Below are positions 1-62,079 of a DNA stretch of 62,079 nucleotides, one piece after another. Source of the stretch: Imperialibacter sp. EC-SDR9 (GTDB lineage Bacteria > Bacteroidota > Bacteroidia > Cytophagales > Cyclobacteriaceae); contig NZ_LR701606.1 in the NCBI RefSeq assembly GCF_902498805.1, forward strand, positions 1-62,079. The letters run 5' to 3'. Within the stretch, counting starts at the first letter, position 1; the number at the start of each line of letters is the position of its first letter. Below the pieces are notes generated by a model, which saw only the letters and a program-made list of their open reading frames with translations, did not search any database and had not been told where the DNA came from. Made by a program: the position numbers and the translations under genes.

Positions 1-48
1 CCGCCTCGTTGCCACCTCTTTCTTTGGCCGTGCCTCTGAAAGCGGATG

Positions 49-80
49 CAAAGGTAATCACTTCTTTTCCCTAAATCCAA
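49..80 (-). promoter_or_regulatory. Bacteroidota-type promoter for a gene beyond the left edge
   Basis: Reading the minus strand, a TACCTTTG box (49-56) lies 21 nt downstream of a TTG (78-80). This fits the TTG / TAnnTTTG consensus. It points out of the window to the left. The surrounding sequence GGATGCAAAGGTA is repeated exactly at 152-164, where a second promoter lies. Confidence 0.5.
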
Positions 81-156
81 AAATTATTTTATAAATATTT
101 TTTGAAGGAATAGAACAGTAGGTCAGTTGGAATTCCTTCTTCGTTTAGAAGGGATG

Positions 157-188
157 CAAAGGTACTACTCTTCTGTTATACTTTGCAA
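157..188 (-). promoter_or_regulatory. Second tandem Bacteroidota-type promoter, leftward
   Basis: On the minus strand TACCTTTG (157-164) follows TTG (186-188) with 21 nt spacing, the same geometry and core as the promoter at 49-80. It lies just beyond the purA stop codon. Together the two form a tandem promoter pair 108 bp apart for an unseen gene to the left. Confidence 0.5.
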
Positions 189-203
189 CCCTATTCTAAA
201 AAA

Positions 204-1478
204 TTACTTAAAATCTTTCAGGACTGTTTCACTTCTATCTGGTCCTGTGGAGATTAGATTAATTGGAACATTGACTTCTTTTTCAATAAAGGAGATATAC
301 TGATGTACTTCCTTAGGAAAAGCGTCGTAAGTTTTTATTTTGTTGATAGGGACATTCCACCCGGAGAAGTCAGAAAAGACAGGGCTATAGTTGCCATTTA
401 TCAGGTCGTGAGGCAATTCGTCCGTCGGTTTGCCATCAACTGAATAGCTAGTACATATCTTGAGCGGATTAAAATCCGTAAGCACGTCTCCCTTCATCAT
501 GAAAAGGGATGTGACTTTATTGATCATGATAGCATACTTCAGTGCTGGCAGATCGAGCCAGCCACAACGCCTGGGCCGGCCTGTGGTAGCGCCAAACTCA
601 TGACCAACTTGCCTAAGCCTTTCGCCAGTTTCCTCAAGGAGCTCAGTTGGGAACGGCCCGCTTCCCACTCTTGTGCAGTAGGCTTTAAAGATGCCGTAGA
701 CCTCACCAATGTTGCCAGGTGCTATTCCGAGACCGGTGCAGGCCCCGGCAGCCGTCGTATTTGAGCTGGTGACAAAGGGGTAGCTTCCAAAGTCTATGTC
801 GAGCAATGAACCCTGAGCGCCTTCAGCCAGTATTTTAGCTCCGGAATTAATATGCTTATTAATCACATACTCACTATCGATAAGCTGGCAGTCCTTTAGA
901 AAGTCAACCGCTTTGAAGAAAGCTTCCTCCTTTTCGGAGAAATCGTGGACGTAGTTATAAAAGTCGAGTATCTTGAGATGCTGCTCTTTAAGTGCATTAT
1001 ACTTTGCTTTAAAATCGGGTGACAGGATATCGCCCACCCTGAGTCCGAGCCTTGCCACTTTATCCTGATAGGTTGGGCCAATCCCCTTTAGCGTAGAGCC
1101 AATTTTCTTCTCTCCTTTTGAACTTTCGTAGGCAGCATCAAGCTGGCTGTGGCTTGGGAGAATAAGAGAAGCCTTTTTTGAAATAAAGAGCCGTCCATTG
1201 ATGTCGACATTATATTTCGACAAAGCCTCTACTTCTTTCTTGAATATTATCGGATCAAGCACCACGCCATTGCCTATGATATTGATTATAGAGCTATGGA
1301 AGATTCCAGATGGAATTTGATGAAGTACGTGCTTTATACCGTCGAATTCCAAAGTATGGCCTGCGTTTGGTCCGCCCTGAAACCTGGCGATTACATCGTA
1401 TTTGGGCGCCAAAACGTCCACAATCTTTCCCTTACCTTCGTCTCCCCACTGAAGGCCCAAAAGTACATCTACCGCCAT
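204..1478 (-). CDS. purA: Adenylosuccinate synthetase
   Basis: Joins IMP and aspartate using GTP to make adenylosuccinate, the first committed step from IMP to AMP, in the cytosol. The 424-residue length is normal for the family. The N-terminus carries the GTP-binding signature GLQWGDEGKGKIVD, followed by the GGPNAGHT loop that holds IMP and the catalytic His. The guanine-binding region near the end reads STGPDR. The start is only 4 nt after the STAS gene stop, so the two are co-transcribed. The partner enzyme of the next step, purB, is also in this window (43.2 kb) but unlinked. Identification is secure. Confidence 0.98.
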   Translation of the reverse strand: MAVDVLLGLQWGDEGKGKIVDVLAPKYDVIARFQGGPNAGHTLEFDGIKHVLHQIPSGIFHSSIINIIGNGVVLDPIIFKKEVEALSKYNVDINGRLFISKKASLILPSHSQLDAAYESSKGEKKIGSTLKGIGPTYQDKVARLGLRVGDILSPDFKAKYNALKEQHLKILDFYNYVHDFSEKEEAFFKAVDFLKDCQLIDSEYVINKHINSGAKILAEGAQGSLLDIDFGSYPFVTSSNTTAAGACTGLGIAPGNIGEVYGIFKAYCTRVGSGPFPTELLEETGERLRQVGHEFGATTGRPRRCGWLDLPALKYAIMINKVTSLFMMKGDVLTDFNPLKICTSYSVDGKPTDELPHDLINGNYSPVFSDFSGWNVPINKIKTYDAFPKEVHQYISFIEKEVNVPINLISTGPDRSETVLKDFK

Positions 1479-1482
1479 TTGT

Positions 1483-1827
1483 TTAAGATTTTTTAAGTTT
1501 TTCCACTGCCTCCCCTTTGCTGTCTACTATAGAGAAGATAGCATTGAGCTTTGTGATCACCAGCAGCTTTTTGACATGATCAGAAGGATTAACGAGCACT
1601 ACTTCTCCACCCTTGTTTCTGAATTTTGTAAGTATTGTTATCAAAACGCCTATGCCGCTACTGTTGATATACCTGACATCTTCTATGTAAAGCGCACAAA
1701 GGCTGACCTGTTTATCGATAGCATCTTTGACTATCTCTACCAACTCGGCTCCGTTGTTTTCGCCGATTAAGTCGCCTTCAAAATGAAGATGAAGTATTTT
1801 GTCGCTTATGTTATGTGTGTATTTCAT
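1483..1827 (-). CDS. STAS-domain protein (anti-sigma factor antagonist type)
   Basis: A 114-residue single STAS domain like SpoIIAA/RsbV antagonists, cytosolic. The family normally binds a partner-switch kinase and is controlled by phosphorylation of a Ser in a D/N-x-S-G motif; here the motif reads INSSGIGVL (about residues 54-62), so the Ser is retained. No kinase or phosphatase gene is adjacent, so the partner is unknown. It lies 53 nt after fur and 4 nt before purA. Upstream TATAATTG (minus strand) resembles a -7 box with one mismatch. Family call is strong; the pathway is not visible. Confidence 0.85.
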   Translation of the reverse strand: MKYTHNISDKILHLHFEGDLIGENNGAELVEIVKDAIDKQVSLCALYIEDVRYINSSGIGVLITILTKFRNKGGEVVLVNPSDHVKKLLVITKLNAIFSIVDSKGEAVEKLKKS

Positions 1828-1880
1828 TCAGGCGCAATTATATAAGGAGAAAGCTCAGTTTAAAAATTAGAAAGTAAATT

Positions 1881-2366
1881 TTATGCTTTTTCTGTTTTGG
1901 CCAGCTCTTCTCTGTTGCCACAAGAGGCATTCGTACAGTTGCCATAGAGGATAAGAGAATGATGCATGACATCGAAGTGCAATAAATCGCCGACGGTATT
2001 CTGAATATTCTGGATTCGTGGGTCACAAAACTCCATTACCTTATGGCATTCGGTACAAATCAAATGATCGTGTTGCTTGTAACCATATGATTTTTCGTAT
2101 TGGGCCATGTTTTGCCCAAACTGATGTTTTGAGACCAAGTCGCATTCAACAAGTAAGTCAAGCGAATTGTATACCGTGGCTCTGCTCACTCTGTAGTTTT
2201 TGTTCTTCATACTTATGTATAAAGATTCAACATCAAAGTGGCCACCCCTGGAGTAGATCTCTTCCAGGATAGCAAAACGTTCGGGAGTCTTCCTCAGCTC
2301 CTTTTTTTCGAGGTAAGCTGTAAATATCTTTTTTACCTCCGAGAATATTTTTTCGTTGAGTACCAT
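1881..2366 (-). CDS. Fur-family metal/peroxide-responsive repressor
   Basis: A 161-residue Fur-superfamily regulator: winged helix (about residues 20-85, with the helix [15 protein letters not shown]) followed by a dimerisation and metal-binding domain. [12 protein letters not shown] supplies the His-rich site and the first CxxC, and NCTNASCGN near residue 147 supplies the second Cys pair (C-x4-C), so a structural zinc site looks intact. Whether it senses iron (Fur), zinc (Zur) or peroxide (PerR) cannot be decided from the sequence. It has its own promoter overlapping the end of rel and is followed by the STAS gene. Confidence 0.88.
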
Positions 2367-2379
2367 ACTTTCAAAGTCA

Positions 2380-2407
2380 CAAATATAGTAAAAGCTGGCT
2401 TAGTCAA
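2380..2407 (-). promoter_or_regulatory. Promoter of the fur-STAS-purA unit
   Basis: On the minus strand TTG (2405-2407) is followed after 17 nt by TATATTTG (2380-2387), 13 nt before the fur ATG. The -33 element lies inside the last codons of rel, so fur can be transcribed independently of rel. Confidence 0.65.
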
Positions 2408-4625
2408 GCTGCTCTAAGTCATCGTATCTGGAGACGCTGTAAACATCACTAATTTCCTCGAGTTTCCGAATCAGGGTGTCAAGATGTTTCGTGTCCTGAA
2501 TATATAACTTAATTCCACCCTGAAAAATCCCATTGTCGGTGTCGATAGTTATCGACCGCATGTTCACTTTGAGTTCATCCGATATCACTTTAGTGATGTC
2601 GTTGATCATTCCCATTCTGTCGGTGCCGGTAATTTTCAGCCCTGTAAGGAAAGCTATTGCCTGCTGAGACGCCCATTTTGCCTTCACCACCCGGTAACCA
2701 TGGTTGGACAAAAGCTCGGGCGCATTTGGGCATGAGGTACGGTGGATTTTGATGCCTTCATTGACTGTTACGAAGCCAAAAACCTCATCACCAGGAATTG
2801 GATTGCAGCATTTGGAGAATTTGTAGTCAATCACATCCATGTCCTCACCGATCAGCAGCAGGTCATGATCTTTGCCCTTTACTTCAGTGATCTGCTTTTC
2901 AAAAGCACGGGCATCCTGAATTTTATGGCCATTCCTTTGAATATTCCCTTCCTTGAAGTCCTTGAATTTCTTTATGTCCTTTGAGTCGATCTTGCCTTTA
3001 CCTACTTCAAAGAAAAACTCAAGTGGTGTTTTAGTACCAAAATATGCCACCAACTGATCCAAGATTTCACTGGAAAGCGTCAACTTCATTTGCTTCAGCT
3101 TTCGAAGTACTATTTCCTTGCCTTCTGCTGCTGCTGCTTTCCTTTCTTCTTTCAGAAGATCCTTGATCTTTGATTTCGCCTTTGAGCTTACAACAAGCCG
3201 AAGCCATCCTTCGTTGGGCTTTTGCTTGCTGGAGGTGAGAATCTCAACCTGGTCTCCATTCTTCAATACATGATTGAGCGGAACCAGCTTTTGATTCACC
3301 TTTGCCCCGATGCAACGTGCCCCAATTTGGGTGTGTATGTCAAAGGCAAAGTCAAGTGCCGTGGCACCATGTGGCAAGGTCCTCAAATCACCCTTCGGCG
3401 TGAAGGCGAAAACTTCCTCCTGAAAGAGGTTGGATCTGAAATCGTCTACGAATTCAATCGCTGAGGAATCATTTTGCTCCAGCATATCCCTCACCCGGGT
3501 GATCCACTGCTCCAGCCCGGATTCTTGTGGATTTGATTTATTCTCTTTGTACTTCCAATGGGCTGCATATCCTTTTTCCGCAATGTCGTCCATCCTGCGA
3601 GACCTGATTTGCACCTCCACCCAGTTGCCGTGGTGTGACATTACCGTAGTATGCAAAGACTCATAACCATTTGCTTTCGATGTGGAAATCCAATCACGAA
3701 GCCTGTCGGGGTTGGGCTGATAGTAGTCGGTAACAATGGAATACACCTGCCAGCAGGCCGCCTTTTCGTTTTCGTATTCAGTGTCGATAATTATTCGGAT
3801 GGCAAACAGGTCGTACACTTCCTCGAAAGGAATGTTCTGTTTGCGCATTTTATTATATATAGAGTATATCGATTTGGGGCGGCCTTTGATTTCAACCGTC
3901 AAACCAGATTTTTCTATGGCCGACTGTATTGGCCTCACAAAAGATCTGATGTACTTGTTTCTGGAAGCCCTGGTTTGGCTGATACTATTAGCAATAGACT
4001 TATAGGTATCGGGCTCGGTAAATTTGAGGTTTAAGTCTTCGAGTTCAGATTTGATTGTGTACAGTCCCAGTCGGTGAGCCAGCGGGGCATAGAGATAAAT
4101 TGTCTCAGAAGCAATCTTCAGTTGCTTATTGCGAGGCATGCTGCCAAGCGTTCGCATGTTGTGCAGCCTGTCGGCCAGCTTCACGAGAATTACTCTCACG
4201 TCTTCGGAAAGGGTGAGTAGCATTTTTCGGAAGTTTTCGGCCTGCTGGGAGCTACCGTACTCGAAAACACCGGATATTTTAGTGAGGCCATCAATGATCT
4301 TGGCGATCTTCGGCCCAAATTCCCGCTCAATATCAGCAATACTAGTGTCAGTGTCCTCCACCACGTCATGCAGCAAGGCTGCCACAATAGACGTGGTACC
4401 CAAACCAATTTCTTCCACGCAAATTTGCGCCACCGACAGTGGATGAAAAATATACGGCTCACCGCTCTTCCGCCTCATTTCCCTATGGGCTTCCATAGAC
4501 GTATTAAATGCCTTCTTGATTAGCTTGGCATCTCCATCTTTCAGAAGTGGCTTTGCCAGTCGCAGCAAGCGCCTATACCTCTGAATTATTTCCCGCTTCT
4601 CTTCCTCAATGTCTACCGCCTGCAT
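2400..4625 (-). CDS. rel: Bifunctional (p)ppGpp synthetase/hydrolase (RelA/SpoT homologue)
   Basis: Makes and degrades the alarmone (p)ppGpp. The 741 residues show the full long-RSH order: N-terminal HD hydrolase (YIFHPLSVA near residue 57, HDVVEDTD near 87), synthetase domain (GRPKSIYSIYNKM near 250, then YESLH and the EVQIRS strand), TGS domain (FAFTPKGDL near 410) and a C-terminal ACT domain (from about 665). The HD and synthetase motifs both look intact, so it is probably bifunctional rather than RelA-only. The fur promoter overlaps its 3' end. (p)ppGpp is a known inhibitor of PurA in several bacteria, which makes the downstream purA neighbour suggestive. Confidence 0.96.
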   Translation of the reverse strand: MQAVDIEEEKREIIQRYRRLLRLAKPLLKDGDAKLIKKAFNTSMEAHREMRRKSGEPYIFHPLSVAQICVEEIGLGTTSIVAALLHDVVEDTDTSIADIEREFGPKIAKIIDGLTKISGVFEYGSSQQAENFRKMLLTLSEDVRVILVKLADRLHNMRTLGSMPRNKQLKIASETIYLYAPLAHRLGLYTIKSELEDLNLKFTEPDTYKSIANSISQTRASRNKYIRSFVRPIQSAIEKSGLTVEIKGRPKSIYSIYNKMRKQNIPFEEVYDLFAIRIIIDTEYENEKAACWQVYSIVTDYYQPNPDRLRDWISTSKANGYESLHTTVMSHHGNWVEVQIRSRRMDDIAEKGYAAHWKYKENKSNPQESGLEQWITRVRDMLEQNDSSAIEFVDDFRSNLFQEEVFAFTPKGDLRTLPHGATALDFAFDIHTQIGARCIGAKVNQKLVPLNHVLKNGDQVEILTSSKQKPNEGWLRLVVSSKAKSKIKDLLKEERKAAAAEGKEIVLRKLKQMKLTLSSEILDQLVAYFGTKTPLEFFFEVGKGKIDSKDIKKFKDFKEGNIQRNGHKIQDARAFEKQITEVKGKDHDLLLIGEDMDVIDYKFSKCCNPIPGDEVFGFVTVNEGIKIHRTSCPNAPELLSNHGYRVVKAKWASQQAIAFLTGLKITGTDRMGMINDITKVISDELKVNMRSITIDTDNGIFQGGIKLYIQDTKHLDTLIRKLEEISDVYSVSRYDDLEQLD

Positions 4626-4674
4626 GTTACTTTATTAACGAATACCTATTTAAACAAATTTTTGTTACTACACG

Positions 4675-4704
4675 TTGACAAAACAAAATATTTCTCTACA
4701 TTTG
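4675..4704 (+). promoter_or_regulatory. Promoter of tRNA-Leu
   Basis: TTG (4675-4677), then 19 nt, then TACATTTG (4697-4704 for the core). It ends 16 nt before the mature tRNA 5' end and is a textbook Bacteroidota promoter. Confidence 0.7.
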
Positions 4705-4720
4705 CATTCCGTTTTCAAAA

Positions 4721-4802
4721 GCGGGTGTGGCGAAATTGGTAGACGCACTAGACTTAGGATCTAGCGCCGCAAGGCATGGGGGTTCGAGTCCCTCCACCCG
4801 CA
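4721..4802 (+). tRNA. tRNA-Leu (anticodon UAG)
   Basis: The acceptor strands GCGGGTG (4721-4727) and CACCCGC (4795-4801) pair perfectly, with A at 4802 as discriminator. The anticodon stem CTAGA/TCTAG encloses the loop CTTAGGA, giving anticodon TAG. A long variable arm (class II) and the T-loop GGTTCGAGTCC are present. CCA is not encoded. A strong promoter precedes it and a terminator hairpin follows. Confidence 0.97.
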
Positions 4803-4811
4803 CTAAAAAAC

Positions 4812-4847
4812 AAACCCTCCTACGCAATTGCTGAGAGGGTTTTTTTA
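4812..4847 (+). terminator. Rho-independent terminator after tRNA-Leu
   Basis: AAACCCTC (4812-4819) pairs with GAGGGTTT (4835-4842) and is followed by a run of T. It lies in the leader of the trigger factor gene, whose chosen start is 32 nt further on. Confidence 0.8.
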
Positions 4848-4878
4848 TATTGGATTGACTCAACAAAATTCTACAACA

Positions 4879-6213
4879 TTGGATATTCAACTCGACAAGA
4901 TTACTAAGACAGAAGCCCTTATTAAAATTAAGGTTTCAGAAACTGATTATCAACCCAAAGTTGAAGAAAAAATAAGGGAGTATAGTCGTAAAGCTTCCAT
5001 TAAAGGCTTCCGCCCAGGGAAGGTGCCTCAGGGCATGATTCGCAAAATGTATGGCAAGTCGATCCTTGTGGATGAAGTGAACCATATGCTTTCTCACAAA
5101 GTGTCGGATTACATCAAGGACAACAAACTGGAGATCATTGGCGAGCCTCTTCCCAATGTTGAAAAAGCGCAGGACATTGATTGGGATGTGCAGAAGGATT
5201 TTGAATTTGAATACAACGTTGGTCTGGTTGATGAATTCTCAATTGACCTTTCGAAAAAGGTCAGCGTGACGGCATACTCGATAAAAGTCGATAAGAAGCT
5301 AATTGCGGAAACAGTTGAAAACCTGAAAAGTCAGTTCGGCGAAACCACTGATCAGGAAACTGCAGGCGAGGGAGACAACCTTTTCGGCGTTCTGAAAGCA
5401 GAAGATGACGCTAAAGAGGAAAGCATTGTGCTTTATGCCGACAAACTTTCGCCAAAAGAGGCAAAAAAACTAGTTGGCTTAGCTAAAGGAGCTATTGTTG
5501 AGGTGGATATCAAAAAGCTCTTCAAAGAAGAATCAGATTTGGCCATCGCTCTGGGCATTACCAAAGATGAGGCCAAGAAACTGAAGGGCAAATATACTTT
5601 TGAAGTAAAAAATATTAGCCGGGTGGCTAAAGCCGAGGTCAATCAGGAATTGTTCGACAAGACGTTTGGCAAAGACGCCGTTAAGTCAAACGAAGAGTTT
5701 GAACAAAAAATAAAAGAAACCATTTCTGAAAACTACCAACAAGAAACGGACATGTTCCTTGACAGGTCAATCAGAAATGAGCTGATCAAAAACACTAAAC
5801 TTGAGCTTCCTGACAGCTTTTTGAAAAGCTGGTTGCTGAGAACGAATGAAGGGCAATTGACCCCGGAAGATATCGAGAAAGAGTTTGATGCTTACACCAA
5901 AGAATTGAAGTGGTCTCTTATCAGAAACAAAATCAGCAAGGATCAGGATTTGAAAATAGAGCACGAGGATGTGATGGAAGAGGCCAGAAAGTTGATCAGA
6001 AGGCAGCTGGCTGGCAGTGGCATGGGATCTCAGTTTGAATCGAGCATCGATATGTTTGTTAACAACTACCTTCAGGGGGAGAATGGTGACAATTACATGA
6101 AAGTTCACAATCAGGTTCAAACGCTGAAAGTAATGGAGTACATCAAGTCACAGGTGACCATTAAGTCGAAGGAAGTTAGTCTTGATGATTTCCGTGACCT
6201 GCCTATGAACTAA
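4879..6213 (+). CDS. tig: Trigger factor (ribosome-associated chaperone)
   Basis: Ribosome-bound chaperone for nascent chains. The N-terminal ribosome-binding domain contains the signature GFRPGKVPQGM; a short, diverged PPIase-like middle domain and a helical C-terminal domain follow. No ATG is available near the expected N-terminus. The TTG at 4879 gives MDIQLDKITKTEALIKIK, which matches the family start and yields 444 residues. TTG at 4855 and 4828 are also in frame, but 4828 lies inside the terminator stem. No promoter is evident between the tRNA terminator and this start, so read-through from the tRNA promoter is possible. It is followed by clpP-clpX. Confidence 0.93.
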   Translation: MDIQLDKITKTEALIKIKVSETDYQPKVEEKIREYSRKASIKGFRPGKVPQGMIRKMYGKSILVDEVNHMLSHKVSDYIKDNKLEIIGEPLPNVEKAQDIDWDVQKDFEFEYNVGLVDEFSIDLSKKVSVTAYSIKVDKKLIAETVENLKSQFGETTDQETAGEGDNLFGVLKAEDDAKEESIVLYADKLSPKEAKKLVGLAKGAIVEVDIKKLFKEESDLAIALGITKDEAKKLKGKYTFEVKNISRVAKAEVNQELFDKTFGKDAVKSNEEFEQKIKETISENYQQETDMFLDRSIRNELIKNTKLELPDSFLKSWLLRTNEGQLTPEDIEKEFDAYTKELKWSLIRNKISKDQDLKIEHEDVMEEARKLIRRQLAGSGMGSQFESSIDMFVNNYLQGENGDNYMKVHNQVQTLKVMEYIKSQVTIKSKEVSLDDFRDLPMN

Positions 6214-6237
6214 GAACCAACTTTTTGGGTTAAATTG

Positions 6238-6266
6238 AAGTCCTTTCACAGAAGGGCTTTTTTTTT
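6238..6266 (+). terminator. Terminator after trigger factor gene
   Basis: AAGTCCTT (6238-6245) pairs with AAGGGCTT (6252-6259) with one G-T pair, then a T-run. The T-run merges into the clpP -7 box. Confidence 0.75.
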
Positions 6267-6273
6267 ATTTTTG
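6266..6273 (+). promoter_or_regulatory. Putative clpP -7 element
   Basis: TATTTTTG matches TAnnTTTG, 25 nt before the clpP ATG. No matching TTG is seen at the usual distance, so only the -7 element is supported. Confidence 0.4.
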
Positions 6274-6298
6274 TGTCAACCCATTAACAATACGTCAA

Positions 6299-6985
6299 AT
6301 GTATCAAGAGCTTTCAAAAGAAGAGTTTAGGAAATACGCAGTGAAAGGCCAGGGGATTTCGGGCTCTGTTTTCGATCAATATGCAAGCAGAGTGGAGAAT
6401 ATGACCCGGTCGGTTATCGAAGAAAGACCAACAAGATTTGCGGAAATAGATGTTTTTTCCCGCCTGATCATGGACAGGATCATTTTCCTCGGCATGCAGG
6501 TAGAAGAAAATATAGGTAATATTATCACAGCCCAGTTGTTGTTTCTGGAGTCTGTAGATGCAAAGAAAGATATTCTGCTATATGTGAACAGCCCTGGTGG
6601 TTCGGTTTATGCGGGCCTGGGGATATATGACACTATGCAATATGTGACCCCTGATGTAGCAACTATTTGCACAGGCATGGCTGCTTCAATGGGTGCGGTG
6701 TTGTTGGCAGGTGGCGCCAAAAACAAGCGTTCTGCATTGCCTCATGCAAGGATCATGATACACCAGCCGAGCGGCGGCATGCAAGGGCAGGCCAGGGACA
6801 TGGAGATTACCCTGAGACAAATGCAGGAGTTGCGGAAGGATTTGTACACCATTCTTTCGAACCATACTGGCAAACCTTACGAACAAGTGGAGAAGGATTC
6901 TGACAGGGATAACTGGATGAGACCAACCGAAGCGAAGGAGTATGGTTTAATTGACGAAGTTTTACAGAGAAAATCATCTAAATAA
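6299..6985 (+). CDS. clpP: ATP-dependent Clp protease proteolytic subunit
   Basis: Serine peptidase that forms the 14-mer chamber of ClpXP. Family motifs are intact: [15 protein letters not shown], the nucleophile in TGMAASMGA (Ser130), the His in [10 protein letters not shown] (His155) and the late DRDNWM segment supplying the Asp (about Asp204). At 228 residues it has the longer N-terminus common in Bacteroidota ClpP. The clpX start follows 19 nt after its stop, so the two form one transcription unit. Catalytically complete by inspection. Confidence 0.97.
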
Positions 6986-7004
6986 AGTACTTTTGGAAGA
7001 TAAG

Positions 7005-8237
7005 ATGGCCCAAGTAACTTGCTCATTTTGTGGGAGAAACAAAAAGGATGTCGACCTGATGATCTCAGGTATACATGCTCATATCTGCGATAAATGTATT
7101 TCGCAGGCTCAGCAAATTTTGCAAGAAGAAACAAAAACAAGGACGAGCACTGCGAAGCCGAAGTTCAACCTCATCAAGCCTATTGAGATAAAAAATCACC
7201 TTGATGAGTTTGTTGTGGGCCAGGATGAAGCCAAAAAGGTTATTTCCGTGGCTGTGTACAATCATTACAAACGGTTGACGCAGGAAAAAACGGATGATGA
7301 TATCGTCATAGAAAAGTCCAATATCATAATGGTGGGAGAAACAGGGACAGGTAAAACCTATCTGGCCCGTTCTCTGGCCAAAATTCTGCAGGTGCCCTTT
7401 TGCATAGCTGATGCTACGGTATTGACCGAGGCCGGTTATGTGGGAGAAGACGTTGAAAGTATCCTGACGAGGTTGCTGCAAGCTGCCAACTACGACGTGG
7501 AAGCGGCCGAAAGAGGGATCGTTTACATAGACGAGATTGACAAGATTGCGAGAAAATCGGACAACCCATCTATTACCCGTGACGTGAGCGGAGAGGGTGT
7601 TCAGCAAGCACTTCTAAAGTTGCTTGAAGGTACTCAGGTGAATGTGCCGCCTCAGGGCGGCAGGAAGCATCCCGACCAAAAAATGATCACAGTGAACACA
7701 GAAAACATACTGTTTATCTGTGGAGGTGCTTTTGATGGTATTCACAGGATGATTTCGTCGAGAATGACAACCAGGCCTGTCGGTTTTGCTGCTGGCGCTG
7801 ACAAGGAAGACGACGTGTTTATTGACAAGGATAACCTTCTGCAATACATCACGGCGCAGGATTTGAAGTCTTACGGTTTGATTCCGGAGCTTATCGGTCG
7901 TATGCCGGTACTCACCTACCTGGATCCTTTAAATAAGGAGACACTTAAAAAAATACTTACCTCTCCTAAGAACGCACTGACCAAACAATACAAGAAACTG
8001 TTTGCGATGGAAGGCGTGGAGCTGGAGTTTGACGACGAAGTATTGAACTTTATCGTCGACAAAGCCGTAGCGTTTAAGCTTGGCGCCAGGGGGCTAAGAT
8101 CTATCTGCGAGGTAATCGTTAACGATGCGATGTTTGAAATTCCCTCATCGAAGGATATCGACAAGCTGGTCATCAGCAAGGATTACGCTGAAGAGAAAAT
8201 GAACAAATCGAAGTTCAAAAGACTAAAGGCCGCTTAG
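7005..8237 (+). CDS. clpX: ClpX, ATPase/unfoldase subunit of ClpXP
   Basis: AAA+ unfoldase that recognises tagged substrates and feeds ClpP. It opens with a C4 zinc-binding domain (CSFCGRN ... CDKC), then Walker A GETGTGKT and Walker [11 protein letters not shown], and a C-terminal sensor-2 helix with GARGLRS. The ATG at 7005 gives [16 protein letters not shown], the usual family start, and 410 residues; an in-frame ATG at 6951 inside clpP would add 18 atypical residues. The TAG stop overlaps the convergent lpxB stop by 4 nt, and a terminator hairpin spans the stop. Confidence 0.97.
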
Positions 8238-8248
8238 GCCTTTTTTTT
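8225..8248 (+). terminator. Terminator spanning the clpX stop codon
   Basis: AAAGGCC (8225-8231) pairs with GGCCTTT (8237-8243), followed by eight T in total. The stem contains the last clpX codons and stop, and on the other strand the T-run encodes the three C-terminal lysines of LpxB. Confidence 0.75.
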
Positions 8249-9349
8249 CAAGAAAGATACCATTTCCCGGGCGGCCTGCTCCGGAGCGTTCTGATCTCCA
8301 ATAATCGAGTCTACTAAATCGTAGCCTTGCAACATGGCCTTTCTACATCCGCTGCTATCGGAGACGATAGAGTTGAGCTCTTTTAGCACATTATCGGGTG
8401 ACATTTCGTCCTGAATCAGCTCCCTTACCACCTCCTTGTTTGCTATCAGGTTGACCAAAGAAATGAAAGGCACCTTGATAAGCCTTTTGGCCAGGGCGTA
8501 GGAAATGCCACTGGTTCGATAAATAACAACTTGCGGTGCTTTTAACAAGGCTGCTTCGAGGGTGGCAGTGCCAGAAGTTACTATAGCGGCCTCAGCCAGT
8601 TTGAGGATTTCATAAGTCTTGTTGTAAACCAGCTCTACGTTTCCGCCGCTATGCTTTAGTGCTTCGTAGGCACTATCAGGAAGGTTGTCAACTGCTGCCA
8701 CCAGAAAATGAAACTCTGGCTTTGCCGGGACTGTCTGCTTGAGCATTTCCACCACATTGGCTACCTCCTGCGCCCGACTTCCCGGCAGCACGGCGATCAC
8801 TTTTTTCCCCGCCCAGGCACCTAAAAACTGCTCGTCGAAATCATATGACCTAATAGCCTCCTTCAGAGGATTTCCCACATAGGAGACGTCAAACTCATAC
8901 CTTTTAAAAAACTCCACTTCAAATGGAAGAATACAAAAAAGCCTATCGATCAGCCGCTTCAGCTTATACGCCCGCTTTTGGTTCCACGCCCATACTTTAG
9001 GAGAAATGTAGTAGAAATTGGTAAAACCCTTTGCCCTGGTGAAGGCAGCAATCCTCAGGTTGAACCCCGGGTAATCGATAAAAACCACCGCATCCGGGTT
9101 GAACTCCAAAATGCTGTTTTTGCACTCCTTTTGAAGCCTCGCCAAGGTTCTCAGGTTTTTGATCACCTCCCAAAAACCCATGATCGCCAGCTCCCGATAG
9201 TGCTTGAGAACAATGCCTCCAGCCTTTTCCATGTAGTCGCCACCCCACCCCACTATTTCCGCTTCCGGGTCGGCTTTCTTTAAGTAATTGATTAGAAAAG
9301 ACCCATGCAAGTCTCCAGACCTCTCTCCTGCAATCAAAAAATACTTCAT
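8234..9349 (-). CDS. lpxB: Lipid-A-disaccharide synthase
   Basis: GT19 glycosyltransferase that condenses UDP-2,3-diacylglucosamine with lipid X to form the lipid A disaccharide at the inner membrane. The 371 residues show family hallmarks: the N-terminus [17 protein letters not shown]-like [40 protein letters not shown] and LPGSRAQEV, and late [12 protein letters not shown]. It is co-oriented with the PTPS gene 48 nt upstream. Its last codons lie in the clpX terminator. Gram-negative LPS context is supported by hldD nearby. Confidence 0.96.
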
Positions 9350-9396
9350 TCGGTCCGGGTTTGGGTGGTTAGTGAGGGTATGGCAGGCAAAGGATG

Positions 9397-9816
9397 CTAT
9401 TCTCCAAAATACTCTACGTAATTGCGGGGCGTCTCGTAAAGCTTGATGGCATGTAAAGTTGCGTTTGGTGCAATTTCTTTGACTCCTGGAAAGAGTATCT
9501 TCCAGAATTCAAATACTATGTTCTCGCAGCTCGCCATTTTCCCTTCGAGAAAATCGACATCCAGGTTAAGGTTTTTGTGGTCTACTTTGTCGATAACCCT
9601 TGTGCGAATGAGCGTACTTAACTTCTTAAGGTCAATGACAAAGCCTGTTTCCGGATCGGGCATTCCTTTGACTGTTATGATCAAGTCAAAATTATGCCCA
9701 TGCCAGTTTTCGTTGGCACAAGGGCCAAAAACCGCCTCGTTTTTCTCCTTTGACCACGCCGGATTGTATAGCTTATGAGCTGCGTTAAAATGTTCCTTCC
9801 TGCTTACGTAAATCAT
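9397..9816 (-). CDS. 6-pyruvoyl-tetrahydropterin synthase / QueD family enzyme
   Basis: A 139-residue T-fold enzyme converting dihydroneopterin triphosphate to a pyruvoyl-tetrahydropterin or, as QueD, to carboxy-tetrahydropterin for queuosine. Zinc ligands are visible: the His of NAAHKLY and both His of WHGHNF; the catalytic Cys precedes as C-A-N-E-N-W-H-G-H. That C-x5-HGH spacing is the animal-type PTPS spacing, whereas E. coli-type QueD has C-x3-HGH. DHKNLN and the Glu in YETPRNY are present. The window also has queE, so a role in queuosine is plausible, but tetrahydropterin synthesis is equally open. Confidence 0.88.
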   Translation of the reverse strand: MIYVSRKEHFNAAHKLYNPAWSKEKNEAVFGPCANENWHGHNFDLIITVKGMPDPETGFVIDLKKLSTLIRTRVIDKVDHKNLNLDVDFLEGKMASCENIVFEFWKILFPGVKEIAPNATLHAIKLYETPRNYVEYFGE

Positions 9817-9833
9817 TCCCCAACAAATTTTCG

Positions 9834-9841
9834 CAAATATA
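9834..9841 (-). promoter_or_regulatory. -7 element of the PTPS-lpxB unit
   Basis: TATATTTG on the minus strand, 17 nt before the PTPS start codon. No clear TTG partner is seen. Confidence 0.45.
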
Positions 9842-9887
9842 AGAAGAATGTGTGCGTGTTGCGCAGGCTTTCAGCCTTTAGGCTTTA

Positions 9888-9914
9888 TTGGGCTGCTATT
9901 TAGCCCTATATTTG
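9888..9914 (+). promoter_or_regulatory. Putative hldD promoter
   Basis: TATATTTG (9907-9914) lies 16 nt before the hldD ATG; a TTG sits at 9888-9890 with a short 16-nt spacer. It is divergent from the PTPS -7 box about 70 bp away. Confidence 0.45.
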
Positions 9915-9930
9915 GGCAAAATAACTCTGA

Positions 9931-10896
9931 ATGATCGTAGTAACTGGTGCTGCTGGCTTTATTGGAAGCTGCCTTATTTCAAGCCTGAACAAGAAGGGCT
10001 TCCGGGCCATTGTGGCTGTTGATGATTTCTCCAACGAAGAGAAGAACAAAAACCTCGAAGAGAAGCAACTCATAGAACGTGTGGACAGGGATGACTTCTT
10101 CGGCTGGATCGAGAATAATCAAAAGCAGATAGAATTCATCTTTCATCTGGGAGCACGCACAGACACTACCGAGTTTGATCGAGAGCTTCTTTGGAAGCTG
10201 AATACCAACTATTCGAAAAAGGTTTTTGAGTTGTGTACGCTCTATCAAATTCCGCTGGTGTATGCGTCGTCGGCCGCTACTTATGGCCTGGGGGAAATTG
10301 GCTACGACGACGATGAATCAAGGCTCTCCGAGCTCAAGCCGTTGAACCCTTATGGTGAATCGAAGAATGAATTTGATATCTGGGTATTGCAACAGGAGAA
10401 GAAACCGTTCTTTTGGGCTGGCCTGAAGTTCTTCAACGTATACGGCCCCAATGAATATCACAAGGGAAGAATGGCCTCTGTGATTCTTCATGCCTACCAT
10501 CAAATAAAGAAAACAGGCAAAATGAAGCTTTTCCAGTCGCACAATCCAGCCTACAAAGACGGTGAACAAATGCGTGACTTTGTGTATGTGATGGATGTGT
10601 GCAGCATTTGCCAGTTTCTGATGCACCACAGGAAGGACAGCGGCATTTACAACCTTGGATCTGGCCGTGCGAGAACATTTAAAGATCTGGTGCTGGCAGT
10701 GTTCAACGCATTGGGAAAAACGCCTGACATTGAGTTCATACCCACGCCTGAGGACATCAGGGACAAGTATCAGTACTTTACCGAGGCCAATATGGCTAAG
10801 CTAAGGTCTGTCGGATATGATCAGCCTTTTACAGAGTTGGAAAGTGGGGTTGCGGATTATGTAAAAGGCTATCTATCCGAAGAGAAATACTACTAA
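9931..10896 (+). CDS. hldD: ADP-L-glycero-D-manno-heptose 6-epimerase
   Basis: Short-chain dehydrogenase/reductase-type epimerase that makes ADP-L-glycero-beta-D-manno-heptose for the LPS inner core. At 321 residues it has the NAD(P)-binding TGAAGFIGS at the N-terminus, LGARTDTTE and ASSAATYG segments typical of RfaD, and the catalytic pair in YGESKNEFD (Tyr-x3-Lys). FFNVYGPNEYHKGRMASV is also RfaD-like. No other heptose genes (hldE, gmhA/B) are adjacent. Together with lpxB it indicates a classic Gram-negative LPS. Confidence 0.93.
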   Translation: MIVVTGAAGFIGSCLISSLNKKGFRAIVAVDDFSNEEKNKNLEEKQLIERVDRDDFFGWIENNQKQIEFIFHLGARTDTTEFDRELLWKLNTNYSKKVFELCTLYQIPLVYASSAATYGLGEIGYDDDESRLSELKPLNPYGESKNEFDIWVLQQEKKPFFWAGLKFFNVYGPNEYHKGRMASVILHAYHQIKKTGKMKLFQSHNPAYKDGEQMRDFVYVMDVCSICQFLMHHRKDSGIYNLGSGRARTFKDLVLAVFNALGKTPDIEFIPTPEDIRDKYQYFTEANMAKLRSVGYDQPFTELESGVADYVKGYLSEEKYY

Positions 10897-10977
10897 ACGT
10901 CGGCTTTTACCATGTGGTGATAAAAAAATTATGGTAATTTTAGTGCACAGGCATATTATCATCCGAGCTCCCTATTC

Positions 10978-12240
10978 ATGAGGAAAGAAGTACTTTTGAT
11001 TAAGCTCCTTCAAGCAATGCTCATTATTGCCTTCCAATGCAATACTTTATCTGCACAGAAGAGTGAGGTGCTGACTTTCCACAAAGACATAGCTCCGATC
11101 ATTCATGAAAATTGCACTCCATGCCATCAGCCGGAAAAAGCCGGGCCATTTAATCTTATCACTTACCAGGATGTATCAAACAAGGCAGACTTTATCGTGT
11201 ATGTTACCAAAACACGATATATGCCGCCCTGGCAAGCCGATCCTTCCTACCAAACTTACCTAAACGAACGTTTGCTTACCAACGAAGAAATAGCCTCCAT
11301 ACAAGCCTGGGTAACGCAAGGAAAAAAAGAAGGAGACAAAAAGGATGCGCAATCAATTGATGTGCCTACGGGTCCATATCCAGAACGCAAACCTGACCTA
11401 AGCTTTGCCATGCGCAGTCCCTTTACGATTAGTGATGCCGGAAAAGACGACTATAGGTTTTTCAATATCCCCACCCACCTTGCCGAGGACACCTACCTTG
11501 AAGCAATTGAGTTTGTTCCTGGCAACAAAAGGCTGGTCCACCATAGCCGCATTATGACGGACACCAGCCATATGGTTCGGCATATTGAAGGCCTCTCGGC
11601 CAACGATTCAGCCATCTGGCAATTCAACAAATATCCTCCTCTTGACAGGTTTCTTTACGGTTGGGTACCTGGCAACTTCCCCATCTTCTTTCCCAAAGGA
11701 ACCGGTAAGAAGATCAATAAGGATGTTGACCTGATCCTCAACATACATTACGCACCTTCCTCTGTAAAAGAAGAGGATCTTTCTGTTATCAATTTATACC
11801 TGGCCCAAGGAAAAATAGAAAAGGAGGTTAAAACCATTACTATTACGGAAGAATACATCCTGAATAACCGATTTCTAATTCCTAAAAATACCAAGCCGTA
11901 TTTCGAGGCCGTCTATCTGCTAGACACCACAATTGAAGTGATTGCTGTGATGCCCCACATGCATTATCTGGGCAGTTCTTTTAAGGCTTATGCAATTACT
12001 CCAGAAAAAACAGAAATACCTTTAATACGAATAAACAAGTGGGATTTTAACTGGCAGACCAGCTATCAATTCAAAGAATTGGTGCAAATACCAAAAGGTT
12101 CCATTATCAAAGTGGAAGCTTCCTACGACAATACTGCTGGAAACCCAGCAAACCCAACATTTCCGCCCCAGGATGTACAATACGGCTGGAATACAACCAG
12201 CGAAATGATGAACCTTGTTCTATATTACATCGAAAAGTAG
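10978..12240 (+). CDS. Secreted cytochrome c plus copper type II monooxygenase-like protein
   Basis: A signal peptide (cleavage near LSAQ) leads a 420-residue exported protein. Residues about 30-110 are a cytochrome c domain with one haem motif (Cys46-Thr-Pro-Cys49-His50). The remainder resembles the two-domain PHM/DBH copper monooxygenase fold, and candidate copper ligands can be seen in order: His188-His189 (LVHHSR), His257 (NIHYAP), His327-x-His329 (MPHMHYLG) and a Met near 410 (SEMMN). If functional it would hydroxylate a substrate using electrons delivered through the haem. The substrate is unknown. It stands alone between hldD and a terminator. Confidence 0.8.
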   Translation: MRKEVLLIKLLQAMLIIAFQCNTLSAQKSEVLTFHKDIAPIIHENCTPCHQPEKAGPFNLITYQDVSNKADFIVYVTKTRYMPPWQADPSYQTYLNERLLTNEEIASIQAWVTQGKKEGDKKDAQSIDVPTGPYPERKPDLSFAMRSPFTISDAGKDDYRFFNIPTHLAEDTYLEAIEFVPGNKRLVHHSRIMTDTSHMVRHIEGLSANDSAIWQFNKYPPLDRFLYGWVPGNFPIFFPKGTGKKINKDVDLILNIHYAPSSVKEEDLSVINLYLAQGKIEKEVKTITITEEYILNNRFLIPKNTKPYFEAVYLLDTTIEVIAVMPHMHYLGSSFKAYAITPEKTEIPLIRINKWDFNWQTSYQFKELVQIPKGSIIKVEASYDNTAGNPANPTFPPQDVQYGWNTTSEMMNLVLYYIEK

Positions 12241-12388
12241 GAGCGCCAGCAAGATTTCGATCCAATTCCATCCCAATTGTATAGATGCCCTTCGGCCTTC
12301 CGAACATCATCTTCACTCATTACGGGATGAAATCTAACGTCGCCACATTCAGTTAACAAACTGTCAAAAACAACCACCGGAGGTGCAT

Positions 12389-12422
12389 AAAAAAAGCCAC
12401 CCAAAAACTTGGGTGGCTTTTA
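12389..12422. terminator. Bidirectional terminator between convergent genes
   Basis: AAAAGCCACCCAA pairs with TTGGGTGGCTTTT (stems 12392-12404 and 12409-12421, 4-nt loop). A-tract on one side and T-tract on the other allow termination of both the monooxygenase-like gene and the convergent sus operon. Confidence 0.8.
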
Positions 12423-12442
12423 GATATTTATTTAAAATTCAA

Positions 12443-13402
12443 TTATTCACTACAAAGATCCAATTTAATTTTACCAGCAGACGGATTCGAAATATCGGCA
12501 ACGACATTTCCGCTTGGCGAAATAATTTTGAACACACACTCGCTGTTATAGGTGTCGTCGCTCCACTCAAAGGAAAGTGATGTGGTTCCTGCAGGAACAC
12601 TTACAGTTGCACTTCCCGACGAACCACCGCCGTCAGGTATTTTCACTTGCGCAGCTTCAGCACCATCAACAAGAACGCTGATATAGCCTCCCTGCCAACC
12701 ATCTCCGTACGTATCAGTCAACTGGAATGACCAGTCACCTACTGGCTTGGAAATTTCCGCTGCACAAACGATCGCCCAGGCATATGAGCAGTTGGATCCA
12801 GGAAATTCAGTACAAACTGAAGGAGACCATGAATCAAACAACCTACCATCAGCGGTGGTCAACTCCCAACGAATGGAGAAAGAGTCACCCGGTACAAACT
12901 TAAAGTTTGTGCTGCTGGCATTTCTATTAGGCTTGTCAGGGTTACTCCAAACGGGAGTAGCCGTGCCGTCCTTATCGTAATCAAAGGAAGAGTCCTTAAA
13001 CATCTCATACATATCATCCTGAGAAATAGTGAATGATGTTGTCACCTTGTTAGCAGGCACTGCGGCGCCTTCTATTGTTAGGAACGACACACCATCTGCA
13101 CCACCATAGTTGGCTACAGCAGGGTTACCGTCAGGGTCAGTGTAAGCTTCGCTGAAATATGCGAAAATCTCTATTTTCGTCACTGTATTGTCACCGTCAA
13201 TAGAGTTCCACAGCATATCAAAGGTAATGTCCTGTGCAGCGTTACCGCTTAGAAAGTCACCTTTGGAGCCTTCAGCTACCACTGTATATGCATTGACACC
13301 TGATTCCCAATCGGGTAGTATTACCAAATCCTCGTCCTTACAGGCAGGGATAACAACCACCATTGCCAGCAGCACCAGGATATATTTATTTAGTTTTTTC
13401 AT
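12443..13402 (-). CDS. Secreted lipoprotein of the SusCD operon
   Basis: A 319-residue protein with a lipoprotein signal (LAMVVVIPAC, lipidated Cys near residue 21) and no recognised enzymatic domain. The C-terminal part holds a DTYGDGWQGGYISVLVDG segment, a beta-sandwich motif seen in secreted Bacteroidota proteins, and ends in a beta-rich region with a Cys pair. It starts 18 nt after susD ends, the position where SusE/SusF-type surface glycan-binding lipoproteins usually sit. I infer an accessory ligand-binding role; sequence similarity to SusE itself is not evident. Confidence 0.75.
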   Translation of the reverse strand: MKKLNKYILVLLAMVVVIPACKDEDLVILPDWESGVNAYTVVAEGSKGDFLSGNAAQDITFDMLWNSIDGDNTVTKIEIFAYFSEAYTDPDGNPAVANYGGADGVSFLTIEGAAVPANKVTTSFTISQDDMYEMFKDSSFDYDKDGTATPVWSNPDKPNRNASSTNFKFVPGDSFSIRWELTTADGRLFDSWSPSVCTEFPGSNCSYAWAIVCAAEISKPVGDWSFQLTDTYGDGWQGGYISVLVDGAEAAQVKIPDGGGSSGSATVSVPAGTTSLSFEWSDDTYNSECVFKIISPSGNVVADISNPSAGKIKLDLCSE

Positions 13403-13420
13403 AATTGTCTAATTAACTAA

Positions 13421-15166
13421 TTAAAACTGAAACTTAAGTGTATCCCAGAACACTGCAGCAGAAGGATTGTCATAAATGATAACCGGAGTCTTGCTATTCA
13501 GGTTAAGTTCATCCTGCGCATACGGGAAACGTAGCGCAAACTGACGAGGCAACTGAAGCGGCGTCTGAATATCAGCAGGAAGCCCTGTTCTGCGGAAGGC
13601 ATTATACTGCTCAATGCCATTCCCGAAGTTAGCAAACCATGCTTGCTTCAGCACATAACCAAGCCTGGCGGTCTGGCTACCACCTGTAGGGTAGGCAGCT
13701 AAAACTTCAGCCCTAAGAGCAGCTCGGGTCTTGAAAGTAACAGGCCAGCTATAGGCAGTGCCCCAGGTAGACTCATCAGCCGCTACTGTTTGACCACGAG
13801 AACCAAAATCCCAAACTTTGTTCATTTGATCAGTCAATGCAGAGTTAAGCAGAGCAGACTCGCTTGCTGCCACTTTTGATATGTCAGTTCCCAAAGTGAT
13901 GGAAGCTTCCAAAAGATAGAACTTAGTCATCCAGCTTGTCAGCATAGGAAAGTAACCTACACTTGACCCTCTATTGCCTCCGCCCGAACCAGCAGTAGCA
14001 TCAAACACACCACCGGCTGGATAAGAACCAGGGATAGTCCTGATAGGGTTGTCGTTAGGAATACCTGATGGATCAGCTCTGTCCCTCCCGAATATACCCG
14101 CCAGATAAGCCTCTTCAGATGAAGAAAGTCCATCTGGGTCTGAGCCGAACAGGGCGTTTGTAATATTAGGATTCAACACAAAGTATCCGTAAGTACAATC
14201 TGTTCTCTGAGAGCAAGGGATCGTTTGCTTGTCCGTCGGATCGTCAGGATTTAGCACAGTTGTAGTCTGGCGGTGAAAGTAGAACGGGAATCTTGGGTCA
14301 CCATTCAACAACATCTCGTACATAAACTGGTGTCCAAAGTAGTTAAACCCAGCTTCTCCACCAGCATATGCAGCCTGGTACCATGGGTGTCTAAAATCAG
14401 GAGTGACTGCAGTTGGAAATTCGTATTGAAAATCATCAGCCGCACTGGTGATCAAATCGTTTTCCGTAACGAGCGCCTGAATTTGGCCAGCTACATCGCT
14501 AACGTTCCTTGTTTGAAGCAACAGCCTCAACTTCATAGTTTTGGCTAGTTTTCTCCAACGAGTCATGTTACCGTTGTAGATAAGGTCACCTCTTACCGCC
14601 ACCGTGCTTGTGATGGCAAAGTTAGCAATGGCCTGATCCAACAGACTCAAACAGTCGGCATAGATGGCAGCATCGTCATCATAAGCTGGCTCTTTGATTG
14701 GACTATCAGCATCACCCTGAAACGCTTCCGTGTAAGGCACGTCTCCAAAGAAATCTACCATAGTGCTGAAGTAGTATGCCTTCAGCACCTGGCCAATGCC
14801 AAGATAACGGGGGTTATTTCCCTGTGCTTCTGCAGCCGCAACCAACTCGTTTAGGTCCTTAAGAGGGCCGCTGTAGAGAAAATTCCAAGTACCATTCCAT
14901 GACGCATTGCTGAAATTAAAATTATCACTATTATCAGTCTGTGCCATGAACCCTGTAGAAGAACCGTTGAACCCACCTGCCAACGAGGAAGACATGTTCG
15001 ACAACACATTGGCCAGCAGAAGATCAACCGCTGCCTCTGATGGGTTGTTAGGATCTGTGTTGACATCCAAATCGAAGATGTCGCACGAAGAAACAGAGAA
15101 CAAAAGTATTAGCGACATAAATGCAGCTAAAGCTTTTCTATGTAATTTTTTCATATGTTCATTCAT
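13421..15166 (-). CDS. SusD/RagB-type outer-membrane nutrient-binding lipoprotein
   Basis: Surface lipoprotein that acts as the lid of the SusC transporter. The signal peptide ends at LFSVSSC, and the mature part has the SusD-like opening (FDLDVNTDPNNPSEA) and helical TPR-like regions (KAYYFSTMVDFFGDVPYTEA near residue 125), then the ligand-facing C-terminal part. About 581 residues. ATG at 15166 (MNEHMKKLH) or at 15154 (MKKLHRK) is possible; the TTG at 15181 is unlikely. Located 15 nt after susC. The sequence does not reveal the substrate; no glycoside hydrolase or peptidase gene is adjacent. Confidence 0.93.
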   Translation of the reverse strand: MNEHMKKLHRKALAAFMSLILLFSVSSCDIFDLDVNTDPNNPSEAAVDLLLANVLSNMSSSLAGGFNGSSTGFMAQTDNSDNFNFSNASWNGTWNFLYSGPLKDLNELVAAAEAQGNNPRYLGIGQVLKAYYFSTMVDFFGDVPYTEAFQGDADSPIKEPAYDDDAAIYADCLSLLDQAIANFAITSTVAVRGDLIYNGNMTRWRKLAKTMKLRLLLQTRNVSDVAGQIQALVTENDLITSAADDFQYEFPTAVTPDFRHPWYQAAYAGGEAGFNYFGHQFMYEMLLNGDPRFPFYFHRQTTTVLNPDDPTDKQTIPCSQRTDCTYGYFVLNPNITNALFGSDPDGLSSSEEAYLAGIFGRDRADPSGIPNDNPIRTIPGSYPAGGVFDATAGSGGGNRGSSVGYFPMLTSWMTKFYLLEASITLGTDISKVAASESALLNSALTDQMNKVWDFGSRGQTVAADESTWGTAYSWPVTFKTRAALRAEVLAAYPTGGSQTARLGYVLKQAWFANFGNGIEQYNAFRRTGLPADIQTPLQLPRQFALRFPYAQDELNLNSKTPVIIYDNPSAAVFWDTLKFQF

Positions 15167-15181
15167 TTTATTAAGCCTCAA

Positions 15182-18100
15182 TTAGAAGCTAAGTGAAACA
15201 TTGAAGCCATAACGACGAGTAGTAGGTGTCGCTCCGTACTCGAATCCTTGCTGATTAGAGTCTGCCGTCGCTGTCAATTGTTCAGGATCCAGATTCAAGC
15301 CTTCTAATACGTTAGGCGCACGGAACCAAAGGTTACGACCAGTCAACGAAATGGAAGCTCTTCCAAAAGGTGTACCATCGAGAATTGATTTTGGAAGTGA
15401 ATAGCCAAGGCTCAACTCACGCAAACGAATAACCGTTCCATCATATACGTTTACCTCATCCTGTCCGTAAGCACCCCATCCGTTAGAGAAGTGGGAGTCA
15501 AAAGCAGTAATTGGTGTAGTATTGCGAATTTTGTTACCGTTCTCATCAAGAGTAGCAGCATAAGTTTGGTTGCTTCCATAAACACCTGGTACCACTCTCA
15601 GACCTTCACGATCAACAGAGTTAGCTAGCTGACCACGAAGCATCAAAGAAGCTGCAGTAAAGGAATAGAAGTCTCCTCCTTGTTTCCAGTCGATCAACGC
15701 CTTCAAAGTAACGCCTTTGAATGAGAATGTGTTTGTCCAACCAAGTGTGAAATCAGGGTTAGGATCACCAATGATTCCTGAAGTCTGAGTTGGGAAAGGA
15801 AGACCTGTGTTTTTGTCAATCAAAATATTGCCTTCATCGTCTCTTGCATTGCTCGTTCCAAAGATCTGTCCGTAAGGAGCACCATTTCTATGGATCGTTC
15901 CAAAAGTTGAACCTGCTCCACCGATGAAGATTTCACCACTTGGGCCTGCATCAACAATTTCAGATTTGATTTTCGTGAATGCGAAGTAAGAATTCCAGGT
16001 AAAGCTATTGGACAGCTTAACAGGAGTCACGTCAAGGCCGATTTCCCAACCTTTGTTAGTCAACTCTCCGATGTTTACAATCTCCTGAGTAAAACCAGTT
16101 GAGCGTGAAACGGCAGCACTGGCTATCTGGTCAGTAGAACTTCTGGAGAAGTATGTCACATCCAAACCAATGATGTTATTCAAAACTCTGGCTTCGGCAC
16201 CTACCTCAAACTCGTCTGTAAACTCTGGCTTAAGAGTTGCGTTTCCGAGGGTGTTACCCAAAGTTGCTGTATTGAAAACACCTGAATACCTGGGAGAAGC
16301 AATCGGCAGACCCAATGCGTAGACAGTTCTAACCTGATAAGGGTCAGCATCTCTACCCACTTTAGTTTGTGCTACACGCAACTTTGCAAAGTTGATGAAT
16401 GACGGCATAGTCACCGCATCGCTCAACACAAACGAAAGGCTTGCGCCTGGATAGAAATAGTTGTTCGCTCCCTGAGGAAGTGTAGACGACCAGTCATTAC
16501 GGCCTACTACGTTAAGGAAAAGAAAATCCTTGTAAGAAAGAGAAAGATCAGAATAAACACCGATAAGTCTTCTCAATCTGTCAAAGTCTCTAAGTACAAT
16601 CTGAGTAGAAGTTGCATTTGTCTTCAACAGGCTAGCTGTGATTACGTTAGCACCACCAATCGTTCTTCTTGAATACTTTCTTTCGTTGGCATTCATACCT
16701 ACCAAAGCACGGAAGCTAAGGTCTTCGTTGATGTCCTTGCTGAACGTCATGATCAGGTTATAATCCTGCTCAGTGTTGGAGATATCGTCTGTAGTAACAC
16801 CACCGTTAGGAACGGCAATTCCACCTGGTCTTATCAAATCTCTTCTGAAATCATGGTAAGTATTAACACCACCTTTTAAAGTTACGTTGAACCACTCAGT
16901 GACATCGTAGCCGGCGGTAATGTTACCATACACACGGTTTACATTACTTTCATAGAGGTTGTTTTTGGCAATCCAACGTGGATTATCAAGTGCTCTATAA
17001 AATATGTTAGAACCATCAACAGGGTGTTCAAATGGCAGACCATTCAAGTCGAAGTTTCTTGGAAGGTAAAACAAACGAGCAAAAATTGAGTTTGTCGCTT
17101 GTCCACCATAGTAGTCAGAGAATGCACTGGCACCTGACTGTGGAGAAACCTGATTTGTATTTACATAGTTTACTGTACCTGAAACGAATAGTCCGTTATC
17201 AAGCTGACCATTACCACCAAAGAAAAGAGTAGTTCTGTCGATAGTTTGGTTAGGAACGATACCTTCCTGATTCATTCTTGAGAAGCCAGTATTGATACTA
17301 GCTTTTTCCGAACCAGATGAAAGTGTTACTCCATTCTCGACTACACGGCCTGTTTGGAAAAATTCACCGATGATATCATGTGGCTCTATTTTGTAAGGTG
17401 CGGATACGCTTCTTACAGAGCCATCAGGCATTGTGTAATCCTGCATCAAATCAGGGAACAAGCCTGGGTATCTGTTGCTTATCGGGTTACTAGCTGTGCC
17501 GTCAGGATAAGGAGCACCATCAGGGTACAAAGAGTAAGTCTTGGTGTAGTTAGTGCCATACTGCTGGTTGATCTGATCAACGTAGTCAGGCATAGGAGCA
17601 CCCCAGTTACCGATGAAACCACCGTTGTATACCTGGTTAGAACCCTGAGTATACACATCCTGATAGTCAGGAATACCGGAAATCTCCTGCCAGTTGACAG
17701 AGCCATTATAGCTGATCTCCATTCCCTTCTTAGTATTTTTCTTGCTTGCTTTGGTTGTGATTACCACAACACCGTTTGTCGCTCTGGAACCATAAAGCGC
17801 CGACGCCGCAGCACCCTTAAGGATAGAAATACTTTCGATGTTGTTTGGATCAATATCAAATGCACGGTTAGAAGTAACTGTGTTTGATCCTGGATCATCA
17901 TTACCGTTCACACTGTTGTCGAATGGAATACCGTCAACAATGAAAAGTGGCTGGGAGTTACCAGTCATTGAAGAAATACCACGAATGTTGATCTTAGTGG
18001 ATGAACCGGGAGCACCGTTACCACCTGTGATGTTAACACCTGGCATTTTTCCCTGCATAGCACGCAGAGGATCTGGCTCAGCACGCTGAGATACCTGATC

Positions 18101-18487
18101 AGATGAAAGGTTGGCTACGGAATAACCGAGTGCCTTCTTCTCTCTCTCAATACCCACAGCTGTTACAACTACTTCAGTCAATTGCTTAACGTCAGATGCC
18201 ATTGCAACATCAATAACTGATCTTGCACCAATTTCAGATTCCTGAGTGGTGAGACCAATAAAAGAAAATACGAGCGTTCCGCCTGCTGCGGGAACACTAA
18301 TTTTGTAGTTACCATCAATGTCAGTGATGGTACCTACGGTTGTACCTTTAAGTACAACGTTCACACCGGGTAGAGAAGAACCATCATCTGTAGATGTGAT
18401 TGTTCCTGACACCACCCTGTCTTGGGCCCAGACTTCGGATACGAAGACTGAAACCAGCATGAAACATAGTAGTAGAATCCTCTTCAT
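15182..18487 (-). CDS. SusC/RagA-type TonB-linked outer-membrane transporter
   Basis: TonB-dependent importer of an oligomeric substrate across the outer membrane. After a signal peptide (MKRILLLCFMLVSVFVSEVWAQ) come a carboxypeptidase-like regulatory domain (VSGTITSTDDGSSLPGVNVVLKGT), a TonB-box region, the SusC plug (VKQLTEVVVTAVGIEREKKALGYSV, then ILKGAAASALYGSRATNGVVVITTK) and a 22-strand-type barrel ending GFNVSLSF. About 1101 residues. The ATG at 18487 is chosen because a promoter at 18541-18570 would start transcription downstream of the alternative GTG at 18559. First gene of a three-gene operon with susD and a lipoprotein. Confidence 0.95.
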   Translation of the reverse strand: MKRILLLCFMLVSVFVSEVWAQDRVVSGTITSTDDGSSLPGVNVVLKGTTVGTITDIDGNYKISVPAAGGTLVFSFIGLTTQESEIGARSVIDVAMASDVKQLTEVVVTAVGIEREKKALGYSVANLSSDQVSQRAEPDPLRAMQGKMPGVNITGGNGAPGSSTKINIRGISSMTGNSQPLFIVDGIPFDNSVNGNDDPGSNTVTSNRAFDIDPNNIESISILKGAAASALYGSRATNGVVVITTKASKKNTKKGMEISYNGSVNWQEISGIPDYQDVYTQGSNQVYNGGFIGNWGAPMPDYVDQINQQYGTNYTKTYSLYPDGAPYPDGTASNPISNRYPGLFPDLMQDYTMPDGSVRSVSAPYKIEPHDIIGEFFQTGRVVENGVTLSSGSEKASINTGFSRMNQEGIVPNQTIDRTTLFFGGNGQLDNGLFVSGTVNYVNTNQVSPQSGASAFSDYYGGQATNSIFARLFYLPRNFDLNGLPFEHPVDGSNIFYRALDNPRWIAKNNLYESNVNRVYGNITAGYDVTEWFNVTLKGGVNTYHDFRRDLIRPGGIAVPNGGVTTDDISNTEQDYNLIMTFSKDINEDLSFRALVGMNANERKYSRRTIGGANVITASLLKTNATSTQIVLRDFDRLRRLIGVYSDLSLSYKDFLFLNVVGRNDWSSTLPQGANNYFYPGASLSFVLSDAVTMPSFINFAKLRVAQTKVGRDADPYQVRTVYALGLPIASPRYSGVFNTATLGNTLGNATLKPEFTDEFEVGAEARVLNNIIGLDVTYFSRSSTDQIASAAVSRSTGFTQEIVNIGELTNKGWEIGLDVTPVKLSNSFTWNSYFAFTKIKSEIVDAGPSGEIFIGGAGSTFGTIHRNGAPYGQIFGTSNARDDEGNILIDKNTGLPFPTQTSGIIGDPNPDFTLGWTNTFSFKGVTLKALIDWKQGGDFYSFTAASLMLRGQLANSVDREGLRVVPGVYGSNQTYAATLDENGNKIRNTTPITAFDSHFSNGWGAYGQDEVNVYDGTVIRLRELSLGYSLPKSILDGTPFGRASISLTGRNLWFRAPNVLEGLNLDPEQLTATADSNQQGFEYGATPTTRRYGFNVSLSF

Positions 18488-18540
18488 ACTGTTTTGTTTA
18501 AAGTTGGAAATAGGTAATAGTTTTCGATTGTAAGTAAACT

Positions 18541-18570
18541 CAAACTTAAAGTTTTTCACTGAAATCTCAA
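18541..18570 (-). promoter_or_regulatory. Promoter of the susCD operon
   Basis: On the minus strand TTG (18568-18570), 19 nt, then TAAGTTTG (18541-18548). Transcription would begin near 18535, giving a leader of about 45-50 nt to the susC ATG at 18487. Confidence 0.65.
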
Positions 18571-18749
18571 AAAAATCTAAGATTCTTTCGTGGCGTCACA
18601 TTATATCAAATCAAGCGTTGTGAAATTTTCAAAACCCACATAAAATGCTGTTTTGCTTAATTTAATTTTTCGAGATCACGCAAATTGGGGGAGGTCGCCG
18701 AACAATATTTTGAGAATGTTAAGAAAAGTAAACTTGGAATAATCAATTT

Positions 18750-21700
18750 TTATTCTTTCAGTAATCGGAATTTTTTTTCGCCGTCGGTAAAATGGGCAAT
18801 TAAGATGTAAATGCCCGGTTCTAAAGTGGTAAGGTTAACTTCTGTACTCTTTGAAATAACATTCATTTCCTTTTGAAGCATTTTTTGTCCGCCCATGTTA
18901 AGGATAGTTACACCAAGTAGTCCCCTGTATCTGTCAGGATGCCCCAGAGTGACGAAATTACCAGCAGGATTGGGGTATAAGCTCCATGTGTCAAGGCTAT
19001 TTCCTGTGGCAGTCAGGGTGTTGTCGCTTTCTGTCTGAATCTTGAGGTCGTCGATGGACCAGCCCCAGCCATTGCTAAGCTGATCGGAGAAGAGTCTGAA
19101 TCGGAAGATTACAGTGTCACCTTGGTTAAACGTGTCGAGCAAATTAACAGAATGCTGCACGTACAGCCCTTCATTACCCTTGCCTTCGTTATCGTAAGTG
19201 CTCAGCCAGGCTGCGTTATAACTTGCGTCATACCCATCCTCAATGGGCGTCCAGTTTGCTCCGTCTGTAGAGCCCTCCACTACAACAAAATCGTAGAATT
19301 CATCGTCTCCGAACACAGTTCCTGTTTCGCCGGTTTCAATAATGGCTATGTCACGGTACTTGAAGGTTGGGTTTTCGGCACTTATTACGATAGGAGTTAG
19401 CAGTTTGTAGACGTATGTAGTGTCTTCATCATAAGAATGCCTGGAGTGAATAGCCGACGACAAAAAACCAACCGGCGTTGCCACTGAAAAGCCATTGCCT
19501 GTAAAGTCGTTTGCCGCCAGAGGGTCATCAAAGGTGCTGGAATAGCTCAATGAGGGAGCCCTGAGATCCGACACCGCAGACTTCGAAATGGACACAAATT
19601 CTTTGCCTGATTTAAATGAGCGAAGAACCACCTCTATCTCACTTTCTCCATCAATGAAAAAATCAATACTTGTGTCTCCGGCAGTATTGGGGCCAAGCGT
19701 TTTGATTGCCTGATTATTTACGAGCACCTGAGTGCTGTCGTAAGTCGACCGTAGCTGAGCCTCCAGATTAACAAGGCCCGACGGCTTCACACCAAGCGAT
19801 TGGATAAAGGGAGCCATCGTAACCTGTGGAACATTGGAAAGCTGTGCTGTATAAATACCTCTTCCGTGAGTGGCTATCACCACCTGATCATCCACCACCT
19901 TCATTTCCCAAACTGAAACAGCTGGTAAACCAGCCAGACGTGTCCATGATTGGCCAGCGTCAGCACTTTCGAAAATGCCTATTTCTGTCCCTGCCCAGAT
20001 TACCGATGGGTCATTTGGCAGCACCAAAAGGGAATACACCGCTACGTCCGGAAAGCCCGCAACTCCATTGGCGCTACTTTCGAAGCCTGATTGATCCTGC
20101 CATGTTTGCCCCAAGTCTGTTGTTCTTACTACTTTAGGCAAACCAGCATATGAAAAAAGCACATAAGCTGTGCTGTCGTCCGCTGGGTGAGTAGCAATCC
20201 CCGTGATCACGCCTTTGAGCTGCGCATTGCCTGTGTAGTTGTTTACTTTTTTGAAAGTTTTTCCTCTGTCTGTGGATACTTGCAAGGTTTGATTGGAAGA
20301 CATAGCGCCTCCTGCCCAAACGATCATTGAGTTGGCCTGAGAGACTTCAACGTTGGTGAACGAACCTCTGTATGACCAATCTGTGTCCATTTGGCCCGAC
20401 ACCCACTTATCGCCAAAGTCGGTTGACCTGTAAACTCCGTTTGTGCCAACACAGAAAAGTACTTCAGGCACAGATTTGGAGTTTCCCAGCCTTGAGAAAA
20501 AGGGGAAGTCAGTCTCTGTGTCGTCCTGAGGCAAACCGGAGACGGCAGGGATCCAGCTGCCAGGGGCGCCAAAGTTGGAAGACTTAAAAAAAGTATTGAA
20601 CTGAGCAGACCCTATTACCTGCGCAGCATTTCCGTAGTTCCAGACTGCATCGAAGCCGTCGCCACCAATCACCCGTGTGTAGCTCGCATTGCCGCCAGGT
20701 GAGGTACCCTCCTGAGAGATGTTGGTCGAGTTATCCTGAAGGCCTCCAATATATTGGTCTACGCCTGGTCGTTTATCCACTCCGTAAAATTGCCCTGTAA
20801 CCATGCCCGTTCCCGAAAATGTCCAATCTCCATTGGCGGTACCCGGGTCTTTGCTTACGGTCGAATGATAAACGCCACCATCGTTACTCGAAATTATTCT
20901 GAATGTAGAGTCCGAGGTGGAAATTGTGCCTGCTGTCAATGAATGGTGGTCGACATGGATGGAGGAAGTAGGGTTAATGACACTCCCCCCTGAAAATTCG
21001 GTATGTTCTCCATAACCATCGGCCACAATAGTTACCTGCTTTTTGAGCTTGCTTATGCTTGAAAATGTGATATTCAACTTTGAGTCCGGAAGGCTCTTGG
21101 GACTCCAGGCGCCTCCGCTAGCCAGCACCGGCCAAAGGTTGAGTTCCATCTGGTACTCATGACCACCATTTTTTGCAATCTCAGCATCTACTGTCGTCGA
21201 ATAATCGACAAGATGAACAAAGAGGTACTCCCTGCTGTGCGTGCTACCGTCTCCTTCGGTGTTGGCTCCAATCAGTGTGAATTCCCCATCTTCCTGCTGG
21301 TCCCGAAATGAAGCCATCAGCTGCCTGTTATTGGTAACGTCCCAAACCTGAAAAGGGACTTCCACATAGTCTTTGTACAGGTACTGGGCTGCTGGCACTC
21401 CTGCACCCTGCTTGTTCACAGTGAATCTGGCTGCAAGCTGGTTGATGCCTGGCCCGAATCTTATTTCCACATCCACCAGTTCCTCAGCGGCAACGTCCCC
21501 GATTTCCAGCCCGGGTAAGTTGTTGCCGTTGAACGGCGTGAAATCGATAAACGATGAGGCACCAGTTTTTTCGAACGTCTCAACAGACTTGATGAGGGAA
21601 GGAGCGGAAGAGTCGATAGTGAATTTGAAGATGTTGACACCTGCCACGTAAACGACATTGTCGAGAAAGGGATGGAACATGATGGCGTTGTCGTAGTCGC

Positions 21701-22826
21701 CCTGCTCAAGAAAGTCAAAGTTGTTTTCGTCCTTCTCGGAAACATAAGCCCAGCTAGTTCCACCATCTTCGCTGATGAAAAGATCGGCACCTGCCTCTCC
21801 GCTCAGGCTTCCTTCGGCTGAGGCTGCTACTTTTAGCGGACTTTTTGCTGACACAGCCAATTCAATTCTTCCCGAGGACTTAAGGTTGGATGATGTGGCT
21901 GACCAGGTAGCACCTGCATCCGTAGATTTTAAAACATCTACCGCCCGCACGGCCGCATACTGCACCGAAAAATCGCCAGGTGCCGCTATTACCTGCTGAA
22001 CGGGCTCATCGGAGGTGTACACCTTCGTCCATGTAGTTCCGCCGTCAGTGCTTCTGAAGATACCGGAAGTGGCTGTATTGAATGTGTTGGTTGATGTATT
22101 AGCACAGGCTATTACCAGGTTGGGGTTGTTTGGATCAACAATGATCCTGTTGACCACCCGGAACGAATTGTCAGCAACTGTTGAAGTTAACTGCACCCAG
22201 CTGGATCCACCGTCGGTCGACTTAAAAATGCCGGCGCCGCCGATGCCATCGAGGTTCCCAAAGCCTTCGCCCGTACCGGCATAAATAATTGCCGGACTGG
22301 TGGCGCAAACCGCCAGCGTAGCCGCAGCCAGGTTGGGCAAGTCTGGCGTCATATTTGTCCAGCTGGCGCCACTGTCTGTAGTTTTCCAGACACCCCCACC
22401 GGCAGACCCAGCCAGCCAGGTGTTGCCCGTGGCATCGTTTGGCATGACAACAAGTGCCCTTGTTCTGCCGGGTATGTTTCCAGGCCCCCTGGACTTCCAG
22501 TCCAGCACTGTCCCCAAAGTTCTGAAATTGGCCATTCTTGCCGTCGACCTTTCCAGCTCCTTTAGCTTATAATTAAAATCATATTCGGGGCCAGGCTTGC
22601 CGTCAGGTGTTCGCAACAGTCGGTGGAATTCAGCAAATCTGGAATAGCCATCCTGTTTTTCTTCACCCTCCCCTTCCTCGCTGATTTTCTCCAACAATCT
22701 TTGGTGCTTGATACTAAGTTTGGGCTGAATTTTGTTTAAAACTGGCGCCTGCTGTTTTAAAAAGACGGCCACCGTAGCGACAAGGCAAAGGCCTGCGGTT
22801 AAAACTCTCTTCATTTGGATCCCCAT
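18750..22826 (-). CDS. Large secreted Asp-box/BNR beta-propeller protein with T9SS sorting domain
   Basis: A 1358-residue exported protein. Repeated Asp-box motifs of the S-x-D-x-G-x-x-W type occur in two blocks (about residues 125-370, e.g. KTTDSGASW, KSTDGGSSW, RSTDGGTTW; and about 780-1060, e.g. RSTDFGDKW, RTTDLGQTW), the pattern of sialidase/sortilin/VPS10-like beta-propellers. A beta-sandwich-like region (SYSSTFDDP to SIDDLKI) precedes a C-terminal type A sorting domain that begins at LYPNPAGN and ends KKFRLLKE. No sialidase catalytic set was recognised, so it may be an adhesin or binding protein. ATG at 22826 or 22814 (MKRVL). Follows the OmpA-like gene by 15 nt. Confidence 0.88.
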   Translation of the reverse strand: MGIQMKRVLTAGLCLVATVAVFLKQQAPVLNKIQPKLSIKHQRLLEKISEEGEGEEKQDGYSRFAEFHRLLRTPDGKPGPEYDFNYKLKELERSTARMANFRTLGTVLDWKSRGPGNIPGRTRALVVMPNDATGNTWLAGSAGGGVWKTTDSGASWTNMTPDLPNLAAATLAVCATSPAIIYAGTGEGFGNLDGIGGAGIFKSTDGGSSWVQLTSTVADNSFRVVNRIIVDPNNPNLVIACANTSTNTFNTATSGIFRSTDGGTTWTKVYTSDEPVQQVIAAPGDFSVQYAAVRAVDVLKSTDAGATWSATSSNLKSSGRIELAVSAKSPLKVAASAEGSLSGEAGADLFISEDGGTSWAYVSEKDENNFDFLEQGDYDNAIMFHPFLDNVVYVAGVNIFKFTIDSSAPSLIKSVETFEKTGASSFIDFTPFNGNNLPGLEIGDVAAEELVDVEIRFGPGINQLAARFTVNKQGAGVPAAQYLYKDYVEVPFQVWDVTNNRQLMASFRDQQEDGEFTLIGANTEGDGSTHSREYLFVHLVDYSTTVDAEIAKNGGHEYQMELNLWPVLASGGAWSPKSLPDSKLNITFSSISKLKKQVTIVADGYGEHTEFSGGSVINPTSSIHVDHHSLTAGTISTSDSTFRIISSNDGGVYHSTVSKDPGTANGDWTFSGTGMVTGQFYGVDKRPGVDQYIGGLQDNSTNISQEGTSPGGNASYTRVIGGDGFDAVWNYGNAAQVIGSAQFNTFFKSSNFGAPGSWIPAVSGLPQDDTETDFPFFSRLGNSKSVPEVLFCVGTNGVYRSTDFGDKWVSGQMDTDWSYRGSFTNVEVSQANSMIVWAGGAMSSNQTLQVSTDRGKTFKKVNNYTGNAQLKGVITGIATHPADDSTAYVLFSYAGLPKVVRTTDLGQTWQDQSGFESSANGVAGFPDVAVYSLLVLPNDPSVIWAGTEIGIFESADAGQSWTRLAGLPAVSVWEMKVVDDQVVIATHGRGIYTAQLSNVPQVTMAPFIQSLGVKPSGLVNLEAQLRSTYDSTQVLVNNQAIKTLGPNTAGDTSIDFFIDGESEIEVVLRSFKSGKEFVSISKSAVSDLRAPSLSYSSTFDDPLAANDFTGNGFSVATPVGFLSSAIHSRHSYDEDTTYVYKLLTPIVISAENPTFKYRDIAIIETGETGTVFGDDEFYDFVVVEGSTDGANWTPIEDGYDASYNAAWLSTYDNEGKGNEGLYVQHSVNLLDTFNQGDTVIFRFRLFSDQLSNGWGWSIDDLKIQTESDNTLTATGNSLDTWSLYPNPAGNFVTLGHPDRYRGLLGVTILNMGGQKMLQKEMNVISKSTEVNLTTLEPGIYILIAHFTDGEKKFRLLKE

Positions 22827-22841
22827 GTGCTGGTTAATGTG

Positions 22842-24770
22842 CTAAAGTATTCTGAACTCAATTCTTCTGTTAAGCTGCTTTCCTTCTTCCGTACTATTGT
22901 CAACTTTGGGTTTGGTTGATCCGTACCCTTTGTATTGAAGCCTTTCCTTTGGGATTCCCGCCTTGACTAAAAAATCATAAACCGATTTTGCCCTATTTGT
23001 CGACAGTTCCAAGTTGTGAGAAGTACTGCCCGTATTGTCAGTGTGCCCTTCTATTTCCATCCTTATCTGCTCGTTGTCTTTCAAAAACTTTATCACTTCG
23101 TCCAATTCTGTTTTAGACTTCTCTTTCAGCACATACTGGTCAACATCGAAAAATATATTCTTAAGTACCGACGTAGCTCCTGCTTTAATAGGCGTCAAAT
23201 AGATATCAAGGACTTCAGGCTCCCTTGACTTTTTCTCCAGATAGTTAAATGTAAGGTTTTCAAACAGATAGCCTTTGCGGGTAACGTAAATAGAATACTC
23301 CTTGCCCTCGGTAAGCACTACAAAGTACTTTCCATCCACCTTGTCGGAGGTCACTTTGTAGTTAAGCGACGCATCGTTGATGTCGAACATCTCAATGGAC
23401 GCTCCCAGTGGCTTTTTGGTCTCTATATCCATTACCCTGCCTGTGAGGAAATTACTTTTGTTTTGCACCCGAATTTCCTCAGGCACGTCAAATGTGTACA
23501 ATGAGCTTTGAAAATCCCGGTTATTCTCTATCACCTCATGAGAGTAATAGGCTTTGGTGCCGTCAGAGGTGATAACCAGCGATACCTGATCGTCTTTTGT
23601 ATTGATGGGGTAGCCAAGGTTCTTCGGCTGGGACCACTCAAGCCCATTTTTTTCACTCAGAAACAAGTCATACTTACCAAGCCCCTTATGCCCTGACGAG
23701 GAGAAGTACAAAGACTGGCCGTTGACGTGAATAAAAGGCGACAGGTCGTCGCCTTCCGTGTTGATAACGGGGCCGAGGTTCACCGGCTCCATCCAGTTGT
23801 CACGAGCCGACAGGGTGCTGACCCAAATATCTCTTTTCCCCTGCCCTCCCCTTCGGTCGCTCACAAAATAGAGTGTGCGACCGTCAGCCGATAGCGATGG
23901 TTGCGACTCCCAGCCGGAAGAATTGATTGGCTGGCCAATATTCTGAGGCTTGCCCCATGTATCTCCTTCCTTTTGAACAAAATAAAGATCGCAGCTCCCA
24001 AACCCTCCAGGTGCCTGGCAGGAGGTGAAAATCAGCATACGACCATCAGCAGAAACCGAACTAGTGCCTTCGTTCCTGTGTGAGTTAATCAGATCGGAAA
24101 TGGGCTCTGGTTCCGACCAAACGCCTTCATCATTTTGCTCCGTTACATAAATATCCTCATCGTCGTTGGCAGTGTTACCTTTCCGAACAGTGAAGAAAAG
24201 CTGCTTCCCATCAGCTGTAACGGCCGGAAAGTACTGCATCACATACTTGTTGAGCGGAGCAGGCAGGGGCTCCGGATTGAACGGCAAGGGGTTGCTCATC
24301 AGGTCGAGCGCAAAATCAATATTCTTGATAAGATCCATCGCCAAGCCCTCTCTCCCTGCATTGTTTGGGTTGGTTTGAATATACCTTGATAGGTATTTCC
24401 TAGCCTCCTTATATTCGCCATTGTCGTAAATCATCAGGCCAAGGGCAAAGTAGGTGTCAAAATTTAGTTTATTAAGTGAGTCCACCGCCAGCGCTTCCCG
24501 GTACTGTGTCTCGGCAAGATCGTATCTCAGCAGCACCTTATAGGCTGAAGCAAGTCGCAGGTGAGCCTCTATAAATGAGGGATCACGCAACAAGGCACTT
24601 TGCAGTGATTCAATACCGCCGTTGAAGTCACGGCCTCTGATCTGCAGGGCCGATTGTTCGTAATATTTTATCGCCTTTTTATCTTCGGTGGTGTAAGTGG
24701 ACTGGGCGGCCAGGTCAGCTATGCCGAAGAATAATATCACCACCAAAAGAGAAGCAAATCGTATCATCAC
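22842..24770 (-). CDS. TPR-PD40-CRD-OmpA family envelope protein (PorE-like architecture)
   Basis: A 642-residue exported protein with signal peptide ending ADLAAQ. Domains in order: TPR helices (about 30-160), a PD40/WD40-like beta-propeller (about 175-410; repeats such as VTADGKQLFFT, VSADGRMLIFT, LSADGRTLYFV), a carboxypeptidase-like regulatory fold (about 445-525) and an OmpA peptidoglycan-binding domain (from about 535, IEGHTDNTGS and NRRIEFRIL). This is the architecture described for PorE of the type IX secretion apparatus, but many Bacteroidota paralogues share it. No Cys follows the signal, so it is not an obvious lipoprotein. It is first in a two-gene operon with a T9SS-sorted protein. 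Confidence 0.9.
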   Translation of the reverse strand: MMIRFASLLVVILFFGIADLAAQSTYTTEDKKAIKYYEQSALQIRGRDFNGGIESLQSALLRDPSFIEAHLRLASAYKVLLRYDLAETQYREALAVDSLNKLNFDTYFALGLMIYDNGEYKEARKYLSRYIQTNPNNAGREGLAMDLIKNIDFALDLMSNPLPFNPEPLPAPLNKYVMQYFPAVTADGKQLFFTVRKGNTANDDEDIYVTEQNDEGVWSEPEPISDLINSHRNEGTSSVSADGRMLIFTSCQAPGGFGSCDLYFVQKEGDTWGKPQNIGQPINSSGWESQPSLSADGRTLYFVSDRRGGQGKRDIWVSTLSARDNWMEPVNLGPVINTEGDDLSPFIHVNGQSLYFSSSGHKGLGKYDLFLSEKNGLEWSQPKNLGYPINTKDDQVSLVITSDGTKAYYSHEVIENNRDFQSSLYTFDVPEEIRVQNKSNFLTGRVMDIETKKPLGASIEMFDINDASLNYKVTSDKVDGKYFVVLTEGKEYSIYVTRKGYLFENLTFNYLEKKSREPEVLDIYLTPIKAGATSVLKNIFFDVDQYVLKEKSKTELDEVIKFLKDNEQIRMEIEGHTDNTGSTSHNLELSTNRAKSVYDFLVKAGIPKERLQYKGYGSTKPKVDNSTEEGKQLNRRIEFRIL

Positions 24771-24801
24771 ACTAAATTAGCTATTATCCTATTATAAAAA
24801 A

Positions 24802-24833
24802 TTGAATACATAACGGCAGAAGCCATAGATTTG
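24802..24833 (+). promoter_or_regulatory. Promoter of first MORN gene
   Basis: TTG (24802-24804), 21 nt, TAGATTTG (24826-24833), 24 nt before the ATG at 24858. Matches the Bacteroidota consensus in both elements. Confidence 0.6.
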
Positions 24834-24857
24834 TCTTCAACATCTATTTAAAGTATC

Positions 24858-25541
24858 ATGATCAAAAGCTTTATCATTCTCCTAATTGTGTTTCTTGGTG
24901 ATCAGGCCATTTCACCTGTAAAAGACTGCGAAGTACTTCTGGAAACTATTTCGGGCACTTACGATGGTGACTGTAAAAAAGGGCTGGCTGAGGGAACGGG
25001 TACTGCTAAAGGCATTGACACCTATATCGGTGAGTTCAAAAAAGGGCTGCCCGAAGGACAGGGGCGATACATTTGGAAGAATGGTGACTATTTCTCGGGA
25101 GACTTTGTAAAAGGTGTGAAAGAAGGCTATGGAGAAATGAAGATGAAAAGGGAAGGTCAAAAGGACAGCCTTCTTGCAGGATACTGGATCAAAGATATTT
25201 TCGTAGGAGCTTCAAATTTGCCCTACAGAGAATCGCACTCCAGCAATATCAAAAGTGTAATGATTGAAGAAATAACTGAGAACGGGTCGGAAATAATGAT
25301 TGTTTATGCCAGGAACAAGCAATCGGTAGTGGCAGACGGGCTGAGGTTGGTGAGTGATCAGGAGGTTAAGCCGTTGTCGGAATTTGAATACACCGTGCTG
25401 CGCAAGCTGGACTTTCCATTTACTGGTGCAAAACTAGACTTCCGCAGCCAGGCACCGGTTGGTTCTGCCATTTTAGAATACCATGTTGAATTCGACATAT
25501 TCAAAAAAGCGAGGTGGCTGATCACAATCGAGGTTTATTGA
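24858..25541 (+). CDS. Secreted MORN-repeat protein, copy 1
   Basis: A 227-residue protein with a short N-terminal signal (MIKSFIILLIVFLGDQAIS). Residues about 30-100 form three to four MORN repeats (TYIGEFKKGLPEGQGRYIW, DYFSGDFVKGVKEGYGEM). The C-terminal 110 residues are beta-rich and match no family I know. MORN repeats usually mediate membrane or protein contacts; no function can be assigned. The next gene is a clear paralogue with the same layout, including KDCEVL at the N-terminus and GYW near residue 108. Confidence 0.82.
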   Translation: MIKSFIILLIVFLGDQAISPVKDCEVLLETISGTYDGDCKKGLAEGTGTAKGIDTYIGEFKKGLPEGQGRYIWKNGDYFSGDFVKGVKEGYGEMKMKREGQKDSLLAGYWIKDIFVGASNLPYRESHSSNIKSVMIEEITENGSEIMIVYARNKQSVVADGLRLVSDQEVKPLSEFEYTVLRKLDFPFTGAKLDFRSQAPVGSAILEYHVEFDIFKKARWLITIEVY

Positions 25542-25715
25542 GACTATACTGAGCTTCTCCAAGCTCTTTCAACAAGCGTTTGTCCAAAAAAACTGAATTC
25601 TTTGCCTCCAGATTGACTTTTCATATAGATTTACTCCCCCTGTTTGGGTTATATTGTATCTTCCAGTAAGTGCTTTTGAAAAGCAACCTGTTGTAGCCTA
25701 AAACCTAAACTCAAT

Positions 25716-26402
25716 ATGAACACATTTTTTACACTACTTTTTGCCGGGTTGTTTCTTTTTTTAGGGCCGGACCCAACCATTCAGAAAGACTGCGAGGTAC
25801 TGATGGAAACGCTCGCCCTTGAGTACGATGGTGAATGCAAAAAAGGGCTTGCTCATGGTATTGGTAAGGCACTCGGTTCTCACACCTATGAGGGGAGCTT
25901 CAAGAAAGGCTACCCGGACGGCGTAGGCACTTACACCTGGTCGAATGGAAACCTTTATAAGGGTGAATTCAAAAATGGTCTCAAAGATGGTAAGGGTGAG
26001 CTCTATATCAGAAAACTTGGCGTGCCAGATAGCATCGTAACCGGCTACTGGGACAAAGACAAGTACGTTGGTGAGTACGTTTCTTCTTACACTGTGGGAC
26101 AAAAGCGGAATATTCTCAGAACAAGGTTTGTGCATATGGCCGACACCCCCAACCAGGTCGAAATACTAATTCAGCGAAACGGGCTACCGATTGGGGTTAG
26201 TCAGCTGCAAGCTTCGGCCGACAAGTCGCCTATGTTTGAAAGTAGCCAAACTATCGTGGCTTTTACCAAGGTGGTGTATCCGCTGACCAATGCCACTATT
26301 AATTTCTATGCGCCCAGCGCTTTCAACTCCTACCAGCTCGACTGCGAGCTAAACTTCGAAATTTACCGGGAAGGGCACTGGCGGATTTTTATACAGATAT
26401 AG
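25716..26402 (+). CDS. Secreted MORN-repeat protein, copy 2
   Basis: A 228-residue paralogue of the preceding gene: signal peptide, KDCEVLMETL, YDGECKKGL, then MORN repeats (TYEGSFKKGYPDGVGTYTW, LYKGEFKNGLKDGKGEL) and a beta-rich tail ending HWRIFIQI. The two copies are similar throughout, so they arose by tandem duplication, but have diverged well (roughly half the residues shared in the MORN part by eye). A 174-nt spacer separates them and no strong promoter is evident in it. Function unknown. Confidence 0.82.
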   Translation: MNTFFTLLFAGLFLFLGPDPTIQKDCEVLMETLALEYDGECKKGLAHGIGKALGSHTYEGSFKKGYPDGVGTYTWSNGNLYKGEFKNGLKDGKGELYIRKLGVPDSIVTGYWDKDKYVGEYVSSYTVGQKRNILRTRFVHMADTPNQVEILIQRNGLPIGVSQLQASADKSPMFESSQTIVAFTKVVYPLTNATINFYAPSAFNSYQLDCELNFEIYREGHWRIFIQI

Positions 26403-26414
26403 AGCATTCCTGAA

Positions 26415-27065
26415 TTAAGGAATATTCAGGTATTTGTGCACCTGAAGTGAAACCTGCCACTGCGGGTTGGCTTTGATGTAGTCAATGATCAGAGGTGTCA
26501 CCTTTTCCTGCTGTGACCATTCGGGCTGTAGAAACAGTCGGCAATTTTTGCCAACAAGGGCTTCGTACTTCTCGGCCCATTTAAAGTCTGACTTGTTGTA
26601 GACGATCACCTTAAGCTCATCTGCCGCCAAAGCTACTTCTGGAAGCGGCTCTTTGAATTTTTTCGGGGAAAAGCACACCCAGTCCCAACTTCCCGAAAGC
26701 GGATAGGCGCCAGACGTTTCGATATGGGTTCTGAATCCTTTGTCTTTAAGCTGACTGGTCAGTTCTTCGAGGTTGTACATCAGGGGCTCCCCACCAGTAA
26801 CAACAGCCACTCTTGCCGGAAACTGCAAAGCTTCCTTCACTATCCTGGCAACTTCTGTATCTGGATGAGCCGCCGCTTCCCAGCTCTCCTTTACATCGCA
26901 CCACACGCAGCCCACATCGCAACCACCAAGGCGAATGAAATAGGCAGCATGCCCCTGGAAAGCTCCTTCACCCTGTATGGTATAGAAAGCTTCCATTAAC
27001 GGAAGGGCTGTTTTTATTGAAGGCAATATGGTATCAGGCTGTTTCAAGAAGCATTTCGTAGGCAC
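26415..27065 (-). CDS. queE: 7-carboxy-7-deazaguanine synthase
   Basis: Radical SAM enzyme converting carboxy-tetrahydropterin to 7-carboxy-7-deazaguanine in queuosine biosynthesis. MEAFYTIQGEGAFQGHAAYFIRLGGC is diagnostic, and the cluster-binding motif is C-D-V-G-C-V-W-C (C-x3-C-x2-C). VTGGEPL and the SPK segment are also present. At 216 residues it is normal. The ATG at 27065 lies 32 nt inside the end of folD; a TTG at 27026 just after the folD stop would give MPSIKTALPLMEAF and is a credible alternative. Downstream of lepA-folD on the same strand. Confidence 0.93.
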   Translation of the reverse strand: MPTKCFLKQPDTILPSIKTALPLMEAFYTIQGEGAFQGHAAYFIRLGGCDVGCVWCDVKESWEAAAHPDTEVARIVKEALQFPARVAVVTGGEPLMYNLEELTSQLKDKGFRTHIETSGAYPLSGSWDWVCFSPKKFKEPLPEVALAADELKVIVYNKSDFKWAEKYEALVGKNCRLFLQPEWSQQEKVTPLIIDYIKANPQWQVSLQVHKYLNIP

Positions 27066-27912
27066 GAAGCGTGTTCATCAACAATGACGCAATGGTCATT
27101 GGCCCCACGCCTCCCGGCACTGGCGTAATATAAGACGCTTTTGGTGCCACGTTGTCATAGTCCACATCACCTACCAGCCTAAAGCCGGATTTCCTGGTAG
27201 GGTCGTCGATTCTCGTAGTTCCCACGTCTACCACCACCGCACCATCCTTCACCATGTCGGCAGTGACAAGGTGTGGTTTGCCTACGGCCACCAGCAGGAT
27301 GTCGGCATTTTTGGTGTATTGAGAAATGTTTTCGGTGTATTTGTGGCAAAGTGTTACTGTGGCTTGTCCCTGCTGGGTCATGAGTATGCCCAGCGGTGCT
27401 CCCACCAGCCTACTTGCACCTACCACCACACAATACTTTCCTTTGGTTTCAATCTTGTAGCGATTCAACAGCTCCATCACCCCAAAAGGAGTAGCAGGCA
27501 TTAGCAAAGGGGTTTGCGAACCTATACTTCCAAAGTTCTGGTTGGTAAACCCATCAACATCTTTCTCGGCCGAGATACTTTCAGTCACTTTTTCTACTGA
27601 AATATGCTCCGGCAAAGGCAACTGCACGATAAAACCATCGATGTCTGTATCGGCGTTAAATTGCTCTATATGCTTGATGAGCTTTTCCTCAGAGATGGTC
27701 TTGGCAAAGTGCATAAGCGTGAAGTCGAACCCAACTTCCTTACAAGCCTTGATCTTACCATTCACGTAGGTGTGGCTTGCCCCGTCATCACCAACAATAA
27801 TGATGGCCAAATGAGGTGCTCTCTTACCCTGAGCCACCAATTCGTTTACTTTGGCTGCAATCTCCTGCTTAATTTCTGCAGCTACCTTTTTACCATCAAG
27901 TATCTGAGGCAT
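27034..27912 (-). CDS. folD: Bifunctional methylene-THF dehydrogenase / methenyl-THF cyclohydrolase
   Basis: Interconverts methylene- and formyl-tetrahydrofolate for purine, fMet and thymidylate synthesis. The 292 residues contain the FolD signatures: S-YVNGKIKACKEVG with the catalytic Lys, DGFIVQLPLPEHI, KDVDGFTNQNFG, the Rossmann segment VVGASRLVGAPLG (consensus has GRS; here GAS), and TPVPGGVGPMTIASLL at the C-terminus. It is 10 nt downstream of lepA and overlaps queE by 32 nt, indicating translational coupling. Confidence 0.96.
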   Translation of the reverse strand: MPQILDGKKVAAEIKQEIAAKVNELVAQGKRAPHLAIIIVGDDGASHTYVNGKIKACKEVGFDFTLMHFAKTISEEKLIKHIEQFNADTDIDGFIVQLPLPEHISVEKVTESISAEKDVDGFTNQNFGSIGSQTPLLMPATPFGVMELLNRYKIETKGKYCVVVGASRLVGAPLGILMTQQGQATVTLCHKYTENISQYTKNADILLVAVGKPHLVTADMVKDGAVVVDVGTTRIDDPTRKSGFRLVGDVDYDNVAPKASYITPVPGGVGPMTIASLLMNTLRAYEMLLETA

Positions 27913-27922
27913 CTTTTATGGT

Positions 27923-29710
27923 TTAGTCTATTTTCAATACCGCCATAAAGGCTTCCTGTGGAATTTCCACATTGCCTACCTGGCGCATCCGTTTCTTACC
28001 TTTTTTCTGCTTTTCAAGTAGCTTACGCTTACGGCTAATATCACCACCGTAGCACTTAGCCAACACGTTTTTACGCATGGCTTTCACAGTTTCCCTGGAG
28101 ATGATTTTCGCCCCAATGGCCGCCTGAATCGCTATTTCAAACATTTGGCGTGGCAACAACTCACGCAATTTTTCGCAGAGCTTCTTGCCCCAATCGTAAG
28201 CCTTGTCCCGGTGCACAATGGCCGAAAGGGCATCGACCCGCTCACCATTGAGCATGATATCGAGCTTCACCATGTTCGACTGACGATAGCCTATCAGCTC
28301 ATAGTCGAGAGAAGCATAGCCCCTGGAAATTGTTTTCAGCTTATCGAAGAAGTCAAATACGATTTCTGACAGCGGCAGTTCGAACGTCAGCTCTACCCTG
28401 TCGGAGGTAAGGTATACCTGGTTTTTTATTTCGCCACGCTTGTCGATACATAGAGAGATGATGGGGCCGATGTATTCTGATTTACTTATTATCTGCGCCC
28501 TGATAAAAGGCTCTTCGATGAAATCTAAAGCAATGGGGTCAGGCATTTCCGACGGTGCACTTACTTTCAGCATTTCCCCGCCCTTGAGCGTGGCATGAAA
28601 CCGCACAGAAGGCACTGTGGTGATCACAGTCATGTCAAACTCCCGCTCCAGGCGCTCCTGGATAATTTCCATGTGAAGCATGCCAAGAAAACCGCACCTA
28701 AAGCCAAAGCCAAGAGCTGCTGAAGTCTCTGGTTCCCAAACGAGGGAGGCATCATTGAGCTGTAGCTTTTCCATTGATGCCCTAAGCTCTTCGTATTCCG
28801 AAGTTTCAACAGGATAAATGCCTGCAAAAACCATCGGCTTCACATCTTCAAAACCCTTGATGGCAACGGCCGCTGGCCTGTCCACATGGGTGATCGTGTC
28901 TCCTACTTTTACTTCCTTGGCCACTTTTATGCCAGAGATCAGGTACCCAACATTACCAGCGCTAATTTCTGCTTTTGGTGATTGTTTGAGTTTGAGTACG
29001 CCAATTTCGTCCACATCGTAAATGCTGCCGATATTCATGAATTTTACCTTTTCTCCTTTTTTCATGGTGCCATTGAACACCCTGAAAATAACCTCAACGC
29101 CTCTGAAAGAGTTGAAAACGGAGTCAAATATCATCGCCTGCAAGGGGCCGTTAGGATCTCCCTTGGGTGGCTTGATCCTCTGAACGATAGCCTCCAGTAT
29201 CTCGTCTATGCCAATACCTTCTTTTCCGCTGGCCAATAGAATCTCTTCCCGGGTACAACCGAGCAATTCCACCACCTGGTCTTTTACCTCCTCCACCATA
29301 GCGCCGGGCAAGTCAATTTTGTTGAGCACCGGTATGATCTCGAGGTCGTGATTTAAAGCCAGGTACAGATTGGAAATGGTCTGCGCTTCAATGCCCTGAG
29401 ATGCATCAACAATCAAAAGTGCCCCTTCGCAGGCGGCAATGGAGCGTGATACCTCGTAAGAAAAGTCAACGTGGCCTGGTGTGTCAATCAGGTTGAGCAC
29501 GTAATCCTTGCCACCACTCTTGTAGTTCATTTGAATGGCGTGGCTCTTAATGGTGATGCCTCGCTCCCGCTCCAAGTCCATGTTGTCAAGAAGCTGATTC
29601 TGCCTTTCCCGATCAGTGATGGTGTGAGTGGCCTCAAGGAGCCTGTCAGCAAGGGTGCTTTTACCGTGATCTATGTGTGCTATTATGCAGAAATTGCGGA
29701 TGTGATCCAT
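27923..29710 (-). CDS. lepA: Elongation factor 4 (LepA)
   Basis: Ribosome-dependent GTPase implicated in back-translocation and initiation/biogenesis. G1 is [10 protein letters not shown]2/G3 are [12 protein letters not shown] and DTPGHVDF, and G4 is [11 protein letters not shown]-like domains II, III and V and the LepA-specific C-terminal domain ([41 protein letters not shown] region, ending [19 protein letters not shown]) follow. 595 residues, full length. First gene of lepA-folD-queE; a -7 box TAATTTTG lies upstream at 29730-29737. Confidence 0.97.
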
Positions 29711-29729
29711 ACGTTCCTTTAAAAGTCTG

Positions 29730-29737
29730 CAAAATTA
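29730..29737 (-). promoter_or_regulatory. -7 element upstream of lepA
   Basis: TAATTTTG on the minus strand, 19 nt before the lepA ATG. No TTG lies at the expected distance, so the promoter is only partly supported. Confidence 0.35.
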
Positions 29738-29930
29738 GGTAATAATTTATGATTTGAAGAGCCTGTGCAAACAAAGTTTGGGATTGTGGAATATCAACTG
29801 GCCTGTATTTCAGCGATCTGCAATTTTCTGACAGGCAAAACCGCCATTTTTTTGTGAATTGTGATTTTGAGGTGCAACATTCCAACCATTTGTCACCAAA
29901 TTTGTCTCTTAATACCAAAAAAAATAGTGT

Positions 29931-30725
29931 ATGAAGAAGATTGCAATCATTGCAGTGGTGGGGTTGGGGTTTTTGTTCTCGTGCAGCCTCGATAGTGACG
30001 AATTTCAAGGCCCTATCACAAGCAAAATTAATGTAACAATGCTGGAAGACGTAAGTGGAGAAGATCCATTCTTTCAAATCTTATTTGAGTCAACCAATCT
30101 GTATGAATGTTCCAATTACAATATCTTAATGACAGTAGATGCAGATGAAAACAAACTTGATATCGTATTCAATGAGATTTACAAAAACAGTACTTGCCGC
30201 TCCGAAACCGGCCCAGCCTACAATGTTTATTCTTTTTCAAAAATTGTAAATGGAACGTACAACTTAAGCCTGAAAGTGAAAGACAAGCCAGCGTCTACAG
30301 GCACTCTTGTTATTTCAGACACTGGCTATACGCTGGACATGACGGAAAGCGATGACTTTGCGTTTGTGAACCCCCAGGTTTACCGAATGCCCGAAGGCAT
30401 ACTTTGGGGCAGCATCCAGAAATATTCCGAATCGCAGCAGTCGAACACTCTTGTAGATAACTTTTTTGACCTCCTTAGCGACAACGGGCTTGCCGACACT
30501 GCGCTGGTGAAAGGCGACTACACTTATTTTCTTATCGATGAAGAAAATAAAGTATCCCTCAGGCGGGCAAGCGCCACTCCAGCTGGCACGTCTGCTTTCG
30601 TTTTTTATCTGGACGAAGATTCAGTAAGCAGAAACAATCTGAAAATTGCCATATCAGACTTCAGAGGTAAATACTCACAGTATGTGAAGGTGGATATGTT
30701 TGACTGGATCGGAACCATTTATTGA
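29931..30725 (+). CDS. Hypothetical lipoprotein
   Basis: A 264-residue protein with a clean lipoprotein signal (VVGLGFLFSCSLD, Cys at about residue 18). No family recognised. The mature part looks beta-rich, with two Cys (ECSNYN and STCRSE about 30 residues apart) that could form a disulfide. The stop overlaps by 4 nt only with an upstream-extended reading of the DUF2911 gene, whose real start is 74 nt further on. Role unknown; envelope location is inferred from the signal. Confidence 0.72.
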   Translation: MKKIAIIAVVGLGFLFSCSLDSDEFQGPITSKINVTMLEDVSGEDPFFQILFESTNLYECSNYNILMTVDADENKLDIVFNEIYKNSTCRSETGPAYNVYSFSKIVNGTYNLSLKVKDKPASTGTLVISDTGYTLDMTESDDFAFVNPQVYRMPEGILWGSIQKYSESQQSNTLVDNFFDLLSDNGLADTALVKGDYTYFLIDEENKVSLRRASATPAGTSAFVFYLDEDSVSRNNLKIAISDFRGKYSQYVKVDMFDWIGTIY

Positions 30726-30799
30726 AACGAACATCAAAGCCAAAACATTTTGGGTTGCTGGTTCGTCTACAGTGGTATCCTTTAACTAAATCACAAACC

Positions 30800-31324
30800 A
30801 TGAAAACTAGCTACAAAATTTTTGCGCTTTGTTTGGGACTCTTCACCATTGCTTTTGGCAACCTCCTCGCCCAGGACAAACCAAGCCCTGCTGCGTCAGT
30901 ATCAGAAAAGATAAAGAGTGGAGCCACCGTATCAATCAATTACAGCTCACCTGCTTTGAAGGGCAGAACAATGGGGAAAGACGTGGAGCCAATGGAAGGC
31001 AAGGTATGGAGAGCTGGGGCTAACAACGCCACTGTATTCGAAGTTGACAAAGATGTAAAAATAGAAGGCAAGGCACTTCCAGCTGGAAAATACGCATTTT
31101 TTACATTGAAAAACGGTGACGACTGGACACTTATCTTCAACAAAACCTGGGACACCTGGGGCGCTTTTGACTACGAAAAAAATAAGGGAGAAGATGCTCT
31201 GCAAGTAAGTGTAAAGCCGAAAAAAGCTGTAACTGCCTCCGAAAGGTTGACCTACACGATAGACAAGTCGGGCAAAGTGAGCCTGCTATGGGGCGACCTG
31301 GACGTTTCGTTCAACGTAAAATAA
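30800..31324 (+). CDS. DUF2911 periplasmic protein
   Basis: A 174-residue secreted protein: signal peptide MKTSYKIFALCLGLFTIAFGNLLAQ and then one DUF2911 domain (VSINYSSPALKGRTMG, VWRAGANNATVFEVDKDV, LPAGKYAFFTLKNGDDWTLIFNK). The domain is common in Bacteroidota and has no established biochemical role. The ATG at 30800 is chosen because it gives the signal peptide directly; upstream codons encode no sensible N-terminus. A strong terminator follows at 31343. Confidence 0.9.
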   Translation: MKTSYKIFALCLGLFTIAFGNLLAQDKPSPAASVSEKIKSGATVSINYSSPALKGRTMGKDVEPMEGKVWRAGANNATVFEVDKDVKIEGKALPAGKYAFFTLKNGDDWTLIFNKTWDTWGAFDYEKNKGEDALQVSVKPKKAVTASERLTYTIDKSGKVSLLWGDLDVSFNVK

Positions 31325-31342
31325 TCAGACCGAAATCAACGT

Positions 31343-31371
31343 AAAAAGCGGGCAGGGCTCGCTTTTTTTTT
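31343..31371 (+). terminator. Terminator after DUF2911 gene
   Basis: AAAAAGCG (31343-31350) pairs with CGCTTTTT (31360-31367), continuing into a run of nine T. Confidence 0.75.
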
Positions 31372-31477
31372 GTTTTGCCCAGTAGGGATGCAGAGGACTA
31401 TAACTGTTTATTCCTTAAATTGATGGGGCGAGGGTATCCGGCGTTCCGTCGGCCTGCATTTACTCCAAGCTTATCCT

Positions 31478-31915
31478 ATGACAAAAGCGCTATTTTTCCT
31501 GACAGTTTTGGTGCTTTTGGACGGATGCTCCAAAGTTGATCCGATGGAGGAAGCCATCAATAGAAAGAATGTTGAGGTCAGTGGCGTCTGGGTTTGGGTA
31601 AATACAAAGTACCCTACACCTTTTGGTGCTATCACCGTCAGCACGCTAAAAACAGGTATTCTATATAAGGTGCTTATCTCTGGTAAAAACGCCGAGGTTT
31701 TTCGTGAAGACCGCCTGGTTCAAAAGTTTAGCTTCGAGATAAGACGTGCCAACGAGGAGTACTATCTTGACATTTTAACCAAGCAGGAAATAGAGTACTC
31801 AGCTATCGATATGCTGGGCGGCAAGATTTCGCTCGACAAGAAAGACCTCACCTTGTCATTTCAAAATAACACTTTCAAATCGGACATGCTACTCAGCAGA
31901 GTAGAGATTTTCTAG
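31478..31915 (+). CDS. Small hypothetical lipoprotein
   Basis: 145 residues with a lipoprotein signal (LTVLVLLDGCSKVD, Cys at about 17). The mature domain is beta-rich (VWVWVNTKYPTPFGAITVST, LISGKNAEVFREDRLVQKFSFEI) and may be a lipocalin-like or calycin fold of about 120 residues, as in many Bacteroidota lipoproteins; this is a guess from the pattern. It ends 3 nt before the NUDIX gene and so is co-transcribed with it. Confidence 0.68.
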   Translation: MTKALFFLTVLVLLDGCSKVDPMEEAINRKNVEVSGVWVWVNTKYPTPFGAITVSTLKTGILYKVLISGKNAEVFREDRLVQKFSFEIRRANEEYYLDILTKQEIEYSAIDMLGGKISLDKKDLTLSFQNNTFKSDMLLSRVEIF

Positions 31916-31918
31916 CCC

Positions 31919-32311
31919 ATGCTTTCAGTTGTTTGTGCGATTATTATAAGTGGGTCAAAAATTTTGGTAACGAAACGTCCTGCTCACAAAAAAGAGGGCC
32001 TCAAATGGGAATTCCCCGGAGGCAAAGTTGAACCGGGAGAAACGGAGCAAGAAGCGCTCACCCGGGAAATCAGGGAAGAGTTGTCCATTGAGGTGAGTCC
32101 CACTGAGAAAATTGGCACCGTATCCATAGAGGTGCCCCGCATCGACCTGACAGCTTGGAATTGCCGGTGGATAAGCGGAGACGTGCACCTTACCGAACAC
32201 CTGGCTTTTGACTGGGTAGATTTCAACAACATGGAGGCTTTGGAATTGAGCAGGGCTGATGTGCTCCTGATCCCTCAAATAAAATCTTATATCGAAGATT
32301 TTGTTTCGTAA
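31919..32311 (+). CDS. NUDIX hydrolase, MutT-like (8-oxo-dGTP diphosphatase type)
   Basis: A 130-residue NUDIX enzyme. The Nudix box is complete: GGKVEPGETEQEALTREIREELSIEV (spans about residues 37-62; GX5EX7REUXEEXGU with I in place of the last G-U pair). The start SVVCAIIISGSKILVTKRPAHKKEGLKWEFPGGK matches MutT-type proteins that sanitise oxidised nucleotides. The substrate cannot be proven. It follows the lipoprotein gene by 3 nt. Confidence 0.9.
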   Translation: MLSVVCAIIISGSKILVTKRPAHKKEGLKWEFPGGKVEPGETEQEALTREIREELSIEVSPTEKIGTVSIEVPRIDLTAWNCRWISGDVHLTEHLAFDWVDFNNMEALELSRADVLLIPQIKSYIEDFVS

Positions 32312-32470
32312 AAATATTATTCTGCAAATTCTGAAATCTCAAAACTATGTACTGATTTTACAGAAAACATAGTCAGTCTAGTTTGAATCCTCCTGATAGT
32401 TCCGTAACTTATACTTCCTGATTTATCCAGGCTCATTATATAACCTATCATATCACTTAAACAACTGACA

Positions 32471-32935
32471 ATGAATTTTACTCCCCCAAAAGATACTGGT
32501 ACTACCAGGACTGTCGAACCCATTAAATACGCCCCCGTTACCGACTACATGGTCAAGGATGTCTTCACTTTTCATCCAGATCAAAATATTCAGGAAGCCA
32601 TCGACCTTATGTTGGACAAGCGGATATCTGGCGGCCCTGTGTTGAATGACGTCGGCGAGTTGGTAGGAATGCTTTCGGAAAAAGACTGCCTGAGAATTAT
32701 TATTGATTCTGCTTACCATAATCACCCAAATCACGAGGGGAAAGTAAAAAATTACATGTCGAGAAAAGTGAAAACCATGGATGTTGATAAAGACATTTTT
32801 GATGTGGCCAATGAGTTTCTCACTACTCATTTTCGCAGGTTTCCTGTGATTGACAGCAAAGGTGTGCTGAAAGGCCAGATCAGCAGACGGGACATCATGA
32901 AAGCAGCAAGAGATTTAAAAGGCACCACCTGGTGA
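32471..32935 (+). CDS. Tandem CBS-domain protein
   Basis: 154 residues holding two CBS motifs (about 25-85, VKDVFTFHPDQNIQEAIDLMLDKRISGGPVLND; and about 98-150, KTMDVDKDIFDVANEFLTTHFRRFPVIDSKG), a Bateman module that usually binds adenine nucleotides. No fused effector domain. The final GQISRRDIMKAA is a typical CBS end. A terminator follows. Its partner is unknown; it may simply be a stand-alone sensor. Confidence 0.88.
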   Translation: MNFTPPKDTGTTRTVEPIKYAPVTDYMVKDVFTFHPDQNIQEAIDLMLDKRISGGPVLNDVGELVGMLSEKDCLRIIIDSAYHNHPNHEGKVKNYMSRKVKTMDVDKDIFDVANEFLTTHFRRFPVIDSKGVLKGQISRRDIMKAARDLKGTTW

Positions 32936-32965
32936 AACTTGATTGGTCTTAAATATGTATTAACT

Positions 32966-32990
32966 AACCCCTTCATGGGGTTTATTTTTT
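32966..32990 (+). terminator. Terminator after CBS gene
   Basis: AACCCC (32966-32971) pairs with GGGGTT (32977-32982) across a 5-nt loop, followed by TATTTTTT. Confidence 0.75.
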
Positions 32991-33037
32991 GAATGGGTGG
33001 ATAGAATTGATGAAGAGTTGTAAATTGAGTTGATATT

Positions 33038-34240
33038 ATGAAAGAGGCAAAAAGCATCATTGAGGCTTACAGAAAAGTTAATTTTTCAACTCAAAAAGCT
33101 GCGTTGGCCACTGTTATGCGGGTGCATGGTTCGTCGTACAGAAGGCCGGGTGCGAGAATGCTGATGACGGACGACGGACGCTGGACAGGTGCCATCAGCG
33201 GTGGCTGCCTGGAAGGTGACGCACTCCGCAAGGCCCGTCAGGCAATTCTCAACAATCGTCCTTCGCTTGTTACATACGACACCATGGACGACAATAGCGC
33301 CACCAGCCTGGGCGTCGGCCTCGGCTGCAATGGCATCATCGACGTGCTGATTGAGCCCATCAATGAGCTGGATGTTTTCAACTCTATTCACCTGCTTGAA
33401 AAGTTCGTGGAGAGAGGTGAGCTGGCTGTGCTGGCCACGGTGTTCGACTCTTCTATCGCTGAAAATCCATATCAGGGCCAGAGGTTTTTACTCAATGGAT
33501 TGGGTGAAAAATACAGTACTATCGGCCATGCAAATTTAGAAGCGCTCATAGCTGCCGATGCTCAAAAAGCCTTTGTGGCAAACCGGCCTGCCATCTGCCA
33601 ATACACGGTCGATGAGGCTATGGTGGAAGTGCTGGTAGAAACGCTGCACCCTGGCATTCAGTTGGTGGTCTTTGGTGGTGGTTTCGATGCGGCGCCAGTA
33701 ACGTCGATGGCGAAAAACCTGGGCTGGGCAGTGACAGTGACCGACGACTGTATCGCTCACCTCGGTGCTAAGCGTTTTCCCGATGCTGAGAATGTGACCC
33801 TCTGCCAACGAGACCACGTGTCTACTGATATCATATTCAAAAGATTCAGCGCTGCCATTCTTATGTCGCACAATTACAAGTACGATTACGCCGTACTCAA
33901 AGAGCTGATCAAAAACCCACCGGCGTACCTGGGCATTATGGGCCCTAAGAAGCGTTTCGATAAAATGGTTGACCAGTTGAAGGAAGAGGGTATTTACCCG
34001 GGAGATGCCTGGGCAGCTACCGTTCACTCACCCATAGGTCTTGACCTGGGTGCAGAAACACCCGATGAAATTGCATTGTCGGTCATTGCCGAGATTCAGG
34101 CATTTTTCAACAATTCCAAAGGTGGCTACCTGAAACACCTTGACGGCCCCATACACGACCGCAGCGCCTACGACGACCGACTGTTAAACAATATTTATGA
34201 GCAGCTCAATGCCTCAAGCTCCAAAAAAGGCAAAGCTTAG
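33038..34240 (+). CDS. XdhC/CoxI-family molybdenum-enzyme maturation factor
   Basis: 400 residues. The N-terminal XdhC/CoxI domain is recognisable (VMRVHGSSYRRPGARMLMTDDGRWTGAISGGCLEGD, then LGLGCNG-like LGVGLGCNGIIDVLIEP). The C-terminal part is the XdhC Rossmann domain (VVFGGGFDAAPVTSMAKNLGWAVTVTDD ... YLGIMGPKKRFDKM ... HSPIGLDLGAETPDEIALSVIAEI). Such proteins insert or sulfurate Mo cofactor in xanthine dehydrogenase-type enzymes. No such enzyme gene is in the window. It overlaps the next gene by 44 nt, indicating coupled translation. Confidence 0.92.
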   Translation: MKEAKSIIEAYRKVNFSTQKAALATVMRVHGSSYRRPGARMLMTDDGRWTGAISGGCLEGDALRKARQAILNNRPSLVTYDTMDDNSATSLGVGLGCNGIIDVLIEPINELDVFNSIHLLEKFVERGELAVLATVFDSSIAENPYQGQRFLLNGLGEKYSTIGHANLEALIAADAQKAFVANRPAICQYTVDEAMVEVLVETLHPGIQLVVFGGGFDAAPVTSMAKNLGWAVTVTDDCIAHLGAKRFPDAENVTLCQRDHVSTDIIFKRFSAAILMSHNYKYDYAVLKELIKNPPAYLGIMGPKKRFDKMVDQLKEEGIYPGDAWAATVHSPIGLDLGAETPDEIALSVIAEIQAFFNNSKGGYLKHLDGPIHDRSAYDDRLLNNIYEQLNASSSKKGKA

Positions 34241-34814
34241 CATCGTTCTGCTGGCGGCAGGCTCGTCTTCCCGGCTAGGGCAGGCCAAGCAGCTGCTACC
34301 GTTCAAAAACTCAACCCTGGTACGCCATCGTGTCACAACAATTACGCAAGCGCTTGCAAACGAATACAATGTTTTTGTTGTAACTGGTGCCAAACGGGAA
34401 GAAGTTTGCAAAGAACTGACTGGTCTTTCGTACACCGAAGTATACAACGACCAGTTTTCCGAAGGTATGAGCACCTCGATAAAAGCAGGACTGAGCTTCC
34501 TTCCGCCAGATGCTGAAGCCGTCATGTTTCTGCTGGTGGATCAGCCGTTTGTCTCGGAAAAACACCTCTCAGAAATGGTCGGTAAATGGCTCAACGACCA
34601 AAGTAAAGTCTTAGGTGCGGCCTATTCCGGAATCATTGGTGTTCCGGCCATTTTCCCCCGCAGCTATTTCGAACAACTATTGCTACTGAAAGGAGACCAG
34701 GGCGCCAGAAAAATTATAAAGAATTTATCTGACGCCGAAGTCCTCAGCTACCCACTGCCTGAAGCGAGCGTTGACCTTGACACTTTGGAGGATCTGAAGG
34801 CTATTGGGCTTTGA
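34197..34814 (+). CDS. MobA-like NTP transferase (MocA/molybdenum cofactor cytidylyltransferase type)
   Basis: 205 residues with the nucleotidyltransferase signature LLAAGSSSRLGQAKQLLPF near the N-terminus and LLVDQPFV for the metal-binding Asp. This resembles MocA/MobA, which attach CMP or GMP to molybdopterin. The overlap with xdhC supports a Mo-hydroxylase maturation role, probably forming the cytosine dinucleotide cofactor. ATG at 34197 or 34209 (MPQAPKKAK) are both possible. Confidence 0.88.
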   Translation: MSSSMPQAPKKAKLSIVLLAAGSSSRLGQAKQLLPFKNSTLVRHRVTTITQALANEYNVFVVTGAKREEVCKELTGLSYTEVYNDQFSEGMSTSIKAGLSFLPPDAEAVMFLLVDQPFVSEKHLSEMVGKWLNDQSKVLGAAYSGIIGVPAIFPRSYFEQLLLLKGDQGARKIIKNLSDAEVLSYPLPEASVDLDTLEDLKAIGL

Positions 34815-34843
34815 CTCAGCAAAAGCCTCATCCTGTTCCTTAC

Positions 34844-35974
34844 CTAGGCCGTCTTTTTATAGTTCAAAATCGCCAGTCCGTTCAACAACACAGCGTAACC
34901 GAAAATCACTGCGAAAAAGAACCTGGTCTCCTGCCAGCCAGCACCTTTAAGCATCACAAGTCGCACAAACTCTATAAAGTACCGGATCGGGTTGAACAAA
35001 GTGATGGTTTGGGCCCAGCCAGGCATATTTTCAATGGCGGTGAAGAGTCCACCCATCAGAATAAAAACAACCAGAAAAAACCAGGCAAGGAACATGGCCT
35101 GCTGCTGCGTGTCGGTAAGCGTAGAAATCAACAGGCCAAAGCCAAGAATCAAAAGCAGGTAGACGGCGGAAAATGCATAGATAAGCCCTACGCTACCTAC
35201 AAACGGGATATTAAACACCACCTTCGCAACCATAAGCCCTATTGATAACACCATGAGGCCAAGCAGCCAGAAAGGCAAAAGCTTGCCAATCACAAACTGG
35301 TATTTCTGAATGGGCGTTACATTGATCTGCTCGATTGTGCCGATCTCTTTTTCTCTTACAATATTCATTGAGCTCAAAAATGCACCAATCATCGTGACCA
35401 AAAGCACCAAAATGCCGGGCACCATAAAGGTCTTGTAATTGAGCTCTGGATTGAACCAGAAAGACGACTCGACATTAATCACTTGCCGGGCAATGGGCTG
35501 ACCGCTCGCCACCACCCTCATTTGCAGCGCTGCCACCTCCCGCTGATTATAGTCGCCAAGGATTCTGCCAAAGTAATAGTTGGCCAGACCAGCTTTCGTG
35601 CCGTCAATAGCATTCACTATCACCTGCAATTGCTGTGGTTCTTTCCGAACCAGCTTCTTTTCCATGCCCGCCGGTATTTCCACTACCAGATCAGCCTCGT
35701 TTTTGTCAAGAGCCGCTGCGGCTTCCGCATGGTCGAAACCAGTTCCTGCTATGGTAAAGTAGCCCGAGGCAGTCAAATCACGGTAGAGTTGTCGGCTTGC
35801 GCTGCTCTGGTCATTGTCCATCCAGTATACCTTCAGGTTTTTGATTTCGAAGTCGGCAGCGTAGCTCAACACAATCAGCTGCAGCACCGGCATCACAAAC
35901 AAAATGGGCAGGTTGGTCTTGTTGCGGAAAATCTGCAAAAACTCTTTCTGTATGAGGTAAAGAATAATTCTCAT
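34844..35974 (-). CDS. ABC-2 type permease (YbhR-like)
   Basis: 376-residue membrane subunit of an ABC exporter: one N-terminal TM helix (ILFVMPVLQLIVLSYAADF), a large extracytoplasmic loop (about residues 45-185) and a C-terminal block of five TM helices with the ABC-2 motif region SMNIVREKEIGTIEQINVTPIQ. Last gene of the export operon and paralogous to the preceding permease; the pair probably forms the heterodimeric pore as in YbhS/YbhR. Confidence 0.92.
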   Translation of the reverse strand: MRIILYLIQKEFLQIFRNKTNLPILFVMPVLQLIVLSYAADFEIKNLKVYWMDNDQSSASRQLYRDLTASGYFTIAGTGFDHAEAAAALDKNEADLVVEIPAGMEKKLVRKEPQQLQVIVNAIDGTKAGLANYYFGRILGDYNQREVAALQMRVVASGQPIARQVINVESSFWFNPELNYKTFMVPGILVLLVTMIGAFLSSMNIVREKEIGTIEQINVTPIQKYQFVIGKLLPFWLLGLMVLSIGLMVAKVVFNIPFVGSVGLIYAFSAVYLLLILGFGLLISTLTDTQQQAMFLAWFFLVVFILMGGLFTAIENMPGWAQTITLFNPIRYFIEFVRLVMLKGAGWQETRFFFAVIFGYAVLLNGLAILNYKKTA

Positions 35975-35986
35975 GGTGTTTTCAGT

Positions 35987-37093
35987 TTAACCAAGTCTGA
36001 CATTGAACTTCTTGATACTCATCCCAATAAAAAACACGGTAAATCCAATCAAAATAAGGGTTTCCTTCCAGAAATAGGCGATGCCGACCCCCTTGAGCAT
36101 GATGGCCTTTTCGATCACAATGAACCACCTGGCCGGGATAATGTGCGAGATGATTTGCAGTGGTAAGGGCATATTCTCAATAGGAAAAATGAAGCCTGAA
36201 AGCAGGATCGTCGGCAGCATCAGTCCCATCAGCGAAAGCAACAGTGCAGTTTGCTGAGTTTGAGCTACGGTGGAAATTAGAATGCCCAGCGACAGCGCCA
36301 TAATGATGAAAAGCATGATCTCTGCCAGCAATAGTGGTACGCTTCCCATTATAGGCACACCAAAGACATACCTGCCGAGCAGCAGCACCACTACGGCATC
36401 AAGAAATGCCAGACTGAAGTAAGGCACCACCTTAGCTATAATCACCTGACCGGGGTTCATAGGCGAGGCAAGCAATACCTCCATTGTGCCAGTTTCCTTT
36501 TCTCTGGCTATCGAAATGGATGTCATCATGGCCGATACCAGCATGAGCAAGATGGTAATAAGGCCCGGAACAAAAAGAAACACGCCTTTCAGGCTGGGGT
36601 TGTATTGCAGCCTCACCTCAGCCCCCACAAGAATGGGGGGCTGCCCGGGTTGGTTCAGTTCCAGTTGAAAATTCTGGATGATGGCAGTGGCGTAATTAAC
36701 CAACGTATTGGCCATGTTCGGGTCGGTGGCATCTGCCAGCAGTTGCACCGATGCTTTTCCTTCATGCTGGAGCTTGTCTGCAAAATCAGGCTCGACTACC
36801 ACAGCCATCTTTATCCTGCCCTCCCTGAATAGCTGTTCAACGTCGTCAATACTTTCAGCCTGTCCGTCAGGGAGAAAGTATCCGGAGGCAACCAGCTTAT
36901 CAGCTAACCTGCGTGACACCTCGTCGTGCGACTGATCGAGGATGGCAATGTGAGCATCTTTGATCTCATTGGTGATGGCATAACCAAAAAGCAGAATTTG
37001 CACCACAGGCATTCCGAAGAGTATCAGCAGCGTTCGCTTGTCTCTGAAGATGTGGTAAAACTCCTTTCGTATAAGTGAAGTCAGTCTTTTCAT
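35987..37093 (-). CDS. ABC-2 type permease (YbhS-like)
   Basis: 368-residue ABC-2 permease: N-terminal TM, large soluble loop (about 45-175), then five TM helices; the conserved cytoplasmic segment reads SISIAREKETGTMEVLLASPMNPGQVI. Sits 12 nt upstream of the second permease and 27 nt after the ATPase gene. The two permeases share the same topology and the REKE-x-GT-x-E core. Confidence 0.92.
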   Translation of the reverse strand: MKRLTSLIRKEFYHIFRDKRTLLILFGMPVVQILLFGYAITNEIKDAHIAILDQSHDEVSRRLADKLVASGYFLPDGQAESIDDVEQLFREGRIKMAVVVEPDFADKLQHEGKASVQLLADATDPNMANTLVNYATAIIQNFQLELNQPGQPPILVGAEVRLQYNPSLKGVFLFVPGLITILLMLVSAMMTSISIAREKETGTMEVLLASPMNPGQVIIAKVVPYFSLAFLDAVVVLLLGRYVFGVPIMGSVPLLLAEIMLFIIMALSLGILISTVAQTQQTALLLSLMGLMLPTILLSGFIFPIENMPLPLQIISHIIPARWFIVIEKAIMLKGVGIAYFWKETLILIGFTVFFIGMSIKKFNVRLG

Positions 37094-37120
37094 AGTGAAA
37101 TGCTATCTTCTTTGGCCGCC

Positions 37121-37846
37121 CTAAGGCCGGGCCACCTTGATAAATACTTCGTTCATGGTTTTCACACCATATTTCTTTTTCAAACCTTCTGGTGTATCGT
37201 AGGCCTCCACCCTGCCATCCACCATCATCGAAATCCTGTCGCAGTATTCTGCTTCGTCCATGTAGTGTGTGGTTACAAACACGGTGATGCCGTCGTGGGC
37301 TGCTTCGTAAATCATTTCCCAAAACTGTCGCCTGGTGATGGGGTCTACTCCCCCTGTAGGCTCATCGAGAAAAACGATCTTGGGGTCGTGAAGAATGGCG
37401 ATAGAAAAAGCCAGTTTTTGTTTCCAGCCCAATGGCAGGTCTTTCAGAAGCTTACCCTCCACTTCGTCGAGTCCTAGTCTTTTTATAAGCCTTTCTCCTT
37501 TTTCCTTCCACTGCTTTCTCTTCAAACCATAAATGCCGCCATAAAACCGGATATTCTCTTTGATGGTCAGGTCGTCGTAAAGCGAAAACCGCTGGCTCAT
37601 GTATCCTATGGATTTTTTGATCTGGTTTTGTTGCTTAAACACGTCGAAACCAGCTACCATTGCCTTGCCGGAAGTGGGGCTGAGCAAGCCTGAAAGCATC
37701 TTCATGGCGGTGGTTTTACCGGCACCATTGGCTCCCAGAAACCCGAAGATTTCTCCCTGCTTCACTTCGAGCGAAATGGAGTCGACGGCCTTGAAGGTGC
37801 CGAACCTCTTGGTGAGATTTTCTACTTCTATGATAGAACTACTCAT
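37121..37846 (-). CDS. ABC transporter ATPase (second half of YbhF-like pair)
   Basis: 241-residue ATPase with Walker A FLGANGAGKTTAM, Q-loop YMSQRFSL, Walker B FLDEPTGGVDP and a switch His (VTTHYMDEAEYC). The signature motif is LPLGWKQKLAF instead of LSGGQ; this variant is usual in the C-terminal half of YbhF-type double ATPases. Overlaps the other ATPase gene by 4 nt, so a YbhF-like protein is split into two genes here. Confidence 0.94.
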   Translation of the reverse strand: MSSSIIEVENLTKRFGTFKAVDSISLEVKQGEIFGFLGANGAGKTTAMKMLSGLLSPTSGKAMVAGFDVFKQQNQIKKSIGYMSQRFSLYDDLTIKENIRFYGGIYGLKRKQWKEKGERLIKRLGLDEVEGKLLKDLPLGWKQKLAFSIAILHDPKIVFLDEPTGGVDPITRRQFWEMIYEAAHDGITVFVTTHYMDEAEYCDRISMMVDGRVEAYDTPEGLKKKYGVKTMNEVFIKVARP

Positions 37847-38772
37847 GCCGCTACATGTTGATTCATCAACGCAATAAAGCAGTCCTCTATATCCGGTGCT
37901 ACCTCCACTATCTCCCAGTTCTCCATCCCCTGAGCGCTGAGGTATTTGGTTAGCTCTTCACTCGTCAGCTTGCCTTTGTCGGACACCACGTGGATGTTTT
38001 CGCCAAATGGATACACCAGTGTGGCCTGCTCCAGCATTCGAAGCGACGAAAGCATGTTGTACTTTTCGTTTGTTTTGATGGCCACAAGAGAGTACGCATA
38101 GGCAGTAGTAATTTTTGCCGGTGTATCGACAGAAAGAATGCGGCCGTCTTGCATGAGGGCCACCCGGTCACAAAGGCTGGCCTCGTCCATGTAGGGAGTG
38201 GATACCAAAATGGTCATTCCTCGTTTTTTCAGCATCTGAAGAATCTCCCAAAACTCGCTTCTCGAAACGGCGTCTACACCAGTTGTAGGCTCATCGAGGA
38301 AAAGAATTTCGGGGCTATGCACAAGTGCACAGCACAGGGCGAGCTTCTGTTTCATTCCACCTGATAGCGCTCCGGCTCTGCGTTTTCTAAAAGGCTCAAT
38401 TTGAGAATAGATATACCTGATATTCTCATAATTCTCTTCCAGCGTGGTGTCATAAATGGAAGCAAACAGATTGATGTTTTCTTCAATACTCAGGTCCTGA
38501 TAAAGAGAAAACCGACCAGGCATATAGCCCATTTTTTTGCGAATTGAAGCATAGTCTCTGGTGACATCAATGCCCAAAACATTTACTTCGCCACTATCGG
38601 GCAGCAACAGCGAAGACATAATCCTGAAAAGTGAAGTTTTGCCAGCACCATCGGGGCCAATTACCCCGAACAGCTCTCCTTTTTTAACATTCAGAGAAAT
38701 TTCCTTTAATGCCTCCACATGGGCATAGGTTTTCACCAGGTTCTTTACAATAACTGCGTTTTGATTTTCCAT
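37843..38772 (-). CDS. ABC transporter ATPase (first half of YbhF-like pair)
   Basis: 309-residue ATPase with Walker A VIGPDGAGKTSLF, canonical signature LSGGMKQKLAL and Walker B FLDEPTTGVDA. The DGAGKTSL variant of Walker A is that of the YbhF N-terminal half. A C-terminal extension of about 80 residues follows the ATPase core. The ATG at 38772 (MENQNAVIVKNLVKTY) is chosen; it lies 4 nt after the adaptor gene stop. The switch residue is in VSTPYMDEASLC, where a Pro replaces the usual His. Confidence 0.94.
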   Translation of the reverse strand: MENQNAVIVKNLVKTYAHVEALKEISLNVKKGELFGVIGPDGAGKTSLFRIMSSLLLPDSGEVNVLGIDVTRDYASIRKKMGYMPGRFSLYQDLSIEENINLFASIYDTTLEENYENIRYIYSQIEPFRKRRAGALSGGMKQKLALCCALVHSPEILFLDEPTTGVDAVSRSEFWEILQMLKKRGMTILVSTPYMDEASLCDRVALMQDGRILSVDTPAKITTAYAYSLVAIKTNEKYNMLSSLRMLEQATLVYPFGENIHVVSDKGKLTSEELTKYLSAQGMENWEIVEVAPDIEDCFIALMNQHVAA

Positions 38773-38776
38773 GACC

Positions 38777-39673
38777 TTAGAATTTAACCTCACCCGGCAT
38801 TCCTATTTTCAATGCCCCATCGTTGGGCACCATCACTTTGATCGCATACACCAAATTGACCCTTTCTTCCCTTGTTTGGATGATTTTCGGCGTGAACTCG
38901 GCTGATGACGAGATCCATGACACCGTTCCTTCATTCTCTTTCAAATTGCCGTCGCTGCCGTCGGTCAGCACCCTCACCTTTTGGCCAATTTTGATGGAGG
39001 CCAACTGCGGTGCATCTACGTAGGCCCTCAGTGTCAATTCCTTCAGGTCGGCTACCTTAAAAAGCGGCTTGCCAAAAGTTACAATCTCACCTGCTTCAGC
39101 ATATTTTGACAGCACCGTTCCTCCCAGCGGGCTTGCCAGCACACTGCGCTGAATTTGATCTTCTATTTGCTCTATCTGCACCTCCAGAGGAGCCAACTCA
39201 GACAACAAGCCTCTGTTGGCTGTGCTTAGCTGGCTTTTGGTGGCGTCAATTCTATTGTTCAGCACCTTCAACTCCCCGTGCAGGTCGTCACGCTGCTTTG
39301 CAGTCGCTGCCCCTTCGGCGAACAGCTTGTCCACCCGTTTGATCTCCCTTTCGAGGTTCTCCTTCTGCTCAAGCAGCACGTCGATCTGTACTTTTTCGTT
39401 TTGAAGCTTACTTCTGATCGCTTGCTTAGAGGCTATGAGTTGCTTTTTCTTCAAATGGAGGCCAAGGGTATCCACCAGTCCAATGGCAGCACCCGCCTTC
39501 ACCTGGCTGCCCTCCTCCACCTTTAGCTGCAGGAGCTTGCCTGTGGCTTCCGAAGAAACCAGCACTTCGGTCGCTTCAAAATTGCCATAAGCATCCGACC
39601 TCTCTTCATTTTTGTTGCATCCTGCCAACCCGATCAGCAGTAATGCACTTGCTGTGTATGTGAAAATTTTCAT
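38777..39673 (-). CDS. HlyD-family periplasmic adaptor lipoprotein (YbhG-like)
   Basis: 298-residue membrane-fusion protein. A lipoprotein signal (LLLIGLAGCNKN, Cys at about 19) tethers it to the inner membrane. It has split biotinyl-lipoyl halves (LKVEEGSQVKAGAAIGLVD and LASPLGGTVLSKYAEAGEIV), a long coiled-coil hairpin (about 75-160) and a beta-barrel domain. It bridges the ABC pump and the TolC-like channel. 12 nt after tolC. Confidence 0.93.
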   Translation of the reverse strand: MKIFTYTASALLLIGLAGCNKNEERSDAYGNFEATEVLVSSEATGKLLQLKVEEGSQVKAGAAIGLVDTLGLHLKKKQLIASKQAIRSKLQNEKVQIDVLLEQKENLEREIKRVDKLFAEGAATAKQRDDLHGELKVLNNRIDATKSQLSTANRGLLSELAPLEVQIEQIEDQIQRSVLASPLGGTVLSKYAEAGEIVTFGKPLFKVADLKELTLRAYVDAPQLASIKIGQKVRVLTDGSDGNLKENEGTVSWISSSAEFTPKIIQTREERVNLVYAIKVMVPNDGALKIGMPGEVKF

Positions 39674-39685
39674 TGCTATAGTTCC

Positions 39686-40957
39686 TTAAAGATTTCCTGT
39701 AAGTGTAAAGTATTGTACCTGATACCATGCCTTGTCGATCTCGTGCATGCGGGCCGTAATTTTTGCCCTTGTAAGCTGATCCAGCGCAGTGATGTAGTCG
39801 GAAGAGGTGACAGTTCCGCCTTCGAGCCTGGCAGCATATTCCCTGACAATTGACTCCTGCAACCTGACGATCTCAGCGTCCCTTTTCATCACCTCGTCAG
39901 AGGCCAACCATTTCTTTCTCCATTGGAGGGTGCCATTTTCGAATTGGCTCATCGCATCGCTGCGGCTGTTTTCGAGCAGCTGCTCCTGAATTTGCAGCTC
40001 TTGCCGCTCCTGCTTGCTGGCTCCCCAGTCGAAAAGTGGCCAGTAAAGCCTTACTCCCGCCATATAGAACCCGCTAAGGTCGGTTTTAAAGAAATTGTAA
40101 GGATTGGGACTACCAAAGCCACCTCTGGCAAAAGCACTTACCTTCGGCTTAGTTCTCGCAGCAATGAGCTCCCCCGCCTGAGAAAGCACAGTTTTCTGCT
40201 CACTCAAATAGCTGAGCTCCGGTCGGTTGATCGTTGCTTCATCCTCCAGTGGAATGGTGCCGCCGGGAAGGGTCAATACTGCATCTACCGAGAGAGGCTG
40301 CCCAAGTTTGTCGCCCAGCATGGCTACAAGCCCTTCTTTTTCTGCCTCCGCAGCTACAAGCTGTTGTTCGATGGAGAGTATTTCCTTTTCGAAGGCGGAC
40401 TTGTCGCTCTGCAAAAGCACTCCGGTAGAAAACCCGGCATCAATCACCTTCTTTCGCTCCAGCAAAGTGTTCCTTGCAGCTTCAAGGTTTTTTTCAGCTT
40501 CCTGAATCCTGAGGATACCAAAATACAAGCTGTTCACAGACTCCTTTACCTTGTACAGATCGACCTCCACTTTCTGCTGATTGGCCGCCAGTTCTCTTTT
40601 GGAAGCTTCTCTCGACTGCCTGACCATGCCGCCGTCGTAAATACTCTGTTCGATGCCCACCGTAGCCTGGTACTGGCTTTTTGGAATTTCCGGCGTTTCA
40701 GCGCCTGGAATACTGAATGGCAATGAAAACACGTCGCTCTGATAGCTCCACTGCCCATTCAGACTCACTTGCGGACGATACGCCAGTCCCAGCCGTTCCT
40801 CTTTGGAAGCAGCCAACTCTCCATAAAGAGCTGCCTGCCCCGAAAGCGGTGTATGCTGAAGTGCCAGCTCGTAGCAGCCCTGCAGGCTGATAGTTTCCTG
40901 GGCGTAAACCCCGGCCACCATCGCCATTGCACTCATTGTTAATACAAACCTCTTCAT
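39686..40957 (-). CDS. TolC-family outer-membrane efflux channel
   Basis: 423-residue OEP-family protein with signal peptide (MKRFVLTMSAMAMVAGVYAQ) and two long helical repeats (about 85-190 and 300-410) typical of TolC. Together with the adaptor and ABC subunits it completes a tripartite exporter. It begins 1 nt after the tetR stop, so the regulator heads its own operon. Confidence 0.93.
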   Translation of the reverse strand: MKRFVLTMSAMAMVAGVYAQETISLQGCYELALQHTPLSGQAALYGELAASKEERLGLAYRPQVSLNGQWSYQSDVFSLPFSIPGAETPEIPKSQYQATVGIEQSIYDGGMVRQSREASKRELAANQQKVEVDLYKVKESVNSLYFGILRIQEAEKNLEAARNTLLERKKVIDAGFSTGVLLQSDKSAFEKEILSIEQQLVAAEAEKEGLVAMLGDKLGQPLSVDAVLTLPGGTIPLEDEATINRPELSYLSEQKTVLSQAGELIAARTKPKVSAFARGGFGSPNPYNFFKTDLSGFYMAGVRLYWPLFDWGASKQERQELQIQEQLLENSRSDAMSQFENGTLQWRKKWLASDEVMKRDAEIVRLQESIVREYAARLEGGTVTSSDYITALDQLTRAKITARMHEIDKAWYQVQYFTLTGNL

Positions 40958-40958
40958 A

Positions 40959-41579
40959 TTATTCGTTTGTTGATTTGTCAGTTAAATAGTTCCAAATGAT
41001 CACCGGAACTTCCTTTTTTCTTCTCTCAAGAAATTTGTTATAGTCTTCTTCACTAAGTCCGAAGACCGGCCTGAGAATAGGCTTTGCAATGACAGGAAAA
41101 ACGCACAGCCCCATGATAGAGCTGATGAGATCCACTGGTTCTATAGGTCTTATGGTACCTTTAGCCGCTTCAGCCTTCAATTGCAAACCCAGCCCCAACG
41201 CCACCTGCGAAACTTGCGAACCAATTTTACCAAACAGCTTTTCGGGGTTTCTTGAAATTTCGTTGATGACAAAAAGAGGCATGAAGGGATTGTTCTTCAT
41301 CAGTTCCACATAGTGCTCCACAAACTGCATCAACTTTTCTTTTAGGGGCATTTCCTTCCCAAGAATACCAAACAGGGCCGGGCCATTTGACTGGAGTGTC
41401 TCCATGAAAACCCTTTCGAAAAGCAAGTCTTTGGACCTGAAATAGTAGTGCAGCAATGCTTTGTTGATGTCGGCCTTGTCAGCAATTTCCTGCATTCTCG
41501 CTCCCGCCATTCCCTGTTGAATGAATACCTCCCTGGCGGCTTCCAGTATCTTTCTTTCTGTACTTACATCCTTCGTCAT
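40959..41579 (-). CDS. TetR-family repressor of the export operon
   Basis: 206 residues: N-terminal TetR helix-turn-helix (ILEAAREVFIQQGMAGARMQEIADKADINKALLHYYFRSKDLLFERVF) and a ligand-binding C-terminal domain. The gene order tetR-channel-adaptor-ATPases-permeases resembles CecR(YbiH)-YbhGFSR of E. coli. A symmetric operator sits directly upstream, so autorepression of the whole operon is inferred. The TATATTTG -7 box is only 4 nt from the ATG, which would give an almost leaderless mRNA. Confidence 0.94.
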   Translation of the reverse strand: MTKDVSTERKILEAAREVFIQQGMAGARMQEIADKADINKALLHYYFRSKDLLFERVFMETLQSNGPALFGILGKEMPLKEKLMQFVEHYVELMKNNPFMPLFVINEISRNPEKLFGKIGSQVSQVALGLGLQLKAEAAKGTIRPIEPVDLISSIMGLCVFPVIAKPILRPVFGLSEEDYNKFLERRKKEVPVIIWNYLTDKSTNE

Positions 41580-41583
41580 GATG

Positions 41584-41591
41584 CAAATATA
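41584..41591 (-). promoter_or_regulatory. -7 element of the tetR export operon
   Basis: TATATTTG on the minus strand, 4 nt before the tetR ATG. No good TTG at 19-21 nt; the expected -33 region lies inside the operator (41599-41640). Confidence 0.5.
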
Positions 41592-41598
41592 CGAAGTC

Positions 41599-41640
41599 TT
41601 AACCGAAAGGTTTAACCAATTGGTTAAATTTTTTGGTTAA
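41599..41640. promoter_or_regulatory. Four-half-site TetR-type operator
   Basis: Two TTAACC half-sites (41599-41604, 41612-41617) are followed by two GGTTAA half-sites (41622-41627, 41635-41640). The spacing is 13 nt on both sides and the array is symmetric about 41619.5. The central TTTAACCAATTGGTTAAA (41611-41628) is a perfect 18-bp palindrome. It covers the -33 region of the tetR promoter. Confidence 0.75.
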
Positions 41641-41736
41641 CAAATGATATTTAATCGTATGTCATTGTCTAACAGTACTTTAAACATATTTTCGATTTTC
41701 TGGCAAAAATAGATTAGATTAATCCTTTAATGATTT

Positions 41737-42048
41737 ATGATGTCGGACAAAATACTCACCAGGCCCTGGACGGAATTTGAGCTCAAGCAAAAGCTCGCCA
41801 AAATGCCTGTGCTCCCTGAGTACAAACTGCTTATTCAGGTGAGGGAAATTCTTCTCGACAGCCGACTGGCCAATGAAAGACTCGACTCACTCATTGAGCT
41901 GATCGAAAAAATACCACTTCACAGGTCTCAGGAAGAAAGAGATATTTTTATTGAGCATCTGCAGAAGGTGCTGGTGGATGTGCGGCTTTCATCGGAACTA
42001 ACAGGAAATGTTGTGAAACTGCTTAGGTCAATAGAAAAGCAATCCTGA
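41737..42048 (+). CDS. Small helical hypothetical protein
   Basis: 103 residues, no signal peptide or TM segment, predicted mainly alpha-helical with several Leu/Ile-rich amphipathic stretches (RLANERLDSLIELIEKI). No family recognised. Starts at ATG 41737 or 41740. It is divergent from the tetR operon, with the operator about 100 bp upstream, so it could be co-regulated. Confidence 0.6.
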   Translation: MMSDKILTRPWTEFELKQKLAKMPVLPEYKLLIQVREILLDSRLANERLDSLIELIEKIPLHRSQEERDIFIEHLQKVLVDVRLSSELTGNVVKLLRSIEKQS

Positions 42049-42272
42049 CTTATTTACGGTTGCCGCTAAAATATTTCGATCTTCACAGTGCTCTTTTTGG
42101 CTCATCTAAAAGACCTGTTTCCATGGTTTTTTCTTGATATTTTCGTATTTTACTAGTGAAAAAAAACAACAGGGTTGAGAAGATATTTTGAAAGCTTTTC
42201 TAATTTTCCCACCTGAAAAATTAAAGTTATACCAAACCAACACAAAACACTCCAGCCCGTCTGGAATGAAAA

Positions 42273-42671
42273 ATGGAAACTCGTGACTTACACCACAAGG
42301 TGATCCTGAAAACAGGACCCAATCAGGCTTATGAAGCCATTCTTGACCCCAAAAAACATAGTGACTTTACTGATAGTCCCGCAGAAAACGACGGAAAAGT
42401 AGGCGGAGAACACAGCGCTTTCGACGGCTACTGTTTTGGTGAAAACGTGGAGCTCTCTTATGGAAAGCGCATTGTGCAAACCTGGCAAGCCGACGAGGAT
42501 GGCTGGCCGGAAGATCACTTCTCCAGGGTCATCTACGAGTTTACGGCAGTTCCCGGCGGCACGCTTCTTACTTTCAAACAGCTTGGTGTGCCCGAAGAAG
42601 TGGCAGACAGCATTGACCAGGGATGGATCGACTACTACTGGGAGCCACTGAAGGCGTATTTTGAGGACTAG
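42273..42671 (+). CDS. SRPBCC (AHSA1-like) domain protein
   Basis: 132 residues matching the START/Bet v1-like AHSA1 pattern: VILKTGPNQAYEAILDPKKHSDFTDSPA at the start, a central GENVELSYGKRIVQTWQADEDGWPEDHFSRV and the closing GWIDYYWEPLKAYFE helix. Such proteins have a hydrophobic pocket, but their ligands are rarely known. Cytosolic. It is 8 nt upstream of the PH-domain gene and probably co-transcribed with it. Confidence 0.85.
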   Translation: METRDLHHKVILKTGPNQAYEAILDPKKHSDFTDSPAENDGKVGGEHSAFDGYCFGENVELSYGKRIVQTWQADEDGWPEDHFSRVIYEFTAVPGGTLLTFKQLGVPEEVADSIDQGWIDYYWEPLKAYFED

Positions 42672-42679
42672 TATCGTTG

Positions 42680-43117
42680 ATGAGGACAAGCTTTCCATCG
42701 AGAAAAGGGCCTATTGTGGGTTTAATATACCTGGGATTGATCTGTTTGCTGTTTTTCCTGATGGGCCTTCCGGCGATAAGAAGTGGGAATCTTATCTTAC
42801 TTTCCATTGGGCTGCTCATTCTGGGAGTATTCGGAATCACATGGTTTGGCATCCGCTATATCATTGAAGAAGGGAACTTGATGGTTAAGATCGGCCCCCT
42901 CATTGAACGAACAATTCCCATCGGCGAGATTTTAACTATCCATAGAAGCTATGAATTGCAGAGTTCGTCCTCCGGCCCCTCGCTGAAAAAATTGAAGGTA
43001 AGGTTCAAGGGTGGGCACGCTTTGATTACCCCAGGGCGGGAAGGAGAATTTCTGGCGGAACTGAAGGCGGTAAATCCACAAATATTTATTGATTTGGAAA
43101 CAGCCACCATGCTTTAA
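42680..43117 (+). CDS. Small membrane protein with bacterial PH-like domain
   Basis: 145 residues: two adjacent TM helices (about 10-32 and 36-58) and a cytoplasmic C-terminal bacterial PH-type domain (YIIEEGNLMVKIGPLIERTIPIGEILTIHRSYE ... LKVRFKGGHALITPGREGEFLAEL). The ATG at 42680 is taken; a TTG directly before it is not needed. Function unknown. Confidence 0.78.
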   Translation: MRTSFPSRKGPIVGLIYLGLICLLFFLMGLPAIRSGNLILLSIGLLILGVFGITWFGIRYIIEEGNLMVKIGPLIERTIPIGEILTIHRSYELQSSSSGPSLKKLKVRFKGGHALITPGREGEFLAELKAVNPQIFIDLETATML

Positions 43118-43205
43118 GCTGGCCCCAGCAGGAGTTTGAAATTCGTCGAGGCTGCCCCCTGCCTACTTTGTTTCAATCAAGAACACTATTCTAGCCATAA
43201 TTCCG

Positions 43206-43213
43206 TACTTTTG
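43206..43213 (+). promoter_or_regulatory. -7 element of purB
   Basis: TACTTTTG matches TAnnTTTG, 18 nt before the purB ATG at 43232. No TTG at normal spacing was found. It supports the downstream start. Confidence 0.45.
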
Positions 43214-43231
43214 CCCCTTCTCTTTTTAAGC

Positions 43232-44575
43232 ATGGATTTAACACATTTAACAGCCATTTCGCCTGTCGACGGCCGCTATAGAAAACAAACGGCTTTGCTG
43301 GCTCCCTACTTCTCAGAATGGGGGCTTATTCGCTACAGACTTCAGGTAGAAGTCGAATATTTCATAGCGCTTTGTGATATACCACTGCCTGCCCTTGGCT
43401 CTTTCCCAAAAGCCAAGTACTCCGAGTTGAGAGCCATTTATAAAGACTTTTCGGAGAAGGATGCGCTGGCCATCAAGGAAATAGAGAAAACGACCAACCA
43501 TGACGTGAAGGCGGTGGAATATTTTATCAAACAGAAGATGGATGCTGCCGGCCTGTCTGCCTATAAAGAATACATCCATTTTGGTCTCACCTCGCAGGAT
43601 ATTAACAATACCGCCATTCCTCTAAGCCTGAAGGAGGCTTTGCAGGAGGTTTACCTGCCCAAATTGAATGAAATAATTGCCTCGCTGGCAGCTATGGCCG
43701 CCGACTGGGAGAAAATACCGATGCTGGCTAAGACACACGGGCAGCCCGCCTCTCCTACTCGTCTTGGCAAAGAAATCAGGGTGTTTCAGGTACGATTGGA
43801 GGAGCAGATAAACGGATTGAAAAACATACCGTTTGCGGCCAAATTTGGCGGTGCTACCGGCAATCTCAATGCCCACCACGTGGCCTTTCCCACCTACGAC
43901 TGGGCTGAGTTTGCCAACGGTTTTGTAGGCAATAGCCTGGGATTGAAAAGGAGCTCTCCCACTACCCAAATTGAGCACTACGACCACATGGCGGCTCTTT
44001 TTGACGGGCTCAAGCGCATCAACACCATCCTGATCGACTTTTCAAGAGACGTGTGGCAGTACATTTCCATGAACTACTTTAAACAGCGAATCAAAGCCGG
44101 TGAGATTGGTTCATCGGCCATGCCACACAAGGTAAATCCAATCGATTTTGAAAATGCGGAGGGGAATCTTGGTATAGCAAATGCCATTTACGAGCACTTG
44201 TCTGCCAAGCTGCCCATTTCAAGGCTGCAAAGAGATCTGACTGACTCAACGGTGCTAAGAAATATTGGCGTGCCCATTGCCCACAGCTATATCTCCCTGC
44301 TTTCGCTGGCAAAGGGCATTGGCAAGCTGGAGCTCAATCAGGCGGCTATTGATGCCGATCTGGAGGACAACTGGGCGGTGGTAGCCGAGGCTATTCAAAC
44401 GGTACTTCGAAGAGAAGGCTTTGCCAATCCATACGAAACGCTAAAAGCACTCACCCGCACCAACGCCAAGATAACGAAGGAGAGCATCAGTACTTTTATC
44501 GATGAGCTTGAGGTAAGCGAAGACATAAAAAAAGAGCTGAGATTGATCAGCCCTTTCAGTTTTACAGGAATCTAA
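43232..44575 (+). CDS. purB: Adenylosuccinate lyase
   Basis: Splits adenylosuccinate to AMP and fumarate, and SAICAR to AICAR, in purine synthesis. The 447 residues include AISPVDGRYRK, TNHDVKAVEYFIK, HFGLTSQDINNTA, KTHGQPASPT and the fumarase/ASL signature GSSAMPHKVNPIDFENAEGN. The ATG at 43232 (MDLTHLTAISPVDGRY) gives the standard N-terminus; in-frame codons from 43136 precede the -7 box and are not used. PurA is 42 kb away. Confidence 0.97.
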   Translation: MDLTHLTAISPVDGRYRKQTALLAPYFSEWGLIRYRLQVEVEYFIALCDIPLPALGSFPKAKYSELRAIYKDFSEKDALAIKEIEKTTNHDVKAVEYFIKQKMDAAGLSAYKEYIHFGLTSQDINNTAIPLSLKEALQEVYLPKLNEIIASLAAMAADWEKIPMLAKTHGQPASPTRLGKEIRVFQVRLEEQINGLKNIPFAAKFGGATGNLNAHHVAFPTYDWAEFANGFVGNSLGLKRSSPTTQIEHYDHMAALFDGLKRINTILIDFSRDVWQYISMNYFKQRIKAGEIGSSAMPHKVNPIDFENAEGNLGIANAIYEHLSAKLPISRLQRDLTDSTVLRNIGVPIAHSYISLLSLAKGIGKLELNQAAIDADLEDNWAVVAEAIQTVLRREGFANPYETLKALTRTNAKITKESISTFIDELEVSEDIKKELRLISPFSFTGI

Positions 44576-44618
44576 GAAGCTGTTGGCTAAAAGCTAACGG
44601 CCAATAAGCAAAAGCTTT

Positions 44619-45311
44619 CTACAATTCCTTGATTCTGATGTTACGGAACCACACTTTGTTGCCGTGATCCTGCAAGGCAATTTTGCCCGTTGATGATTTT
44701 CCGAAAGCTTCCCACTTGGCGAACTTGCTTTCGCTGACCATTTTATCCCAAACGGGGCCGCTGGTAGGGTATTCAACCACTTTCTTTCCATTCATGTAGT
44801 GAGTGGCTTTTCCGTCTTTGATCACCAGTTTTACTTTGTTCCATTCCATCGCTGGCTTGTAAGCTGAGGGGTCGCTGGGGGGGATCATGTCGTACAGAGA
44901 CGTCGCAAGGCGGTTACCATTTTTACCCTGTTTGGCGTCCGGGTGGCGCTCGTTGTCAAGCACCTGCATTTCAGGGCCTGTGTAGTAAGGAGCGTTGTAC
45001 TTGGCGTCTTCTATGCAGTGGAACATGATACCGCTGTTTCCTCCTTCAGAAATTTTCCACTCAAGCTCTAATTCAAAATCGCCGTAGTCCTTGTTAGTAA
45101 CCAGGTCGCCAGCGCCACCGGCAGTCAGCACAATGGCACCATCTTCCACCTGCCATTTCGGATCAACTCCTGATTTATTGTAAATGTGCCACTGATCGAT
45201 GGTTTTTCCATCAAACAAAGAAACCCACTTTCCTTTTTGCGCATTGGCAGCAAAGGAAAAAGAAAGCATCACCATAGCCACGACGCTTAAGCTTTTCATT
45301 ACTTTATTCAT
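44619..45311 (-). CDS. DUF1080 (3-keto-disaccharide hydrolase type) secreted protein
   Basis: 230 residues with signal peptide (VVAMVMLSFSFAANAQ) and one DUF1080 domain, a concanavalin-like beta-sandwich: WVSLFDGKTIDQWHIYNKSG, DFELELEWKISEGGNSGIMFH, YYTGPEMQVLDNERHPDAKQG and WNKVKLVIKDGKATHYMNGKKVVEY. Some members cleave 3-keto-glycosides. ATG at 45311 (MNKVMKSLS) is used. Periplasmic. No sugar dehydrogenase neighbour is seen. Confidence 0.9.
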   Translation of the reverse strand: MNKVMKSLSVVAMVMLSFSFAANAQKGKWVSLFDGKTIDQWHIYNKSGVDPKWQVEDGAIVLTAGGAGDLVTNKDYGDFELELEWKISEGGNSGIMFHCIEDAKYNAPYYTGPEMQVLDNERHPDAKQGKNGNRLATSLYDMIPPSDPSAYKPAMEWNKVKLVIKDGKATHYMNGKKVVEYPTSGPVWDKMVSESKFAKWEAFGKSSTGKIALQDHGNKVWFRNIRIKEL

Positions 45312-45452
45312 ATTGATGTGTTTTGTGCCCAAAAGGCGTTGTTCAACTTCAAAACCCTAAGTAGAAATGATTTTATTTTTTTACCTAGTGAATATACCTA
45401 AATGTACCGAATGAATGGCACATGGTCAATTTTGGCTGTGAAGCGAACCAGA

Positions 45453-45932
45453 TCAAAGTGAGACTGCTTCGATATTAAGTGCCTCCGGAGCTGAACTATC
45501 TCCAATAAAGTCGCCGGTATTAACACGGCAGTCTTCGATCCTGTTCTTTAGTATGAGTTTCCAAAAGGGTGACCGTCGAAATACCAGTCCCGTTTTCACA
45601 AAGAAGTTGTTGGTCATCTTCTTCCACATAGTTTCGTAGCCTGGCTGGCCTTCCTTTAGCAGTACATACTCAAAGCCCATCTTGTGCGTTTCCTGCAGGG
45701 CGCAGGGGTTCCCATACAGCACTCCTTTTGTCTCTGTTATGATAATATAGCGAGGGTATTCTTGTTTTGGGAAATCCTTTTTTGCGTCGTTTTTCTTTTT
45801 TTGCTTCAGCACCCATGAAGGGGAATCCTTGTCTATAGGCTTTTCTTTCGACTGCGCAGTTGCCATGCGTAAGCTTCCCAGAAAGAAAGCTGTAGTCAGT
45901 ATTATTAAAAGAATAGGGAGCCTAAGACGCAT
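45453..45932 (-). CDS. Hypothetical secreted protein
   Basis: 160 residues: N-terminal signal (LPILLIILTTAFFLGSLRMATAQ), then a Lys-rich linker (about 30-50) and a small folded part containing two Cys (PCALQETHKMG and EDCRVNTGD). No family recognised. ATG at 45932 is chosen; codons upstream begin at a TTG and look random. It is divergent from the methyltransferase gene. Confidence 0.65.
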   Translation of the reverse strand: MRLRLPILLIILTTAFFLGSLRMATAQSKEKPIDKDSPSWVLKQKKKNDAKKDFPKQEYPRYIIITETKGVLYGNPCALQETHKMGFEYVLLKEGQPGYETMWKKMTNNFFVKTGLVFRRSPFWKLILKNRIEDCRVNTGDFIGDSSAPEALNIEAVSL

Positions 45933-46011
45933 GGTTTCGAATATACTGGTAATTCTCCTCAATCAATATTTCCTTATTTCGATTCCAAGCTGGTTTGGGC
46001 TTCGAATCTAC

Positions 46012-46019
46012 TATATTTG
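46012..46019 (+). promoter_or_regulatory. -7 element of the methyltransferase gene
   Basis: TATATTTG; the TTG of this box (46017) is in frame with the coding region but cannot be its start if this is the promoter. Supports initiation at 46050. Confidence 0.45.
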
Positions 46020-46049
46020 CAGGCATTTCGGAACCAGATCGCTATAGTT

Positions 46050-46817
46050 TTGAAGCACATCATTAGTTTTTTGCTACGGACAGTACCCAGAAAATACCTA
46101 CAGCTTTTCAGCCATTGGGTGCTCAAGGTGGTCTCCATCTTCTACATTGGCAACAAAGTGGAATGCCCGGTATGTAACGCCCACTTCCGAAAGTTCTTGC
46201 CCTACGGCAGGCAGTCCCGTGAAAATGCACTCTGCCCCAACTGCCTGGCCCTGGAGCGGCACAGGCTGATGTACCTGTTTCTCAAGAACAAGACTAACTT
46301 TTTCACCGATAAGTTGAAAGTGCTTCACGTGGCCCCGGAAATCTGCTTTATAGAAGCATTTGAAAAACTTCATAAAGACGACTACATCACGGCCGACATA
46401 GAATCGCCTTTGGCGAAAGTGAAGATGGATATCCATCAGGTGCCGTTTGACAACAACACCTTCGATGTGGCCTTTTGCAATCACGTGATGGAACATGTAG
46501 ACAGCGACCTGAAAGCAATGAGCGAGTTGCACAGAGTGCTGAAGCCTGGTGGGTGGGCAATTATCCAGGTGCCGTTCTTTTATCCGCTGGAAGAGAAAAC
46601 GGTTGAAGACATCACCATCACCGACCCAAAGGAGCGCTACCGCAGGTTTGGGCAGGACGACCACGTTCGAAAGTATGGCAAGGACTATGCTGAAAGGCTG
46701 GCTAGCGCCGGGTTTACAGTTGATGCCAATGACTATGTGAAGGAATTACCGGACGAAGTAGTTACCAGGTATGCGCTACCAAAAGACGAGACAATTTTCT
46801 TTTGCAAAAAGGCATAA
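46050..46817 (+). CDS. SAM-dependent methyltransferase with N-terminal zinc ribbon
   Basis: About 255 residues. An N-terminal four-Cys ribbon (VECPVCNAHF ... ALCPNCLALERHR) is followed by a class I methyltransferase core: VLHVAPEICF, D in ITADIESPLAKVKMDIHQVPF, FDVAFCNHVMEHVDSDLKAMSELHRVLKPGGWAIIQVPF (Methyltransf_11 type). Such proteins are often in surface polysaccharide or unknown pathways. No ATG is available; TTG at 46050 gives MKHIISFLLRTVPRKY. The TAA stop abuts the MITE-like element. Confidence 0.82.
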   Translation: MKHIISFLLRTVPRKYLQLFSHWVLKVVSIFYIGNKVECPVCNAHFRKFLPYGRQSRENALCPNCLALERHRLMYLFLKNKTNFFTDKLKVLHVAPEICFIEAFEKLHKDDYITADIESPLAKVKMDIHQVPFDNNTFDVAFCNHVMEHVDSDLKAMSELHRVLKPGGWAIIQVPFFYPLEEKTVEDITITDPKERYRRFGQDDHVRKYGKDYAERLASAGFTVDANDYVKELPDEVVTRYALPKDETIFFCKKA

Positions 46818-46820
46818 GCT

Positions 46821-47049
46821 AACGTGAGTTCGATATAAGAATGTCGTCACTCCGGAAAATATTGGCCTAAAATCAAAATGGGCCAATATTTATCCCAGGC
46901 GGGCAGCCCGGAATCTCATATGTCTTGAGGCGGAGATTGCGCCGACGTGGAACGGATAATTTTCTTCAGATGAGAAAAATATCTGAAGAAAATTTCCGCA
47001 ATGACGCCCTCGGTGATGTTTTGTTACTTTCTTATATCGAACTCACGTT
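46821..47049. mobile_element. MITE-like element with 21-bp TIRs and 5-bp target duplication
   Basis: A 229-bp non-coding element. The left end (46821-46841, begins AACGTGAGTTCG) and right end (47029-47049) are perfect 21-bp inverted repeats. AAGCT is duplicated immediately outside both ends (46816-46820 and 47050-47054). Inside are two strong hairpins: AAATATTGGCC/GGCCAATATTT (46857-46867 with 46881-46891) and a 13-bp stem starting ATTTTCTTCAG (46959-46971 with 46981-46993). No open frame of note, so it would need a transposase in trans. Family not identified. Confidence 0.85.
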
Positions 47050-47052
47050 AAG

Positions 47053-48045
47053 CTATTTATAAAAGGTATTGGCGTATCCAAACTTAGGCTTTCTTCTGAG
47101 TACATACACCTCAAATCCCGCTTTTAAGAAACCCAGTCCATAGCCGACCAGCTGCACGAATGCGGCCGGTACTGACAAGATCCCGGCTGGCAGACCATTC
47201 TTAGTTGTTGAATCAACCAGGATAATGGCCGCATAGATCAAAAGCGGAAAGAGCCTGTTGGCATTGAACAGCAAGGCCCAAACGACCAGAAAGAGCACCG
47301 CAACAGCAAACAAAGCCGGAAATGTGTGTACGGCCTTTGTAGAGCCGGGATGCAACAACTGCAGGTGGATTCTTGCCACGCCGGAGTTGAACACCTGCTT
47401 ATAAAACTGCCTGAAGTTGCTTCTGCGTTTGTGATACACCCAGGCCTCTTCAATCAAAACGCCTCTCACCCCTGCCTTTTCTGCCCTCAGGCTCAGGTCA
47501 ATGTCCTCGCCAAATCGCATGCCTCTGAAGCCTTCAATTTTTCTAAAAAGCGTTGATTCAATGCCCATATTAAAGCTTCTGGGCTTGTAGGCTTCCATCG
47601 ATTTCTTTCTCCCACGAATGCCCCCGGTGGTAAGAAAAGACGTCATGGAATAGTTGATGGCCTTTTGAGTAGCGGAAAAGTCGGGGGCAGCGTTGTCGGG
47701 CCCACCAAACAACAGAGGCAGCTTTGGCAGTGCCTCAAGGGAAGCTAAATAGCCCTGGGGTACAATTACGTCAGAATCCAGGAAGACCAACCACTCGCCC
47801 TTTGCCTGCAAAGCCCCATTGTTTCGGGCAGCTCCCGGGCCGGCGTTGGGTTGGAAAAGATAAGTGAGGTCGAGTCTGCCAGCAAAGGTTTCCACTACTT
47901 TGTCGGCCCTCTTCTCCGATCCATCCTCCACCACAATCACCTCAAAGTTTTCGGCGTTCTGGTCACAAAGGCTGTCAAGAAGTTCCCTGAGTTCTTCCGG
48001 CCGATTATAAACCGGTACTATGAATGAGTATTTGGGCTTAGCCAT
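47053..48045 (-). CDS. Glycosyltransferase family 2 protein
   Basis: 330 residues. The GT-A core is N-terminal (FIVPVYNRPEELRELLDSL, VVEDGS, ARNNGALQAKGEWLVFLDSDVIVP with the DxD), followed by a catalytic segment (GIRGRKKSME, FGEDIDLSLRAEKAGVRG) and two or three C-terminal TM helices. An inverting transferase using an activated sugar at the membrane is inferred; the acceptor is unknown. Last gene of the operon; its TAG stop lies at the right edge of the MITE-like element. Confidence 0.9.
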   Translation of the reverse strand: MAKPKYSFIVPVYNRPEELRELLDSLCDQNAENFEVIVVEDGSEKRADKVVETFAGRLDLTYLFQPNAGPGAARNNGALQAKGEWLVFLDSDVIVPQGYLASLEALPKLPLLFGGPDNAAPDFSATQKAINYSMTSFLTTGGIRGRKKSMEAYKPRSFNMGIESTLFRKIEGFRGMRFGEDIDLSLRAEKAGVRGVLIEEAWVYHKRRSNFRQFYKQVFNSGVARIHLQLLHPGSTKAVHTFPALFAVAVLFLVVWALLFNANRLFPLLIYAAIILVDSTTKNGLPAGILSVPAAFVQLVGYGLGFLKAGFEVYVLRRKPKFGYANTFYK

Positions 48046-48054
48046 AGGCCAAAG

Positions 48055-49023
48055 CTATAAACCTGACCTTTCAATGACCAGATAATCTTCACTCTTATTG
48101 CTCGTGATTGTCATCATTTCAGCCAGGAAGCCAGCCAGGAACAGCTGAACGCCTACAACTACAGCCAGCAGAGCGATGTAAAACAATGGCTGATCGACAA
48201 TTTCCCTGACCGGAAGTTTGAGCCTGAGGTTGTTCCATTTTTCAAGCGCCATAAAACCGGTAACGCCGGCTCCAAACACAAAAGTGAGTGTGCCCAGCGT
48301 GCCGAAAAAATGCATCGGACGGCGCTTGAATCTGGTAACAAAGGAGATAGAGAGCAGATCAAGAAAACCGAAAATGAAGCGTTCCAGTCCAAACTTTGTG
48401 CTACCGTATTTTCTGGCGTGATGCAGCACCTCTTTTTCGCCAATGCGAGAAAACCCGTTCCATTTGGCAATGAGCGGAATGTACCGATGCATTTCGCCAT
48501 ACACCCTAATGTTTTTTATCACCACAGACCGATAGGCCTTCAGCCCGCAGTTGAAGTCGTGCAGCGGAATGCCCGACATGATGCGGGTAACTCCATTAAA
48601 AAATTTGGATGGGATGGTCTTGCCAATCGGGTCGTGCCGCTTCTTTTTCCACCCCGACACCAGGTCGTAGCCATCTTCCGTGATCATGCGATAAAGCTCA
48701 GGAATTTCATCTGGGCTGTCCTGAAGATCGGCGTCCATGGTGATAACCACCTTGCCCTCTGCTACCGCAAAGCCTTCGTGCAAAGCAGCGGACTTCCCGT
48801 AATTTCTATTGAACCGTAAGCCTTTGACACAACTATTGCCCATGCCAAGCTCCTGGATAGTTACCCAGCTGGCGTCAGTGCTCCCGTCATCCACCAGTAT
48901 CACCTCGTAGGTAAACTGGTTTTCCTTCATCACCTTTTGTATCCATTCACACAATTCCTGCAGCGATTCCTCTTCGTTTTTAAGAGGAATCACTACAGAA
49001 ATATCAGGCTTATCTTCTGTCAT
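48055..49023 (-). CDS. Glycosyltransferase family 2, DPM1/ArnC-like
   Basis: 322 residues: GT2 core with VVIPLKNEEESLQEL, VDDGSTDASW, NRNYGKSAALHEGFAVAEGKVVITMDADLQDSPDEIP and C-terminal paired TM helices. The layout is that of polyprenyl-phosphate glycosyltransferases (dolichol-phosphate mannose synthase-like, GtrB, ArnC). It likely charges undecaprenyl phosphate with a sugar for the partner GT or an envelope glycan. Its ATG abuts the DUF4199 stop (1-nt overlap). Confidence 0.92.
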   Translation of the reverse strand: MTEDKPDISVVIPLKNEEESLQELCEWIQKVMKENQFTYEVILVDDGSTDASWVTIQELGMGNSCVKGLRFNRNYGKSAALHEGFAVAEGKVVITMDADLQDSPDEIPELYRMITEDGYDLVSGWKKKRHDPIGKTIPSKFFNGVTRIMSGIPLHDFNCGLKAYRSVVIKNIRVYGEMHRYIPLIAKWNGFSRIGEKEVLHHARKYGSTKFGLERFIFGFLDLLSISFVTRFKRRPMHFFGTLGTLTFVFGAGVTGFMALEKWNNLRLKLPVREIVDQPLFYIALLAVVVGVQLFLAGFLAEMMTITSNKSEDYLVIERSGL

Positions 49024-49544
49024 TAAACTTCAAGTTGCGGATCGGTCTTCTTTGTTATGGCAGACACAATCAGGCTCAATATAAAGCCGAAAATCAGAGT
49101 GCCAATAATGCCCATTACAAATATCATCTCAGGCGTCATAAATTTTTCAGTGATTGACATTGCCTGGTCAATTTGCGCATCGGACATTCCTTTCTCCTCC
49201 ATATCGTACCTGGCTTTGTCCATTGCTTGCTCCATGATGGTGGAGTCGATGAAGGACATGTATATATAGCTGAACACCATAGATATCACACCTCCAATCA
49301 ACGATATCCAAAAGCCGATTCCTAGCCCCTGACCGTACGACATAAAGCCGTCGCCGTCCTCCTTGAATTTCTTGTGTGCCAGGTAAATAACGACAGCTAG
49401 AAAAATGTAGTTAATATAAGAAAGGCTTTGGTATTCAAGTGCTAAGCCGCTCACCTGCAAAAGAGTGCCGTAAATGATCATGATAATGCCAACGATGACA
49501 CCGTACTGCATGCCGACACCTCTGGTTGTTACTTGTTGTTCCAT
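49023..49544 (-). CDS. DUF4199 membrane protein, copy 2
   Basis: 173 residues with four TM helices (about 12-32, 38-57, 75-98 and 138-162) and a hydrophilic segment with Asp/Glu/Lys between helices 3 and 4 (DSTIMEQAMDKARYDMEEKG). DUF4199 is a Bacteroidota family of unknown role. Paralogous to the gene directly upstream; same length and topology. Confidence 0.87.
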   Translation of the reverse strand: MEQQVTTRGVGMQYGVIVGIIMIIYGTLLQVSGLALEYQSLSYINYIFLAVVIYLAHKKFKEDGDGFMSYGQGLGIGFWISLIGGVISMVFSYIYMSFIDSTIMEQAMDKARYDMEEKGMSDAQIDQAMSITEKFMTPEMIFVMGIIGTLIFGFILSLIVSAITKKTDPQLEV

Positions 49545-49549
49545 GGTTT

Positions 49550-50071
49550 TTAGTTTTTAGGTTTTGTTCTGAGAATCATAGAGAGGATAATGGTAAAAAG
49601 CAGACCAAAGACCGTTTTTTGCAGAAAAGCTTCGAAGGAGATTTTGATAGTGCTGGTAGCACTTATACTCCGAATCATTTCATCATAGCTTTCCTGCCCA
49701 ACATCTTTAATAGTCTCAGCCTTTTCACTATCAGCACTCTTTAAAGCATTAGTGACAAAGTCTGCTAAAAGATTACAATCGTAGTACTCCAAAAACATCC
49801 AGGTAAAAAGCCCCACGATACTTGCAATCACAATATAGCAAAAGAATCCGACGGTCATCCCTTCCCAGAAAAACATGATTTTTCCATTGTGAACATCACG
49901 AAACTCCCTAATGGCCGAAAATAAAAACAACGCCAGCAACACTTTGTCAATCACATTCTCGGCAAACAAAGGATTATCGCCCAACAGGTAGATCACCATG
50001 AAAAGAACAATCATGACAAAAGCGCCGATTGTCCCATACTTAAGGGGCACTTTGATCAAAGGATTCTTCAT
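49550..50071 (-). CDS. DUF4199 membrane protein, copy 1
   Basis: 173 residues, four predicted TM helices, with the motif REFRDVHNGKIMFFWEGMTVGFF in the second/third helix region and a charged loop (LKSADSEKAETIKDVGQESYDEM). Same family and layout as the next gene, separated by 5 nt. Starts 6 nt after the dihydroorotase-like gene. Confidence 0.87.
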   Translation of the reverse strand: MKNPLIKVPLKYGTIGAFVMIVLFMVIYLLGDNPLFAENVIDKVLLALFLFSAIREFRDVHNGKIMFFWEGMTVGFFCYIVIASIVGLFTWMFLEYYDCNLLADFVTNALKSADSEKAETIKDVGQESYDEMIRSISATSTIKISFEAFLQKTVFGLLFTIILSMILRTKPKN

Positions 50072-50077
50072 GCCTTC

Positions 50078-51352
50078 TTAGTTGGTGGTTTGAACAAGAC
50101 CATTATTAGAAACTGCTGCCACCATACCGGTCAGCTCTTTGCCAAAAAAGGGATTGTTGATCGATTTGCTGAGGTTGGTTTTCTTATCGAACGTCCATTT
50201 GGCGGATGTATCGACGACTGTCAGGCAGGCATCAGCGCCAACCTCCAATGCAACCGGTTCCAGACCAAGCACCTTTCGTGGCCCGGCGAAGACAGCGAGC
50301 AGCGACTGCTCCAGCGACAGCTCGCCTTTAATGTCCAGTTGGTTGAGCACTGGCCAGAGGGTTTGAAGCCCGGTGATGCCAAATTCTGCCAGGTCAAATT
50401 CCAGCTTTTTGCTTTCTTCATCCTGCGGCTCATGCGCCGACACAATAGCGTCGATGGTGCCGTCCTTCACTCCGGCGATCAGTGCCTTCCTGTCCTTTTC
50501 GGTGCGGAAGGGAGGTGATACTTTATAGTTGGTATCGAAGGTGCTCAGGTAGGTGTCGTTGAAACAAAGATGGTGCGCCGACACATCGCACGTAACTGAG
50601 AGTCCATGCTTTTTGGCTTTTTTGATCATATCGACAGCCTCAGCCGAAGACACCAGTGAAAAATGGATCTTCCCGCCGGCGTATTCCAATATTCTCAAGT
50701 CACGCTCCACCATGATGGTTTCACCAGCTACAGGCACTCCTCTCATGCCCAGTCTTGTGCTTTGCACACCTTCATGCATCACACCAAATTTTGCCAGCCA
50801 CTTATCTTCTGCCCTGTTCATCAACACACCATGAAGTGGCTGAAGATATTGCAGTGTTTTCAGCAGAATATCCGTGTTCCAGATTGGGTCATGTCCATCG
50901 GTAAAAGCTGCGGCACCTGCATGGTGCAGGTCTATCATTTCACTCAGCTCCTCCCCTTTGCGCCCAAGCGTAACCGCTGCCATTGGATGCACCGTTGTTA
51001 CTTTGCCCCGCCCTTTCGACTTCAGGTATTCGATATCGTTCTTCGTTTGTATGGTGGGGTGGGTATCTGGCAGCAGGCACACGTCTGTAAAGCCTCCGGC
51101 CGCAGCAGCTTTCAACCCTGATGTCAGATCCTCTTTGTGCTCCATACCCGGGTCGCAAAAATTGGCTCGCAGGTCGAACCAGCCTGGCGTTACTATCAGG
51201 TCTTTGCCTTCAATTGCTTTTGTGCTATTGGTAGTCTCCTTCAAACCCAGGTAGTCAATTTTTCCATTTTTCACGGAAAGGTGGACTTTTTTCAGATGGA
51301 ATTCCGAGGAGGGGTTGATCAGTTTTACACCTTTCAGGTATAGGCTACTCAT
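50078..51352 (-). CDS. Dihydroorotase-like amidohydrolase lacking metal ligands (PyrC'-like)
   Basis: 424 residues with the whole type I dihydroorotase/amidohydrolase fold and family landmarks (VTPGWFDLRANFCDPGMEHKED, SAHHL, GITGLQTLWPVLNQL). The catalytic metal ligands appear to be gone: the HxH motif is Arg62-Ala-Asn64; the later ligand His positions are Arg180 (MNRAED) and Leu233 (FSLVSS); the Asp of DHAP is Ala306 (SAHEPQ). A non-catalytic role like PyrC'/PyrX, which stabilises aspartate transcarbamoylase, is possible. Overlaps the vWA gene by 4 nt. Confidence 0.88.
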   Translation of the reverse strand: MSSLYLKGVKLINPSSEFHLKKVHLSVKNGKIDYLGLKETTNSTKAIEGKDLIVTPGWFDLRANFCDPGMEHKEDLTSGLKAAAAGGFTDVCLLPDTHPTIQTKNDIEYLKSKGRGKVTTVHPMAAVTLGRKGEELSEMIDLHHAGAAAFTDGHDPIWNTDILLKTLQYLQPLHGVLMNRAEDKWLAKFGVMHEGVQSTRLGMRGVPVAGETIMVERDLRILEYAGGKIHFSLVSSAEAVDMIKKAKKHGLSVTCDVSAHHLCFNDTYLSTFDTNYKVSPPFRTEKDRKALIAGVKDGTIDAIVSAHEPQDEESKKLEFDLAEFGITGLQTLWPVLNQLDIKGELSLEQSLLAVFAGPRKVLGLEPVALEVGADACLTVVDTSAKWTFDKKTNLSKSINNPFFGKELTGMVAAVSNNGLVQTTN

Positions 51353-53334
51353 AGGAAACGAAGTAATAAGACCTCAATAAGTAAAAATGCTAACGCCAAA
51401 ATTAAGGCATATTTCCACAATTCCTTTCCATTGAAGCGTTCGTTCAAATTCTTTTCGAGATCTTCAGGAGATAGCACATTGATAATCTCTTTTTTCTCCA
51501 CCGTGTTAAACAACTCCAGCACCGACTCCTCCGGCAAAGGTTTGAGTTGCGATTCGCCTTTCTCCAGATTGAACGCCAGCGCATCTACCAGCTCGTCCCT
51601 GAACTTCACATCGTAGTAGCCTGCCTGCATCATAAACCTGGGCAGTTCCAGCCTTACATTTGCCCCAACCGACTGCTGGCCGGGGACAATCTCCTGTCCA
51701 TTACCGCTTAGCTTGTACAGATCGGTATCTGTTACTTCCGACCCATTGACGGTGAGCAGTATTTCATCAAGTGTATAGTAAAGGCGGCCCTTTGTGCTTC
51801 GGGCACCGATAGCCATTTTATACATGATTGGAACAAATAGGGCGTTGTTGGAAAACGTGCTACTGGTGGGCGCTAGAGAAGCAGCCAGCAGGTACAAAAC
51901 CCCCGAAGAGGCATTCGTTCTCGTCAAATAGGGGGCACCTGACCTGTATTTCAGCAAATGATCGCCATTGTTGCCCCAACTCATTTGCATGGCAGCCGCC
52001 GGCATTTCCATTTTGTCGGCAGAGGCCTCAAAAATATTCTTAAAGAATGGGTTATTGAGGTCGGGTTGAGCAATTTCCTGCAGATTGGTCTGCACACTTT
52101 GCCTGAGGGCACTGTAAATATTTGTCCACCCGCCATCAAAACTTTGGGATGATGGAATAATCAAAACCGTCCGTCCGTTGTCGAGAGAGCTCTTGATAAA
52201 AGCTTCCAGCCCGCTATTCAATTGATCAACCTCATTGATTACCAGCAGCTCAGCATCTTCAAAGCTTCCGTAGTCAATATTGCCAGCGTTGAAGGACTGC
52301 AAATCGAACAAAAGCTCGTTGGCAAACACCCGGCCAATGGCAGAAGAGGCTGTCCTGCCCCGAATCTCCATGATGCGCACCCTGGGCGACTGATTCAGCG
52401 TCAGGTAAAACTCATTGTCGAAAAGAATAGGGAAATCGTCGATACTGAGATGGCACCGATTGAACTCTTCGAGTGCCATATTGAGCTCAAATGAAAGGGT
52501 GGTCTGCCCATTGGGTACCAGGTCGGTGGTGAGTGCCCCCGCTTGAATGTCGTTGACAAAAAACTTCACCGGCATATCAGTTTTTATTTCTTCGCCCGTA
52601 TTGCGTAGCGAAACAAAAAGGGTATTGGTTTGACCCTCGATCAGGAAAGGGCTTTCAAGGTATACCGTGTCAATAAAAATATTGGCGGAAACAGGAAAGG
52701 CAATGGCCACCAACTTAAAATTATTGACGGAGTCCCCATCCGATACCGGCTGCTCAGGGCTGTAGGCAAAGTCGCTGATCCAGTAAATGTCTTTTTCCGT
52801 GGCGCCCAGCTCCATCCGGCCAACGATCTCATCGGGCGATCTTACGATGGATGAGTAGCTCAGCTCGGTAAGCAATTCTTCGACATCCACCTTGCTTTTG
52901 GCATGATTAGAAAACGGCGCAAAATCGTTGGTAATAAGCTGGAAGCGTGTTTCTCTTGGGTATGCTTTGAGCACTTCGCTGATCATCCCAATGCTTACAT
53001 CTAACCCGGGGGCTTCCGTGCCCGTCAGGTTGCTCATGCTCTGCGAGTTGTCGAGGTACAGCACCACGTCGCCACTCAGCTGCTTGCCGTCGTTGGAAGG
53101 CATGAAAGGCTGGGCAAAAGCCATGACCAGAAAAAAGACGGTCGCAAGTCTCGAAAACAACACCAGCCAATGCTTCAATTTCAGTTTGGAGCTGCTCGTC
53201 TGCTTCACATGCCTGAGCATGTTCACATTGGAGAAATATATTTTTTTCGCCCTGCGAAAATTAAACAGGTGGATGAGGATCGGAATAGAAAGTGCAAGAA
53301 GAGCCCAAAGGAATTGAGGAAATAGAAAATTCAT
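51349..53334 (-). CDS. BatA-type vWA membrane protein
   Basis: 661 residues. N-terminal BatA-like segment with two TM helices (FLWALLALSIPILIHLFNFRRAKKIYFSNVNML and LKHWLVLFSRLATVFFLVMAFAQPF), a vWA-like domain with MIDAS motif DNSQSMS near residue 93, a beta-rich middle and a C-terminal TM (YALILALAFLLIEVLLLRFL). Bat proteins in Bacteroidota form an aerotolerance cluster, but no MoxR or BatB-E is adjacent; this is the stand-alone type often placed next to a dihydroorotase gene. First gene of the six-gene operon. Confidence 0.86.
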   Translation of the reverse strand: MNFLFPQFLWALLALSIPILIHLFNFRRAKKIYFSNVNMLRHVKQTSSSKLKLKHWLVLFSRLATVFFLVMAFAQPFMPSNDGKQLSGDVVLYLDNSQSMSNLTGTEAPGLDVSIGMISEVLKAYPRETRFQLITNDFAPFSNHAKSKVDVEELLTELSYSSIVRSPDEIVGRMELGATEKDIYWISDFAYSPEQPVSDGDSVNNFKLVAIAFPVSANIFIDTVYLESPFLIEGQTNTLFVSLRNTGEEIKTDMPVKFFVNDIQAGALTTDLVPNGQTTLSFELNMALEEFNRCHLSIDDFPILFDNEFYLTLNQSPRVRIMEIRGRTASSAIGRVFANELLFDLQSFNAGNIDYGSFEDAELLVINEVDQLNSGLEAFIKSSLDNGRTVLIIPSSQSFDGGWTNIYSALRQSVQTNLQEIAQPDLNNPFFKNIFEASADKMEMPAAAMQMSWGNNGDHLLKYRSGAPYLTRTNASSGVLYLLAASLAPTSSTFSNNALFVPIMYKMAIGARSTKGRLYYTLDEILLTVNGSEVTDTDLYKLSGNGQEIVPGQQSVGANVRLELPRFMMQAGYYDVKFRDELVDALAFNLEKGESQLKPLPEESVLELFNTVEKKEIINVLSPEDLEKNLNERFNGKELWKYALILALAFLLIEVLLLRFL

Positions 53335-53468
53335 GAAATGACTGTCTTCTTCTTTTTGTTAATCTCTAAACGGAATCCAAAGTAGAAGGATTGCCGATGA
53401 TTTGGAAAGATAATGGAAAGCTTTGTCATATTTTTTCTATCAAGGGTATTAAGCCCTAACTTTAAGGT

Positions 53469-54095
53469 ATGAACAGTCGGTGGCACGTAAGCTTCTTAAC
53501 CCTCATTGGCCTGATTACTAGTCAGCTACTGAGCATTGGTGTGCTGGCGCAAACTATTCCCACCGACCTTGGTAATTTCAGTGAGTCGCTTAGGAAAATT
53601 GAGTTAGAAAACTACGACGGCCAGCCCTATTCTCTTTCATCATTTGAGCACCAGAAGCTCACACTTTTGATCCTTATGGCGCACGATTGCCCCATCTGCC
53701 AGCAGTACACAGGCAAGTTCAGGGAGCTGGCGCAAGTAGATGGGCTCAGCGTGGTGGGCATTGCTCCCAGCGAAGGAGAAACCAAAGAAACCGCCGGTGC
53801 CTTTGCTGCCAAATACAAATTCGACTTCCCTATTCTGCTCGACAGCCACCAGGTGGTCACCCACATTCTGAAAGCCAAAGTAACTCCTGAAGTTTTTCTT
53901 TTTAATCAAACGGGCGACCTGCTCTACAGGGGCAAAATAGACAATTGGTTTTATGAGCTGGGCAAGTACCGAAACGTCGTCACCGAGCACTACCTCGACG
54001 ATGCCATTGCCGCCGCTCTTGCCGGCAAAGCCATCAACCCAAACAAAACGGAGCCGATTGGCTGCATGCTCAACATGAGCATGAAACACCACTAA
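53469..54095 (+). CDS. Secreted thioredoxin-fold redoxin (TlpA/AhpC-like)
   Basis: 208 residues: signal peptide (cleavage near IGVLAQ), a redoxin domain with the active site APDCPICQQY-like AHDCPICQQYTGKF (CPIC) near residue 74, and a region TPEVFLFNQTGDLLYRGKIDNW. It is probably periplasmic, reducing disulfides or acting as a thiol peroxidase-like factor. The tail carries an extra Cys (PIGCMLN). Partner unknown; it stands alone. Confidence 0.86.
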   Translation: MNSRWHVSFLTLIGLITSQLLSIGVLAQTIPTDLGNFSESLRKIELENYDGQPYSLSSFEHQKLTLLILMAHDCPICQQYTGKFRELAQVDGLSVVGIAPSEGETKETAGAFAAKYKFDFPILLDSHQVVTHILKAKVTPEVFLFNQTGDLLYRGKIDNWFYELGKYRNVVTEHYLDDAIAAALAGKAINPNKTEPIGCMLNMSMKHH

Positions 54096-54170
54096 GTCAG
54101 GAGCAAACAGCCCTCAATTGCTTCTTTATGCTTACCGCAAACCTGTTCAGGGAAATCGGCTGTTTCATTC

Positions 54171-54202
54171 TTGCTGTCCTAAATTTGTTTTGCCTATTTT
54201 CG
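54171..54202 (+). promoter_or_regulatory. Possible promoter of the GT35-like gene
   Basis: TTG (54171-54173), 21 nt, then TATTTTCG (54195-54202), one mismatch from TAnnTTTG, 25 nt before the ATG. A second box TAAATTTG lies at 54180-54187. Confidence 0.35.
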
Positions 54203-54227
54203 CTCATCAAAACAAGCACAATCAACT

Positions 54228-55880
54228 ATGAGTCAATACAGTAAATGGTTTCACCCCTATAAATACGATGCTAAGTACAAGAAGAAGGTAGCCTACTTTA
54301 GCATGGAATTTGCCATTGACCAGGCGCTGAAAATCTATTCGGGAGGTCTTGGGTTTCTGGCGGGCTCGCACATGCGAAGTGCTTATGAGCTTAAGCAGAA
54401 TCTGGTCGGCGTTGGCATACTGTGGCAGTACGGCTACTACGACCAAACCCGCAACATGGATCAGTCGCTCGGCGCTGTTTGGACAGAGAAAAACTACAGC
54501 TTTCTAGAAGATACGGGTATCATTGTCGATGTTCCCATTTTCGACAATGGCAGTGTAAAGGCCAAGGCGTATGCCCTCAAGGCCGACACCTTTGGCAGTG
54601 CGCCTATCTATCTGCTAAGCACGGATATCCCTGAGAATGACTACCTGTCACGCACGATTACCCACAGGCTGTATGAGGACAATGAGCTTACAAGAGTAGC
54701 CCAAAGCATGGTGCTGGGCGTGGGTGGCTACAAGGTGATTGAAGCCCTGGGCGGCGCCGACATTTACCACCTTAACGAAGGCCATGGATTGCCGGCCTTT
54801 ACTCACATGTATGCGCAGGCAGCCGATAAAAAGAAGCTGAAGACCCAATGCGTATTCACCACGCACACACCGGAAAAAGCCGGTAATGAAGAGCATTCCC
54901 TGGAGCTGTTGAACAAAATTGGCTTTTTCCCTACTGGCTGGAAGCAGGAAGAAGTAGATTGGATCACGGACAAATCAGGAAAAGTGAGCTACACCGTGGC
55001 GGCATTGCGCCTGGCCAAAAAAGCCAATGCGGTATCTAAAATCCACGCCGGGGTGTCGAAGGAAATGTGGGGCCCTTTTAAAGATACCTGCGAGATTATT
55101 CCGATCACCAATTCTCAAAATGTGAGCTACTGGGCCGATAAAGAGCTGAACGCCGCCCTGGAGAAAAATAATGACAAGGCTTTGATAGCCAGAAAGAAGG
55201 AGATGAAAAGCGAGCTTTTCAAAATCGTGGCCGACCAATCGGGCAAGCTGTTTGACCCCGACGTACTCACCATCGTGTGGGCCAGAAGATTTGCCGCCTA
55301 CAAAAGGCCGGATCTGCTGCTCAAAGACTTCGACAGGTTCCGCAAGCTGGTAACTAATACAAAAAGGCCTGTTCAGATAATTTGGGCTGGCAAGCCCTAC
55401 CCCAAAGACTACGGTGCCATCGACATCTTTAACCACCTCGTGAGGGTGTCGAAAGAGTTTGCCAACTGCACGGTGCTGACAGGGTATGAATTGGCACTGA
55501 GCCGCTCATTGAAAAACGGCAGCGACATTTGGCTGAACACGCCCAGAAAGCCCAGAGAAGCTTCGGGCACCAGCGGCATGACAGCCAGCATGAATGGCAG
55601 CGTGAATTTATCGATTCAGGATGGCTGGATTCCGGAGTTCGGCAAGCATGGCGTAAACAGCTACCTGATTCCTGATGGCACTGACTTCAACGACCACCCG
55701 AAGCTTGACCAGGAGGACTTTGAGGGGATGTACAAAATCCTTGAAAAGGAGATTCTTCCTACTTACTACGACAAGCCAGACAAGTGGCTGGACGTGATGA
55801 AAAGCAGTATGAGGGATGTGGTGCCGTATTTCAGCAGCCACAGAATGGCCGACGAGTACTACGAAAAGCTTTACTCATAA
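54228..55880 (+). CDS. GT35-like alpha-glucan phosphorylase homologue lacking the PLP lysine
   Basis: 550 residues of the short glucan phosphorylase type: VAYFSMEFAIDQALKIYSGGLGFLAGSH at the N-terminus, HLNEGHGLPAFT, TTHTPEKAGNEEH and RRFAAYKRPDLLL. The C-terminal nucleotide/PLP region reads EASGTSGMTASMNGSVNLSIQDGW. In characterised phosphorylases the residue after GTSGM/GTGNM is the PLP-binding Lys; here it is Thr452 (codon ACA). Either it does not use PLP or it is a different glucan glycosyltransferase or non-catalytic. Alone with a terminator after it. Confidence 0.84.
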   Translation: MSQYSKWFHPYKYDAKYKKKVAYFSMEFAIDQALKIYSGGLGFLAGSHMRSAYELKQNLVGVGILWQYGYYDQTRNMDQSLGAVWTEKNYSFLEDTGIIVDVPIFDNGSVKAKAYALKADTFGSAPIYLLSTDIPENDYLSRTITHRLYEDNELTRVAQSMVLGVGGYKVIEALGGADIYHLNEGHGLPAFTHMYAQAADKKKLKTQCVFTTHTPEKAGNEEHSLELLNKIGFFPTGWKQEEVDWITDKSGKVSYTVAALRLAKKANAVSKIHAGVSKEMWGPFKDTCEIIPITNSQNVSYWADKELNAALEKNNDKALIARKKEMKSELFKIVADQSGKLFDPDVLTIVWARRFAAYKRPDLLLKDFDRFRKLVTNTKRPVQIIWAGKPYPKDYGAIDIFNHLVRVSKEFANCTVLTGYELALSRSLKNGSDIWLNTPRKPREASGTSGMTASMNGSVNLSIQDGWIPEFGKHGVNSYLIPDGTDFNDHPKLDQEDFEGMYKILEKEILPTYYDKPDKWLDVMKSSMRDVVPYFSSHRMADEYYEKLYS

Positions 55881-55887
55881 AGCAATT

Positions 55888-55924
55888 GGGGCAGTTGACT
55901 GGATCAACTGCCTCTTTATTTTTT
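55888..55924 (+). terminator. Terminator after GT35-like gene
   Basis: GGGGCAGTTGA (55888-55898) pairs with TCAACTGCCTC (55904-55914; one G-T pair), followed by TTTATTTTTT. Confidence 0.8.
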
Positions 55925-55945
55925 ATAGCTGAATTTAAAAAGGTT

Positions 55946-57064
55946 TTACGGCACAAATACAGCCTCAAGCACTGGCGATGCATCCTTTTTGCCAAGCGCT
56001 TTCAGCACTTTGAAATGGCTCGCCACTGCGTCCCGAAGCCTTCGCTTTGACTTATATGGATGCCCGAATTCCTCCGACGTTTCTTTGACAATCTCGGATA
56101 GCTTGTCATAGTGTACGTGGCAGATATTGGAAAAAAGATGATGCTCCACCTGGTAGTTCAACCCCCCTACATACCAGGAGAGCAACTTGTTGTGCTGAGC
56201 AAAATTGGCCGTGGTGTGTAGCTGATGCACTGCCCAGGTATTGTAGATATTGCCGGTTTCGTCAGGCACAGGATATTCGGTGCCCTCCACCACATGCGCC
56301 AGCTGGAAAACTACTGCCAGAATAAAGCCAGCTATGTAGTGCATCACAAAGAAGCCTATCAACACGTGCCACCAGGCAAACGGCAGCACCAAAATTGGTA
56401 TCACTATGATATAGGAATAGTATACGACTTTGGTGAGTATCAATACCGACCATTCCTTCAGCTCAGTCGTCTTTTGCTTTTTTATCTGGCCGGCCCTTTT
56501 GTACCTGGTCAACCGCTCAAAGTCTTTGAACACAATCCAGATAAATGACAGAAGGCCGTAGAAAAACCACGCATAGATAAACTGGAACTTGTGGAAGGGC
56601 TTCCAGTCGGTGTGGGGACAAAAACGAAGCACTCCACGTGGCTCAATGTCTTCATCGGTTCCGTCAACGTTAGTGAACGTGTGGTGGAGCACATTGTGTT
56701 GCACCTTCCAGTTGAATGCGTTGCCTCCCACCATGTTCAGGGAATAGCCGAGCAGTGTATTTACCCATTTCTTTTTTGAATACGCACTATGGTTGGCGTC
56801 GTGCATCACCGACATGCCAATGCCCGCAAGGCCAAACCCCATAACGGCACTCAAGGCATAAAACACGTAGAGGCTTGAAAAAGAGCCTGCTACAATGACT
56901 GCGTAGGGGCCGAAATACAGCGTAAACATGGCAATAGTCTTGAAGACCATGGCAGAGTTGGCATTGCGGCTAATGTTTTTTGTTTTGAAGTACTGGTTGA
57001 CTCGGTGATTCAGAGTAGTGAAAAAGTCGTACTCCTTCGACACAAATTTAATGGATTGGCTCAT
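55946..57064 (-). CDS. Membrane fatty acid desaturase (acyl-lipid/acyl-CoA type)
   Basis: 372 residues with four or so TM helices and the three iron-binding histidine boxes: HDANHSAYS (HxxxH), HNVLHHTFTN (HxxHH), QVEHHLF (QxxHH). The QxxHH third box is typical of front-end and bacterial delta-type desaturases. It introduces a double bond into membrane fatty acids, using diiron and a ferredoxin or cytochrome b5-type donor not found nearby. No cytochrome b5 domain is fused. Confidence 0.93.
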   Translation of the reverse strand: MSQSIKFVSKEYDFFTTLNHRVNQYFKTKNISRNANSAMVFKTIAMFTLYFGPYAVIVAGSFSSLYVFYALSAVMGFGLAGIGMSVMHDANHSAYSKKKWVNTLLGYSLNMVGGNAFNWKVQHNVLHHTFTNVDGTDEDIEPRGVLRFCPHTDWKPFHKFQFIYAWFFYGLLSFIWIVFKDFERLTRYKRAGQIKKQKTTELKEWSVLILTKVVYYSYIIVIPILVLPFAWWHVLIGFFVMHYIAGFILAVVFQLAHVVEGTEYPVPDETGNIYNTWAVHQLHTTANFAQHNKLLSWYVGGLNYQVEHHLFSNICHVHYDKLSEIVKETSEEFGHPYKSKRRLRDAVASHFKVLKALGKKDASPVLEAVFVP

Positions 57065-57290
57065 GTAGCTTTTATTGGTGTTTTAGTGACCTTCGCTAGA
57101 ATGAGTGATCCAATGAAGAGCAGCGATGTGAGACTAGATAAAAGGAAAATTGCTGGTAAGAATGAAAATAATTCGGGACGGCATCTGCAATATAGCCCTT
57201 ATAACCCTGCATAGCTACACAAATCTGATATATCTGGCAGACGGAAAATTGCAGTGACCAATTAAACCAGAAGCAGGCAAGCTCAATTGG

Positions 57291-57692
57291 TTAGCCAAAT
57301 ACTTTATTCCTGTTCCTCAATAAATAAACTCCTGCAAACAGGAAGGCCAAACTGAGCAGCGAGCCAGCTATTCCAAGCTGATCGTGAACATGCCCCTCAG
57401 GTATGGGCTTTACAAATTGATTCACGATGCTCAGTAACAACCTTACAAAAGACCACAAAACGACTAATACAGCCCATAAACTTAGCACACGCATAAATGC
57501 TTTCTCCGATCTGTAAAACCCAGTGAGGAATAGTGCCACGATTGTCATAATAAAAACGACTGGAACATAGCTTCCAATCACAGCATAAGAAATGCCTTTA
57601 TACAAAAAGAAGAGCAGTGTGATCCCTAAAATAGCTACAAACCAAAGATGCTTCACCAGCATGCTAAACCTTCGCTCTTGCACAGCGCTCAT
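57291..57692 (-). CDS. Small four-helix membrane protein
   Basis: 133 residues with four hydrophobic segments (about 9-30, 36-56, 63-88, 104-125) and a Arg/Lys-rich short C-terminus. No recognised family. Its ATG overlaps the M28 peptidase stop by 4 nt (ATGA type), so the two are translationally coupled. Function unknown. Confidence 0.7.
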   Translation of the reverse strand: MSAVQERRFSMLVKHLWFVAILGITLLFFLYKGISYAVIGSYVPVVFIMTIVALFLTGFYRSEKAFMRVLSLWAVLVVLWSFVRLLLSIVNQFVKPIPEGHVHDQLGIAGSLLSLAFLFAGVYLLRNRNKVFG

Positions 57693-58636
57693 AGTATTAC
57701 TATTTTTCTTATGACGTCCTCAATCATGTCAGAGCAAGACAACAGATACTGAAAGTTGACTGTTTCAAACGTATCATCGGGGCTATCCTTGTAGGGAGTA
57801 GAATCTCTGAAATAGTAACATTCGCCAGCCCCTATTACATTGTACCCACCCTGAACGAAGGCATCAAAATCGGTTGAGCTGTTATCGTATCCTACCGGAT
57901 CAATAGCGATTTCTTTAAGTGGCTTCTTGTGGGCACCTGCCGTTGTCCGATAAGTGTCCAAAAGCGACTCCGAAGCCGAATAAACTTCCATGGCACTATC
58001 TTCGTCTGCATCCCACCCAACCATATCAAAGAAGTGGATTGAATGTATATTCCACTGCTCTTCATGAATGAATGCTTCAAAGGCCTTACTTCCAATCAAT
58101 TCCTCCTCTTCCTGGTCGAAGAAAACAATCACCAGATTCCTGTCTCTAACCTCACTTTTTGCCAGCTCCTTTACCACGCTGTATATCAGTGCAATTCCCG
58201 TCGCATTGTCAATTGCGCCCGGGGCATTTCTCTTTCCTGTATCATAATGCGCACCCAAAACAACGTACTCGTCGCTGTTTTTGGTGGCTGGAAGAATTCC
58301 ATAAATATTAGTGCCTTTGAACGGCTCAAGCAATAAGTCAATAGCGAAATTAAGGTTGGGTGACGTATAATGATTTTCCCGGGGCTCAATGCTCAGACTT
58401 GCTATCAATTCCTTTAAATACAGTCTTGCAACAGCCCTTTCTTCTACTGACCAGCGACTTTTGATCAGCCTTTTATTGGCCAACTCATATTTTCCTGATA
58501 AATGACCAACAATTGTCCGTTGATATTCAGCTTTGCTTTCAGGCAAAACCTCAACAATAAGTGCGTCGGATTCCTCATTGTAGTGACAAGAGGATAGCAG
58601 TAGTATTAAAAGAAAAGCCTGTAAGGTATTTCTCAT
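57689..58636 (-). CDS. M28-family metallopeptidase lipoprotein
   Basis: 315 residues with a lipoprotein signal ([12 protein letters not shown]). The M28 aminopeptidase core is visible: LGAHYDTG (metal His-x-Asp), [21 protein letters not shown] (Glu-Glu) and [10 protein letters not shown]. The C-terminal metal His usually in an HTPxDT motif is absent: the sequence is KDSPDDT, so the second zinc site is doubtful. ATG at 58636 overlaps the upstream methyltransferase stop by 4 nt. Confidence 0.86.
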
Positions 58637-59202
58637 TTCTTTCTCACGATATACATACAATATTTAGTTGTTGATTTATGGCCTGATTCGTCATCTTCGT
58701 ACCTGTAAACCAGGGATGAATCATTTACCGTCTCAAAATCTGATTTTGAATTGCTTATTGCTCCCTTTAAGATCCTGACTTTGGAACCGGTATCCTGTAC
58801 ACATACGCAAATCAAGCCATTGGTCTTTAGGTCGCTGGCAATTTTATTGATCAAAGAAATTTCTTTTTGTCTGTCACGTTGCTCGAAATGAAACATGGAA
58901 TCGAGCAATACAATGTCAAAATCGCCGTAGTTATCAAAATCATATATATTACCGACCAATCCAGCGATTTTCAGGTTTTCTGCGTTGCATATGCCAATCA
59001 TCTGGTCGATGCCGACTTTTGAACTATCAACTCCGGTTACCGTATATCCGAGTTTTGCCAGAGCTATAGCATCCCGCCCTTGTCCACAACCCAGGTCGAG
59101 GAGTTTTCCTTTGGGTTCGTGGTTTTTGAAAAACTCAACCAACTCGGTATATGGTCCTCCAAATAGATTTTCAGTCTCGTAGTATTTGTCGTAGTCAGCC
59201 AT
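58633..59202 (-). CDS. SAM-dependent methyltransferase (class I)
   Basis: 189 residues. Rossmann motif [31 protein letters not shown] is canonical and motif [10 protein letters not shown] is in place. It belongs to the broad group of Methyltransf_25/tellurite-resistance-like TehB enzymes; substrate unknown. First gene of a three-gene operon (methyltransferase, M28 peptidase, membrane protein), each junction overlapping by 4 nt. Confidence 0.9.
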
Positions 59203-59415
59203 TTATTGATTTCCTGATTTGGACTGGCGTTCAGCGCTCGACAGGTCATGCAGCATCGGGATTGATAAGAACTACCGCCTTTCTCCACAATAGCCAAGCT
59301 TTGCCAACCGTAGCTTTTGCTAAGGCTGACCATGATAAAATTAGCCGATGTGGCGGACAATCCAAGCGAGTTGCAGCTTCCTTACCGCCGAGCCCCCATA
59401 CATGGAAGGTTTGTG
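59203..59415. repeat. Repeat-like, structured spacer
   Basis: 213-nt spacer with no gene I can support. On the minus strand it starts GTCGCTAACACAAACC just at the preceding stop codon and ends GCGCTGAACGCCAG before the next gene. It contains GGCGGTAAG and GGCGGTAG segments and a TGTCCGCC complement. It resembles a dispersed or cassette-type repeat rather than unique intergenic DNA. Confidence 0.35.
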
Positions 59416-59976
59416 TTAGCGACTTTTTCCATCGGCCAGTCGTCTATGTCGCTGTTCGAAAAGGTAGAGTCCAAAGAAAAACCAACAAACTAGGCTTAGA
59501 AGTGCATACGATCCCATTTGATCTTTCTGGTATCTGATCATTACACCAAAGTCAAAAATGATTTGTCCGCCTGCCTCAATCTGGTACAAATCAAATTGCC
59601 TAAGCATGTATAAATAGGCTTGAGTCTTACTAGGATGGTAAAGGGTAACCTTTGTATTCATAGGAAGTTTAGTAACCAAATCACCAAACCGAGGCTCAAA
59701 ATGGTCACGAAGTCTAAATGTGTTGAAGCCATTTGCCAGCTGGATTTTAAGGTTGTGTTCGATACGAGGGTTCCTACCAAATGGCTGTTCTTCGGTAATT
59801 TTAACGGAGTAGATTTCTCCACTGGTTGTTTCAAAGTCACTGAGCCCAATGTTGGTTATGTAAAGTAGGCCGAGGAATCGCCATGCAAAGACTAATGCAA
59901 TGGCTGGAAAAAGGAATTTGAACAGAAAGCTGGCCTTTCCTGATTCATTCCATAAGTATTTAAGCCAAGCAGTCAT
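59416..59976 (-). CDS. DUF3592-like membrane protein
   Basis: 186 residues. N-terminal TM (LFKFLFPAIALVFAWRFLGLLYI), an extracytoplasmic domain about 35-130 (GEIYSVKITEEQPFGRNPRIEHNLKIQLANG, TLYHPSKTQAYLY) reminiscent of DUF3592, and a C-terminal TM (SYALLSLVCWFFFGLYLF). Function unknown. Stop codon lies in the GCTAAC boundary motif of the spacer. Confidence 0.7.
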   Translation of the reverse strand: MTAWLKYLWNESGKASFLFKFLFPAIALVFAWRFLGLLYITNIGLSDFETTSGEIYSVKITEEQPFGRNPRIEHNLKIQLANGFNTFRLRDHFEPRFGDLVTKLPMNTKVTLYHPSKTQAYLYMLRQFDLYQIEAGGQIIFDFGVMIRYQKDQMGSYALLSLVCWFFFGLYLFEQRHRRLADGKSR

Positions 59977-60011
59977 TTAGAGTTGTAATTCCTATTGGGA
60001 CTAACGCTGAG

Positions 60012-60440
60012 TCAGCGAATGCTCATTTTGTTAATCATATAACTTTCGTATTGCTGAAAATTTGTTTCGTAGTCTGATGATATTACTGGCAGTTCGCTTG
60101 TCAGCTTAACATATTTCCGTTTCTTCCTGTTGCCTGGATTCTGAAGTTCGAGTTCCATTTTGTCTTGAATCACCGTAATCACCTTGTCCTCCCAAGTTGA
60201 GCCCCGGTAGGGCTCTATGGACGTAAATGTTAGCATTTTATCGTCATAATCAACCTTGTATAGATGCATGAGTTGATATTCAAAGTCAAATCCGATGGCG
60301 AGCGTGTCTAAAATCCACAGTTCAAAAGGCTCGCCTTCAATAGCCCATTTGCCATTAAGCTCGTCAGCCGAGTATGTCGAACAGCCAAGAGTAAGAACAA
60401 GAGTTATGGTAGTTGGCAGATTTTTCATGTAGAAGATCAT
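60012..60440 (-). CDS. Hypothetical lipoprotein
   Basis: 142 residues (138 from ATG 60428). Signal ends at LVLTLGCSTYS (lipidated Cys). Beta-rich small domain with WEDKVITVIQDKMELEL; resembles lipocalin-like Bacteroidota lipoproteins only in pattern. No family recognised. The stop codon sits in a small hairpin CGCTGAGTCAGCG. Confidence 0.65.
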   Translation of the reverse strand: MIFYMKNLPTTITLVLTLGCSTYSADELNGKWAIEGEPFELWILDTLAIGFDFEYQLMHLYKVDYDDKMLTFTSIEPYRGSTWEDKVITVIQDKMELELQNPGNRKKRKYVKLTSELPVISSDYETNFQQYESYMINKMSIR

Positions 60441-60596
60441 ATTGTCACCTCGGTAAAATGAGTGTGGGAGTTTTATGCAGCTCCGCTTACGCTAGTACTT
60501 AGCCACGGCGATGTTAAAATTATATTTTGTGACAGAGATTCCAATCCCGCAAATGATTGAAAACTGATGAAACCGCCATTCATTGTTAGCGGCGTG
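60441..60596. repeat. Spacer with cassette-like boundary motifs
   Basis: 156-nt spacer. On the minus strand it opens GCTAACACGCCGCTAACAATG at the preceding stop codon and has GGCGGTTTCATCAG and, near its end, CGCCGTGGCTAAG. No coding potential of note. Confidence 0.3.
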
Positions 60597-61052
60597 TTAG
60601 CTACCTTCCTTTTCGAATTCCCGAAGCATCTTCTCCGCCTCTTTAAGTTCATCATCTGTGTCCGCAATCCATGTGTCATATTGGAAGGCGCCTAGAGAAT
60701 CAAAATGAAGGTCCATGTAGTGGTTCAGTCTCATGTATATTGTTGAGTCGTCGAATGGGCTATCCTCATGAACCTCGTCCAGCTTGTCATAGAGCTCAAC
60801 AATAATCGTGTAAGAACCATTTTCATGAATTTGAAGCAGTTCGTATTGAAAGTCAGCTGGATTTCTATTCAAAGAATCTATAACAAATGACCTCGAATTA
60901 TCCATAACTGTTAGGTAAAGGGTGTCAAGAATCTCGTTTTCCGAAAGCTCGAGGCGTTCATGTTCCGACCACACAAGGTTTGTGCGATCAGTGGTTTGAT
61001 TACAACAAACGACAATTATTGAAAGTAGGATTATGAGAAAGCAGTCCTTCAT
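60597..61052 (-). CDS. Hypothetical exported protein, likely lipoprotein
   Basis: 151 residues, signal IILLSIIVVCCNQTTD with a Cys pair at the lipobox. Acidic mature part rich in Asp/Glu, helical C-terminus (DDELKEAEKMLREFEKEGS). No family recognised. It begins 9 nt after the alternative, frameshift-corrected end of the next upstream gene, which suggests they were an operon. Confidence 0.65.
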   Translation of the reverse strand: MKDCFLIILLSIIVVCCNQTTDRTNLVWSEHERLELSENEILDTLYLTVMDNSRSFVIDSLNRNPADFQYELLQIHENGSYTIIVELYDKLDEVHEDSPFDDSTIYMRLNHYMDLHFDSLGAFQYDTWIADTDDELKEAEKMLREFEKEGS

Positions 61053-61061
61053 ATATGGTAG

Positions 61062-61933
61062 CTATCGTCTAGCTGATCGAGTATTACAAAACACAAACTT
61101 CTCAACTGGAACAAGCCACCTATATTTAAATTTCCAAACCGTGGCCAACTTTCCAAGTCCCATTAAATTATCCTTACCCAAGAAACCGAATTCATTCATA
61201 GCATTGGTCAATTTCCAATTCTTTTCGTCATATAGTCGTCAAAATTCCAGCCTTCACGAGTTCGGTTCTGTTGCGGGGTTCGTTCTGGATGTTCATTCAC
61301 AAACTCTCCGTAGTAATAATCTTCACATCTGATTGTTTCAAAATATTCAGTCACTTTCTTCATTAGATAGCTATCGTTGAATAAATAAGAGCCAGGTAGA
61401 TTTTCTGGTAGTTTATTTTCAAGTACGGGGTATAGGGTTAGATAATTTTGATAGTTAAAAAGCTCTGGTTCAGAACTGTCAAATTCAAAGACTAATAGTT
61501 CGGCGCTTCTATCTTTTACTTTAATCTTGATGGAAATTCCTCCAGTGCTGATTCTCCTTTTTCGCATGTAGGCATTGTCAATGCAGAAGTTTAAGCTATC
61601 TAAACTCAATTTTATCGGTTGCACTTGTTCACCTTCAACCGTTCTTCGAATGACAAAGTCTGTTCTCGGGTTGCTCACGAGTTCAGAAAGGCTGTCTACC
61701 AAGTTTTCCGGAATCACTATCGGGTTGGTGGAAAAGGCAAAGTCTGAAATTTTGTAGTTCGCTAGAGTTAAATCATTCCCTGTAAGGTGAAATGTGAGTT
61801 GATGAACTGGACGACCTTCTTTAGTCGGCGGTTCATCATTTTCCTGTGCAATAATTTCGATTTCGCTGAAAGTCTGGCTTCTCAGTTGATAGAAGCAAAA
61901 CAATGAAATAAATGATGCGAGGAAGTATCTCAT
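61062..61933 (-). pseudogene. Hypothetical secreted protein, probable frameshift near 61231
   Basis: Reading from ATG 61933 gives a 241-residue exported protein (signal ending YQLRSQ) that stops at 61208 after GWNFDDYMTKRIGN. Removing two bases of the TATA run (61231-61234) continues the frame as GWNFDDYDEKNWKLTNAMNEFG for about 50 more residues and stops at 61062, 9 nt from the next gene. The extension has ordinary protein composition and no stop. So either a real frameshift or a sequencing error is likely. Family unknown. Confidence 0.5.
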
Positions 61934-61963
61934 GCTCAGTAATATGGTAGCTAACAATATAGT

Positions 61964-62039
61964 GTTTTAGAGCCAGTTTGTCCAAAGATAAACCAATCGG
62001 TTTAATGCTGGGTCGGTAAAGACAAATTGGCTCTAAAAC
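61964..62039. repeat. Imperfect 19-bp inverted repeat, hairpin
   Basis: GTTTTAGAGCCAGTTTGTC (61964-61982) and GACAAATTGGCTCTAAAAC (62021-62039) are inverted copies with one mismatch, enclosing 38 nt that contain a small AAACC/GGTTT stem. It lies directly upstream of the last gene and beside a GGTAGCTAAC motif (61946-61955). Confidence 0.7.
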
Positions 62040-62079
62040 AGCGTTGAACGGGGCTCCTGGGTGCTATGGGGGTAGTTAG

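Follow-up and report, generated by a model that had tools for sequence, protein, structure and literature searches.

The locus and the boundaries of the element

The window, by which we mean the whole 62,079-nucleotide stretch of the Imperialibacter sp. EC-SDR9 genome analysed here (contig NZ_LR701606.1), contains a 227-bp element lying between two convergent genes, for a methyltransferase and a family 2 glycosyltransferase (Table 1). This copy of the element overlaps no ORF of 60 aa or longer, and its DNA has a fold z-score of -10.5. An initial annotation had described exact inverted repeats of 21 bp and an exact duplication of AAGCT. Inverted repeats are indeed present, within arms (46820-46844 and 47026-47050) that are complementary at 24 of 25 positions, but those terminating the 227-bp element are exact over 20 bp and mismatched at position 21. 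The AAGCT duplication is likewise exact but is merely the middle of a 7-bp exact repeat, TAAGCTA. This heptamer is the entire stop-stop junction of the two genes, the methyltransferase ending with TAA at 46815-46817 and the glycosyltransferase with CTA at 47053-47055. The annotation's further proposal, that an insertion had split a TAAGCTA junction without damage to either gene, agrees with these boundaries: both stop codons fall within the duplicated bases and the insertion was therefore harmless to both genes.

Table 1. Positions of the element, its parts and the neighbouring genes within the window
Feature	Positions	Strand	Basis or remark
Methyltransferase gene (Methyltransf_11), left neighbour	46017..46817	+	ORF and Pfam match
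Left copy of 7-bp direct repeat TAAGCTA	46815..46821	.	Contains the methyltransferase TAA stop
Whole element, 227-bp MITE	46822..47048	+	Genome copies, ends and flanking repeats
Left terminal inverted repeat, ACGTGAGTTCGATATAAGAA	46822..46841	+	First 17 bp equal both ends of the sister-species IS982
Core, head-to-head dimer of CGTC-tagged palindromes	46845..47006	+	Match to model R1, 101.3 bits
Palindrome unit 1	46845..46914	+	CGTC tag 46845-46848; stem base ACTCCGG...CCGGAAT
14-bp optional module, 3' arm of unit 1	46894..46907	+	In 5/16 copies
Palindrome unit 2	46936..47006	-	CGTC tag 47006-47003; stem starts ATTGCGG; inner hairpin
13-bp optional module, unit 2	46942..46954	+	In 7/16 copies
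Right terminal inverted repeat	47029..47048	-	Inverted-repeat comparison
Right copy of TAAGCTA	47049..47055	.	Contains the glycosyltransferase CTA stop (reverse-strand TAG)
Family 2 glycosyltransferase gene, right neighbour	47053..48045	-	ORF and Pfam match

Copies, target duplications and empty sites

The draft genome from which the window comes (6.8 Mb in 64 contigs) contains 16 near-full copies of the MITE, 15 of them with both ends and one (L006) without the left end, and at least three fragments besides. Copies range from 200 to 228 bp. For those with both ends the mean pairwise identity over aligned positions is 94.7%, and one pair is identical across 202 bp. Exact flanking repeats of 6-8 bp accompany 13 of the 15 copies with both ends, with TA at both ends of the repeat in 11 of these 13, while the remaining two copies have no exact 6-bp repeat. 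Among control pairs made by crossing the flanks, an exact repeat of at least 6 bp was reached in 8/210. Just TA was held in common by 164/210 crossed pairs, and the TA beside each end could alternatively be counted to the element, giving a 3-bp duplication. In copies L003 and L010 one flank has AA instead, as does the corresponding empty site of the sister species, which favours assigning these two bases to the target rather than to the element.

Empty sites were found in this sister species (G001), where the window locus has a methyltransferase gene 98% identical to that of the window and an unoccupied site. The annotation had suggested a search for empty sites reading TAAGCTA; the site is empty as envisaged but reads TAGGCTA, one substitution away. 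When the joined flanks of six further copies were used as 320-bp queries against the same genome, four matched over their full length (one of these with a 3-nt gap), a fifth matched over 147 nt (127/147 identical) and the sixth had no match, so that empty sites are present at six of the seven loci tested. No core matches were obtained in G001 among the 150 of 3662 first-look candidates that were scored by the model. A solitary MITE end does occur there (locus L062), and because of it the family may perhaps be ancestral and have been mostly lost, or never have expanded, in the sister species. The copy number, fold z-score and empty site confirm that a real element separates the stop codons of the convergent genes.

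The two optional modules (Table 1) occur in all combinations among the 16 copies (L001-L016), with both in four, the second only in three, the first only in one and neither in eight. Copies L001 and L008 differ in both modules although they agree at 199 of their 200 aligned positions, which points to conversion among copies or to precise loss of modules.

The position of the window copy, exactly between convergent genes, and its strong folding would fit recruitment as a two-way transcription terminator for both neighbours, as the annotation proposed for the internal hairpins. We consider this improbable because the element contains no terminator-like site, the sister species has a bare stop-stop junction at this locus, and the genes around the 16 copies, from a rough ORF call, are in every orientation (five convergent, six codirectional, four divergent, one of which is doubtful, and one without a call). 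The terminator scan found one terminator-like site outside the element, and a promoter scan covering sigma-70 types only found one site inside it (46844-46873). A terminator or promoter function was rejected as a candidate, since predicted sites of both kinds are about as many as in shuffled sequences.

A probable IS982-family partner

The genome of the sister species contains two 1029-bp copies of an IS982-family insertion sequence, whose transposases are identical and match NF033520 at 261 bits (cut-off 130). At both ends the first 17 bp of this IS are identical to the MITE ends, and beyond these 17 bp the two differ. The IS copies are flanked by the repeats TAAATA and TACTTTA, similar to the 6-8 bp and mostly TA...TA duplications beside the MITE. 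The annotation had also asked for an IS sharing the ends of the element: none is visible in the window's own 64-contig draft, where all 31 end-like sites with up to three mismatches are MITE copies or fragments, whereas one is present in the sister species. The multiple copies, their flanking duplications, the empty sites and the sister species' IS with matching ends together bear out its description of the element as MITE-like.

These comparative data make it very probable that the element is a non-autonomous MITE mobilised by IS982 and carrying a REP-type dimer as cargo. An IS982-family transposase acting in trans would recognise the ACGTGAGTTCGATATAA ends, and the element would insert into TA-rich targets of 6-8 bp that are duplicated on insertion. 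In the window the target would have been the 7-bp stop-stop junction, with the consequence that each gene retained a stop codon. We regard this placement as a neat accident, as TA-rich targets would suit overlapping stop codons. The mover would be an IS982 of the G001 type, or a similar one that is now absent from, or unassembled in, the window's genome; a hidden partner is possible because repeats of such length end up in gaps of the assembly.

A different IS982, with the visible end ACCTGAGTTCGATTTTAA, is seen in the window's genome solely as fragments, its 3' parts lying at ten contig ends (ten transposase fragments; L109 and L111-L119), and this multi-copy IS breaks the assembly. Its abundance, and an end that differs from that of the MITE at only three of the first 17 positions, raise the alternative that this resident IS cross-mobilises the MITE. 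IS transposases are, however, usually specific in end recognition, and the sister species has an IS whose first 17 bp match the MITE exactly, so that we judge cross-mobilisation unlikely. A point against mobilisation by IS982 in general comes from Roseivirga thermotolerans (G057), where no IS982 match was found despite at least 22 cores: the partner is absent where copies are abundant.

Structure and conservation of the core

The interior of the element is unlike a deleted IS and consists of two CGTC-tagged palindromes placed head to head, a REP-dimer-like cargo whose structure is conserved across genera. Unit 1 has the general form CGTC-ATTCCGG...CCGGAAT-CTC, with an A+T-rich inner hairpin within the stem and CTC after the unit, and unit 2 on the other strand has the form CGTC-ATTGCGG...CCGCAAT-CTC, its tail reading GAG on the plus strand at 46933-46935. 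In the window copy a C replaces the second stem T of unit 1, and each unit contains one module. The stems of copy L008 have 21 and 23 pairs and its loops 9 and 7 nt. The two tags of one dimer can pair together, and the tag is unpaired only for a lone unit.

We aligned 16 cores, six from the window's genome, four from G057, three from Marivirga aurantiaca (G147), two from G087 and one from G092. The CGTC and GACG tags are present in 15/16 and the CTC tail is found on both units in 16/16, while complementary AT occupies the first two stem positions in 16 and 15 of the 16 cores for unit 1 and in 16 and 16 for unit 2. Of 804 cells, 94.3% are paired, as opposed to 36-49% in slid structures. Changes on both sides were detected in 20/51 pairs (shuffled mean 13.2, with 0/500 shuffles as high), in a test whose shuffles ignore relatedness and whose structure derives from one of the aligned sequences; further pair types numbered 34, no more than in shuffles (mean 33.3, 207/500 as high).

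Changes on both sides of pairs would likewise be produced by quasi-palindrome correction or conversion, so that the palindromes could be kept self-complementary by these processes rather than by a function of the structure. Such an origin is compatible with the MITE reading, as it concerns only the reason for conservation of the core, and the occurrence of modules in all four combinations and of near-identical copies with different modules suggests conversion among copies. The retention of the same tag, tail and spacer position by both units across genera argues against correction as the cause, which leaves it a possible but rather doubtful explanation. The hairpins had been taken as incidental in the annotation; they are instead the conserved part of the element.

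Rfam models identified only a tRNA above gathering scores in the window, and nothing at E values up to 1 in four loci with the element or core. Counts of other REP-like units in the window were not clearly above those in shuffled sequences (16/100 and 10/100 shuffles as high).

Cores and ends in other genomes

Of 148 genomes of the family searched for the dimer with a covariance model, 15 contain cores, with up to 22 candidates scored per genome, so that counts of cores per genome are lower bounds. The window's genome has 17 core matches, corresponding to the 16 copies and one fragment. IS982-type ends, searched for with up to two mismatches anywhere in the stretch examined, were found on both sides of 19/20 core loci in R. 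thermotolerans (at least one side in 20/20) and of 7/10 in M. aurantiaca (at least one side in 10/10), some ends in the latter being off the usual offset owing to inserted sequence. With at least 22 cores and no match to an IS982 or Y1 transposase, R. thermotolerans appears to harbour an orphaned MITE family.

Cores without intact IS982 ends were found in ten other genera. For 48 of these, a set that covers part of the model matches and omits one core cut by a contig end (L214), we applied a strand-aware test for at least 10 of 13 end bases at the expected offset. Relics of the ends were detected on the left of 9/48 and on the right of 6/48 cores, compared to 0/1089 control windows on either side; relaxing the cut-off to 9/13 gave 10/48 against 8/1089 controls on the left and 10/48 against 31/1089 on the right. 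At the stricter cut-off 12/48 cores from six genera (G042, G130, G061, G059, G072 and G087) have at least one relic, and three (L209, L211 and L310) have relics on both sides. The other 36/48 have a relic on neither side, and end decay is for this reason not demonstrated for every core; the ends of these 36 may have decayed completely, or the cores may have arrived by another route. The flanks of end-less cores in G087 exhibit a weak rise in pairwise identity beside the core (0.443 on the left versus 0.357-0.369 at 60-120 nt), with slighter rises in G042 and G072 and none on the left flank in G111. Shared flanks were discarded as a candidate feature of end-less cores because of the weakness or absence of these rises.

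We also considered whether the core dimer is itself mobile through a tyrosine (RAYT-type) transposase, with the IS982-like ends acquired secondarily. In other bacteria RAYTs are considered to move REP doublets, as REPINs, in which a pair of oppositely oriented palindromes forms one unit, and such precedents count in favour of this alternative. The seven Y1 transposase matches in the window's genome and the cores lacking intact IS982 ends in ten genera point the same way, as does a subclass of Bacteroidetes RAYTs described as flanked by atypical structures that are copied elsewhere in the genome (PMC6006769). Against these points, neither a core nor the exact 8-bp CGTC-tagged palindrome was present at any of 16 Y1 loci examined out of 28 matches (including four of the seven in the window's genome), and R. 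thermotolerans has at least 22 cores without a PF01797 match. All core matches in the window's genome, moreover, fall on MITE copies or the one fragment, and flanking repeats and empty-site junctions coincide with the IS982 ends and not with the edges of the core. Mobility of the dimer via a RAYT-type enzyme is thus highly improbable, and a RAYT partner was dropped as the leading idea on account of the Y1 loci without core or CGTC palindrome and of the absence of a Y1 match in R. thermotolerans. Under mobilisation by IS982, the dimer would spread because the IS982 ends carry it.

Relation to known repeats

By its ends the element is a known kind of mobile element, and by its cargo an unusual one. 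The closest parallel to the ends is MITECca01 of Cardinium, described as an IS982-derived MITE; both are about 240 bp long, lack a transposase gene, have IS982-like inverted repeats and occur in many copies per genome (PMC9769881). According to that description, MITECca01 retains a short IS-derived sequence beside its end and has its parent IS in the same genome (PMC9769881). The present element instead has a dimer of CGTC-tagged palindromes as its interior, and an IS matching it was found only in the sister species.

The CGTC-tagged REPs of Di Nocera and colleagues (2013) occur mainly as head-to-head dimers whose stems begin with AT (PMC3733652). The core resembles them in its CGTC tag, in the complementary AT at the start of the stem and in the head-to-head arrangement of unlike units, but its stems are far longer than the 8-9 bp and its loops longer than the 4-5 nt reported there, its tail is CTC whereas most CGTC REPs fit CCA, and it is housed within IS982-type ends (PMC3733652). 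We therefore term the core CGTC-REP-like rather than a member of the class, because of the differences in stem and loop size and in the tail. A dedicated transposase is apparently lacking for CGTC REPs, which in that account have no association with transposase genes, and its discussion raises, without settling it, the possibility that transposases of many kinds are responsible for their movement (PMC3733652). The same source describes CGTC-1 dimers of H. neapolitanus inside 41-bp palindromes, flanks that it reports as not found without the dimer (PMC3733652). These share with the present element the regular placement of CGTC dimers between inverted flanks; the H. neapolitanus flanks as described are not tied to an IS (PMC3733652), while those studied here match IS982 ends and have short direct repeats outside them.

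As in REPINs, an oppositely oriented pair of palindromes forms one unit, and unlike REPINs, which are associated with RAYTs, the dimer was not found at the 16 Y1-transposase loci and is bounded by ends and flanking repeats of IS982 type. A search of the open-licence literature found no description, in titles or the opening parts of abstracts, of a CGTC dimer inside IS982 ends.

The link of IS982 ends with CGTC-type dimers is the point to follow. Such dimers lie within IS982-type ends in three genera, one of which also provides empty sites, and end relics are present at the expected offset in six more. This opens the mover of CGTC repeats to a direct test with a single transposase and a single marked element. 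We tentatively suggest that the CGTC dimers of this family may need no transposase of their own because IS982-type MITEs carry them as cargo or carried their ancestors, with the ends decaying after insertion and the palindromes persisting as an apparently free-standing dimer. If so, a missing vehicle would be supplied for a repeat class described as transposase-less, and end decay would be a possible route from MITE to free-standing dimer.

Wider occurrence and nested insertions

An exact pattern consisting of the end plus the core was found at 24 loci among 84,980 named GTDB genomes; 16 of these loci are in R. thermotolerans and two in M. aurantiaca. The others are single loci in another Roseivirga, another Marivirga, a Cytophagia MAG, a Calditrichota MAG, a Burkholderia and an Allgaiera. 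The Roseivirga, Marivirga and Calditrichota loci match the model. No model match was obtained for the Cytophagia locus, which has ends and a shortened interior, or for those of Burkholderia and Allgaiera, and the last two are probably chance matches to the pattern. The locus in the MAG labelled Calditrichota (L246; JAJRVW010000193.1, 701 onward) has a core matching the model and IS982-type ends on both sides, reflecting either transfer between phyla or a misbinned contig.

By eye, most of the interior of a core is missing between IS982-type ends at L256 (JABXIP010000077.1). Short G+C-rich palindromes are likewise seen by eye as insertions in the arms of cores in G087 (L220-L223), in G042 (L209) and at L235, L246 and L238. 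Several of these lie near the arm position of the modules in the window copy, and constitute a third level of nesting.
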